From Halichondria panicea (Eukaryota; Porifera; Demospongiae; Suberitida; Halichondriidae), in contig NC_087377.1 in the NCBI RefSeq assembly GCF_963675165.1, forward strand, positions 4,464,042 to 4,528,041: a stretch of 64,000 nt of DNA. The letters are read 5' to 3'. The position numbers were made by a program, and so were the translations under genes. The notes under the pieces are model-generated. The model was given only the letters and a program-made list of their open reading frames with translations. It was not told the origin of the DNA and did no database searches. Of this stretch, positions 1 through 64,000 are shown in pieces (positions within the stretch are counted from its first letter, which is position 1; every line of letters begins with the position of its first letter).

Positions 1-361
1 TTCGGCGAGTGCAACTCCAATCCGTTACAACGTCATTCACATGTACTGTTTCAATAAGTTATAATTATTATTTTTGTTTTGGTACTTTCCTGGCCAATCC
101 TTTCACATTGCAAGTTATATAATTGTAGTGATGTTAATTATGTGCATTTTTTGCAGGCTATAGTTATGTGTTTATGACTCCCTTACAGTGTTGAGCAAAC
201 ACGCAAGTGTTGGATGTGTGGGTGGAAGTATTCCAAGTTATTCATGACCAGCATGCAGATACCAACCTGTATTTCGATTTTAAAATTCCTTATCAACAGT
301 AGGCCACTCGACTGTACATGTTCATGACGTTGTAACGGATTGGAGTTATGCACTCGCCGAA
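1..361. mobile_element. MITE-like element with about 36-bp terminal inverted repeats
   Basis: The first 36 bases recur as an almost perfect reverse complement at 324-361; the only difference is a 2-base insertion. The outer end reads TTCGGCGAGTGCA. No coding capacity lies between the arms, so this looks like a non-autonomous DNA transposon. The left end coincides with the window edge, so the element or its target duplication may begin further upstream. Confidence 0.7.
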
Positions 362-1380
362 TTTCTTGTTTCTTCGCTTTTTCGCGCTTTTCTTTTCCTG
401 CATGGCAATCCTAGCAATGTTCACATTGCAAATGTTTTTTAGTTTTGATTCCCTTTCTTTTTTCATACAGTAGTACATTAATGATAAGATAAAATTAATG
501 TGACGTTGATTAATTTGTCATCGTCCTGTAATCTTGTTGAAGATAATATATAAGTGGTCATTGGACAGAATTATAATTATTATACTCCTCAATAGTCTCG
601 ATCCCAGGCCGCACTTCACTCAGGGAATTGAGGAGTTAGCCTCCTTCACCAGCATTCTTTTCTCAATAATGAAAGTGAAATACCTATGAGGAACATCAAG
701 AAGCAAGAGAAGTTCAAGAAGAGAAGACAGGACTGGAATAAACATTATTCAGTATTTTATTCAGTCATTTATCTATACTGTAGATGTACTTCCAAGTGCA
801 AAAGCATGGAGGCCTATGGTAGATCCAGTCAGTGCATACGTCTAGCATAAATAGCATACCTGAAGTGAGAGAATGCAGAGCTGAGCTGAAGAAAGGAGGT
901 TTTGTGTTTATCGATGTCACAGCCATGCCCACCTCATAAGTTGCCATGTGCGTTGCTGTGGCAGTCATTTAAAGATGGCGGAATTGCGTAGGTAAGAAAA
1001 GTGGAGCCTGAGAGGTCATCTGCCTCTTGGAAGCGAACGCAATTCTGAGAAAAACGCCCATGGTCCGGGTTCTAGTCGACTAGTGGCTGTATCTAGAATC
1101 TTCTGAACATGTCTGTACAAGGAGGAAATGCTTTCCAAGAATGTTACTTACTTACTTAGTCAGTCAGTCAGCGACGCGGTGAAATATGAAAATAGTGCAA
1201 TTTTTCAAATATCAATAGTTATCTGTATTATATTCATAGACTATAATATCACACATTTATACAGATAAAAGGCTAACTAAGCTATCTATCCAGTTAGTTT
1301 CTTGATGTGGCCTTTCCCTGCAGAAATAGAGCAGTCTAAACACGAGTCAAAATTTGTGCAATAATTGCACTGTCAACTAT
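362..1380. other. Spacer without a recognisable gene
   Basis: Only short open frames without domain signals are present. A worn element end, close to TCGATCCCAGGCCG, lies near 598-614 and resembles the TAGCCTCGA transposon family found elsewhere in the window. Confidence 0.5.
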
Positions 1381-1922
1381 GTACAACCGTAGATAGAGTA
1401 GAAGAGGGATTGGAAACGGAAGTATACCCTCGAAGTACCATCCGTGTATCTCCGCGGTTTTAATCGAGGCTTACTTTTTAACACGAGGGCTAAACATGAA
1501 TAATTCAGGAGAATTGTTTTGCTCTCTTGTAAGAAGTCCACGAGCAGTTCTGCTGCTAAACATCAACTTTCTCTAATACTTGAGGCCATTTGGGACACAG
1601 GACACTATTTAGTTACAAAGCCTTAGCTATATCAAAGGTACTATAGGAACACAAGCATGAAAAAGCGCTCTGTGTACCTCTAGCTACTTCACGACAATCG
1701 AGATTATATTTTCTTTGTTTCCAATTGATACCTACTATCAGGGGGCATGTGATTCAGTAATGGGGGTAGCTCTGAGATGTATGCAATAAGTTTCCCGGGC
1801 TTTTGCGGGAGTTATGAGGAGATACACGGATGGTCCCAGAGCCACTACGTAGACTTCATTGTAAAACATCACGTGAATCACTTCCGTTTCCAATCCCTCT
1901 TCTACTCTATCTATGGTACAAC
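1381..1922. mobile_element. Inverted-repeat element, family B (copy 1)
   Basis: Positions 1381-1423 and 1880-1922 are reverse complements with few mismatches, carrying the motif GGGATTGGAAACGGAAGT. A second inner pair, at about 1436-1453 and 1817-1836, is also inverted. The same terminal motif recurs at 16416-16862 and near 50305-50345. There is no convincing coding content, so this is a non-autonomous DNA element. Confidence 0.75.
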
Positions 1923-3173
1923 CCAGAGGAGGAATGCCAGTGTCAAAAGGTCATGCACTAATTAAAACACCACGTGGCCTTATGTTTTACATGTAAAACT
2001 GAGTTTACCCTCGCACCCCTGAGTTTATACACCATCAATAGCTTGATCCTCTTTATAATCACAACAGAAATCGGTTGACCCCAGAGGAATCAGCTTGAGA
2101 GAGGAGATCCAGGATTTAATTGCAACCTTTGACCTTTTATTGCATTCTTCAAAACCACAAGATATGGAAATTAGCCTTCCGTGGCTAGGGTATACATTTT
2201 GATGTACTGGCTTGCTGCACTGGATAGATCTAGGTATAGTAAGCTTTCCAAGCAGGCAAATAAAGAACAGAAGCGCTAAGCTGCTATATACAGCAAAGGT
2301 CAAGAACCCAGAACAAGAATGTTTAATCCTTCATTAAACGTGACCCTATTGACCCTGGCGTTCCTCCTCTGTGTACAACCTACTGGTTGTACTAATTTTA
2401 TACTAATCATTGCCGCCATTCTGCGCTATTTTGGGAACAGTAGCCTGAGAATCTATAAATAATCCGGTGCATACTCAGGTGCATTAAGGCACGTCCAGAA
2501 TCAAGAAAAGACCAACGTCACATACGTTGAAAAGTGTGCGATATTAAACATATAAATTTGACATTTTGTTTTCTCATAAAAATTTAAGTTTCCTTAATCA
2601 AAAATAAAGATCATGTGATTATCATGTGACCAATTAACATGAAATTTCATTGTAAAACTAATTATAAATAAAGCATTTGTTCCAGGTTAGTTAGATCCTA
2701 TCTTTTCCAGGAATCCTGATGTACATATTATATACTGATGAAATCCAGCTGCGCAAAAGCAGATTCATAGGTAATCATGGTCTATACAAACAACAAGCTA
2801 ATATTTACCTGAATTGTCCCTGATTTATCCTCCTAACTTTCTTGCTTGGCTGCACTCTGTCTTGCGCAGCAGGAAACAAGTTCTCTACTATCTAATAGTC
2901 TTAGTTAAGGCCTTTAATAGCTACTAGGTAGCCTACAACAAATGCTTTCAGGGTTTTACTCGATCAACTAGCTACGGTCAACTTTAATAAATTAAGTACA
3001 GTGTCATGTGACCCAAGCTCCGCCCTCACTAGTAATTGCAGACGTTTGCCACCCACGCACGTGATAAACATTCCAAAGCGATGACGTCGCGCGTATGAAA
3101 TCATTATAAAAAAATTCCATGTCATTTTAATTTGGACAGTCCTTAATACCCCTGAGTAGCCTTACATGCATGC
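1923..3173. other. Spacer upstream of the USP-kinase gene
   Basis: No coding exon was recognised on either strand. If the downstream gene begins with a complete CAP-Gly domain, the missing N-terminal exon should lie here or further upstream. I could not find a convincing candidate. Confidence 0.4.
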
Positions 3174-6100
3174 ATGTATACTTTCTATCTACATCTACAT
3201 GTACAGGATTCTCGTCATCTAAAAAAAGGCAATAGTAACGGTCTCTTTAGGCGGTACAGATATTTCAAGTGTGATAGAAACTGTGCTGTCTTTGTGTCTC
3301 TGGATAAGCTTGCTGCTAAACCACCTCACCAAGAGCCTGAAACAACTCACTTATTCAAAGCTAAAGCTGGTCAACATTTAGCTGTCCCTGAGGACCGAGA
3401 GGAGTTTGCCAATCCCCAGGATAAAAAGCACACTGCGAATATTAACTCAGCAGAGCTTGATCAGATAAGAGCTGCATTAAATGAAGACATAGACCTATCG
3501 AAGCAAAAGGAACTGTTGGATGCTTTCAATAAGGACTCGAAGAAGAAAGCTCAGCAAAACGAATCCAAAATAAATGTCCAACAACCTTCAGGGCAAGCAA
3601 GAGGTCACTTGATTAAAAAGCAACACTCATGGCATCCTGGAAGTGATCACACCTTATATGGTGAAAGAAAGGAATCCCCACAGAGATCTGCTACAAAAAT
3701 TCCAGTAGAACATGAGAGGGCACTTCCCATACACGCACATTCCATACAAAGGGGGCCTAGAAGTTACGCAAGAACTTATTCCCAACCGCTTACAAATCAA
3801 GACTACAACGCCTCAGTAGAAAACTCCAACCCCTACAACCAAATGGCCCCACAAAACACTGGAGAGCCAGACTATGTTAACAGAGACACAGTGGATCAAG
3901 ACTCAAGAAGTCAACAAAATCAACCGCTTCGCCTAAACCAATGGCAAAGTAACCCTGTGTACCCACAACAACCTGGTGCTGAGCACTATCAAAAAACGGA
4001 TCAGGAAATACCGTCTGGTCCAGAATATCCGAATATCCAACACCCTGGAGTCAAAAAACGTCAGTCTCATCATGATGCTCCACCACAAGTACCTCAAGAC
4101 AACGCCTTGGTAAGAAGCTCCAACCCATACAATCTGGCAGTGGATTCAACTGTTCAAGTGGCCTCTGCGAACCCGAATGACCCCCAGCACTATGAAGTGA
4201 TAAAGGGGACTGGAACTGTAGATGGAGTGGACGGTCAGGTGACTGGGATTGAAGTGGTAGGTATATCATTATTTTGCTTAATCATTTCCTCACAGGAGGA
4301 CTACATGGAATGGTGTACTGACGGAACATTTAAAGCCACAGGAGAGAAGCACTTCACCTGTAACTTTGAAAGAGGAATGCATTTCCCACAGGCTAGCCTT
4401 TGCCCCCACCAAAGGGTTGGACCTGTCTCTACACCACAAGCTGAACATGCTGCATCATCACATCGTGATCAAAATCGTGAGTAATTGATTATACTCCACA
4501 AATATATATAGCCAGTCTCAAGTTATAATCAGGATGGTTTCTATTCTATAGCTATACAAGTCCCAATGGAGGAACAATTGGACCGATTCATTGACGACCC
4601 CACTGAGCAAATGATGAGGTACATTGGAAACAGCCGTGGTATCCAGGGTCACCAAAACTCTTGCTACCTGGACTCTACTCTTTTTGGATTGTTTGCCCTC
4701 AGTGACATTTTTGACACTGTGTTCCTAGCACCAGACCAATCCATCATCACTGACCAGAACAGGAAACGTGTTGTCAACCTACTGTGGAAGGGAATCGTTA
4801 ATCCTCTCAGAAAGCAAGTTAATGGTGTGTGTATGTATTATGCTGTATACTTGTTATTTTTCAGGAATGGTGTGGTGAGGTTTGAGTCAGTGATGAAGAT
4901 GAGAAATGCTTTGGACGAACTCGGGAAAATGGAGGGAATCACTGAGAAGAAGAAAGGTGTTACTGTTTAATAGTGTATGTACGGTGTTGTGTTTAACTGT
5001 CTTTTAGATCCTGAGGAATTTTTAAACACGCTCTTCAAACATGTGCTTTACACGAAGCCATTCATCTCCATCAGGTACGTGTACGTGTATGTCTAGTGTG
5101 CACTGATGTACCGTATATCAGGTAATTTTCCTACTTGCAAATTTTTGTACGAACTATACCCATTTCGTATTTTTAATATTCGGACAGCTCAGGATAGTGA
5201 CGTAGAACCTATTGCCGTATAGAATAATTTCACAGTTTTAATTTTTAAATGGTATGCTCTATACAATACGAAAAATAGGCACCATACGAAAATAACCTGT
5301 TGTACGGTGTGTTAATTTATGCAGGCGTCCGCTTGGTGTGGAGCAAGAGTTCTTTGTCCAACTGTTTGTTGAGTATGATCCAAACCTCAGACTACCAAAC
5401 GTGGGAGACCTACTCAGGAGAATGTTCACAGAACAACGCATCTCATTCACAAAAGTATGTGGTTCAATTTATGTGCCCTCAAAGTTAGCTCAATATTCAA
5501 CTGTTTTTTCAGGTTCCCTCAAAACTTCTGATTCAAGTTTCTCGGTTTGGAAGAGAAATCCCAACATACAAGAAGATTGTTCCAGAGCTGAAACTGAACA
5601 TCAGAGAGTTGACTGACACCTACAAAAAAGGTAATAATGAAAGCACCGCGGGTGCTGATGCCTCGGTGGAGATGCCAAAACTACGTAACATAAAGCTACT
5701 AATAGCTTTTATACACATGAGGAACATTTTTGTTTTGCTGCATGCAAACTCAGAGTGGGTAATGATCGACCATGATTGTTGTTAAAAACGATCGATGCCA
5801 AAAGCTAAAATAATAGCTGCCTTGCAGCTCTCTTCTTATACTCTTGCAGCTACCAATAGCTAGCGTTTTAGTGCAGAGCTAACTACTAAGTAGAGTAGCA
5901 ACACTCGGTAAACAAGTTTGGCTACGTGCTCTTCTGAAAAGGCTGCAATGGCATTCCAAGTAAGCAAAACTAGGCATAACTCGAGAACGAAGCATTATTT
6001 TGCAAATCCACGAATTAAAATCTAAGTAAACATGACTAGAAGCCTATAGAAACTCTTACTTGCATTTGATTCATCCTTGAGCAGCTGTAGCAGTCTATAT

Positions 6101-8112
6101 ACACACACACACAGACACACAAACACACTACCGTATACCTCGCTTGCGCATGCATGCGCACCGAGGCATAATTATAGGATATCCTTGTATCTTGTACTGT
6201 ACAGGTATATCCATTATTCTCCAGCTCCACCCTGCCTTTCTTGTGGGGAGGAGTCAGCTATCAAGTGTGAGATTTGTGGTTTTCTCAGTCAGCAACAGTT
6301 TACCCACTACTGCCAGCGCTGCTCAGACCTATTCCACAATCCTTCCTACAAAGACAAAGTGCAACACAGACTAACTGCTGTTGTTGTTACTGCTACTCCA
6401 GGGGATGATCCTGGCCTGGCTGAGTTGGACCTCCTCTCTGTGATCTGCATTGAGACCAGTCACTACGTCTGCTTCACTAGAGACCCAAGAGATAAAAACC
6501 CAAAAAAGTGGATCTTTTTGGACAGTATGGCCGACAGACAATGTGAGTCAGCCTGCACTAATTGAGTCTTGTTTACACTTAAAACATGTTTGTGTGTACA
6601 GTTGACACGTACAACATTCCACGTGTGACTGACTGCACTCGTGAGCTGAATGAGTGGGTGTATGAGGGAGACCAGGACAGGTTGATCAACACACCACCAA
6701 GAAAGCTACCAGAGTTGGTCCGACGGTTCACTCAAGACATCTACATGTGTGTCTATGTTCAGCCTGATATTGCCATGTATGGAGATGGTGATGAAGCTTC
6801 AACTTCAGTTAAGGAGTTGACTGCAGTCAGTAAGAGGAAATGTTAAAGTATAAGTACAATTAATCAAACATTGCCTTTTCTAGGTGTTGTCCCAACAATG
6901 TCCGAGGAGAGCAAGGATGACATCGTTGAGGAGCTTAAACAAGAAATCACTTCTCTTCAGGTAGAAAACAGAAATCTTCAACAGAGAATCGAAACCAATC
7001 AGGCCGAGCAGTCTCAACATATCCAACTATTGGAAGCTGAAAAGCAACAGTTGTTACAACGATACAATGAGCGAGAACGTACCACCTCTCAAGAAATGGC
7101 CGAGAAAGAAGAGCAAATACAACATCACAAAATGGAAAAGCAACAATCAGATAATGAAAAGCTCGAACTGGAAAGGCGGAAGAAGTACCACAAAGCTCAA
7201 TCAAAGCGCTACCAACAACAGGCTCAGGACATGCAACGAAGGCTAGAGGTGGCAGAAAGTAAAACAAGTCAGTCAAAGTTTTCTAAGCTCCAAATTCCGC
7301 GACTAGACCAAGACTCGTGGAATGTACGAAGACATGAAGTTGTGTTACAAGACAAGCTAGGACATGGTGCTTGGGGATCAGTGTGTCGAGGGCTGTTCTG
7401 TGGTCAGCAAGTAGCAGTAAAGTGTGCACACACAAAAATACTCCACAAAAACACGATTGATCAGCTCAAGAGAGAGATTCGAATCATGGCTCATGTTCAA
7501 CACCCCAACCTGGTGCGACTGATTGCTGCTGTAGTGGACGCTGGTGTGGAGAGAGGTACTGACTCACCTCTGCTTGTTCTGGAGTTTCTTGACACTGACC
7601 TTCGATCCGCTTACGAAACGAAAATTGTCAATTTCCAAAAGGATGCTTTGTTATCGATATTTCGAGAGGTGGCTTATGCCCTCCACTACCTTCACGAGTA
7701 TCAAGAGCCCATCATCCACCGTGATGTGAGTGCTCCCAACGTCCTCCTCCAGCAAATACACCCAGGAGTTTGGAAGGCAAAACTATCTGACTTTGGATCA
7801 GCCAATCTGGTCAAGCACAGTAAAACACCGGCCCCTGGAGCTATAATCTACTCTGCCCCTGAAACCTTCCCGTCAAGGGTTGTTCAGAAACAAACAACAA
7901 AGATTGATGTGTACAGCTACGGCTACCTTCTCGTTGAGGCCATTGCCAAAGAAATGCCTTCCGATGATGAAAAGGAAACATTGTTGCTCAAAATCAAGAC
8001 TGAGTGGGTGGACATGTACAACGTAATAACGGCATGCACTGCATACGAGCAAGAGGACAGACTCACAATGACTCAAGTCCTTGAAAAACTCAATAAGCTA
8101 CCTTCTCACTAA
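3174..8112 (+). CDS. CYLD-like deubiquitinase fused to a coiled coil and a protein kinase
   Basis: Ten exons join in frame: 3174/3207-4256, 4296-4476, 4552-4813, 4865-4956, 5008-5074, 5325-5454, 5513-5630, 6225-6542, 6602-6829 and 6884-8112, about 1,225-1,235 residues. Order: half of a CAP-Gly domain (YFKC), a Gln/Pro/Asn-rich linker, a full CAP-Gly ending GEKHFTC, and a CYLD-type USP domain. The USP has the catalytic Cys in NSCYLDS, His in ETSHYV and Asp in LDSMADR, with a Cys-rich zinc insert (CLSC, CEIC, CQRC). A long coiled coil and a kinase follow, with a GHGAWGSV loop, VAVK, HRDVSAPN, DFG and APE. CYLD proteins cut Lys63/linear ubiquitin chains in NF-kB-type signalling, but known CYLD has no kinase. 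All catalytic residues appear present in both enzymes. The start is uncertain: TACAG at 3202-3206 looks like an acceptor, so the first exon may lie upstream. Confidence 0.85.
5636..6174 (+). mobile_element. MITE-like element, family A (copy in intron 7)
   Basis: It begins GAAAGCACCGCGGGTGCTG and ends with CACCGAGGCATAATTAT, so the terminal GCCTCGGTG motif is inverted. It carries a short CA microsatellite near the right end. A closely matching copy lies at 42204-42760, and fragments are at 9770-9850, 21537-22390 (reverse), 27150-27280 and 49010-49140. It fills most of intron 7 of the USP-kinase gene. Confidence 0.75.
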
Positions 8113-8560
8113 CAATAACAATTGTGTGTTTGTGCATAGTATAGTGTAGTAACAGGAGTTAACTACTCAGCAGTTTTTAGCGTGTGTGCATTTAGAATGA
8201 TCACGATGATATCCTCTGGAATATTGCGTGGGCGTGTCTTGTAATGATTTTCGTACTCTATGTCTGGAAGATAACAGATTATATAGACAATGGATAAGCC
8301 TCTATTTGAAGAAACAGAGACGGCCTTCCAGGCAGTAGATCTAGGCTCCACAGTGCAAGTGGGGCAGCCTCCTCGCTATGGAGTGGTCAAGTAGTTGGGA
8401 ATGTTCCCAAGAGGCAGTGCCTGCGTGCCTGAGCCATGCGCCAATGGCCGGCTGGTATTGAGCTGGTAAGATACTGAATTATAATAGAGCTAGCTCTGTG
8501 TACGTGTGTATATGTGTGTGTGTGCATGTGTGTGTGTATGCAATGCGTCACTGTGACTAC

Positions 8561-8778
8561 CGTATTACTAGAATATTTTGCGGGTGAAAATCTTTGCGAA
8601 TGAGCCAAATCAGCAGAAAATTTGACCCTTTTCAATTAACTAGCTAGATACATGTATTGCGTTCGGGCAAGGATCGTGTGTATTTACTGTAGGTTTTGCG
8701 GATTTTATTGTTTCGAATTGATCAACCCTCGCAAAATTCACAAATGTTTAATTCTCGCAAAACATTCTAGTAATACGG
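8561..8778. mobile_element. MITE-like element, family C (copy 1)
   Basis: The ends CCGTATTACTAGAATATTTTG and CAAAACATTCTAGTAATACGG are inverted. The element lies in the intron between the two CAP-Gly exons of the pseudogene. Other copies are at 9434-9641 and 24117-24287, with fragments near 26590-26662 and 43015-43125. Confidence 0.8.
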
Positions 8779-9433
8779 CCTACCTACCTGTGCTCTCCTC
8801 ACAGGATGGGTACTGGCCTAAGGATTGTGGGGACGGATCATTTGAGGGACATAGCTACTTTACTTGTGAGCATGGCCATGGATGGATACTTCCACCCTCT
8901 CAAGAATGTCCAACCAAATCAGAGCCTGGCCAATGACCCTGTACCTGCCATCATCTGGGGCAACAGCATGCCAGCCGAGAATCGTGAGCTCCATTCGTGT
9001 AATAAAAAATAAGTTACCAAGCATCGCAATTAGGTATAGTCAGGTGACATCGTAGGACATTGTGACATTAATTATCTATACATAAATCAAATGCATGACT
9101 TTCCCCCCCCCCCCCTCCAGCACTACAGGACCCCCTGGAGGAACTGGAGGAACAATCCACAACACCCCCTGCACAGGTCTATGTGGGGGAGAAGAGAGGG
9201 ATCCAGGGTCACTATAACTCCTCCTACATCGACTCTACCATCTTTGGTCTGTTTGCCCTCAGTGATGTCTTCAACACAATGTTCCTGGCACCAGACAAAG
9301 ATGCTCCGGCCAGCAGACAAGAGTTTAAGGACCTCCTCGCCAAAAAAATAATCAATCCTCTCAGAAAGTGAGTTGTATGTGTATGTGACCTTACTCCCAA
9401 CAACCATTTCTTCATGCTATAGTATCAGGCATA

Positions 9434-9641
9434 CCGTATTAACTAGAATATTTTGCTGGTGAAAAACCTTTGCAAATGAGCCAAATCAGCAGAAAATTTG
9501 ACCCTTTGCGATCTAACTATTGCGTTCTGGCAAGGATCGTGTGTATTTACTAGTAATAATTTAGGTTTTGCGGATTTTATTGTTGCGAATTGAACAAAAT
9601 TCGCAAATGTTTGATGCTCGCAAAACAGTCTAGTAATACAG
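9434..9641. mobile_element. MITE-like element, family C (copy 2)
   Basis: This is a close match over its whole length to the element at 8561-8778, with the same inverted ends, inserted in the next intron of the same pseudogene. The shared interior includes GGCAAGGATCGTGTGTATTT. Confidence 0.8.
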
Positions 9642-9761
9642 TATTCATTATTTAAGTAGATCTATTGACATTCATTATCAGGAATGGAGTAGTGAGGTTT
9701 GAGTCAGTGATGGAGCTGACGAGAATGATTGAGGACCTGAAGAGACAGCAACAGCCTTCAA

Positions 9762-10456
9762 GTGAGTCAACCTAGCCATAACTCGAGAAAGAAACTTTAG
9801 TTTGCTAATCCACGAATCGAGAACGTGGCTAGAAGCCTATAGAAGCTGGAACACTGCAAAAAATTTTGTTTGAAACTACATTCCATAATCGTTTTAACAT
9901 TATTCTTAAACAGTTGAATCAACTTAATATTTAGTAAAATAAAAAGACAACGTTAAAATAATCAGTATATGTGGTTTTAACTTAAAATATTGTAGAATCA
10001 CACAATGTCTTTTATTTCTACAATAATTTACATAGAATCTATTATTGATATCTTAAATCAAACTAACAAACTCATTTTGATTAAATTATATTTGAAACTC
10101 TATCATGCAGCATGTTAGAATACAATATATAAATTTAGATTTAACAATAATAATATTAATTTTGTTCTAACACAGGCACACATATAATTATATACAATCA
10201 ATATTTTTAACAATCCATTTATAATAGCATGAGTGATGTGAAATTATATATACAGTCATGAATATTGTAAGCAAGTTTGCATAGAACCATAGATATAGAG
10301 GACCTAGAGAAACTAAATGAAATTGTGGGCGTGGCTATGCTAAGTCTAAGATTGCGCATGCTCAGTAGATCTAGATCTGTGAAACCATGTGCTCCAAAAA
10401 AAGAGAAGACACCCTTACTATAATTATGCTGGACATTTGCTGCTATAAATCTGACT
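9762..10456. other. Very AT-rich spacer with repeat debris
   Basis: A fragment of family A (9770-9850) is followed by about 400 bases of very AT-rich sequence. No exon was recognised. Confidence 0.5.
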
Positions 10457-10705
10457 GTGATGATACTTCTGTGAGAGGTGAGGGACAGACATGAAGTGTT
10501 CTCAACAGTATAATTATAAAACTTTAATAGGTATGACTGTGACTCGACTACACCAAGTGGATGATGATACTTCTAGTTCTGTAAGAGGTGAGGGACAGAC
10601 ATGAAATGTTCTCAACAGTATAATTATAAGGCTTTAATAGGTATGACTGTGACTACACCAAGTGGATGATGATACTTCTGTGAGAGGTGAGGGACAAGCA
10701 TAAAG
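10457..10705. repeat. Tandem repeat, about 105-bp unit, about 2.4 copies
   Basis: The block containing GATGATACTTCTGTGAGAGG, CTCAACAGTATAATTATAA and TTTAATAGGTATGACTGTGA occurs twice in full and a third time in part. Units differ by small indels. There is no coding signal. Confidence 0.85.
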
Positions 10706-12072
10706 TGTCTAGTTTTCTGGTGAACACTGTCACTGTCAATATACCTCTAAGCATATACTTTTTCCTACAGAAATTCCTTAAACTGGCAAGCTTGACATGC
10801 GAGAACAAACGAAACAAACAGACGAATGGATAGAAGTGGCGTCATTGTTGGATATCCTCTCGGTGATTGATAATACACGGTAATAATTAATATCAATAAC
10901 AATGATGTATTTACTATTATAGGTGGACTCTGCATGGTCAAGAGTGATCGGTTTGTCCAGTATGTTAAACCAAGGAGAATTACTATTATTAATTTAAAAC
11001 TGTCCTTCTAATTTAACATTGTATACCATTGTCTCACTCAGTTGTCACGAACGTTTCCTATCACTATTTTTGTATTAACATGTTATTTATTGAATTGAAT
11101 AATAATTGTTATACCGATTCATTTGTAAATCGTTGTTTTAGGAATTTATTTAGCTATAATGAGTCTTATTTATTATAATAAGTATTTTCTTAATGGTTGT
11201 TTTAATGTATGGCTTAAGTAGATTTGACAATAAAACACAATAGTTTTAACCTAGCAATAATAATGTTAAAACTACATTTATACATTAATACTTATAAGTA
11301 TTTTTAAATAGTTGTTATAATTATTACATAAAAGTTGAATTGACGCTTTTTGTACTTCGTTAAAGCTACATTAATAAATGTCACCTCAGTTTCAATTGTT
11401 TTGACCATTAAAAAAATTGTTAAATTGATTAATTTTTTTTGTAGTGAACAGACACACAGACACACACACAGTCAGCTTTACCGTATCCCTCATGCGGCTA
11501 CGCCTCGAGGCATAATTATGCTAGTAATTTTAATATGCAACTGGGATTGTGCTATAGACGTATGGGGAGAGTTGGCGTGCCTCCAAAGATCTAACACACT
11601 GTTTTTGATTATCAAGGTCGGACATCTATTAGCTATAATTATATACCCACGGTTAGCTTTAGTGCAGTCTATGCATGCAACAAGCAATGGACCAAATTGG
11701 AAACTATATATTGGATGGCACTGTGTTACGTAATAAAAAAACATGTGGGAGCAACACGGAAGACGGTAAGCTGATCACGAAGCTGAAAACCCTGTTTAAG
11801 CTAGTTTTATAGAAAAAAAATGATGAATCACGAGTATTAGAGTTAGTATAACAATTTAATTGTCATTGCACACTTCACTGATGTGCAGATTTGATGGATA
11901 TCATTGGCTGTAGGTCACATGATCAGCAATGTAACATATTCCGCCGGGGCAGTTGTTAGAAAATAAGCCACGACGTGCAATTACTGCATGGTCCAGATGT
12001 GCTATATTAATTGCACTGCTTCACTGTACAAAACCCCAGTGCTTGTGATGAATGATGTGTACATGTATACAG
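10706..12072. other. AT-rich spacer
   Basis: No gene was recognised. A worn end of family A, with a CA-rich stretch followed by CCTCGAGGCATAATTATG, is at about 11445-11520. The stretch 10900-11420 is strongly AT-rich. Confidence 0.4.
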
Positions 12073-13408
12073 TACTTGAATTTCAGTTCAGTCAGGAGGT
12101 GATCTCCATAGCAGAAGAGATTGGAGCAGTAAGTGTCTGTTTGGAGATAGCTAGCAACCTGCCCAGAAATGTGGAAATAAGATTAGTCTCACAAGATGGA
12201 AATGCCACTGGTATATATAACTATATAATCATGCAGTGTAGCCATGTTGTTCACTCCCCCTCTCTATATAGAGCCGAGGGACTACACTGCTGTCTACACC
12301 ACGGTCACGTTCCTCAGTGGAACTGCTCGTGATGGTCCAGGATCTCACATGTGCTTAGACATTAAGCTATCTGATGATAGTATAGTTGAGATGGATGAGG
12401 TGTTCCTGTTGACAGCACACTCTCTTGCTCCTAATGTCAACATCATCAATACTGCCACTGTTATTATCGTCAATAGTGATGGTAGGTGAAATATTGATGT
12501 GTGATCATTGCACAAATGTGGCGTTGGCTTGTTTCCATCCAATACAGACTCTGCCACTATTATCATGGTCCATAATAATAGTTATATCCTAACTGTTCGT
12601 TTATAGTTGAAAGTGGACTCTACATGCAACTATACACTTCATCTGTACGAGGGCCCACAACTGACGATGGTAGTGTAGAAGTTGAGTTACAGAATGGCTT
12701 CAGGTTCCTGGAACAACAGTATACTTACGTCATAGTAAGTTTTCCAAATTGTGTTACATAGATTCACCATAATATTAGGTGGGCAGCAATGGACATGTAA
12801 CACTAAACGGATCCGCTACGTTTATTACTAACGTAGAATCGCTCCCTTTTTCTTCATCTCCATTTCTAGAGCCCCCTTCTTGTCAGATATCAATCCATCT
12901 AGGGGAGGACTAGTATTCTACAGAGAGACCCAAGACGATCTGCTCTTCACACGAGCTACCAATGAAGTGAGGACTGCCTTCCCTAACCACCCCACCTTCA
13001 CTCCTGTGTCCTTGTTCATTGCAACTTGGCTTCAATTAAGTTCCACCCGTATCTGGCGATGGGGTTAGTTTAGTAACAAGTATGATCACCACAATTAATT
13101 ATTCATTATTATACAGACGAATACTTTCCAAATCATTATGGCAACAGATGGTCAAGCTTCATTTGTCACCTTTATATACGATGACACACAATGGACAGAC
13201 GATGGTCAGGATGGTTTTGCTCCACTGGCTGGAATCAATGGTAGTGATAATTATGGTTCGCTCTGTGGCTCTACCTGGGTCTTCGTCAAATGATATCAGG
13301 AACCTCACAACCACTAGCAACGTGGAGGTGCCTGGTTTGTGGATTTACAGGGTGGATTCTTCAGACATCATTGCTCCTGCATGGAAGAACTCGCTAGCCA
13401 CCATGTGA
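12073..13408 (+). pseudogene. Calx-beta / NIDO domain gene with frame damage
   Basis: Exons 12073-12210, 12272-12481, 12607-12734, 12779-12819 and 12870-about 13063 splice in phase. The first two encode a Calx-beta-like unit (acidic SIVEMDEVFLLT, then ATVIIVN). The next encode the start of a NIDO (nidogen extracellular) domain (GSNGHVTLN, APFLSDINPS, GGLVFY, FIATW). The exon at 13117-13408 continues the NIDO domain (TNTFQIIMATDG, YDDTQW, then LTTTSNVEVPG) and ends at a stop. However, the phase does not match between FIATW and TNTFQ, and a further one-base shift lies near 13262-13270. Either the gene is decaying or the assembly has two indels. No signal peptide was identified. Sponges carry many such secreted or adhesion proteins. 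The intron 12820-12869 contains a textbook branch site, TTACTAAC. Confidence 0.65.
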
Positions 13409-14959
13409 TGTGAGCTCCCCCCATATACATGTCTGAGTTTGCATGTGCTTATTATTATTCTTGAATGTCTTTTATAATAGGTTCAAGCTAGCTAGAGGCA
13501 ATTAACTTCTGTAGTAACTCATCTATATTAACATAGTAGTGACAGATTTTTCTGTGTACAAGTAACATCATAGTGTTGTGTTTTGTTTGCCCACGAGGCT
13601 TTATTAATGTCATTACACAACATGAAATTAAACTGTTGGAGGAAGGATTACATATATATATGTTGCTATTCTCCTGATCTAGATATCTTACGCTTATATA
13701 TTAGCAGTCAAATGTTGTCAAATAATATTACAACAACAAAGGAGCATGCTATCAACTTGTCAATATTGATCAAAGTTGATATTGGATTGTGTGGTAGATT
13801 GGAGTGTCATGAATGCGATTATCCTTTGCTGAGCTGTACCCTACATTTAACCGGCTGAAGGACACTATAGATCTATAACCTTTTTGGCTAACTATAGAGC
13901 TATAGCAACATCATTCAACATCGTTATATCATTATTTTGTATTTTCAATTCCCTAAAACTACAATAGAAGATAGCAACACAAGGAGAAAGCGTGCGACCA
14001 ATAATTCTATGTACGAGTACAATGGGTATTTTAAATTATAAGTATTTTATCCACAGGCAAACGTAGCAGAACAATGGCAGTGGCGTTTCTACGAAATACA
14101 GTAGGAGGTTGCTGAGAGCTGGCGACAAAGTTTAACTGCCCACGTACAGGAAACCACACCCCCTTTTCTGCACACGACAACTTTTTTATAGTGTCAATCA
14201 TTAGACGTAGACGTGAAAAAGCTTGGAAATACTGAATATAGCTAGTGCTGCTCCTCCTGAATAGCTCCCAGATAAACAGTAGTAGAAGAAGGTATTATGA
14301 GACGGAACCAATTATGAGACAGCTGTTTAAAACAGGAGTGCTTCAGCTATTCTGTCTGCAGTTAATAGCACTATCACTCTAGTATTTTTTCCAAAAGAAA
14401 TTTGGAGTTGTATGCTTGTGTTGACAGAGATACCACAATAGTTTGTTTAAGTACAGAATTTAATTGGAAAAAACATTTTTAATTGACCAAATTTAAGTGG
14501 GTACCAAATGTTTGTAGTAAAATTCACTTGGTATCAGTTAAAACTGTTTTTATAGGCAAAATAATCACTATATTTTAATATTAGAAAGTTCCAGATATGT
14601 TAGAACAGCCAATTACCGTTAAAATTAATTAATTGCAATGGTGTCTCGTAAATACCCCCCCTGTCTCATAATACCCAAACCACTTTGAACACTAAAATGC
14701 TAGCATTAGCTGCAAACAAAGCACTGTCACTCTTTTTTTTGCTTACATGCAAAGCATATTGACCATAAAAGTTAGTGAACAGGCTATTTAGTTCCCTCAA
14801 GATTACTGCAAGACAGGGGGGTCAGAAACATTTAGATGTCTCATAATACCCCCTTGTACTCTAACCTTGAGGCCTATATCTTAAAATGTAGCAGCTAGTA
14901 CTAGCTAGTCTCGCGGGCCATACTCCACAATCTGATACTACGTATGGTGACTATTGCCA
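13409..14959. other. Spacer without a recognisable gene
   Basis: No exon was recognised. A 32-bp stretch at about 14907-14938 (TAGTCTCGCGGGCC ... CTGATA) recurs at 25452-25483, where it borders a broken protease gene. Confidence 0.45.
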
Positions 14960-14968
14960 GGTTTTCGT
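14960..14968. repeat. Left 9-bp target site duplication
   Basis: GGTTTTCGT immediately precedes the transposon end TAGCCTCGA and is repeated exactly at 18130-18138 after the other end. Confidence 0.85.
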
Positions 14969-15120
14969 TAGCCTCGACTCAAGTCCGCTTTACAGCGGCC
15001 TGGTATACCTTGTATGCGCATGCGCGAAATAATTCCTATATTTATCAGTATTACGCAAGTGATAAAATCGGAAAAAGTACACAAAGGAAAAATACGTAAG
15101 ACTGCGTGGTTGGTGGTAGA

Positions 15121-17585
15121 ATGTTCAAGACAATGGCAGCCACCAGAATATGCAGATTGTGCTGCAACATTGTTACTTCTACTCGCTGCTCAGCTCTGTT
15201 CAGCAAAGAGTCTGTTCAAAGATGCCTTCCAGACAGACTTGGCAAATTGCTAGAGCTGCCAGTTAGTGAATGTGATGGGCTATCTTCATACATTTGTAGA
15301 GCTTGCACAAACAAATTCCAGTCTCTGGAGTCTAAACTTAAAGCCTTTAGAAGTATGGCTAAGTGTGGTTTTGAGCAGGGTCGAAATAAGGCTTCCATCT
15401 GTAGTCCTATGGTATCAGGTAGGAAGAGAACTAAAGACACCAGTGGGCTTGAAGCATCACCTCACACAGTCCATGCTAGACCTCTAGCAAAACGTCTGAC
15501 AGTAGGAGCACCTGGAAGAAGGCTTGCTTTCTCAACCAGGGAGGAACGTAGGTTGATTGCAACAAATCATATATGTAGATGACAGGAATCATCTCTTTTT
15601 CATAGCGCACACAGACTGTCCTCGTCAGCCACTGCTGTTAGAGTTGACCAATCTCGAGCAGTTTTCTTCTGTTGACGGTATGTTAAACCACCTACAAACG
15701 AAATGAACGTAAATTAATATATAGCCATTAACTTAAAGGTTCAGAAGGTGTTGCAAGAGATATTTCCAAGCCTAGTTCGACTGAAACAGTTATGGTGAGG
15801 ACAACAGATCTGATACTGTAAACACACCAAAATCACACTAATTAATTAAACAATATACAGATCACAGTGAGCTCACCCAGTACAGTGACTGCGAAGTAGA
15901 TGAAAGTCTCCAGAAATTACGCCAGGCACTGAATAGTGGCAACATTCAGTCTATTGCCAAGGCAGCATTTTCTTGCCCTTCACTGAAGGACCAATTGGTA
16001 GAGGGTGTGGTGAAAATTCTTGACGACGAATGTTCCACTCTATGTCGTAACTCTGGGGAGTTTGTCTCTCTATTTCACCGGGTTCCAATTGACAATGTGG
16101 AAGCGTTATCGTGGAAACAGGCTGTGTCTGAACTACAGCGAAAGTCTCCGATTCTATTTAGGCTTATCCAGACGATCGTAGGACGTTCAGATCATAGGAA
16201 CTTGCATAAACGCGGAGAGAGTCACTACCCTGGGATGTGTATGGCCACAGCAATTCTCTTGAAAGAGCGTAACACAAGAATGTGTGGTATTCAGTCGTTT
16301 CTGTCTCTCGTACTCTTCAACTGTAGAGTAAACAAAAAGGTTTGTACATGTACATGTACATGTATGATGTGTGTCCACTACGTATTTTCAGATACAGGTA
16401 TAATTATTATATCACAGAGAGGGATTGGAAACGGAAGTTACCTTGCCACGTTAGGCCAGGGTTTAATCGAGGCTACAAAATGTATGTATGATTGTAACGT
16501 TAGTAAAATCTAGACTAGATAGTGCCTGCAGTATACTCCCAACTGTCACCTGAGGAACGTATGGATTGACACATGCAGTACACTGATAATTAAGTATTAC
16601 CATTATATAGCTAGAAGCATACTCATAAAGATCTCAGAGCATGACACTCTTTGTAGCTATTTTGAAAAACGTATTTTTTCCAAAGGATGCTCACCATTAT
16701 AGAGGGCATGAGAATGCATGTTGTTTTAGGGGGGCTTTGAATGCATTAATTGCAGTGGTCTTAATTCCAGAAACATCGTTTCCCCAAGTGCTGCACAACC
16801 GTACACAGATTTAAAAATTAATGTAACGCGATGCTACCTCCGTTTCCAATCCATCTCCTCTTATATAATTATGATTACATTGAATTACTCACAGGTATAC
16901 TCCAGGCTGAATCATCTTAGTGTCACTATCAGTTACTGTGCCGTGTTGAAGTTGGTCACGAAAATCAGCAAGCTGTACCAACGTCCTATCGATGCCTGGA
17001 TTGATGAGGGTGCATGTTTCAAGTTCGTGGGGGACAACGTTGCTAAAACAAAGGGCGTTAGAGACATACGTAGTGACCATCATGGTGAGCTAGTGCAAAT
17101 GTACAGTTTGTTGGCAAAGGACCATCTCCAGTCTCAACCTTTTCCCCCCTAACCTGGGTTCCCTAAAAATAACTCACTTCCTTCCTACAAAGGCCGACAT
17201 TGAGGGCATCCAAGAAATTTGGTCGTTCTAGTCGGTCGAATACTGTGCGAGTACATCAAGCCCCTCCAGCGGTACAAACGGTGTGTTGTCAGTCACATTA
17301 AGCACCCCCACAGCACAGAGATGGCCAAAAAATCTGAGGTTGTAGTCCTTGATGTTCTACACAAGAATGAGGCAAAGGCCGCAGACATGATAGACATAAT
17401 GATCGAGAAACATTCATACTTGAAAGATTCTATTGAACTTACTGTTATGTCAGGTGGCGATCAGATGACTTGTGAAAGACAGCGATGTAGCAAAAAACAT
17501 ATGCGAGATGCGGACACTCGCAGTGGACAATTGAAGCAGTTAGAGCCTTGTATAGAGGACTGGCACTGCCTTATGAGTATTCTGG
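15121..17585 (+). pseudogene. Transposon gene: ZAD-like zinc domain plus transposase-like region
   Basis: Probable exons are 15121-15547, 15606-15677, 15739-15794, 15861-16339 and 16895-17585. The N-terminus has paired cysteines (CRLC near residue 10, YICRAC about 50 residues later) in ZAD-type spacing, a dimerising zinc domain best known from insect zinc-finger proteins. The C-terminal part contains VGDNVAKTKGVRDIRSDHHG, EMAKKSEVVVLDV, GGDQMTCERQ and EPCIEDWHCL. These blocks resemble uncharacterised multi-copy cnidarian and sponge proteins, and I think they relate to the DUF6589 group; that is from memory and unverified. The last exon needs two small frame changes, near 17145 (a C run) and 17214, to read through. 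It stops at a donor-like GTAGGT at 17587, after which no further exon is found. A transposase role is inferred from its place between TSD-flanked inverted repeats. Confidence 0.65.
16416..16862. mobile_element. Inverted-repeat element, family B, nested in a transposon intron
   Basis: The left end AGAGGGATTGGAAACGGAAG and the inverted right end CTCCGTTTCCAATCC match the element at 1381-1922. It sits entirely inside the intron 16340-16894 of the transposon gene, so it inserted after or with the larger element. Exact limits are approximate. Confidence 0.7.
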
Positions 17586-17604
17586 GGGTAGGTGAAGCAC
17601 TCAC

Positions 17605-17949
17605 TTGGACTTCTTATCGACCCCTTTGTTTCCACTGAGTATACCAGCAGGAACACCACGATCATGTAGACTAGTCACTTGATCTACCATTAGAGACACT
17701 AGGGGACAATACTACGCTCACTAGGAGGAGAACTAATTCTATCCAGCTTCTTGTCGAATTAAAAAGGCAAAGTTTGGTAGCAGATAGACTTTCATATCCA
17801 GTAGGAACCCACAGGAAAACATCATTCCCTTCGTACAGCATCCGTAGAGTGTCAAGCTGTTTATCCCTCAGAACTAAATGACTTCTCTTCACACAAGAAA
17901 GGGCATAAGCCAGAGCGGAAGAGAACTCAGTGTCAGTCGAGCTAGTCAT
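17605..17949 (-). pseudogene. RecQ-like helicase N-terminal fragment inside the transposon
   Basis: Reading from 17949 downward gives an acidic N-terminus, then SSALAYALS, LRDKQLDTLRMLYEG and DVFLWVPTGY. A Walker A region follows that has lost one base, then motif Ia-like VSLMVDQV, HDRGVPAGILSG and NKGVDK. These are hallmarks of a RecQ-related superfamily 2 helicase. A donor-like GTGAGT follows NKGVDKKS at 17604. The next exon is absent because the convergent transposon gene begins there. The missing base in the ATP-binding loop and at least one more shift before VSLMVDQV mean this copy cannot encode an active helicase. Its position next to the right inverted repeat suggests the parent element carried its own helicase. 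Confidence 0.7.
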
Positions 17950-18129
17950 CTTTGCTATATGTAAAGTGTGTAACACGGACCACTAAAATTAGAATACAAA
18001 ATAGTATACCTGTTTATTTTACTGACAGTATCCACAAATACACGGATTACCCCCTTTTTGGGGTAATGTAAGCGCATGCGCATACAAGGTATACCAGGCC
18101 GCTTCTAAAGCGGCCTTGAATCGAGGCTA

Positions 18130-18138
18130 GGTTTTCGT
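18130..18138. repeat. Right 9-bp target site duplication
   Basis: GGTTTTCGT directly follows the terminal CGAGGCTA and is identical to 14960-14968. Confidence 0.85.
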
Positions 18139-18601
18139 GTACAGTTCTGGAATTTCGGAACGATGGCATTTCAAGAATTTCCACACAAAAATGCAAAAAT
18201 GTACCGAAGTATTCAAAAGGGGTGTGGTTTAAAATTGTTCACCATTGCTAAAAGTTGACAAGCTACACTGTACTGAGTCTGTTGGTTGTACAATCAGGCA
18301 CTCTAAAGGATCAAGACTATCATTTTAATTGTATATTGCTTTCTTGAATATCTAGCTGATGGATAGCTGCAGTCAAGAATGAAAAGAAAGATTAGGGAGC
18401 CCAAAAGTCGGCAAAACTATGGTTTCATTTATTCCAAGCAGAAATAGCCATGGCAAGACCTCTTCTCCAGAGTTTAATACTGAACATGAGTGATATGGAA
18501 GCAGAAATCAATGCATGCAATAGACAATATTATTTTGCAGCTCTACAGATCTAGATCTACAATTGTTGAGTATGAATCATCTATTGTCTTGATACTGAGT
18601 G

Positions 18602-19491
18602 TGCATTGCATTCAATTTTAATCTTCTGTTTCTCATCATTGTTTATTGCTAAGGTACCAGGACCGGAAGCAATAAGAATGCCAACGGCAATCTTCCCGGT
18701 CATGGTTTGGCGGTATGGTGAATCTCCCTGAAAATCTTCGTCTGAATCTTCTCGTTCTAAGACCATTGGAGCCGTATTTTTTGACCAATGTTGAACCGTT
18801 GGTTGTGGTTTTAGCTCATCTTCTCGTGCCATCCAGTAGGCACTATAGCATGGCTCAAAGTTTCTACTGATACTGAGCTCGGAATATGGGCTGAAGCTTG
18901 ACTGAAGCTATTCTGCTTGGTTACATGAGAGGGAACTTTTACAACTAAAAGGTTGTGACCAAGCTGGAGTAGAATGTGGCCCCCAGCAGCTTCCACTTCA
19001 GCAGTTGCCTCGTCAATATTCTCAGTGTGAAGCAACATTTCCTCCATGGCGGCAGAACTCCTGTAGAGCAGGTAACATGGAGTAATGTATATGTATAATT
19101 ATATATACATGCATGTGTAATTATAATGTTAGCATAAACTATACCGATCATTGATCATCGACTGAAAGTTTTGAATGTCTTCGAATAGTTCAGGATGAGG
19201 CTTATCTTCATCAGCTTTCAGGTCTTGCAATACCTCATCAATTTCACTAATGAAACAAAGCAAAGAGGCATATTTATGCATGGTGTCAATAAGTAGATCT
19301 CTATATATAGGTGGATGGATGCATGCTTGCATGCATGGACTGGTATAATGAAACTGCTGATAAGAGGTATATATAATTATATTCTCAGGCATAACTCACT
19401 TGAGCACAGTTTCCAGTTTAGCCTCTTTATCAATCACACCAGCTAGTGATGTGGAAATCATACTGCAAACCACAAGCAGCAACAACTTCAT
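18602..19491 (-). pseudogene. N-terminal half of a secreted metalloprotease (propeptide part)
   Basis: Exon 1 (19491-19400) starts with ATG and encodes a signal peptide (MKLLLLVVCSMISTSLAG). Exon 2 (19246-19145) and exon 3 (from 19060) splice in phase and encode an acidic, helical propeptide-like region (EEMLLHTENIDEATAEVEAAG). The reading frame shifts by one base near 18840-18850 between ETLSHA and YWMAREDE. It then continues through REDSDEDFQGDSPY and TMTGKIAVGILIASGPG, and ends abruptly at KIKIE near 18602 with no catalytic domain. The missing catalytic half is at 25484-26053 on the opposite strand, and inverting 18602-25483 would join them in frame. The two parts being one gene is inference; the signal peptide and splice phases are seen directly. 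Confidence 0.65.
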
Positions 19492-21154
19492 TTCGTTCTA
19501 TTTGTTTTTCTTGTTCCCTTTGTGTTTGTTGCGGCTTGATATCTCTGAGAGTGAATAACGCTCCATGCATAAGCGTGCTTTTATTGAGTCAGGTATAGCA
19601 AATTAAGGCATGCATGCATGCAACAGTTGATTTTACTAACCTGGAGGAGAGACTGTCTGAGCATGCACTTAGTCAGGTACAAGCAAATTAAGTCATGCAT
19701 GCACAGTTTTACTACGCTTGAGGAGAGACTGTCTGAGCATGCACTTAGTGCATGGCTATAGATCGGAATTCCAACCTAACCAATTATAGATCAAGGATTG
19801 ACAAAATTAGAAGAAACAAAGAATGACAAGAAGCGTATTCGTTCTATGCATCCCATCATGCATTTATGCACATAATGAATTACATGACATTGTATAGTTG
19901 GTCATGCATGCATTGACTATTGCGTAAAGGATTGAGTTTTAAGTTTCTTAAATTTCAAAGTAAACTTGCTTAGTAGAATGTCAAATGGATGGTACATGAT
20001 CATGAACGTTCCACTTTATTCTCCCAACAAATTATAGCACATAATTATCTACTATATTTCTCCAACGTGCATGCTCCTATTGTTGCTCAATGCTCAACGT
20101 TTGCATGCAGATATTATACGAGTACTTGAAAAATTGTACCAATATCTTGCATTTTATTTGACTGTGACCACAATAATTATTGTATTAAGTCTCCTGCTTC
20201 TCTTAAATGTCACATTGTTATTAGCAAGGAACTTATCAAACATATTCTTCTAATTGTACTAATTGAAGGTCAATGGAGGATAGAGATATTTGAGTCAGAC
20301 TATTGCACTAAGCGGCCACATACCACCACAGCTCACGTACTCTGACTAATTGATTGCAGTCCATCATGCATGCAATAGTCATGCATGCATGCATATCTAT
20401 TTGGGCATGCATGACTATTGCATAATTAATTAAAGAGAGATCAGGTCTTTAAGTTACTATTGCATACCAGAGCTCGTTTACATATAATTGAGTAACGTTT
20501 CCAGCACATCATGCATTCATGCACATTTATAGTCTGTCATGCATGACTATAGCTTTTGCGTCTTAAGTTACTTGCATTTTAACACCTGGTAATACAGTAG
20601 AATGTCAAATGGGATGCCGGATATATACACATGAATGTTTTACTTCGTTTTTTCCCAACAAATTTAAAGCATATAATCATTTACAATGTGGATATTCACG
20701 TGCAGATTTCTGCAACAAGCTCCCACCTGATCTCAATGTTGGCCCCATTTAGTAACCCAATACCCTAGTGAAACCCCTTCCCTTTTCCAAATAATTTATG
20801 GTCGGAATGTGCATGATACACTGTTTGATTTATGGACTGTTTTTTGGTGGGGGCATACATTGTGATACTATAATATTATATCACACTATCACAATGATAC
20901 TGCAGCACTGCATGTAGATTTCTCCAATTCATGTTATATAGTCTAGTGCTCTTATGCAAATCGACGACAGACATGCACGGTCTAAAAAAACCCTAGTTGA
21001 CTTTGGAGATTAGAGCAAGTTGAAGTTCTACACTGTACTCTTGAGTACACTATTAAACTATCATGCACTCTGAATTATTAGTAACCTTGCCAGTGCTTGT
21101 TATGAGTGCTATTAATCCCTCATTGCACGAGTAGCCATACTATTGATTGTTAAC
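19492..21154. other. Spacer rich in CATGCATG words
   Basis: No exon was recognised. Several near-duplicate blocks occur, for example AGGAGAGACTGTCTGAGCAT at about 19645 and 19720, and similar blocks near 19860-20010 and 20510-20650. This suggests old local duplication. Confidence 0.5.
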
Positions 21155-21531
21155 AGGGCCGTAGATAGCTTAGGTTTGCAGGGGTGGCAAAATAACAGCT
21201 GAAAATTTTTACTTAAAAAAAGGTCAACTGTTATTTCATATCCTCTGAGTAATATGGCAACTTCCAACTTGCTGTGGCACAACTTAGACCAACTAAAACA
21301 AGGTAGCTTGAGCTAGAAAGGTACTCCTGCTTCCAGAGGCGAGTGGAGCTCAGAATTTTACCTAAAAAAAGGTCATCACTCGTTCTCAACAGTCAGCATG
21401 TGCATCAGATAGCCCTGCCCACATCTCAATTTCATTATACCGCATTGGGCATGTGCAGATCAGTAAATTTGGGATATCTAGACAGACTGCCCCCCCCCCC
21501 CCCCCCCCCCCCCCCGCTGTCTACGGCCCTG
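21155..21531. mobile_element. MITE-like element, family D (copy 1)
   Basis: The ends GGGCCGTAGATAGC and GCTGTCTACGGCCC are inverted, and the interior matches 53252-53615 nearly base for base apart from a long C homopolymer near 21490-21515. There is no coding content. Confidence 0.8.
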
Positions 21532-21536
21532 GTGTG

Positions 21537-22390
21537 TGTGTGTCTGTGTGTCTGTCTGTGTGTCTGTGTGTCTGTGTAGACTGCTACAGCTGCTCAAGGA
21601 TCAATGAAGAGTTTCTATAGTCATGTTTTCTTGGATTTTAATTCGTGGATTTGCAAAATAATGCTTCGTTCTCGATGCCTAGTTTAGCTTACATTGCAAA
21701 AGAGGGCGTAGAAAAACTTTTCAATAGAGTGTTACTATACTCTATACTTAGTAGCTTCTCTGCACTAGAACGCTAGCTATTGCAATCAGTTTGAAAAGGA
21801 ACCGCGCACGTGAGCGCGAAAAATTTGAGGCCCCGGTCACAACACCCCCTATATTGTTTGTTGTTGGTGCCTATTAGCGATGTACTCCTGGCAATGTGCA
21901 TTGACAGGCAACTCCATGTAACCGGTTTGAAATTGTGGACCGATCTATATATAAAGCACTGTAGAAACCACATGTACCAAAAGCAATGGTGGTAAGACTA
22001 GGTGATGACCTATCATCCTCTAGCAAAGCTACATGTATAGCAAAAGACCGTGTCTAGATAATGTTGGGTATAGTAACCCTCTCTCTCCCTCTCTCTCTCC
22101 CTCTCTCTCTCTCTCTCCCTCTCTCTCTCCTTCTCCCTTTCTCTCTCTCTCTCTCCCTCTCTCTCTCCCTCTCTCTCCCCCTCTCCCTCCCCCTCTCCCT
22201 CCCTCTCCCTCTCTCTCTCCCCTCCTATTCCCCCCTCTCTTTTGGGGGGGAAGCTTAACCCTGCTGGAAGAGTGAGAAGAGAGCTGCAAGGCTCCGCTGA
22301 TGCAGCCATTACCTGAGCCATTACTTTTGGCATCGATCGTTTTTTATTTTTTTAATAATAATCATAGTCGATCATTACCCACCCACTATT
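21537..22390 (-). mobile_element. Reverse-oriented, interrupted copy of family A
   Basis: The TG/TCTG-rich start, AGACTGCTACAGCTGCTCAAG, and GGATTTGCAAAATAATGCTTCG are the reverse complement of the right part of the family A element. The stretch 22330-22390 (ATCATAGTCGATCATTACCC) is its left interior. Unrelated DNA with a CT microsatellite separates the parts. Confidence 0.6.
22078..22232. repeat. CT-rich microsatellite
   Basis: About 150 bases of CTCTCTCC-type repeat. The open frames reported on both strands here are low-complexity artefacts. Confidence 0.95.
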
Positions 22391-22412
22391 TCGATTCTAC
22401 AAAACCAGAAAT

Positions 22413-23034
22413 GGTATAACCAAGGGCGTATACAGAGAAGAGGGCATGCAACTCGCCCTATTCTCAGAATCATCCGACTTCGGTATTGAGCTATTTTTAG
22501 AACTGCCCACAAAAACGCCCACGCGTAACCTTTGACCGCACAAGCTAAATCAAAGTCTTTTTTATATCTGTGCTAGCTAGCTCGATTGCAGCATAGTAAA
22601 ACTAGTTCTCAGCAGCAGTAATGGCTCGTACTAGCAGTGTCAAAGGCAAAGGCAAACCATCCAACAGTTGCAACTCCAAGAAGATGAAACCTAGGTACAA
22701 TAAACCTGTCTTCCTGAGTCTCTGGTACTTCTTAACAATACGCCCAGCACTTAACTTCCCGCTCAAAGGGGTTGTCTTGGACCTGGCTGGACTAGGACTG
22801 GTCATGACACTTCTCTAAAATAATACTGCACTGTTAGCTAGCTAGCTAGCTAGCAAAGGCAGCTCTGATGTACACGCCCATAATTATAACTCCGTAAACA
22901 ACACCGCCCACTTGTTCACGTCCGTATACTGGATTCTATTTTTAGCATATCCGGTCTCTGATACGAAGTCGGATGAGTACGTAGGGTACATAGTGAGTTG
23001 CATGCCCTCTTCTCTGTATACCCCTTGGTATAAC
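22413..23034. mobile_element. Inverted-repeat element, family E (copy 1)
   Basis: GGTATAACCAAGGGCGTATAC at the left and its inverted counterpart at about 22996-23034 form terminal repeats of about 40 bp that include AGAGGGCATGCAACTC. A shorter relative is at 62551-62750. No gene was recognised inside. Confidence 0.8.
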
Positions 23035-23591
23035 CCTTTCCAGGTCAATCGCACACACAGTTCCAGTTTGCATCTGAGCCCAACCCACCAAATTAGCTTG
23101 ATGTTATCGCCGCCCCCAATGAAGTGGCTATGGCTTGTAGAGATAGGCGTGGGTCATCAATGGCTGTGCACAAACTAACCATCGATTTTATGCCTTGCTG
23201 CTGCCTCGATGGGAGTATGTGTGGCCTTTAAAAGCTGCACTCTGGTCAACTAAGCTGCTTAGCAAGCATGTAGACTATTGTAGAGCTTGTGTCCACTTGT
23301 GAAGTGCCTGTGTACACAAATGGCTTGCTGCTTCCTCTTCGAAAATATTCTATGGCTACCAAGATAGTCCAGAGGGTCTACCAATGGATACTACTCAGTC
23401 CTACATGCTGTATAGCTTGTTTTAAACCTTTTTTTTTTTTATTGAACAGCTCAGCAGAACTTCAAAGGATAATCGCATTCATGATACTATCCAATCTGCC
23501 ACAGAATCCAATATCATGCAACATTCACAAGTTGATAACACGCTCCCTCCCAGATTGTTGTTGTAAAATTTACAACAATTTGACCAGTAAA

Positions 23592-24190
23592 GGGATAAAA
23601 AGCTATAGTTTATTTTGGCACCTCCACTGAGGCATCCATTAATTAAGCTCCTCTCCTATAATGACTGTGCGGAATTCAATTCTGTCAACAATAACTTACC
23701 TCTTCACCTCTTCCATAACTCTTAATAGTTTTTAAATGAAAGCAAAATGGCGAGAAGCATTAGCACAGCGCAGCTTGCAGCACTCGTTATGATTACCATA
23801 TCATGTTGATGCATTTGTGCATTTGGGGAGGAATGGTTTTAGTTGCCACAAAATCTCAACGTTTGCTAAGTCACACACTTACAAACCAAATGCATGATTG
23901 TGTTTCTTATTAATATCCACCACAGACGCTGTACAATCATATAGTGGCTGGTATTAAAGAGGATAAACGCAAAGAACAATAAAGTTAACAGGGTAAGCTC
24001 TTAATTGTGGTTTATCTCCTATTGTATTGTTGGGCTTGTAGTTTCCCTGTTCACTACATTGCATTGTAGGATGGGTACTTTCCCCTTGTACTGCTACGTT
24101 TGATTGTAGATAGTTACCATGGAATATTTTACCTTTGTGACTGAGCCAAATCTGAACAATTTTTTGCGCTCTGGCAAGGATCGTGTGTAC
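23592..24190. repeat. Left arm of a 600-bp inverted repeat
   Basis: This segment is the reverse complement of 26588-27192 over about 600 bases with only scattered differences. Shared landmarks are TGGCACCTCCA, CGAGAAGCATTAGCACAGCG and TTGTTGGGCTTGTAG. The arms flank a spacer of about 2.4 kb holding the transposon at 24368 and the protease catalytic half. Confidence 0.85.
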
Positions 24191-24287
24191 CTATTTTGGT
24201 TTTTAGATTTTTTTGTTGCAAATTGATCAACCCTCGCGATGTTTGCATAATTATGTTTGACGCTCACAAAACATTCTAGTAATACGG
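24117..24287. mobile_element. MITE-like element, family C (copy 3)
   Basis: Degraded relative of 8561-8778: GGAATATTTTACC at the left, CTGGCAAGGATCGTGTGTA in the middle and ACATTCTAGTAATACGG at the right. It overlaps the inner end of the 600-bp inverted repeat. Confidence 0.7.
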
Positions 24288-24367
24288 TAGAATTCTTTCC
24301 GTTTGTACTGCTGTGCTATATATGTTTGATTGAGATAGGGTGCATGCTTTCGGTCCCCTTGTACTAG

Positions 24368-25446
24368 TAGCCTCGATCCCAGGCCGAGTTTTCGCTTTTA
24401 TAACGGTTAGGCGAACAACTAGGCCTGGTACTAGTTGTCTGCGCATGCGTCAAATTTTCATTGTATTTGTGGTCGGCAAAAATATTTAATAAATCAATAA
24501 TCGAAATTTGTACACAGAAAATGCACAGAGTGAGTACACACAAAATATGCACATAGGGAGCTGCTTCACAAGGGTCTGGGGAGTTGCCAGTTGTGCTGCA
24601 GCACGATTACAGTGACCCAGGGCAACTTCAAGATGATTGAATGTCTTCAAATTACGTTTCAACGATTTAGCAGGCTGCTGGACTTCTCTGATTCTAGGCC
24701 CCAACTCGTAACTCAGTTAAACTTTGCTTGAGAAAACGTAGATTCTCTTGATGCCTCTGAGCTACCCAGCAACGCTCGAACGAGCAGGTCATACTCCAGT
24801 CCTGTAAGTATAGGACAATATTAAAGAAACCAAACACGGTTAAACCCTTAAACTGTCCAGTCTCGTCCGTTAGTATAGCCAAGAGGAACAATGTTGGGAT
24901 AGCTGGATAGTAGCCAATGCTCCTATACAGAGAAGTAGACATTCAAAATACGTGTAGATCTAAACATATTAAATTTCTTGTATTAAACAGGTTATAGTGT
25001 CATTGTCGACGAGCTGATGATGGCAGCACCAAGTTCTCTAGCTCACACTCTTCACTTGATCCACCATATTAATGATGATACTATAGTCTACCTAGATCTT
25101 TAATACCAAACATGAACAAGACTTGATAGCATAGGGCCCACACAAAAATATCTGACCTTAACAAGCTTGACAAAGCTATACCTCTTCCCTTGTTATTCAG
25201 TCTTCAGAATAATGTTTTCTAAGCTTCAGAGAAGAGAGAAGCTTCAGCTAAGAGCCATTCCAATAATGATAAAACGGGAACTGACTTCTAGTACACGATA
25301 GTACACGAATATAAATGTCACGAAATTGAACGAGAATATCCATTCGTCAGAATCTGACGAACGACTGACACATGCGCAGACAACTAGTACCATAGTTGTT
25401 CGCCTAACCGTTATAAAAGCGAAAACTCGGCCTGGGATCGAGGCTA
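24368..25446. mobile_element. 1.08-kb non-autonomous TAGCCTCGA-family element
   Basis: Inverted ends of about 60-80 bp start TAGCCTCGATCCCAGGCCGAG and run through TATAACGGTTAGGCGAAC to GCGCATGCG. The flanks GTACTAG and GTACTTAG suggest an imperfect target duplication. A minus-strand open frame (24942-24486) shows no domain that I recognise. The terminal sequence is almost identical to the 96-bp hairpin at 60705-60800. Confidence 0.8.
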
Positions 25447-25483
25447 GTACTTAGTCTCGCGGGCCATACTCCACAATCTGATA

Positions 25484-26053
25484 GGGCTTAAATTCTGGGC
25501 AAACCAAGCTCAGGAAGAAGGGATTACTTTGTCATTTGTGCTGTATTATAAGAAGGCAGCAATCAAGGCTAAAAATCCAGCCTCTTGCTCTAGCTTTGCA
25601 TCTTGCCACGACGTGTTTGCTGATGCTTTCCTCCAAGCTTACAATTACCCAATTGGTAAAACTGGAAGGGACAAATTAGCACAAGATATCAAAAATAAAG
25701 CTAATGCTGATGGTGCTTTCCTTGCTTTCTTCTCTAAGTACAGGCAAAGCCATTTCGCGTATGCGACAGCAGGTGGCGGACCTACATACATGCAGTACAG
25801 CAATGACGGTTGGGGGACCAATCAGATTGACAGGGTTTTTGCTCATGAAACTGGACATGTTTTTAACGCTCCGGACGAATACGGAAATGGCTGTTGTTGC
25901 GAAAAATTGTATGGCAAGGGAAGCTGCACTGCTAAAAATTCCAACTGCAGGACCTGCACTTCTGTTCAAACTAGCTGCATTATGGAAAATAATAATCTGA
26001 GCAACATTTGCGAGAGCAGCAAGAAACACGTGGGTTGGTGCTCTGAGGCTTAA
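25484..26053 (+). pseudogene. Catalytic half of a secreted zinc metalloprotease
   Basis: An uninterrupted frame of about 188 residues begins GLKFWANQ and contains NPASCSSFASCHDVF, the zinc-binding motif HETGHVFNAPDEYG (codons at about 25844-25885), and paired cysteines ending CIMENN and KKHVGWC. HExxH places it among zinc metalloproteases; the residues after it (NAPDE) differ from the metzincin consensus HExxHxxGxxH. There is no signal peptide or propeptide here: the frame starts at a junction with the 32-bp repeat (25452-25483). The matching N-terminal half is at 18602-19491 on the other strand. Alone, this half lacks secretion signals and is probably non-functional, unless it is expressed from another promoter. 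Confidence 0.7.
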
Positions 26054-26587
26054 GGAATATTTCTGGACTGCTTTACGGACTTGACTTATACCTCGTGTAG
26101 ATATAACTATAGATTATAGTTGAGTATAAGCTACAGTTTATTTTATGCGTACCCTCATGCAGTCTCCCCTCTTTATTATAACCATGCAGACATCACTATA
26201 GCGTTGCTATTTGTCTGGCACTCAACATTGCGTATGCGCATAACTCGCAGAGTGCATGTCCATTAGGCCTGTGCCAAATATTCCGGAATAATTATTAAAT
26301 ACAGAGGTTTTCAGGTTGGTTGACTATAGTGACTGTGAAATAAACAAAGCATGCGCATAGCTAGAGTCCACCCAGCTACTTCAACCTTTCAATAAACTTA
26401 CGAAATTCAAAAACTTAAAAACAAGATGCCGATTTAATACTCGTTGGACCTTCGTTGGAGAGTAATTTGGCTCCATCTTGCTCATCACTTGAATTGTAAA
26501 GACATATCAAACCAAGTCAGCCTTTCTGAGAGCACTGTCTATAGATGTATTAAAACAAAATTGAAAAACCAAATAATAGATAAATAC
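26054..26587. other. Spacer
   Basis: No gene was recognised. It contains short AT-rich stretches and the 3' flank of the protease fragment. Confidence 0.4.
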
Positions 26588-27192
26588 ACACGATCCTTGC
26601 CAGAGCGCAAAAAATTGTTCAGCTGATTTGGCTCATTCACAAAGGTAAAATATTCCACGGTATCTACAATCAAACGTAGCAGTACAAAGGGAAAGTACCC
26701 ATCCTACAATGCAATGTAGTGAACAGGAAAACTACAAGCCCAGCAATACAATAGGAGATAAACCACAAGAGCTTACCCTGTTAACTTTGTTGTTCTTTGC
26801 GTATATCCTCTTTAATACCAGCCACGATAATATGATTGTACAGCGTCTGTGGTGGATAATAATAAGAAACGCAATCATGCATTTGGTTTGTAAGTGTGTG
26901 ACTTAGCAAACGTACGCGTGGAGATTTTGTGGCAACTAAAACCATTCCTCCCCAAATGCATAAATGGATCAACATGATATGGTAATGATAACGAGTGCTG
27001 CAAGCTGCGCTGTGCTAATGCTTCTCGCCATTTTGCTTTCGTTTAAAAACTATTAAGAGTTATGGAAGAGGTGAAGAGGTAATTATATACAAGTTATTGT
27101 TGACAGAATTGAATTCCACACAGTCATTATAGGAGAGGAGCTTAATTAGTGGATGCCTCGGTGGAGGTGCCAAAACAAACTATAGCTTTTTA
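26588..27192. repeat. Right arm of a 600-bp inverted repeat
   Basis: Reverse complement of 23592-24190. A family C fragment is at its left end and a family A fragment (GGATGCCTCGGTGGAGGTGCC) at its right end, so the duplicated block already contained pieces of both elements. Confidence 0.85.
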
Positions 27193-27513
27193 TACACACA
27201 ATATTATTTTTGTTTTGGAATTCAGGGAAATTCAAATAGTGGGTAATGATCGACTATGATTGTCGATGCCAAAGTGGTAAAAGGGCAATTATCCAACTCT
27301 GTTGAGGCCTCCCATAGGAGGGAGCTTAAAGCTACATGTTAAACTGCTATATAAGTCAGCAACAGGCTAGTCCAGGAAGAACTGTCTGCTTTAGAGAAGA
27401 TCATGTGGGTGAACGCACTCCTGATACGTCATTCTACAAATCAGTACAATTTCATCAAAAACACAACAAAACGGTGCAAATTATATACATGTTCGTTTCA
27501 ATTTAAAAGTTTT

Positions 27514-30500
27514 CTAAACAGAAGTTTCGTGTGAAGATCGTCTGTGCAGTATTTTAGCATATCCAGTGGGGTTTCGATAGTCACTGTAACCTTCATGGTT
27601 GTGCTTTGGCGGGTCACTGTTGAAATGATCAGTAACTTGTATTTCATTTCTCAGTCCATAAGCGAAATTGGTTTCCGTGGCTACTTGTTCAGCTTGTAAC
27701 TGATCTTCAACACTTATCCTGTATGCAGCATTTTCTTCCATAGCAACATCCTCAGCAACGGCCTCAGTAAGTTTTTTTTGCTCTTTGGCCGAGTGGACGT
27801 GATCATACTCTACAAAATAGAGCACACCCTAACTTAGAGTGAACTATCAATTGCATGCTTACTGTGTTCATCCTCAGTGATGGGGACTAGCTCCATGTTC
27901 AGTTCCACGTAGCCCACCATGGTGCTCAGAACTTTCTCCAACTCGGCTGCTAGCTCATCGAAGGATGGCCTCTCATCAGAATCCTCGTACCAACAGCTGG
28001 TCATCAGCGAGAACCTGTAACGAAGAATTCAACATGATTATATAGACAGAAAATGTTTACAGTATAGTTAAACACAACATTACAATCGAAAAGTTGCCAC
28101 GACATGTTTAAATATTAATGTCGAAAATTTCCTACATCTCTGTGGAGCAGGAAGTATTCTGGGGAGGTTCTAATCTCTTTCCCTCTCTGAGTAGAGCCAC
28201 TAGGGACATTGGGTCCACTCCAGGGTAGGGGGTCCGGCCACTACTGAAGACCTCCCACACTGTCACACCATATGACCACTGTAGTTGAGGAGACAATAGA
28301 CAAAGGTCGTAATGTCAAGCAAAATTGAGCATATAAAATTAACACTTCGAGAGCACAAAACTGAAGTCTACAACAACAACAACAAGTTTTATTATAATAT
28401 ACCACGTCGGTCTTCTCGTTGAAGATAGCATCGTTTAGACTCTCTACTGCCATCCATTTGTACGGCAGTTTGACTCCCTCCAAATCACCTTGCCTGAAAT
28501 ATCCATAGCCATACACATCTTCAGCTAGACCAAAATCACCAACTTTGAGGTCACCATTTGAATCCAACCTATATAAAGACACAAAAAATGAAAGTTTATT
28601 GTGATCTCAATACGTGGTAACGATCGGAGTGTGTGCACGTTACTAGTATACTAAGACCATACAAACCAGTTCAGTGCCTCACATGCAGTTCCTGGCAGCC
28701 AGGTCTCGATGGACGAACTTGTGCCGAGCAAGATACGCCATTCCAAGAGCTATTTGATGACACATCTTCAACAGCAGCTTCCTCACAGCTAACACCTATC
28801 AAAAAAATTGTTTTAGTAAATGTGTTGATTTCACGAAAACTCAAAAATTTACTCCAAAAAGCATACTAATTTATTATTTTGATAATAATTATTTTCAGAG
28901 AGTTAATGAAATGAACCTTTGGTGTAATCGGATGTTCTTAACTCTATAGTTATCGGTCCACAAAGGTAGATACGAAAACGGTTTCAGAAGAAACACAAAG
29001 GGCCGACGTATAATTATTCCATCCACATGCATATGCTATATGGAGAGACCTAGCTTGCTGTATTAATTATAGAGGGTGACCTGCTTATAAAAATTTAATA
29101 ACTAGAGTACTGAAGTGCTATAGCCCTTGGCTGTTTACTTGACACAATCAATAATAGTAGTACGTATAAAGCATGAAAGCTGGTTAAGTAGCAAGTAACA
29201 CGAGCAATGAAATTCTATCGTTCCTGGTGGTACAGGATCACTTCAGCTGAAAATACATACCTGGAGAAAAGGACGCATGTAGAAGCTAGAGGCCAACGTG
29301 CAAGTTCAAGCTCCTTATAGCTTTTGCTTGCTTTTATACGACAATGAAACTAATAATTTGTTGTGTGAAGGTTATCCATGCTGTACGCAGAGCTATGGCA
29401 CCCAGGTGAGCAGGCTCATACATTGCAAACAGACAGACAGACAAACAAACAAACAAACAAACGGACTACACACGCTGGCCGCGGCACGGCCTCAGGTAAT
29501 TACATAGGATTACCATAATAAGATACATCATGCACTTGCTCCTCGTAGTCAAAATAAGATTGGCCTGCATACCTTCTCAGAATCCTCTCCCTCTGCCAAC
29601 TCTAGGGCAGATCTCTCTTTCTTCAAGTAGTCTAGTAGACTCCCATTAGTCATATACGGCATCACCATGGAAACACCAGGTCCAGCGTCGAGACACACCC
29701 CAATCAGGGGCATGACGTGAGGGTGGTGGAATTCTTGCATCTTAGTGATCTCACTCACCATGCTCTGTACGTCACTCGGACTGAACAGACCTGGAGGAAG
29801 GAGAGAGTATATACACAGTATAGCGCGACATTTTTAAGGAGCTTAATTTTCGTTGTTTTCAAGTGGTTATAGCTAAAGGTCCACAAAGTACTTAGCTAAC
29901 GGAATATGCAGCGTCATTTACCAAATAGAGCGACATATATTCGACGAAATGTGTTTAGAGGCACTTCAATGACATTTTCGTGCTATACGGTATAATCATA
30001 ATAATTATAATGATAATATTATAGTAACAGACAACGTGTGTGTACACACTCTTAAAGCGAGAAGGAAATAATATTAAAGAATCAATACTATACTAAAAAT
30101 ATTGTTCTATAAGTATACCGGTTAATAAGCGCATATAGAAGAAAGAACATATAATATAATATGCGCCTATTATCCGGATGCGGTTATAATTATAGAGATT
30201 AACCAAGCCCATAAAATCATGACGTTTCAATGACGCATGCATTAGCTGGCTCGATCATTGTCTGCAAGAGGTCTATAGTCATGCATATCAGCAGTAACAC
30301 AACTAGTGAAATAGACTTCACATCTATAAAGGAGTGTGGAAACCATGCAGTTGTTGGACAGAAAACTTTGCAGAGAAACCTGCGCCTTCTATCGAGGCTC
30401 TAGCTTGGTCTGCTAACCAGTATATGCGCCTATTATAGTTGATGTGCATTTATTTATTTTACCATGTGCACTTTAACCAGTATTGAAAATAAACTTATAG

Positions 30501-33500
30501 TTTTATACCTTTCAGAGTCTTCAAAGCCACGCCCCTAATGGCAACGTTGTTCCAGTCCATTAGCAGTCCTTTGTACACAATCCCAAAGGCTCCTGGAATG
30601 CATGGGAACAGTGATTAATACTCTGCCAGAGATGGACGATATTTTTAATTCTCCCAATCACATTCAATGCTCATAATTAACCCGAGGCGCGCCGTGGCGT
30701 CACGGGTTATAGTAGTCTGTCAGTCTGTCTGTGTATTCTGAGTCTACTCATCTAGATGTGATAACACTGTGTTTTTACCATGGATAGCCTCAACACAACA
30801 ATTAAGGTAGTACTTTTAAATTTGGCAGAGTTTGATGTTAAAGCTTTGTTGTCAAATAAAGCGAGCAAAAGCTAACAAACTAAAAAGCTCGATTCTGTAC
30901 GTTGGCCTAGATGTACACGCGGCTTTAACTCGAGACTGTAGACTCACTAAATTAACGCCGAGGGTTTGTACTTCAGTGCTCTAGTTATTCTTACGTATTA
31001 GTTACCTTGACCGACTGGATCTTGCAGTTTCAGATTAGAGCTGGGAATTCTCATTGATTCTGGAACATACTTCACAATCTCTCGCATTTGATAATCTGCA
31101 GACATTCGATTTTTAATTTAATATCACGTATACACCATTTAGTACTTACCCATAAGATTGCTTCGATCAGACAGCTTCCTCATTCTATATAATTATAAAG
31201 AGAGAGATGTATCAACTCAACAATACACACAACACAATAGTTACAATATAGTAGCTAGTTCAAATACTGCATGTATAGCACCTTATGTATACCTCATGAA
31301 GGCCTCACCTTATAGTAGACACTCTTAGCCTCTCTGCTTTGTTTCGTCTCAACCTTGCATATATACAAGCACATATGCAGGGACCAACAGTTATCACCAG
31401 TAGAACAAGAGCACCCACAACTCCGACAGATGTGAAGGTTGCTAACGTATTATTGTCAATGGCCAAGTCTAAACACGTATGATTGAAATAAACAAGATAC
31501 AACCATAATTATTATGTTAACAGAATAGCAATCATAATGTGGAATAATATTAAGATCCCAAATGAACAGTTTGTGTAGGCCCTCAACAAAGGCCACCGCA
31601 GGCTCTGTACAACGGCTAAAACTTTGTTCTCCAAAGATGGTCGTTATAAAGAGGTTTCCACGGCACGCATACATGGACGATTTGAAAAATGAAGACTATA
31701 CTGGAGTGAGAGAGTGTTACGTCCCATGCAAACCTAGCTGACACAGTACCACTTTATGAAAGCACTGTCCTTTGTATAGAGAGGTATTTAATTATACCTT
31801 TCTTATTATTGTCAGTTTGAGTCACGTACGTACGTATATAGGCTGAGGGCTGAGGGTATACTACTCGATAATTTTGACATAATTATGATAATTATGATAT
31901 ATAGTTATACAAGCACACGCAGTACCATACATGTACCTATAGGGCTTACTTGATATGCACGCAGGTTCAGTGCCCGTCCAATCCCCATCGAAGCATATCC
32001 TAGTGCTGTCAGGTGTATTAATGCTGAATCCACTGCTACACGAGTAGCTTGCAACAGTTCCATTGGGTTTAGTGTCATTCAACGTGAAACCAATGATGCC
32101 ACCATTGTCATACACCAAATCACCATGGTCAATTTGAGACAGGTTAGAGCAAAACGCTACAAAAAATGGATACAATTTTGAATGCACTTTTGCACTTACG
32201 CACTTAAGCCTTTAACTTTACGTAAATTTCCTCTGTTAAAACGCGTAAATAATAAATTACTAGAAGGAGAGAGTGTCCAAAACAACCTGACAGTATACCA
32301 CACTATGAAAGCCCTGACCTTGCATGTATAGAGAGGTATGTTTAATACTTTTATTATCATAGTAGGTATGTACATATTCACATCTGATATTCTAAAGCAT
32401 GATACGGCCGATACACATAACCATAAGCTACATACATACATACTCAAGGCTTACTTGCTATGCACACAGGTGCAGTGGCTGTCCAATCCCCATTGAAGCA
32501 TGTCCTAGTGGCATTTCCATCCAGTCTGAATCTACTGGGACAAATGTACGTTGCAACAGTTCCATTCTGTTTTAAATTAGTGGCATTCAACAGATCTTCC
32601 GTAAGATTGTACATGATATCACCGTTGACAACTTGAGGTAGGTCAGAGCAAAAGGCTAATAATGGAAAAAATTGTAATCATATTATAGTACGTATACAAC
32701 ACAGGAAAAATATCTAAATTTCCTATACTTTCAGGATAGTACAAAATTTCCTGTAGACTTTCCTGTATGAATCTTACACATGTCCTGAACTTCTTCAGGA
32801 ATAGTAAAGGAAACTATACAGGAAACGTTGCACTATCCTTTGTAAGTAGGTTGCAGGACACTTGCAGGACACCTGCCATTTTTCAGGAAATGTGCAGATT
32901 TTATGGGCTGCACTGTAGCAGCACTGTAGCAGGAAATTTAAATATTTTCCCTGTGCAAAATATAAAGAACACTTTTCGTGGACTTAATTTTCGTGTAGGA
33001 TTGTTAACTCACAAAATCAGCGAACATTAACAAATACGGCAGTCATGCAATTATAATTACATACATGTACTCATGCAGGCTGAGGGCTACACCTTTTAAG
33101 CACACACGTTCAGTGCCTGTCCAACCCCCATTCAAGCATATCCTAGTATTGGTTGTTCCATCCAGGATGAATCCATCCATACAAGTGAACGTTGCAACAG
33201 TTCCATTTGGTCTAGTACCAATAAACGGATCTTCTTTTGTATCATACTCCAAATTACGATCGGCAATTTCAGGTAGATTAAAGCAAAAGGCTGCAAATAA
33301 GAGACAATCATGAAAACAAAATGAATACCACTAGCAGGCAATAGTGAAACCTTATTGTTACCTTGTTATCTTCTAATATTGAAACCTACAGTAAAGACTT
33401 AAGTCTGTCCAATCCCCATTCAAGCATATCCTAGTATTGGTTGTTCCGCGTTGCAACAGTTCCATTACAGTAAAGTCTTTACTGTATGTAAATATTATGA

Positions 33501-34174
33501 GTAACACATTTCCTCCTTCATGCAGTTGTATAAGCACATGCATGGTTTCTATAGTATGCATGGTGCTCAGTATAAAGAGAGGCCTATACATGCACCTTCC
33601 AGACATGTTGGCGTTTTTCCCAACCATTCAGTGTTGTTACACGTCCTTGTTTCATCTCCAGAGAGATAGTAACCTTGGTTACACGTGTGTGTGGCGACAG
33701 ACCCATACGGCCTCCGAGGGAAACCAACAAAATCATATGCGATGTTCCCGTTGGTCAACTGGAGTAAATCATCACACTGACCTGTGTAAATTGATATAAT
33801 GGTTACCCATTATGAGATTAAAGTCACTCTAAATTATTATGGACATGCACTTCTTGAGATTTATAGAATGAAAATGGTCTTATTTATTAGCTAGCCTTAA
33901 TGATTTCTGTTAACTTCAACGTGCTTTTGGACTTTGTCGACTGTCCTGATATACGATATATACCCTAATTCTACATTAATGTTGGAGGTTCTATTGAAAA
34001 CCAATCATAGAGTAATCACACATTATTTATTATAATTATACAAACATGCATCCAGTCGACAAGCTAATGACTGTAGCGTAGGCACACACATGTAGACCCC
34101 TATATGGTGATAAGCACGACAGCTGTACGTACCTTGATCGTCTATAATGGTAATGGTGTAAGTTCGTCGTGGTA
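27514..34174 (-). CDS. Receptor tyrosine kinase with four sushi domains (5' end in gap)
   Basis: Exons from 5' to 3' on the minus strand: part of one at 34174-34133, then sushi exons 33781-33596, 33290-33093, 32655-32455 and 32156-31950. Each is a multiple of three with phase 1-1 ends and the usual Cys/Trp pattern. Exon 31468-31309 holds a transmembrane helix ([15 protein letters not shown]) and a basic stop-transfer. Then 31184-31150, 31095-31006, 30592-30509, 29790-29573, 28795-28683, 28568-28403, 28278-28136, 28014-27863 and 27809-27514. Kinase marks: [41 protein letters not shown] and [14 protein letters not shown]. The catalytic residues look intact. The tail has Tyr-containing motifs ([23 protein letters not shown]) that could recruit adaptors. 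From the TM exon to the stop is exactly 485 codons including the stop. The ligand is unknown; the N-terminus is lost in the assembly gap. Confidence 0.88.
33404..33465 (-). pseudogene. Vestigial sushi exon fragment
   Basis: About 60 bases match the central part of the neighbouring sushi exon at 33093-33290 (GTCCAATCCCCATTCAAGC, CTAGTATTGGTTGTTCC, then TTGCAACAGTTCCAT). It has internal deletions and no splice sites. It lies in the intron between sushi exons and looks like a decayed tandem exon duplicate. Confidence 0.65.
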
Positions 34175-34374
34175 NNNNNNNNNNNNNNNNNNNNNNNNNN
34201 NNNNNNNNNNNNNNNNNNNNNNNNNNNNNNNNNNNNNNNNNNNNNNNNNNNNNNNNNNNNNNNNNNNNNNNNNNNNNNNNNNNNNNNNNNNNNNNNNNNN
34301 NNNNNNNNNNNNNNNNNNNNNNNNNNNNNNNNNNNNNNNNNNNNNNNNNNNNNNNNNNNNNNNNNNNNNNNNNN
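34175..34374. other. Assembly gap (200 N)
   Basis: A run of exactly 200 N, probably a placeholder of arbitrary size. It must hide both the 5' exons of the receptor kinase and the 3' exons of the PP2A gene, since neither is found in the 200 bases on its right. A short open stretch at 34375-34429 (minus) after an acceptor-like site could belong to either. Confidence 0.9.
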
Positions 34375-34532
34375 TCTGGTGTTAGCTCAAACAAAACTTC
34401 TGCACGATGTAGCCTCTTTATGAATGGTCTAACAAATACACATAAAGTTGACATGTTACCCTTTATGCATATTTGTTAGACTATATGATGTAGGTTAAAA
34501 ATTTGACAGTACAATAATTTAACAGGTAGCTA

Positions 34533-37055
<2,523 letters not shown>

Positions 37056-37238
37056 TCTGTATCTAAGTTCGACAAGTACGTGCTTCTTTTGAGAGCTTGT
37101 TTCAAGAACGGGACTTGATGGGCGTGGCAAGTCCTGTAAGGGGTGGGTTACGCCCCCATCTAGTTGACTAACCCTCGGCTTTATCTCGAATAGTGCCCTG
37201 TAGCGTTGAAGTTCAACCTTTTTGTTAATGATCTTTAC

Positions 37239-37350
37239 CTTTTTTAGCACCTCTGGTTGTGCTAGCCTCGAGACCACGCCGATTAAAATACGGCGTGGTC
37301 TCGAGGCTAGTTGCATGCTGAATCGATTTACCACCTGTCTGCTGTCCCAT
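37239..37350 (-). CDS. Possible myristoylated first exon beginning MGQQ
   Basis: An ATG at 37350 opens 37 codons that begin MGQQTGGKS and end RGAKK before a donor-like GTAAAG at 37238. MGQQ is a plausible N-myristoylation start, and ABL-type kinases begin MGQQPGK with a downstream GAGKK. That resemblance is short and may be chance. The 47-bp hairpin 37263-37309 lies inside. No acceptor before the PP2A start restores an open frame in the right phase, so if this exon is real it splices elsewhere. It could instead be untranslated PP2A leader. Confidence 0.25.
37263..37309. mobile_element. 47-bp TAGCCTCGA hairpin element
   Basis: TAGCCTCGAGACCACGCCG, a 9-base loop and the exact reverse complement. 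It consists of little more than two transposon ends. The flanks TGGTTGTGC and GTTGCATGC do not form a clean target duplication. Confidence 0.7.
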
Positions 37351-40300
37351 GATCATTATATGAAGTAAGTGCCTGATATGTAGTACATATGCAGGTGTGG
37401 CTAACACATAATATTATGTTTGTGTTTGGGACACACCATACTCACCATGCAATGCATGTCACTGTGTGAACGTGGTGGTAGCTATCACACAATAATTAAT
37501 TAATAAGTATGTACAGGTACATGTATGAAATTGCGGCCATATCCTATAGTACTGTAAGATTATTCATGGTGCTCCAAGGTCCATATTTTGGACAACACCA
37601 GTATACACCTCCTGTGGCCAATGCACCCTCCCTCCCTCCCCCAGAGTAGGGCTTCAATTCATTTTTTAAGGCTTTAGTATAGGTGCAAATTCCTTTAATT
37701 AAATGCAACTTCCTGCATTACCAGGATTCTCTTTGTATATCTCTTTGCTAACCCTCCTCTACACAGTGAGATCAATTGCATTTCTGAATAACTTACAACT
37801 TGTTCAGCCCCAACAATCTCTCAAGTGCATCAGTATAATAATGTTTGTTGTTCAGGAATCAGATCACCCATGTGTTGACCTTGTCCCTAGACATTATTCA
37901 TAGTCTCTACAGATATAGAAGTCACCCCTTTTGTTACAGGCTTACAGCCCAGTGTTGTACAGAGGGGGTGTTGCAGCTGTCTATGAATATCAGCGCATAG
38001 TGCTGGTTGTGCAACACCCCCTAATGTGAATATGCATGCATGCTCCCCCCAGTTAACTGGTCTTGTGACATGTTCTTTAGTCTGCATGCTTTGCCCACTG
38101 GCTAGGATCCACTTTATTTACAGTTAGTAAGTGTTAACTTCCTTCTTTTATGCATGTCCAGAACGCCATGCTGAAGCATGCACCCTTGCACACGTGTATG
38201 TATGTATCAGGTTTTCTTGACATGCTGAAGCATGCACCCAATACATGTATGTATCAGGTTTCCTTGACAATACACACACAAGAGCAGTTTGTTTAGTGCA
38301 TGTCAAGCTTGTACATGTACACTGTACAGTTGAGCCTTTGCAATCAGAAAATAACACAAGAGTGTACCATATTTATATGACACCTCTTTAGTTGTGATTC
38401 CCTGATTTATTCATTGCTACAATCTATTTTTACAGACTCCAGAAATAGCATAGTGTCTTACCAATAGTATTAATCAAAACTGTGTGCATTGTGCATTACA
38501 ATTTTATTGTGTTTCTGTCTCAATGCATTGCACTGTAAAGGTCATACACATTGTACTACATTATACTTATCTAATATAATATAATTATAGTATGGTGTCA
38601 AGTTCAGGGTATAATTGTGGCCAGTGGGGTGTGTATATCAGGTTTCTTCCATGCAGCCGAAGATGAAACCAGTTACTTTATACAGTCACTAGAGAATACA
38701 GTAATAACAGTATCATTTCACGGTATGATCTGTTATATTTGTACAACAATTGATGAATAGCAAGGGTTACAGGAAACCCAATAGTTCATGAAAGCCATGC
38801 TCATTCAATAGCCAGGCTTTCCTGGGGGTAAGTTAGCAGGAAGCACCAGTGGGTCTGTGAGGTTAACATAATTATTGTTGAGCTTCATAGTACATTTTGG
38901 GGAACAGCTTCTTGAATTGTAAACAGCTGAATGTTTACAAAATTTCATTGGCAGTATCCAATGAATTGAAGTTGCTAGCAATAATTATTGCAGTCATGTT
39001 GAACCTCCAGCACTAAGTACTTATTCATTGGCCTCCTTTAAATTTACAGAAACATGTTTGTGTGTGGTACTACTGGAGTGTTAGCTAGTCAAGTGGACAA
39101 CTTCATTGGCAGCAAACACAATTAAGCATGGGAACATGCAAATTATAGCCACCATATTGCAACAAAGGTTTACAATAGAGACCATAGTAAAGAAGGTGTT
39201 TCAGATTGATTGTACTGATGTTGGTGTGAAAAATGTTGATTAGATGATTGCTTGATCACAAGAACACCTTATTCACAGGAGTGAGCCAAAGCAAAGAGCA
39301 ATGGTGTGCTTTGAAAGCTCACTTGAAAGTGTGACCAATAGAAAAAGGAAGTTTAAAGTGTTACAAAAAACCTTCTGTGTGAGTGGTGCCATAGTTTACT
39401 TGTGTATCTGGTATACTTAGCTAACTATCTCTAGTAGTTTTGGGGTATTAATTTTGCCCCTAACTTTCAAGTGAGCTATATTTTGGCTATTATCTCATCA
39501 ACCACATGCACTTGATCTACATTGTCTGCACAAGGCTCTAAATAAACAGGCACTTAATTAGTTTGCCCATGCTGGGGTGTAGTTCATACAATGTGATAAC
39601 ACAAAATTGTCAATATTGGTGCCCTCTAGACAATTATTTATTCCTCTAGCTATGCTGATCTTGTTTGCTTGTTGTGGTAATGTACTGCATACACTAGAGA
39701 CAGCTGGAATTTCGATAAGTTTTGTTCTGGACAAGTGAACATAATTTTGCATTCAATATGCGCTCAATAAGTATGCCTTGTGACTATGAAAAAAACACAC
39801 TGACAAACCATTATGCACACAACATTGTGTGTGCTTTGTACCACATGCCCTATTCTAAGAATGCAAGAGGTAGCTAACTGTTATAGGCTATCAATTATTG
39901 TGTGATTCTAATTGTTGATTCTTGGCAGTACTGCATAAGCATTGCTAACAATTCCAAATATTGATTACAATGAAACCATGGATAATCTTTTAAAGTGGTC
40001 TGAGGAGGTATATACAATTTCAAAGGGACTATACTGCATGGCAGTACGTTTTGGAGGTATACAATGAGTAATGGATTTATGGATGACAGTCCCTAACAGC
40101 AGTTTCCATGCACAAGCTACAAATTATCATAAAGGTTAAATATTAAGTACATTACAAAAAGTGGGTGCTGATTGAGTGAGTGTTTTCCCTCCAATGCAGA
40201 CAAAGGACACTGATAATCCATAATCATAACCACAGTAGAGGTTTAATAAGTCTATCCAAGTTGACCTCTGAAGGTGTGTATTTGTGAATTCCAGTCAAAC

Positions 40301-40594
40301 CTGTCAAACAGGTTTTAGGGACAGTAACACCACATGAATTTTATTAACACCTTCAATGAATGCTGGTTACAAATATGGTCTGATTATGTATGAATTTTTC
40401 ACCTTAGCACCTCTTTATTGCTACTGCTTTAACACCAAGATATTTTCCAACACATTATTTTCTTCATCAATATATCACTGAACAGAAGACAAGTGTATTT
40501 CACAGATTTAGAGTCATGTATTAATTAAAAATAGTCAAAAACAACTAAGCTTGTGTTCCACATTCACTAAAGACAAGTCTATGTTTTAATAAGT
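37351..40594. other. 3.2-kb spacer
   Basis: No convincing exon on either strand. A locally inverted GGGGGTGTTGCA/TGCAACACCCCC pair is at about 37955-38020. A tandem duplication with CATGCTGAAGCATGCACCC is at about 38168-38268. The rest is unique sequence with fewer repeats than the remainder of the window. Confidence 0.5.
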
Positions 40595-41189
40595 TTATTC
40601 TCGAGCCATGCTCTGGCCTCCGGGTCCTGACAGCTCCTACAGGGGCCAAAGAAAAACAGTTTTAAAAGCCAGCAGGCGAAACTGTACATTCATAAATTGT
40701 ATACAAGTTGCTATATCAAAATGCATAACACACAACAGTTTAAAGCTGCAGTTACAATATACAAGGAGAATACTCAACTCTGCGAGACAATTCAGACAAG
40801 CAGCACAATCACTTACCCTAGACTCCTGCACCAGAGCACAGAGGTCACAGAACAGGACACACAAGAGATCCTTGATACATGAGCCTTCGATTCCCTTCTG
40901 CTCCCTGATCTTTCCACGGATCTGAGTTCTGCACCAAAAGTTAAGAATTGGGACGAAGTAGGAGAGTCCGTACATAACGCAGTTCTCGCCGAGTTGTTCA
41001 GCATTCTTTCCGAAGGTGTAGCATGGCACAAACCATGTGATGATACCTGCAACAAAGAAAGAGCACTGAGAACTGCAAAAACTTGCGAAAATATGCAAAT
41101 AAAATTCGATAAAAATTTTACGGCTGCAACTCACAGGTGGAGAAGTCCTCAAAGCAGGAGCAGAGTCCGTTAGACCAGTCGTTCGACAT
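40595..41189 (-). CDS. PLAC8-domain protein 1
   Basis: Three exons, 41189-41135, 41046-40817 and 40636-40595 (55, 230 and 42 nt), encode 108 residues: MSNDWSNGLCSCF start, then FVPCYTFGKNAEQLGENC, a hydrophobic stretch, RTQIRGKIREQKGIEGSC, CVLFCDLCALVQE and a MARE tail. This is a complete PLAC8 (cornifelin/Ony/FCR) domain with its Cys-rich ends. The family is membrane-associated and has been linked to cell-size control and metal handling. The function here is not known. Confidence 0.92.
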
Positions 41190-41542
41190 GATGAATCGGT
41201 TTGTTCAAGTGTTTTGAAGAGAGCTGAAAATTGTTGCTTGAAGACGGTGAAAGAAACTTCAGACTGAGTAAAACAGGTGGATTTCTGCAGTATACCTACA
41301 GCTAGAAACGCCCCACAGTCCGCCACACCCAACATTTTTGCACAGAAATCCTAGCAACAGCCAATCAGATTGCAAGCTCATGAACTTACTATGCAGCATG
41401 CCGTTGGCTATGATTATTTATTTTACTGTGTGGCGTGTTAGTGGTTACCGTGTGTGTCTGCAAATGCTACAGAGATAAAAACAACGATTAATGTCACGAT
41501 TATTACCCTACAAGTCGAGGGTACTGCAATGATTAGTGAAAA

Positions 41543-41588
41543 TAGTCTCGAATACCCGCCTCAACCTTGAGGCGGGTATTCGAGACTA
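41543..41588. mobile_element. 46-bp perfect hairpin with exact 9-bp TSD
   Basis: TAGTCTCGAATACCCGCC and its exact reverse complement form a 22-nt stem pair around a 2-base centre. TAGTGAAAA is present exactly on both sides (41534-41542 and 41589-41597). The end sequence differs from the TAGCCTCGA family by one base in the first nine. Confidence 0.8.
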
Positions 41589-41597
41589 TAGTGAAAA

Positions 41598-42203
41598 GAG
41601 AGAGTAGACACCCCTTCTTTACAACAAATTGGATAAAATTTAGGCTTTGTATAGCTTTTTTCTCTTCTAAGTAGTAGACTCTTGCAGCTTGGCCCCAGTG
41701 GATGGCACATTTCAGAAAATAGCTGCAGCTAAAAACAAACCCTACGTCGAGTCTACTCATTAATTATTTTGCGGTTTTGTCTCGAGGATAATGAATCATT
41801 ATACACAGTACATGTACAACAAAATAATAATAGCAATGAACTTTTGCTCAAATTTGGAATCGGGGGGCTTGATTGTAGGCAGCTGTTGGAACTACAAAGT
41901 TATTAGTCACCACATTTCAAAATAAAGTTCAGAATTATTGAATGGTATAAATGTTCGCAGTTTTCACTGATAAAGTATGTCATGCGAGCATTTACATTCA
42001 AGAATTTCATGCATGCATGCTGCAAAAGGGTCTTCCGCAAAAATTAAACATGAGATCGCGATAATTTTTTGAAACGTCTTTTAAATGTACCCATTACATG
42101 TGATCATGCACATGCATTCATCTAGTGGGGGGCAGGGGGTGAACCTTCTCCTTTGTAGAATAACCAGTCCATCGTCAATAATTATTTATAAACCCCAATT
42201 ATA
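41598..42203. other. Spacer
   Basis: No gene was recognised. Confidence 0.4.
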
Positions 42204-42679
42204 ATGAAAGCACCACGGGTGCTGATGCCTCAGTGGAGATGGCCAAAGCTACTAATAGTTTTTATACACACATTTGATTATAATTATCATGACCATTATT
42301 GACAAGCATTTTTGCATTTTGCTGCATGCAGGAAACTCAAAGAGTGGGTAATGATTGACGATTATTTTTGTTAAAAACGATCTATGCCAAAAGTTCATGT
42401 CTAAAATTATGGCTGCTGCGCATGCATGTCAGCAGAGCTCTCACTGCACTCCTGCAGCTACCAATAGCTAGCGTTCTAGTGCAAAGCTAACTATTAAGTA
42501 GAGTAGCAACACTCGGTGAACAAGTTTTGCTACGGACTCTTCTGAAAAGGCTGCAATGACATTTCAAGTAGGCAAAATTAGGCATAACTCAAGAACGAAG
42601 CGAATAAAAATCCAAGAAAACATGACTATAGAAGCCTATAGAAACTCTTACTTGCACTTCTTGAGCAGCTGTAGCAGTC

Positions 42680-42718
<39 letters not shown>

Positions 42719-42760
42719 ACACATACCTCGCTAGCTTGTGCATGCACACCGAGGCATAAT
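42204..42760 (+). mobile_element. MITE-like element, family A (copy 2)
   Basis: Nearly full-length match to 5636-6174: GAAAGCACCACGGGTGCTG start, AGTGGGTAATGATTGACG, CTACCAATAGCTAGCGTTCT, a CA microsatellite (about 42680-42715) and a CACACCGAGGCATAAT end. A family C fragment follows at about 43015-43125. Confidence 0.8.
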
Positions 42761-43193
42761 AATTATTGTGGCCACATAGATAAAGATCTACATTGCTATC
42801 TCTATAATGAAGGAGAATACTATTGTCAATCCAACTATTAAGTCTCTACTGTGATAATATTAATTATTGTGCATACAATAACATGTCGGTGCATGTAGAA
42901 GGTGTGAGACAATGTTACAGCTTCACTACTAAGTATACTTAGTCTCATCATAGATAGAGTATGGTCCCCCGGCACCTCAGAGGGCGGCTAATGAACCTGA
43001 TTTATTGGTGTCTGTTCTATTATTCTGGCAAGGATCATGTGTATTTGCAATAGTTTTTGTGGAATTTGCTACCCTTGCAAAGTTCGCATATGTTTGATGC
43101 CGCAAAATATTCCAGTAATACAGTACTTAATATAACGTTCTAGCTTCAGCTTTATAATATATTAGCTCTTCAGTCTTTTGTCACTCAGTTTAA

Positions 43194-45815
43194 TCATTCC
43201 CTGGCCATAGTTTGACTTCCTGGGTCGATCACTTCCTGCAGAAGTGCAATGACAGTATCGTGATTTATAATAGTGACGAGCTGGGACTTGGTATAGGTAC
43301 TCTTAATACGGAATGCATCGTAATAGTTGTACACTATTGCATTGGAAGCAGTTAAAGTGGGGATGCATTGAATATGAGATACCGTCTTACCCTTGCTTCC
43401 TGAACCAGCGTGCACAGTGAGCAGAAAGTGACGCTCAAGCAGTCCCCACAACCAGATCCTTCGATACCCTTGCTCTCACGAATCTTGCTCCTTATCTTGG
43501 AGCGACAAATCATGCCGACGAGAGGGAGGTAGCACGCTATGGCATGAAGCACGCAGTTCTCTCCCATTGCCTCGGCAGTCTTACCGGCGGTGTAACAGGG
43601 ACAGAAGTACGTCATAACACCTGTGTGTCACAATAGCCTTAAGTTTGTCATTCAATATATATATAACAGTTACAACAATAATCATTTATGAAATTGCAAC
43701 AATGGTAGTTTTGTTAAGGACATTAATAGCTACTTATATAAACATTCGCAAATTGCTACCAGTTGTTTGGACCATAAATATAGGAAATTAGAAGGATGAT
43801 AATAAGTCAAATTGGAAAATGCAAGAACCCTCGAAAATCATTTGCTTTACCTCGCAGTGTAATTGAGGCTGTCTTAGCAAGCCAAGCTGATGCCTATGTT
43901 TATACACACTGTGCAGAATAAACCGCAAGCAAATTTAATGTGCTCATTCGGTGCAGCTCATATACCCAGCACGCCTACACGTTAAGCATAAAGTTGTATA
44001 GTATACCCTCGCTATTTCGGCTCTCTGAAGTGCGGCCACCTCGATATACCGGCAATTTGGTTTGGTATACGGATTGCTAGCTATAATTATGTTTACTGCA
44101 CAAAACTCATCCTGAAGTACAGCCACTCACTATTCCGTATATACTGGCCAGTGATGGCTGCCCCAAACTAAGGTCTTATACGGCCGGATATGACGTTTTG
44201 GATGTGGTTTGGCAGATAAACACTTAAATATAGAGAACAGAATGATTCATTATCCTTCATTATCCTCGAGACAAGAACTGCAAAATTAGTCATTAGATTC
44301 GAGGTAAGGTCGTTTTTAAGCCTTGGCTATTTCGAAACACAGTCGCCTCGCTCTTCCTGGCTAAGCTGCACTGTCCCAAGGGGACCGGATTAATCGAGAG
44401 TCTAATAATTTTACTTGAATGTGTCCTTTCCACTGTAGCTAGTATAAGTACTACACATGTGGCTCACAGAATAGGCATAAATTGCTGAAAGAGATGATGT
44501 CTCGAGGAAACATATTATTTCGAGCTGAAGATAACCATAGCCACTAATTACAGTACCACCCTAATAGAAGCACCAAGTCCTTTACTCCAATTTAGCATAA
44601 AGTAAATTCTGGAATTATTTATTGCTGGCGCTTAGGTGATTTTTAACTTGGTCTAAAATCGAAGCCTTACCAATTGATTTATTAGCCTTGTGGAACAAAT
44701 ACTGATATCCCTAGCAACACAAAATAACCACAGCTTCTACAAAAATTACTGAAAGAGACTAGTCCCATTATTTTGCTAAGCAATTCTTTCTATTTTGCGC
44801 CATTGGAAAATCATAATTTAATAATGTTTGTGGCGCTAAAATTAGAAGACTAAGAACGACTGTATGTACATACACAAAAACTAAAAAACTAATTATGGGT
44901 GAAGTTTTGATCAGAGGCCGCTCTCATATAAATGCCACACTCAAATAGTAGCCTCAAAGCTATTCTCTGCACGTGGCAGCCATATTGATACTGGTAGCTG
45001 CTTTTAAAAGACTTTCTCATGGCGGCAGAGTTTGAGTTTGTGCAGGTAAAAGGAACTTTTTATGACAAACTAAAGGTTGTTGAATTAGCTGGGGCTAATA
45101 AACGCCGCTCTTGAACAGTGGCCTCTCTCGAATTGTCGCCTCCTCTGTCAGCAAAAATGAAGGAGCCGTAGCCTCTGATCAAGCATGTTATTTCAGTGGC
45201 ATTTAAAGCCACATTTTTGGCAATGTGCAACCGTATAAGCTCTATTTAAGGTGCCGTATAAGCTCTATTTAAGACGCCACATAAAAATATTTTCGCTGGT
45301 ATAGGTGGCTGTATTCAGAGGTGGAAAATTAGTTTTGAGGCTGGATGGCGTGTCTTTAGAGGGCCGCCTTCTAATTGGAGACAGCTTTTCCAACCTCTAA
45401 TACGGCTACCTTTACCAGCGTAAATAGTTTTATGTGGCGCCTTAAATAGAGCTTATACGGTAGTACAATAGAAATATATGCGAGCATAACATTTTTGGCC
45501 AATTTTAAAGCTACGTAAATGTTCGGGATTTTTATTTTATGCGATACACCAATTGAACGCTGCAAGCGATTTTCATGGGGGGATTGTACAGGCCTCGAAT
45601 AAAGGCCAATAATTGTGCGATACAAATGTATGCGATATGATAGGCGCTCGCATAAATAGCATTAGTTTGTATCACACATACATTTCTAGCACTACGGTAC
45701 GCAATTGTTTGTGCAATAATGAATTATAACGCAAACTAGTATAATTATAGTGTAACTCACAGGTGGAGCAGTCCTGAAAGCACGAACACAAGCCATTAGA
45801 CCAATCTGCAGGCAT
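43194..45815 (-). CDS. PLAC8-domain protein 2
   Basis: Exons 45815-45761, 43620-43391 and 43235-43194 (55, 230 and 42 nt, 108 residues). The protein begins MPADWSNGLCSCFQDC, then TYFCPCYTAGKTAEAMGENC, SKIRSKIRESKGIEGSGCGDC and CSLCTLVQEAR, and ends SQTMARE. It has the same exon sizes and phases as its neighbours, so it is a tandem duplicate. Intron 1 is 2.1 kb, the longest in the cluster, and filled with inverted-repeat debris. Its start codon lies 251 bp from the divergent start of PLAC8 protein 3, so the two may share a promoter region. Confidence 0.92.
45254..45460. mobile_element. 207-bp fold-back element in PLAC8-2 intron
   Basis: The arms of about 80-85 bases, starting CCGTATAAGCTCTATTTAAG and ending with its inverted counterpart, enclose a short centre. 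There is no coding content. Similar GTATAAGCTCTATTTAAG words also occur just upstream at about 45231-45250. Confidence 0.75.
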
Positions 45816-46066
45816 TCTTGCGGTTTTTAAACTCTTGATCTTGTCAGTACACGTACACAGCGCAGCAAAAAGGCAATCTTCCCCAAACTGCAGGTGCACT
45901 CACTCAAGTGTGCCCAAGTTTGATGCGCATGCGCCGACTGTTCAACACGTGTTAGCATGCTTCCGGTATCTTATTGAGCTGATTTACATTGTAACGTGCA
46001 TTGTGTCTTTTGCTATTCTGCAAATTCTGTTTTTCCTACCGTTTGCTGCCTGCCCTGCAAATCATA
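45816..46066. promoter_or_regulatory. Head-to-head promoter region between two PLAC8 genes
   Basis: 251 bp separate the start codons of PLAC8-2 (minus) and PLAC8-3 (plus). No recognised TATA element was assigned. A shared bidirectional promoter is an inference from the spacing alone. Confidence 0.4.
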
Positions 46067-48936
46067 ATGTCTACTGATTGGAACAATGGCCTCTGCTCTT
46101 GCTTTGAGGATTGCAGTACTTGTGAGTTGGCCATGCTAGGTTTGATCAGTTTGTGCCATTATAGCAGCTACATGTAGCTAGCTAGCTAGCTTGTTTGAAA
46201 CTATTGTCCTTACTCAAAAGTATAGGTACTCATTGTTGTAGTGTTAATAATAATTATTAGAAAAGTGTATGTGGTTGAGATATTCTCCCAAGCTCCTAAC
46301 GTGTCCTGGGATATTGTTTTTCAAAGATATAAAGGATTAGGCCAGGTGCTAGCCTCGATTCCAGGCCGCATTAAAATACGGCCTGGTACCTATTGCAGGG
46401 GTGATAGTGCGCATGCGCTTCAAATTACCCAGAATATGGGTAATCGTACTACGAACGTAAAACCTTAGTAAATTACACAGGAAATTAGTCCGTTTACTAA
46501 GAATATGTTCCGTAATACTTTATCTTTATGACTGAGCTCTGTAAAGCTGTGGCTTATGCCGTCTATTGTGTTGGTCTAGAAGGCTTGAACACTAGTTTTA
46601 AGACAGAAGAGGCTCTCATCTACGTCTAGGATGGTCCTATAGCCGGGTTGTCTTCGCAAGTAGCAGTTTGAGGCACCATACACTTTCCCATAGCCTGTAC
46701 AGATCCAAGGTAAGACATCCTGACCATACAACCGTCATAGAGGTAGATGAGAGCCTCTTCTGGCTTCAGACTAGTGTGAAAGCCTTCTGGAACAACGCAA
46801 TAGAGAGCTAAGCTGATGTACAAAGATAGAAAATAGATGAGAGAAAGAAAAAGGGGACTCCCCAGATTTTGGAGAATAAACTAACGCATGCGCACTATCA
46901 CCCCTGCAATAGGTACCAGGCCGTATTTTAATCGGCCTGGAATCGAGGCTAGCCAGGTGCATGCTCTTGCACATTAATTTGATGAAACAACCCCTCAACA
47001 ATAATTATATCAGCCTTGACCGAATTTGCTTTTCTTTACTTTTCCTTTTGCTCAGCTTTTTGGTCTCATTTTGCTTCCTATACCGTTTTATGAACTCAGG
47101 GATGGTTAAGGCATACAATTATTCAACTATTTAGTGTCACATGATTAAGTGCATTGTCATTGTGAAATGAGTTCATTATTGCTTGTTTTGTGCTTAACTA
47201 TGCCAGTATAGAGAGGACCAGTAATGATAACATTGCCATGGCCAATCAACTTCAGATCAGTTACAATTGTACTGACTACTGTCATGCATGTTGTTGTGAC
47301 TATTTTGGAATGCAGCCTCCAATATACACATGTACACTTTCTATACCCCATCTTAGTATCAACAGCAAGCTCTATAGTACAGTACAAACTAGATTAGTAT
47401 TTAGGGCTGCTTTCATACCCTTTGTATACACATCCAGCATGCGTAAATATATATGAAATGAATTTTCTCCTTATTTGGTATGAGGTCCTTCTAGCTCAGA
47501 TTACATGCAATACTTTTATCAATTTAAGTTGCTGCATAGCTAGAATGTATACGGTACTACATCATACCAAATACGTACTAGCTCTTTAAGAGCTTATAAT
47601 GATTTCTTGTGATAGTAATAACTGAAATTAGTCACCAAGTTTGTACAGTCATTTTTTGGTCACAGCTTTAAAGGCATATACAACATGATAGCATAACCAT
47701 GGTTAGAGTGTTATCGTATTTATGCCCACAATGCATTTTGAATGAACTATTGTCAATACATTATAAGAAATCTGAGTTTTTTATAGTACACTTCAATCTT
47801 GCTGTTTCCTTGAAATCTGCTTTAATTTATATATACCTGCATGAGAAGAAAATAAACAGTCTCACGACAGGAAGTCTGTAAGTGGCCTCGCTTACCAATG
47901 TCAATTTTATTTAGACCTAGGGACAATTAGGCTAGTGTGCAAAGATGCAGGTGGCATTGTAGTATATATAGTCTGCAATGGAATGCAATTTGTGGTCTAT
48001 CTAAAAATAAGCCTAATTTTGCAGCAAATTTCTCATTGTTTCAAGTCCCTTCTCTCAAACTTTGCTAGCAAATTTGGTCAACCTACAAGTACAGTCAACA
48101 AAGGCCACTTTCTAGCTCCCCAATACAAAGAGGTTCCACTGTAATAATTATACAAGTGCGTTTTTTTAGTAGACATTTTTGCAGCTGTAAGGTCAGTTGG
48201 AACCACAAGATCCCGTGATTACAACCATTGGTTACATTATCTGATTCACCTCATGGTCTGAAACAGAGAGCCCTAGTTTGACAATGGGATGCTTTATGTT
48301 TACTTTGATTGCAGTAAATTTAATCGCTATTCTGATAGTAGCTACTAATAGAGCTATTAAGTCATTGTCTAACTTCCTTACGTACCGGTACCTTGCATGT
48401 ATGCAGGCATCATCACGTTATTTGTACCGTGCTACACTTTTGGCAAGAATGCCGAACAACTTGGCGAGAACTGTGTAATGTATGGACTCTCATGGATGGT
48501 GCCTATCCTCAACATCTGGTGCAGAACCCAGATTCGTGGCAAGATCAGGGAACAACAGGGAATCGATGGGTCATGCTTGAACGATCTTCTCTGGGTGTTT
48601 TTCTGTGAATTCTGTACCATGGTGCAGGAAGCTAGGGTGAGTGTTTACTCTGCAGTGTATAGTATAACTATGTTACTAAGGACCAAGTGTTTTGTGAAAT
48701 ATACAGGCACAAGTACAAGGCTGTTTTTTGAGTGAAGTACATTTTTGCGAATGAGCGAAATCAGTACTACTTTGATCAGGTTTTTATAACTCGTTTGAAA
48801 ACATTAACTTAAGCATTTGCAAAGTGGTAAAATGATTGTAACGTATAATTATACATTGCATAATTATAACAACATTCGTTTCTCCCCTATGTAGCAACTG
48901 CAAGGTCCTGGAGGTCAAAGCATGGCTCGCGAGTAG
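46067..48936 (+). CDS. PLAC8-domain protein 3
   Basis: Exons 46067-46121, 48407-48636 and 48895-48936 (55, 230 and 42 nt) give 108 residues: MSTDWNNGLCSCFEDC, ITLFVPCYTFGKNAEQLGENC, RTQIRGKIREQQGIDGSC, CEFCTMVQEAR and QLQGPGGQSMARE. It is closest in sequence to PLAC8-1 (shared YTFGKNAEQLGENCVMYGLS). Intron 1 (2.3 kb) contains the TSD-flanked element 46350-46951. Confidence 0.92.
46350..46951. mobile_element. 602-bp TAGCCTCGA-family element with exact 9-bp TSD
   Basis: The ends TAGCCTCGATTCCAGGCCG and its inverted copy surround GCGCATGCGC at the inner border, the same design as the 14969-18129 transposon. GCCAGGTGC is duplicated exactly at 46341-46349 and 46952-46960. The interior is itself a fold-back: CTAGAAGGCTTGAACACTAG and CTCTCATCTAC near the left recur inverted near 46740-46800. 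It lies in intron 1 of PLAC8-3. Confidence 0.9.
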
Positions 48937-49300
48937 ACTCAAGAAAAAATTAACAACTTTTGAACTTGAATTTTAAAAACAAGTAAAGTGTATAGATTTT
49001 CTATTATGTGAAAGCACCGTGGGTATGCTGATGTCTCGGTGCAATGAAGTTGACTGTAACTACTTTTGAAAAGCCTCTTATAATTATGTACTATTCTTCT
49101 TCTGGAGGGTATACCTCGCTGCGCATGCGCACAGAGAAAGTCATGAAAGCAGCTAGCCTCGAATCTAGGATCTTTTTGTGTGAGTCTTGATTAAATCGAG
49201 GCCGCAAACACGACACTGAACAGTCGAAGTCACAGCACCATAAATTAATTTTTAGAAGTTTGCTGCTGATCTGAATATAATTTGAGGAGAAGTGTCAATC

Positions 49301-52300
49301 ATGTCGACAGAAATGTGGTCTAACAGCTTGTTTGGATGTTTCTCAGATATCGGCACATGTGAGCAGCATGCTATAATTATTACGTGTCGCTATTATATTA
49401 TATATTTGTAGGTAGCTACGTTGTCTATTAGAGATCTACTTAGAGACCATTAATTTTGTTTGCCAATTGAATGCTACAGTGTCCCAATATTATTACACGT
49501 ACATTACATGGCGGTCATGTGTACACAAGCACTGGTAATGACAATGTATCATAATTATGCGCTACAATGCTTTTCAAGTAGGTTGAATATCATTCAAAGT
49601 TGAATTGAAGTCATTATTAGCAATGGCTAGTGGAACAGTCACAACAAGGTAGCAGCAATAGTTAGTGAGACCCTCCAAGCAGTAAAAAGCAGCTTGGACA
49701 GGCAAATTCTTGAGAGGAGCTCTGTCTGTACCGTTGAGTATTCCAGTACAGTCACAGACATGATAGAGAATTATGGAAATGTAGCAAAGTTCTGTCGTAA
49801 ATTACTGTGCCGATACGATGAACCAACTATCAATGAATACAAAGAGACATTTACCTATATTCAATCATTGATGTAATGGGTACACAAAAAGTCTGCTTTT
49901 AAAAACCAGCTTACTAAGACAAAAATGAACATTACTTACCAACCTAAAGCCAAGTGGCTTTGATTTTACTTGCATACAATGCCCAGCTACTTAAGAAAGA
50001 GGGAATCATTAATATGTTGGGCTGTAGTCACAGCCTCTCCTTGTAGAAGGTACACAAAGTCACTAGATAGAGCCGAAACGATAATACAACACTCAAAAAA
50101 CTGCCTTTGAAAGTTTTCAAGCTCTTGGTGAGATACACAACGTTTCTATATGATGCACAGTAGGTGTGGATGCTCAGCACAATACTAAGAGTCCCAGTGG
50201 GGAGCTGTGAATGATAGTAATAACATTTCCCGCTGGGTTGGGGGGGTGTCTTGAGCCGAAACGCGGATCAACCTTTTGGCATTACACAGAAGTGATTGTG
50301 CACACGTGCTCCGTTTCCCATCCCTCTCCTTCTTATATCTATGGTTTATGTCACAGTGTGTCACATGCTTTGTGGTTTAGTGGCTTAGTGTGAGTGTAGT
50401 ACATGCAGAGGAGGTAGGATAGGCCTTATTAAGTCACTAATGAGGGTATCGTACAATGGTCTTAATTGCATTTGCACATGATTTGCTCACGTGTGACAGC
50501 GGCTTGTGTTGGAAGTGAACAGTCTCCAACAGAGCTAGCTTGACTGATTGAGTCTACAATATCTATGTGAGATTGTGGGTATCCACGGGCCAAACCTCGA
50601 AACTGACTTTGAGAAAACAACTAGCGTTTGGCCCCACTGTTAGCGCTAGAGCTGACTGAGTAGTAACAGTGGGCCAAACTAAAATACAATCAAGACCCTT
50701 GTACGATACCCTCATTAGTGACCTGTCCTGCCTTCTCTGGAGTACATGTACTCAACTTTTAACGATATTCGTAGCCTACTTGAAAAGCCCTGCCTGTAGT
50801 TAAAATACCGATGTTGAAAATGGCTGTATGTTGATGGTGATGTTCGTTTCTGTATAAACAGCTTTTAGTTTCTTTAACTTCTACAAAATTGCCATATGTT
50901 GATGATGTTCGTTTGTGTATAAGTTTCTATATCTATACACTCATAATTATTTTATTCCCACTCCCCACCCACGCACGCACACACACAGGTGTCATAGCAT
51001 TCATTGTGCCTTGGTACATTCAGGGTAAGAACGCTGAAGCAGCTGGCGAGCCTTGTCTTCACCACGGACTGGCTGGACTAGTACCTATCCTTGGACAGTA
51101 CTGTCATGCCGTCATTAGGGGGAAGATCAGAGAACAAAAGAGCATTGAGGTAAGAGACTCGACCTTGTGGAATGGTTGCTAATTAGTGAGAGCTTACATG
51201 AGCTACAATGCTGACATGCCACAGCCTACCAGTCTACATCGTTAGACTCTTACATTGACATCAGAAATACTTGCACTCATTTAAAACGTACCCTTTTCAC
51301 CTGGTCTGAAATGCAAGATTGAAAATACATATTCAACTGCTACACACCATAATTATATACATGTAGGCTCTTTACACTATTCTACACACATGCAGTATAC
51401 GTTTTAGTATTAATTTTTTATGCTTTTTCTTTATTTCAAGTGAGATGAGTGAGGTGAAAAGGGTTGCATGTCTACAGTCTATTTGTGTTGAGTTTGGCCC
51501 CGGAAGTTATGTGGTCAATTATGGCTTCATTTATGTTTTGTGGTATGCCAGGGACTGCAACATGGAAAATGCTAACTTTTAGCTGGTTGGAGCTTATCAG
51601 CTCCACAGCATTATAGGTAGAAGCGCTTTTAACAAGGAATCCAATAGTATATGAAACTTCTAAGTATGACAACATTATGAAGGTCAACCTCAACACAAAT
51701 AGACTTTATAGTACTTAGTGTACTTAGCAGAGTCTGGTAGCAAGTTAAGTCGCCATGCATGCATATCATGTGTTTGGACTTGTGTTAGCAGGCCACCTCA
51801 TTACAGCCACGTATTGTCTGGCCGCTTATTAACTTTATTGTTAATTTGTCCCCCTCTGCAGGGTACGTTCTTCAGCGACATTGTTCTGAGTTTTTTCTGT
51901 GGACGGTGTGCACTGGTACAGGAAGCTCAGGTGAGCTGATAGGGTCACTAAATATTCTTTCTGGTGTTACGAACAGTGGTCTTACAAGACCACTGTTTCG
52001 GAAAATAAAAAGACCAAAAGTTTGGTCTTTTTGTTTTTTGACTTGTAAGTTGACGAGTTTGCTGCTATGGAATTAATAGCCACTTTCTTCTCCAGCATAG
52101 GCACATAGGAATATAAGACTGCATGCATGTACATACTGCTAATTATTTTATAATATCCTTTTCTGAAGCTTTAATTTTTTATAGTGAGTTGTTCTGTTTT
52201 GATGGTCAATTTATTTTTTGGGATAGGGCCTTTCAAAGCTACAGAATGAGAATTGTAATTCAGCAATGTAGATCTTAATTTTCAGTATGTATAGACTTGA

Positions 52301-52972
52301 GCAATAATTATGGCAACTGCCTGAATACAACACATGGCTAATCTTATATCAAACAGACAAAACATTAGACTATCTATTAATCACAGTGATCGAGGTTATC
52401 TTACATGTAACTATAACATTCTTGTCCAATACCACTAGCTTTGAAAGGCCTATCAAAAAAGTAGTGTGTTTAGCTAGAATAAAAGAATAGGAATTTGTTC
52501 CGACCCAATCTTCTAAAAATAGCGTGGGCTACGTCAGGAGCATAATTTTTATGAGGGGAGTGTCTTACTAGACTATGCATAGTATTGCAGATTCACATTA
52601 TCGTCTCCTTGTTTGTTAAGTGCTCTGTGATCTAATAATAGTTAATAAGTATTAGCAGCACTTAGCGATTTGACATAATTATATGAACATTGTACATAGC
52701 TAGACAATACAGAATCTGCATTAAGATGCTCCATCTCCTCATATGCTCCTGGCTACGTATATAATTATAGTGATTTCTCTTATAATAATATTATAAGTTG
52801 CTGTTTCGGTAACTATCTTTGATGGTCGATCCATTAAGAATGCATTAGTAGCTTTTTGATGGTGAAATGTGACCATCACTATTTTTAATTACCCCCTCAC
52901 ACACACACACACACACACATGCGCACACAGGAGATAAAGACTCCCGCTCCGTTGGCAATGGCTAGGGAGTGA
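49301..52972 (+). CDS. PLAC8-domain protein 4, with an extra intron
   Basis: Exons 49301-49358, 50989-51149, 51862-51930 and 52931-52972 give 109 residues: MSTEMWSNSLFGCFSDIGTC, IVPWYIQGKNAEAAGEPC, VIRGKIREQKSIE, GTFFSDIVLSFFCGRCALVQEAQ and PAPLAMARE. It is the most divergent of the four. The middle exon that is 230 nt in the other three copies is split here into 161 + 69 nt by a phase-0 intron of 712 bp. The introns hold element F, part of family B and a CA tract before the last exon. Confidence 0.88.
50408..50739. mobile_element. Inverted-repeat element, family F
   Basis: TCACTAATGAGGGTATCGTAC near the left recurs inverted near the right (about 50700-50725), with extended similarity over about 55 bases. 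The centre contains a second inverted pair, GGGCCAAAC/GTTTGGCCC. It lies in intron 1 of PLAC8-4. Confidence 0.75.
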
Positions 52973-53251
52973 GATTGAGTGAGCGTGGAAGTAGTACGTA
53001 TCGGACATGAGTTATAAAAAAAAAAACTTTCAAATCATTTTAATTACACCTGTACATACATGTGTAAATTTGTTTTTGGTCCTTGTGTTTTGAATACATA
53101 CGTGGACAATGTTTACATAATTATGCGTAATTTTGAACGTATTACAAATTTATCAGTGCATATGCACATAGATAACCACATGCATGCATGTATACTGTAT
53201 ATAATTATATAGATCTTAATCTGCAAGATTAGTTATGTGACGTGTCAGGCC

Positions 53252-53615
53252 GGGCCGTAGATAGCTTAAGTTTGCAGAGGTGGCAAAATAACAGCTAAAC
53301 ATTTTTACTAAAAAAAAAGGTCAACTGTTATTTCATATCCTCTGACTATGGCAACTTCCAACTTGCTGTGGCCGCACCAACTTAGACCAATTAAAACAAG
53401 GTAGCTTGAGCTAGAAACGTACTCCTGCTTCCCAGAGGCGCAGTGGAGCTCAGAATTTTACCTAAAAGAAAGGTCATCCATCACTCGTTCTCAACATGCA
53501 GTCAGCATGCGCATCAGATAGCCCTGCCCACATCTCAATATCATTACATCATTCTAATCGATAAAAGCATTGGGCATGGCATTGGGCGTTCTGCCCCCCC
53601 GCTGTCTACGGCCCT
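53252..53615. mobile_element. MITE-like element, family D (copy 2)
   Basis: Same terminal GGGCCGTAGATAGC/GCTGTCTACGGCCC and interior as 21155-21531. Confidence 0.8.
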
Positions 53616-54380
53616 GTGTGTGTGTATAGTAATAGAACATAATTCCTTTTGTAGCGCCTACCACACTAAAAAGAAGACTCCGTGCAGTATAGGTATCGTT
53701 TATAGCGTTAAGGTTAGGGTTATAGGGATATACCACACCTATATGAGGAGGATATAATTATAATCCTCCACTACGGTAGTTACTCCGAGGGGTATGTAAC
53801 TATGGTAGCGGGGCTAGGATATACATGTATCAGGCACATCCTCATAGTAGGTGTGGTATATCTGACTTATACCTAGGCCCTGATAAATTACGCTTTTTTT
53901 TCACCCATTATTCTAATTCTTGAAAATGTGCCTATTATTCTCATAAAAAAAGTGCCAAAATGTGACATATCAATTAAGACGTAGACATAATTATAAACAC
54001 AGCACATGTACACATGCAATTGACACACGACATAATTAATGATTCTCAGTGTTATTTTGCTGACTTGAACTGATCCATAATATTCAAGCTCAGCATTTTT
54101 ATCATGAAAACATCGTTAGGCAAAACTTAATGTAATGATCTTTACCAAAAATGGATTAGACACCTAAATTATTCCGAGCATAATTTATCAGGGCCTACTT
54201 ATACCACCTGACCGCAGCACTATAAAAGGATCTCCCCTAGCAACAATTCAATCCACGATGCATACTGCAAAAAGAGCAAGACTGCCGAATTTTACAGCTG
54301 TCAAAGGGCTTTAAGCAACATGTCGACTCCTACAGATTCTCAGGAGCTTCCTTGGTCCAAGCGTTGTGCATTAGATGTCC

Positions 54381-54727
54381 CTAGCTTTCAAATTTATGTA
54401 GTAAGTTTACAGATAACTGGGCTACATTTTGATACCAAGAACATCCTCTATGCTTATTCCATTGCTGAGATAGCACTGAATAATACAAATTTTACTATTT
54501 TCTGGTAAGCTGCTAACCACAAACCAATTATGTCGCTGAGTGGGTGTACAGGTATTGTACGCCCACTTATGTGATTAATTAAAGTGTCATTGGTTTGTGG
54601 TTAGCAGCTACTGATGTCATCAAAACAGTAGAAAATAGTAAGTTTTCAGTGTTACCTCAGCAATGGAATAAGCATAGAGAATGTTCTTGGTATCAAATGT
54701 AGCCTTACTACAGAAATTTGAAAGCTA
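54381..54727. mobile_element. 347-bp fold-back element
   Basis: The arms 54381-54527 and 54592-54727 are reverse complements with a few indels. Landmarks are TACCAAGAACAT, TATGCTTATTCCATTGCTGA and GCTGCTAACCACAAACCAAT. The centre is about 65 bases. No coding capacity was recognised. Confidence 0.8.
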
Positions 54728-55560
54728 AGCTATTAATTTTTCAGAAGTTACTACTCTACAAAAGTATACCAGTAAACATTAATTATCAAGAACCCTGAGA
54801 ACCATTCAACAATTATCCTGAGACCTTAGCTGTCTATTACTCTAACCGATTACCCACTATAGCAATTTGCTGTTATTCTATCAAACCTACCATCTTATGT
54901 TTTCATGGAAATGTTTTGGGATATGTTGTAGCTTGTTCATTCACCTACACAATGCCTTTGGTATCAGCACCATTGCTTAAAAAGGTTCCAATTAAAAGAT
55001 ATCGACAAATAAGTACAACTACTCACACATTAATTTTGTGCATGGTAATCTATACTCTCTAAGCTGGATGCACTGTTCTACCGTCGTTTTCATTGTTTTG
55101 AAGCCGTCTTTTTGTTTCAACTGTGTCTCTGATACGTCGCCATGCAGTTCTCATAGTATAGTAGCGTGGGAAGTAGAGAACCGTCTACAATACAATCTAT
55201 ATAATATGCAGGTCACCTATCAGTAATACATGTAGCTATAGGTTAATGGACCCCGAAGTATCCATAGCATAATATAAATGTGTTTGTACCTGTGTTTAGT
55301 ACAGCCATGCACTATAGCTGTTGGTTTGCTCAAGGGTGATTGCTATATATAGACAAGCCTCATGCACTACCACTCACATTTGCATGGGATGTACTCACTA
55401 TAGAAACCATAGCCAGTAACAGTCATTAAATAGATACAACTCCATGCATTAAATATTTTGTCATTGGGACACCAATTATTATAATTATGTCACCTTAGCC
55501 TTAGGGGATTATCGATACACGTCCTTTAGAGATGTGTGTGGTACAATGTTGCATGCATAT

Positions 55561-56335
55561 CAGGGGCGGATCCAGGGGTGATTTTGAGGGGCTGAAGCCC
55601 CCCCTTTTGAAAAAACTACCTATGTATTGCTAGTCTGAGGTTACAACAATTTTGCCACCAACCTTGTTACTTATGCATCTGCATGTAGACTCACTGACTT
55701 AAGAGATGCTAGACAATAGCCAAGTCTAGCTACTAAGGATGTAGGCTAGCTAGCTAGCTGGACATGCATACTATAGATCTACTAGCTAGCGCATAGCTAG
55801 CTAGAACTAATAAAGTGCATAGGTCAACTATTGCTGTTGCTGAGTCAGCTCCTTGTGCAATGTTTTGTAGCCTCGATCATATCCCAGGCCTCTTTTCCTA
55901 GGCCTTCTTGTGAAGGAGGCTATTGTATGCTGTTGAGCTGCAACATGGAGCAGATCTCAGACTTTTTCAGCTAGTTGCAAGGAAGCAGCCTTATCTCCTC
56001 TCACTCTCAGTGCAGTCTGGGTAGGCATTGTGATTCTTTTATGTACCAAGAGTGCATGAATGTAGATGTAACATATACAGTATACATCCTTTTGTTGATT
56101 AGAACGAGTTTTTTGTATTAACTTTTTCATATTCAGTATTCACTTATTAATATGACAGTTCAAAGGTAAAAGTGTAAGCAAATTGTAAAAAAAGCAAAAA
56201 ATTTCGCCTCCGGCAAGGTGGGAGGGGGATGCTCCCCCTCCTATACCCACCCCCTGGGTGGCTCTGCCACCCTCGTACGGGGCTTCGCCCCTTTCTACTA
56301 GCCCCCCCCTTTCATTTTTCCTGGATCCACCCCTG
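55561..56335. mobile_element. TIR element with CAGGGGCGGATCCAG ends
   Basis: CAGGGGCGGATCCAGG at the left is matched inverted by CCTGGATCCACCCCTG at the right. CATAT occurs at both outer borders. The short CAGGG-type ends resemble hAT-like non-autonomous elements; that class is an inference, as a clean 8-bp duplication is not seen. Inside, a TAGCCTCGA-type fragment is at about 55868-55925. Confidence 0.7.
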
Positions 56336-56831
56336 CATATGGTATTCAGTTTGTAATGACACACCTAGTAATTAACTACAGTTCTCATAAATTATGACAT
56401 AAACATCCTAATAGACTCAATGTAATTTGATATTGAAGGGTGTATATACATGGATTCATTTCATATATGTTGTATTCTGGGAACGTAGACGGAATGTGCA
56501 TGCATGTATTCTATAGCTTAAGATTCCCCTTAAGAATGTATTATAATGATGGCTGTCTCATACAAAATTAACGGTTTCCATTAATTGTTACATAATAATT
56601 ATTGTCTCGAGAAAATTAATGGGCGCTTTAAGAGAAGTCATTTGATACCCTATTAGCAACCTCCTATCAAAACATAAAGGCAAAGTTTAATTCCCAGAAC
56701 ATCACATAGTCTATACTCCCTATACTCCTCTTCATACACTCCTGGCTATACTAATGCAAGAAACCTATAGTTACTGTGTAGCTAACTATAACTCAGCAAA
56801 CTGATTCTGTTTTATTGTCAGAGAAATAATT

Positions 56832-59800
56832 ATGAATGTGCTATATTTTGCTATTCTACTGTCTGCTTTGACATCATGGAGTTATGCTGTGGAAACTCAA
56901 GGTGATAAGTTATAGTAAAAACTTTGATCAGTGGATTAATTTTTGTTATGTCAGAATTAAGTTTTATAATTATTATTGTGTACTGTATGCATGCATGTGG
57001 TAATCTATGTAGTTTGATATAACGTTCTCTCTTGCAGATGTGATTTCGAGGACTACAGGCAATTCTTTTGTCGTTGCTTTCTCAAGGAATGGCTTTCCTC
57101 TTGCCGATCTTGATATAAATGAAGATCTAAATCTATCTTTATTCATCACGACCACTGAATCGAGTCCTGTTAGTTTCAGCGTTACTGGAAACGGATTCAA
57201 TTTTGATGGCATTGTGTCATCAAATGTATCGACTCAAGTTAGTATCCCGCGTAGGTTCGAAGTTCTATTTCCTAACAATACGGAACATGGTCTGCTAGTC
57301 CAAGCTGAAGGAAATAATACAATCAATGTTCTTGGAATTTCTTATCACGAAGTTACTGCTGATGCTTACTTGGCCCTTCCTGGTGAGGTAATGCCAGTAG
57401 ATTTGTATGAGTACTATGCAATCTCGTACCCTGTTCAAGTCCTTCAAACAGTCCAACCCCCCAGCTTTATTCTACTGGTAGCCGCTGAAGATGACACTTT
57501 TGTCAGAACACCTTCGTTGAATATAACACTCAACAGACTAGAAACGTATCAAATACTCAGTTTAAACGACCTGACAGGAACGAGGATAATTAGTTCCAAA
57601 CCTATCTCAGTTCTTAGCGGTAATGATTGCGCTGTTGTACCTGTTGATAATATTACCGAAACATGCAACCATCTAATCGAGGAAATACCACCGACCGTAA
57701 CTTGGGGCACACAATTTCTTGTTTCGTCGTTTTTAAGCCGTCTATCTGGTGATTTTATTCGTGTTATGAGTGTCCGTGAATCAGTAGTGAATGTCACCTG
57801 TGTACCTAGTACTCCTCCTATATCCCAGTTTGTATTAGACGGTGGTGGAAGTTTCGCTGAATTTGAAATTCTTCCAGGCAGCTTTTGCAGTTTTGCAGCA
57901 TCTTCTCCAGTGCTTGTAACTCAGTACGCATTGCATAATTCCATTGATGGAGTTGGTGATTCGTCTATGATGATAATACCGTCAGTTGAACAGTACACAA
58001 ATAACTTTGTTTTCGAATCTTTTTCGAATTTTTCATCCAATTTCATCAACATGTATGTTACGTCTGAGTTTTATCAGCCTGAGCAAATTTTCATCGATGG
58101 CTCTTCCGTCGCTGATTGGACGCAGGTGGCCTGTCCTAATGACAATACAGTTTGTGGCTATATATCAAGAATGAATGTGAATGCTGGAACACATTCTCTC
58201 TACCACCAAAACAGTTCTGCACGTTTGGGACTGTCAGTGTATGGATTTGCACACCATAATGCTTATGCTTACCCTGGAGGTATGAGACTGTCCCCCATAC
58301 AGTGTGACTGTGAACCTGGGATATTTTGCTTGAATAATAACGGACAATTTGACTGTGGCTGTGCAGAGGGTTTCCAAGGCAATGGATTGAATTGTACAGG
58401 TGAGTGAGTACTTGACGGCACCGATGCTAACAGCTAGGATATCACAATTGTAATGTGTGTGCATGTTTGATTAACATACGTACGTAGGGATCGATTTCAT
58501 GACTATGTATATAGTAATGTACACAAAATGAAGTATTTTATTCTAACAGATGTGACTCCAAATATATCCTTGCTACTGGACAATGTGCTGAGTCAGCACG
58601 GTGTGAGAGAGTTGGAGAGTGGTATATACAGTGTTGGATACGGGCATACGTTTGGTGTGACCTGCCAGACTAACAACTTTGCTAGAGCGGAGTGGAGACT
58701 ACGGAGAGACATGAGCTTAGGTGAGGAATAACTCATTACTGCATGTATAGCAGTGATGTCCACACACTTTTTAAAGTGGCTATTTTCAATGCTCAATAAT
58801 CTCAATACAACACACACGTTAAATTTGCCGTAATGCAAAACTTTACCCAACAAAGCCTCCTAGTTTTTATTACTGGTTGTTAGCATTAATTCTTAGATCT
58901 GTACGTAGCAATTAAACTATATAGGCCTGCATTTGTAAGAGGTGGTTATTTTTGTCTAGGTAGCACCAACCACCACACTGAGAACAGTGTGGGCACATCC
59001 CTATACTGTAGTTCCCTCTATACACATAATGATGTATAATCCCTTTAATCATAATTATAACATCTTTTGAGCACCCATGGATACATAACTTTATACATAA
59101 CATTGTTTGTTCAGTTTTAATCTTGCTTTAGTTGAGGAGGAGAGAACAATTGAAACGGGAAACAGCTCTGGACTGTTGTACACTTATCGCGAGTCCGAAT
59201 CAAGGGTGGTGCTTCGAACTGCAATCTTTAACACTTTTACAGTTTCCCTAAATTTTGGACTACAAGATCCTGAGATAGGAGCTCATCATCGCTACATTTG
59301 TGTGGCTAACAATTCTGGTCTTACTGAGAGTCGCAGTGTGGAGATAGTTCCAACAGGTAACTTATTTATACATGTAATAGTTGTACATGTATTGGATTTG
59401 TAACCCGAGGGAATACATACAACGTACTGCACGAGGGTAAACAAATCCAATACACATGCAGATATATCCATGCATAGCACCCGCACTGGTTTTATTTAAA
59501 AGAGAGGGTCTTTAAAATGGTGGAGGGAGGGCCACAGCATGTACCCTATATATATAGGGTATAATTTTATGAGAGTACCGTAAGACCTCGATTTAAGGCG
59601 ACCCTCCAAATATGCGACACCCAGGAGCTTCAGCAATTTTCTGACCTCTAAAAGTAGTGACAGCTGCATTGACAATTATTTTTTAATGTCGCGTTCTAAA
59701 TAGAGGTAAATGTAGCCACTCCCTAGCCTCGATTGTAGCCCACTGGAAAATCAGTGTTTTTAAGCAGCCTGAAATCGAGGCAAGTAGACTCTGTAAAGTT

Positions 59801-62800
59801 ACCTCCAATTAGATACGACCCTCTAAATATGCGACACCAGGACTTCAATATAATTTTTCAACCTCCAAAAGAAGCAACCTCTGGCTTCATAATTGTTAAA
59901 AAGTGTCGCTTTAAATCGAAATCTTACGGTACACCCTATAGGGTATACACCTATAATAGAAGAATATATAATTATATGAGATTTGCAAGCTAAGTGCAAG
60001 ATAATTTTGTTCGCCATATAGTTAATTATGTAAATAGTGAGTCGTTAGTCTATATAGAGGCTATAATTATATGCATGCACTATAATTATTATAGACAATA
60101 CGGTTTTCGGCTGTTAACATTTCCCATTTATTTTCTTACTGGTGTAGTGTGGTCCAATAGCGAGCCAAGTTATGTCAGGTTCACCTTTGACCCCAGTACA
60201 ACCTCAGTCTTCTTGTTTGCTGGTATTTTCAGCTATAAAGTGAGTGTAAATTTGCCTGCAGGTATATATACATGTGCAAGCATGGTCTTTAACGGTGGTA
60301 TTAAATTTAGTATCGATCCCATGCATCCTTGCAGATTGTAGATGTTTTAGTTGTCAACAATTCTGAATATAACGAAACACCAACAGTGCAGTGTCAGCTA
60401 TTGTCAGCCCAACTTAGGTGGGTGCCTATTATATCCAGCACTTTGTAGTACTTCACACTGGAGCAGCGAACTGTAATTATTATATATGCCTCACGATTGG
60501 TTTCCGCATAAGTCACCGAACTCCGTCAGACATCAAAATGCGGCAGGTAAAAGCACGAACAAAACAAGTTGATTGCACACTCTAATAGCTATAGATGGCC
60601 ATAATAATAATAAAACCAGAATAGGCCAGATCGGTTCCAGTCGGAACAGTGATCACTTGAAAAAACAGCCAAATAATTCGATTTTCCAAAACATACTGAT
60701 TGTCTAGCCTCGATCCCAGGCCGAGTTTTCGCTTTTATAACGGTTAGGCGAACTCACCTAACCGTTATAAAAGCGAAAACTCGGCCTGGGATCGAGGCTA
60801 ACTGATTGCCATGCAAACTGCACTGCTAGAAAATTTAGACTTTGAACTCTTGGCATCCTTTGCAAGAATTATATATGGTTGATTATTTCCCACTCCTTGA
60901 GTTTCCCCGTGATTATGCCTGTGCTCATGAGACTAATGTAATTACAAAATGCGCCAACGGCGTGGCTGCTGTATTAAATTTTTCGACACTTTGATAGGCA
61001 TATTTGTGATGCTTTAGGCTTATTGTGCATATAATTATGTATAACTGTCTATATATGCAGCTGTAAAACAATTAGTGTGTTGGTCCACCTGCATGTGTGC
61101 TAGGAGATTGCACTCGATACTAGACAAGCTGTAGCGCATAAGTTCCATCTCGGATTGAAATATTTCTAAAAATGCGTCACTGCAAAGTGAATCAGTTTCT
61201 GACGCTGTAATTACATCAACTACAAGTAGCATGCAGCAATTGTATCATGATAATCATAAATATGCTAGCTTTATATACGTCTACGTACATGCAGCTTTGA
61301 CATAATTATATCCACTGAGGCATCAGCACGTGGTGACTATTTCCAACTTCCACACAAGTTTGCTTCTTTTAATAGTAAACTATAGGCCTATACAAGTGGT
61401 GGTTGTTTTTGTCTGTCGGATCCATGCATGCAGTTATTATTCCACTATACTTGACACAATCACTTTTATATTTGTTAACATGGTGCGCTAGTGATGTATC
61501 TATGCACACAGAAGAGAAGTTGATGTTACCAATGGCAACAAGAGATGGGATTGCGTTGTAGGTCTACCAGCGAGTCAAAGTTTAGACCTCTCTGTGATTG
61601 CCCCAGCCCTTCTCGAGTTTAATATAATAGCAGAGAGCAGCATCAATAGTAAGTTTCCGAAGGAAAGAAAAGCAAAAGAATGCATGCATGCCCATAATTA
61701 TAATTATGTATATTGGACAGTGGCATTGTGTTCTACAATCTGTATACCATGCCATATGGATACCTATTATTATAGATTTTACTTTCGTGCAGTTTTATTT
61801 GTATAATTATATTCTCTCAAGATGCTGGGAATACATAAAACTGCCCCAGCTCAGGTACAAATCCATTACACCACCCTATAGATATCCATAATTTAATATA
61901 CATGCGGTCCGCATGCATGCAAATAACAGGTGCTTTTGGGGAACAAATTCAAGTTTTGGCGGCCATTGTACAGAGGTGGCCTTTGCTGAGGGGTTGTTTT
62001 GTATACACATGCATGCATGCACATGCACTGTTCTTTGGGGCTGGCAGTAGTTGGCCTAAGATGCACATAATAATTATTGGTTCTGAATTTGTAGAAATTA
62101 TGTGTGTTTTACTTTCTGATTGCAATTAGACGTAAAAGGTGCAATTATTTCTTGCTTATTAGTTTCTGCGGTAGGATTCTGTGACTACGAGCTTAATGCT
62201 GACTCAGCACACGGCATTTACAACTGGAGCGAAACTGAAGTAGGAGACGTAGTCAATCTATCGTGTTTCTATGATAATCAGGATGAAACCACCAATAGCA
62301 ACACTGCCGGAGTGTCTAGATTATGCCTTGGGCATCGAAACTGGTCGGAAATTGACATTGGGGAATGTATTTCATTTGTTGTTTTTGGATTTCAACAAGT
62401 TAGCATTGCGGTGAGTCTTGTTATTGTATGTCTCTGTTACGTACGTTACAGGCCTCGTTTTTGTGCGCATTCTATGTTTCGGGGCAAATGACGATGAAAT
62501 CTACAGCAGCCTCATTGATTTCTTAAGTGTGTGCATTCCATTGTAAAGTGCTATACCAAGGGCGTATAAAGAGAAAGAGGGCATGCAACTCACTATCAAC
62601 CCTATGTATGAGCAAAACTAAAGACACAGACTGTATAATTATACTACATGTATATGTACACAAGAATCGAATTTATTTACCGCCCCCTTTAGTTTTTGCT
62701 CGCAAGCTGTTGCATGCATGCATGCATGCGATCTCTTTTTATACGCCCTTGCATGGTGCTACTGATTATTGTATAAGTGCATGTGCCTACTGTTGGTTTT

Positions 62801-63719
62801 GCAAGCTTTGTGAGGATTGCTCATAATTATCATAATGGACCTTTTCTGTATAGTATACGTACTAGTTAGTTATACATGCATGGCATAATTATGAGGTAAC
62901 GTATATCTAGCCCCGTTTACACAAGGGATTAATGGGTTGGAATCCAGTTAAACCTCTCCACGTTCTGCCTAATTATCCGGGCTCTAATTCCTTGCAGGCC
63001 TCCACAGTCACAGAGGACAATGCAGGTCTGATCATACCAGAGCTAGCCAGACTAACTGTAGCCGCTGTAGACACGACCGACCAATCAGAAGGCAATCTGG
63101 GTGTCATAGCAACCGTATTCGAGAGCACGGCAGAACTGGTGGAGGGAGGGAGAGGAAACTTTTCACTGAATGAGAATGTGAGTTACTTTTATATCTATTG
63201 ATGCATTATAAAATGTTCCCCTACATGTGTAGATAATCACTAATATAACTACAATCGTCAGTACAATCTCCGAGTGGCCGTCCGATCGGATTAGAGATGA
63301 ATCGTCTGGGGTGGTCCTCTCATACGACAGACTGGCAGAAAGTCTTGTCACACAAGAGAGCTTCTTCAATATTACAATCATTACTCCGAATGTGATCTTT
63401 AGTGGACTGCAGGTAATCTAAAAATGTGTATATACACTTGGAATTTCCAAAATGTACCTATATATGTAATTACACTATGGCAAAATGCTATGGGACCAAT
63501 TAATTTGGCTGTAATAATTATATAGAGGTTGATCGAGTGCTTATTATTATACGTACGGTAGGATGACCAGTATACAATAGACATGTTTTACTAGCTGTAC
63601 ACTGAACTCCTATTACCATGCATGCATGCTAGTAATTAATTATGCGTACTTGCTTATACAGACACTGGCTGTGAGTTTGTCCCAAGATGGCTACAACTTC
63701 AATCTCTACAGCATTCTAG
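56832..63719 (+). CDS. Adhesion-GPCR-like protein: IgGFc-binding-type, EGF, Ig, HormR, GAIN-like (3' cut)
   Basis: Eleven exons in phase: 56832-56901, 57038-58399, 58550-58720, 59132-59356, 60148-60239, 60335-60417, 61512-61648, 62130-62410, 62998-63177, 63233-63412 and 63662-63719, at least 946 residues. A signal peptide (MNVLYFAILLSALTSWSYA) is followed by one 1.36-kb exon. That exon resembles the IgGFc-binding N-terminal domain (NSFVVAFSRNG, SGNDCAVVP, TWGTQFLVSSF) and ends in an EGF module (CNCxxG-type: CLNNNGQFDCGCAEGFQG). Ig-like segments follow (FGVTCQTNN, HRYICVANNSG). Then comes a HormR-type region (YNWSETEVGD, VSRLCLGHRNWSEID) and two 180-nt exons resembling a GAIN subdomain. Many N-glycosylation sites are present. 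HormR plus GAIN points to an adhesion GPCR, but the GPS and seven-helix part, if any, lies beyond the window. The EGF and Ig calls are firm to moderate; GAIN is tentative. Confidence 0.75.
59576..59932. mobile_element. Inverted-repeat element, family G, with nested TAGCCTCGA fragment
   Basis: TACCGTAAGACCTCGATTTAA at the left matches inverted CTTTAAATCGAAATCTTACGGTA at the right. A small remnant starting TAGCCTCGATTG (about 59725-59783) is nested in the middle. It lies in intron 4 of the adhesion-GPCR-like gene. Confidence 0.7.
60705..60800. mobile_element. 96-bp TAGCCTCGA hairpin element
   Basis: The two halves are reverse complements over about 45 bases each (TAGCCTCGATCCCAGGCCG ... CCGTTATAAAAGCG). 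Each half equals the terminus of the 1.08-kb element at 24368-25446. The flanks ACTGATTGTC and ACTGATTGCC match at 9 of 10 positions. It lies in intron 6 of the adhesion-GPCR-like gene. Confidence 0.85.
62551..62750. mobile_element. Inverted-repeat element, family E (copy 2, short)
   Basis: CTATACCAAGGGCGTATAAAG and AGAGGGCATGCAACTC at the left, with ATACGCCCTT inverted at the right, match the ends of 22413-23034. It lies in intron 8 of the adhesion-GPCR-like gene. Confidence 0.7.
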
Positions 63720-64000
63720 GTGAGCGTGTTTACTCACTGTCACACACACATACAGACCGGTACATGTTTGTTTGAGGGACCACCTCCTGCACAGTAAAAA
63801 GAGCTCTGGACTTAATTTCAGATGATTATAGTGTATACCCACACTTATATTTTCAGGCCACCCTCTATAATACAGCCAGATTAGATGGGCCCCAAAGTCT
63901 CCATAGCAGGGACCTGTGTTAGCAGGCCATCTCTTACTACAGCCAGAGTTGTGCCCCAAGGGCCATCACTATAATATAATTATAGAGACAGGCTTCATGC

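Follow-up and report, generated by a model that had tools for sequence, protein, structure and literature searches.

A predicted CYLD-type deubiquitinase of Halichondria panicea that very probably carries a C-terminal coiled coil and protein kinase domain

CYLD-type removal of ubiquitin and protein kinase activity usually reside in separate proteins. Human CYLD is described in PMC5796713 as carrying three N-terminal CAP-Gly domains and as stripping ubiquitin chains that aid kinase activation. According to PMC8511506, CAP-Gly2 and CAP-Gly3 are the domains that bind ubiquitin, CAP-Gly3 is required for full activity and the activity of the enzyme on Lys63 chains is switched by IKK phosphorylation. 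A RING finger is also among the domains drawn for CYLD homologues, the bearer being unspecified in the legend in question (PMC5796713, Fig. 1). We have analysed a 64,000-nt stretch of the Halichondria panicea genome, referred to as the window, that contains most of a gene of related but extended architecture. The predicted product of the full gene is a CYLD-type deubiquitinase of 1,384 aa to which a coiled coil and a TK/TKL-like kinase are added at the C-terminus. As in the CYLD proteins of human, other animals and Amphimedon, an N-terminal CAP-Gly region is combined with a CYLD-type USP bearing Cys, His and Asp. In contrast to CYLD, the USP is not the C-terminal domain, as a coil and a kinase come after it, and the CAP-Gly region has been reduced in this copy.

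From 3207 onwards, the exon chain proposed in the initial annotation was borne out, including the 6829/6884 junction, which is of phase 1 (Table 1). Joining the exons from 3207 to 8112 yields 1,224 aa and a stop codon with no internal stop. The gene start had been placed at 3174; this position is ruled out by a coding exon upstream of the window, 3174-3206 being intron. Pfam detects CAP_GLY (1.8e-7), UCH (3.8e-6) and Pkinase (1e-35) in the 1,224-aa protein. The gene itself is already present in RefSeq as an automatic prediction, "CYLD-like isoform X3" (P0001), which spans the junction and covers 100% of the in-phase model, differing from it in retaining a 39-nt intron before exon 3 and in lacking 46 USP residues. 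Downstream, a remnant was read by eye at window position 8290.

Table 1. Exons and related features of the CYLD-kinase gene (window positions unless prefixed C1)
Feature	Position	Strand	Content	Basis
Exon 1	C1:4459670-4460149	+	160 aa, first coding exon, 3.9 kb upstream of window base 1	
Exon 2	3207..4256	+	CAP-Gly1 (C-terminal part), linker rich in Gln, Pro and Ser, first part of degenerate CAP-Gly3	Splice sites, Pfam CAP_GLY
Exon 3	4296..4476	+	Remainder of CAP-Gly3, phase-1 donor	Splice sites, RefSeq comparison
Exon 4	4552..4813	+	USP start, catalytic Cys (NSCYLD); GC-AG donor, GC at 4814	Splice sites, 2VHF alignment
Exon 5	4865..4956	+	USP	Splice sites
Exon 6	5008..5074	+	USP, part missing from RefSeq isoform X3	Splice sites
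Exon 7	5325..5454	+	USP, part missing from RefSeq isoform X3	Splice sites
Exon 8	5513..5630	+	USP	Splice sites
Exon 9	6225..6542	+	Cys-rich insert (probably zinc-binding), catalytic His (TSHYV) and Asp (DSMAD)	Splice sites, 2VHF alignment
Exon 10	6602..6829	+	USP C-terminal block RRFTQDIYMCVYVQ, linker; phase-1 donor	Splice sites, paralog alignment
USP/kinase intron	6830..6883	+	54 nt; read-through stop at TAA 6844-6846	
Exon 11	6884..8112	+	Long helix/coiled coil (about 6886-7290), then protein kinase domain (7291-8109) and stop codon	
USP cassette	4552..6829	+	Seven exons totalling 1,215 nt (405 codons); both ends in phase 1	
Junction	6829/6884		Phase 1; donor CAGTCA/gtaagagg, acceptor ttttctag/GTGTTG; predicted spanning peptide VKELTAVSVVPTMSEES	

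The protease half is recognisably that of CYLD. Its top PDB match is human CYLD (2VHF, residues 23-388, E 1.4e-67), covering nearly the whole USP, and the catalytic Cys, His and Asp, reported as present in the initial annotation, align with the 2VHF triad. The domain is closer to CYLD than to other USPs, most named relatives among the best 120 of 1,640 being annotated as CYLD. In the paralogous copies on contig C9 the triad is kept wherever it can be read (Cys in 9/9, His and Asp in 13/13), gaps in that assembly making the Cys unreadable in units b, f and i. dN/dS of USP exon 9 lies between 0.13 and 0.48 in 13 comparisons, and between 0.13 and 0.24 in the eight closer copies; corresponding values for the kinase are 0.28-0.35 (13 comparisons), with stop codons skipped and one match per piece and locus kept throughout. 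By this measure, both USP exon 9 and the kinase are under purifying selection. The coil of locus h gave a value of 1.67, obtained from 69 codons at a dS of 0.026.

The predicted structure of the kinase exon (mean pLDDT 85.9, pTM 0.64) consists of a helix of ∼120 residues (7-127) followed by a kinase fold. The VAVK, HRD and DFG motifs noted previously are all present, as are the Gly loop, the alpha-C Glu and APE. Among C9 kinase copies the VAVK Lys is retained in 14/14, and the alpha-C Glu, HRD Asp and DFG Asp in every readable copy, with DLG replacing DFG in 3 of the 14 in which that residue is readable. Lys at HRD+2 is usual in Ser/Thr kinases, and Ala/Arg in the catalytic loop marks the Tyr type. 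Neither is found here: the catalytic loop reads HRDVSAPN, with a Ser at HRD+2 that is invariant in 22 aligned rows, and the substrate type of the kinase is therefore ambiguous. The nearest solved kinases, both by sequence and by fold, belong to the TK/TKL group (TNNI3K, MLK1, CTR1, Roco4, ALK), from which the window kinase differs in its own loop and in an identity of 20-28% among the 50 fold matches listed. Relatives of the kinase bear additional domains, identified by Pfam accessions that we take to be HSP70, GTPase-type and ubiquitin-like.

The CAP-Gly assignment of the initial annotation stands in part. CAP-Gly1 is recognisable, although the stretch at 3207 represents only its C-terminal part (Pfam profile positions 37-64 of 65), CAP-Gly2 is missing by alignment and CAP-Gly3 is degenerate and below Pfam detection. 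The window copy does not carry the three N-terminal CAP-Gly domains of human CYLD. The C9 paralog P0002 (unit l of the array; RefSeq LOC135340804, like P0001 an automatic prediction) has the same architecture as the window gene, with two Pfam CAP-Gly stretches and one CAP-Gly2-like stretch.

The linkage of protease and kinase recurs across the family, which comprises the window gene on contig C1 and an array on C9. A genome search, whose counts are lower bounds, placed a kinase exon beside 12 of at least 15 USP last exons, so that the USP-kinase order occurs in 11 loci besides the window gene. At least 14 coiled-coil copies were found, and 14/14 lie downstream of a CYLD exon, no more than 130 nt away. 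An in-frame phase-1 splice is possible at the junction in 11/12 loci (nine by script; b and i by eye). In locus h the script found no junction splice, the frame being open without one. The acceptor AG is lost in three loci, in which a site 15 nt downstream preserves the frame; the peptide resulting from this downstream acceptor is present in RefSeq P0002 and P0003. In loci g (517 aa) and h (533 aa), the USP end, coil and kinase lie in a single uninterrupted genomic ORF, which makes two separate genes very unlikely. The 14/14 coils beside a CYLD exon, together with the g and h ORFs, rule out the kinase as a chance neighbour.

It is nevertheless conceivable that two adjoining genes, a CYLD and a kinase, are united only by gene prediction or by occasional read-through transcripts. 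Consistent with such an arrangement, read-through of the USP exon in the window meets a stop 27 codons after the domain motif, the ATG at 6898 could serve as a kinase start, no kinase was found alongside three of the at least 15 USP copies (all on C9), and the CYLD of Amphimedon and two environmental CYLDs end without a kinase. However, the position of ATG 6898 is occupied by GTG or GTA in all 10 other loci of the junction alignment, which takes in every kinase-bearing USP locus except h (11 of 12). A different in-frame ATG occurs 4-5 codons further on in 5/10 of these loci and none is nearby in the other five. Taken alone, the ATG comparison leaves room for an internal kinase start, because five loci have a nearby ATG and window exon 11 encodes a Met further on, at codon 71; combined with the g and h ORFs, it rules out a separate kinase gene starting from 6898. 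Moreover, the two coding parts are just 54 nt apart, and the pattern expected of conjoined transcripts, in which both halves start and stop independently and are also found singly, is not observed, as no coil was found apart from a CYLD exon. We consider two genes highly improbable. Given a RefSeq model across the junction, phase kept in paralogs and two uninterrupted paralog ORFs, the earlier proposal of one gene joining CAP-Gly, CYLD-type USP, coil and kinase is upheld: the fusion is very probably real, and the window gene almost certainly encodes USP and kinase as a single polypeptide.

Outside this species the association is less complete. Judged from precomputed Pfam domains, the statement that known CYLD proteins lack a kinase holds for 117 of the best 120 of 1,640 CYLD-USP relatives. 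The remaining three, P0001 and P0002 with kinase domains and P0003 with a truncated kinase, are all from H. panicea, and no USP plus kinase protein from another species occurs among these best 120 of 1,640. An alignment-based protein search returned seven proteins and no further fusion. Linkage in other species, which the initial annotation had proposed as a check, was recovered for the flanking parts only: Ephydatia muelleri EMCRGX_G031364 (P0023) and Em0018g638a (P0032) have a CYLD-like N-terminus, CAP-Gly, coiled coil and kinase (HRDVSSANV/DFGSA) but, unlike the window protein, no USP, as judged from predicted proteins in which exons may have been missed; the kinase of P0032 is truncated, matching Pfam positions 3-168 of 263. 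Amphimedon CYLD (P0006) has an N-terminal RBR/RING-type region and no kinase, although kinase exons may have been missed there. In the kinase tree, from which 12 of 51 rows (L031, P0001, P0002, L037, L039, L040, L041, P0011, P0015, P0017, P0038 and P0039) were omitted as duplicates, near-duplicates, broken or partial sequences, the Ephydatia kinases group apart from the window kinase, so the association may have arisen more than once. In the openly licensed PubMed Central literature, searched by titles and abstract starts, no DUB-kinase fusion or sponge CYLD is described; no publication on P0001 or P0002 was found in that literature, and the available passages of papers on Dysidea and Halichondria immunity contain no occurrence of CYLD.

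A natural joining of CYLD and kinase would place an eraser of ubiquitin signals and a writer of phosphate signals in one chain, making cross-talk between ubiquitin removal and phosphorylation testable in a single recombinant protein. We give about even chances to a one-gene fusion whose kinase acts on its own CYLD half as the best explanation overall; the mechanism itself is proposed tentatively. The coiled coil would pair two molecules, the paired kinases would become active and act in cis on the CYLD half, phosphorylating it probably in the Ser/Thr-containing linkers around CAP-Gly3, and this would alter protease action on Lys63 and Met1 chains. The attached kinase would thereby replace trans-acting IKK, giving a CYLD with its own activating kinase. 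The phospho-switch and ubiquitin-binding CAP-Gly domains described in PMC8511506 are the precedent; counting against the mechanism are the missing CAP-Gly2, the degenerate CAP-Gly3, the 46 residues absent from X3 and the Ser at HRD+2. At the level of the array, the phase-1 ends of the USP cassette mean that its skipping or loss would preserve the frame; a product joining exon 3 to exon 11 would have 819 aa from exon 2 on. Two C9 genes without USP retain CAP-Gly, coil and kinase, and in copies e, j and k the kinase contains a stop or frame break; together with the three kinase-less USP copies, these breaks show that some copies can do without the kinase. A symmetric cassette that is absent from sister genes offers a simple path for domain gain and loss in such enzymes. 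It is possible, with the balance somewhat against it, that exchange of the 405-codon cassette and the kinase domain has generated DUB-plus-kinase, DUB-only and kinase-only versions in which the kinase, where present, switches the protease in cis. The versions, sharing the CYLD N-terminal region, might then form a lineage-specific sponge signalling set, a proposal we hold equally tentatively.

Regulation in cis is not the only function a single polypeptide could have. CAP-Gly and USP could instead have a steering role, placing the kinase on microtubules or on ubiquitin scaffolds, the USP erasing the scaffold and so ending the signal, with other proteins as the main substrates. The genes without USP in C9 and Ephydatia, in which N-terminus and kinase are kept without the protease, fit such steering, as do the other domains on kinase relatives. 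LRRK2 is a TKL kinase. CYLD is its most co-evolved proximity partner according to PMC13304329, a report that also speaks for steering and with which fusion-based support for a CYLD-kinase partnership would be consistent. Steering is rather unlikely, however, in a copy in which CAP-Gly2 and CAP-Gly3, the ubiquitin-binding domains of human CYLD, are lost or degenerate. The same CAP-Gly decay, along with the invariant Ser (22/22 rows), the DLG copies, the shortened X3 and the broken kinases of e, j and k, would suit a protein acting as a scaffold, with little or no activity left in one enzyme or in both. This is improbable in view of the retained triad, the kinase residues conserved in all readable copies and the low dN/dS of both the USP exon in the eight closer copies and the kinase.

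The USP and kinase parts are very probably encoded by one gene, as the initial annotation had proposed, a reading now upheld by ORFs shared in related loci, a conserved phase-1 junction and a coil found only beside CYLD exons. A USP search of the genome (131 Mb, 39 contigs) detected 15 copies of the last USP exon, one in the window and 14 on C9 (538-638 kb), a contig carrying an array of related CYLD/kinase genes designated by letter, with the exon split into two matches in unit k. Genome search for the exon 11 coil detected 14 copies, 12 (window included) following a last USP exon and two following a CAP-Gly3 exon, with none found away from a CYLD exon. The C9 coils lie 59-130 nt, match to match, from the preceding CYLD exon, the window intron being 54 nt. 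The USP-kinase donor, GT[AG]AG, is kept in all 11 aligned loci and the acceptor in eight, the other three having an AG 15 nt downstream that preserves the frame, the product of which is found in the RefSeq C9 paralog P0002 (..YSIITELSKLMESKDD..). Scripted splicing produced a phase-1 in-frame join at 9 of 12 loci, and additionally by eye in units b and i. No splice option was returned for unit h, whose frame is open without splicing, and in both g and h the USP end and kinase share an uninterrupted ORF. In unit j, a continuous ORF extends from the USP end until a stop within the kinase, in agreement with the truncated RefSeq paralog P0003.

Two adjacent genes would be the alternative. The ATG at 6898 is replaced by GTG or GTA in all ten other aligned loci; an in-frame ATG lies four to five codons further along in five of them and is lacking there in the other five. 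Comparison of the window with C9 copies gave NG86 dN/dS values, non-independent and noisy for short pieces, of 0.13-0.24 for USP exon 9 in the eight closer copies, rising to 0.39-0.48 in the five divergent copies (dS near 1), 0.11-0.85 for the last USP exon (14 copies), 0.16-0.57 for the coil in ten copies and 0.28-0.29 in two USP-less copies, and 0.28-0.35 for the kinase (13 comparisons), the coil of h giving 1.67 (69 codons, dS 0.026). Combined, coil linkage, junction phase, shared ORFs, the non-conserved ATG and dN/dS make two separate genes very unlikely at the sequence level.

Features of the window gene and related loci (bare positions, window; C1, contig of the window, which occupies C1:4464042-4528041)
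Feature	Coordinates	Description
First coding exon	C1:4459670-4460149	160 aa, begins MARAITPDYLFLL; 3.9 kb upstream of window
Fold-back structure, intron 1	C1:4461567-4463868 (L051:4026-6327)	arms up to 253 nt at 100%; TTGTCAATAATT-rich repeats
Two short elements, intron 1	13-347; 1386-1917	terminal inverted repeats of 37-38 nt; MITE-like
Ten exons in the window	3207-8112	joined in frame, spliced translation 1,224 residues
GC donor	4814	one of the gene's donors
Second CYLD copy, broken	8290-9751	downstream of gene; CAP-Gly start with in-frame TAG (by eye); USP start NSSYIDST, Ser replacing catalytic Cys
CAP-Gly/kinase locus	C9 532-534 kb	more distant
Unit g	C9:576660-578210	USP end, linker, coil, kinase in one ORF, 517 aa
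Unit h (L006)	C9:584227-585825	USP end, linker, coil, kinase in one ORF, 533 aa
USP-less CAP-Gly/coil/kinase gene (L043)	C9:603483-605627	DLG versus DFG; unlike other fused kinases
USP-less CAP-Gly/coil/kinase gene (L042)	C9:614266-616888	DLG versus DFG; unlike other fused kinases
Weak CYLD exon 1 match	C9:1277066-1277497	35%, one TGA; far from array; related kinase 4 kb away

The gene start initially placed at 3174 had to be moved, as this position falls inside intron 1. The best protein match of the window model is the RefSeq prediction P0001 (95% identity, 100% query coverage), which keeps 13 aa from the unspliced 39-nt intron preceding exon 3 and is missing 46 USP residues, accounting, with exon 1 included, for its length of 1,351 aa (1,384 - 46 + 13). 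The protein is already in RefSeq as an automatic prediction and is a variant of an established enzyme, CYLD, rather than a novel type; a literature search judged by title or abstract start returned no description of it. No kinase match above noise was observed in 8113-14000.

Pfam detects CAP_GLY, UCH and Pkinase in the window protein. The USP is of CYLD type, and its alignment to human CYLD (2VHF, E 1.4e-67) pairs each of the three catalytic residues. CAP-Gly2 is absent by alignment and CAP-Gly3 falls under Pfam detection, whereas both are better kept in P0002. Exon 11 is predicted to form a single long helix over residues 7-127 and then a kinase fold (mean pLDDT 85.9, pTM 0.64, 22 sequences). 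Its nearest PDB structures by fold are ALK, TNNI3K, Csk and Roco4, and those by sequence are CTR1, a lectin-type receptor kinase, MLK1 (MAP3K9) and TNNI3K. The key kinase residues reported initially are indeed present, but the catalytic loop is HRDVSAPN, with a Ser at +2 that is invariant across 22 aligned rows. In readable C9 copies, the USP Cys is retained in 9/9 and His and Asp in 13/13, the kinase Lys in 14/14, and the alpha-C Glu, HRD Asp and DFG Asp in every copy; DLG replaces DFG in 3 of 14 kinase copies, and stops or frame breaks interrupt the kinase in units e, j and k.

The fusion is most simply read as an arrangement in which the coiled coil would bring molecules together in pairs and the kinase would switch the CYLD part in cis. 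In the main rival, the CYLD half would aim the kinase and then end its signal. LRRK2 and CYLD are reported to be co-evolved proximity partners (PMC13304329), which makes a CYLD-kinase union plausible without pointing to the window kinase in particular. In H. panicea exposed to LPS, ubiquitination and kinase genes are regulated, CYLD not being among those named in the passages cited (PMC8242945).

Together, the seven USP exons add up to 1,215 nt (exactly 405 codons) and are bounded by phase 1 on either side; a join of exon 3 to exon 11 would therefore remain in frame and, counted from exon 2, encode 819 aa. Such an arrangement occurs at C9 603-605 and 614-616 kb, where the CAP-Gly3 exon donor directly precedes the coil/kinase exon without a USP, the join being in frame by eye. 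No kinase was found within the 1.5-3 kb examined downstream of three C9 USP copies (538, 633 and 637 kb). The kinases of the two USP-less loci and of h share 41-42% identity with the window kinase and form a separate branch of a tree whose deep support is moderate. Unit h is a hybrid within one ORF, its USP end and coil resembling the window family and its kinase the USP-less genes, which suggests domain exchange within the array. The kinases of two Ephydatia muelleri predictions occupy yet another part of the tree. This distribution suggests that kinase domains were exchanged, or that the CYLD-kinase union arose more than once.

In other sponges the linkage was borne out only in part, for the CYLD N-terminal region and a kinase. 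The E. muelleri predictions contain the CYLD N-terminus, CAP-Gly, coil and kinase as in the window gene but lack the USP, and the Amphimedon queenslandica CYLD, P0006, possesses an N-terminal RBR/RING-type region and no kinase. Two environmental CYLDs, P0004 and P0005, end at the USP. Among 120 listed of 1,640 CYLD-USP relatives matched within the length limits of the search, P0001 and P0002 of H. panicea were the only two to carry kinase Pfam domains, and of 61 protein matches to the window model, kinase-bearing ones outside H. panicea cover no more than roughly one third of its length. P0006 combines an E3-like and a deubiquitinase part within one predicted protein; Amphimedon CYLD is drawn among homologues in a figure whose legend names RING finger, CAP-Gly and DUB domains (PMC5796713). 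Relatives in the kinase family of the window gene are also joined to other domains, in P0014, P0016, P0021 and P0027. From their Pfam accessions, we take these partners to be HSP70, GTPase-type or ubiquitin-like.
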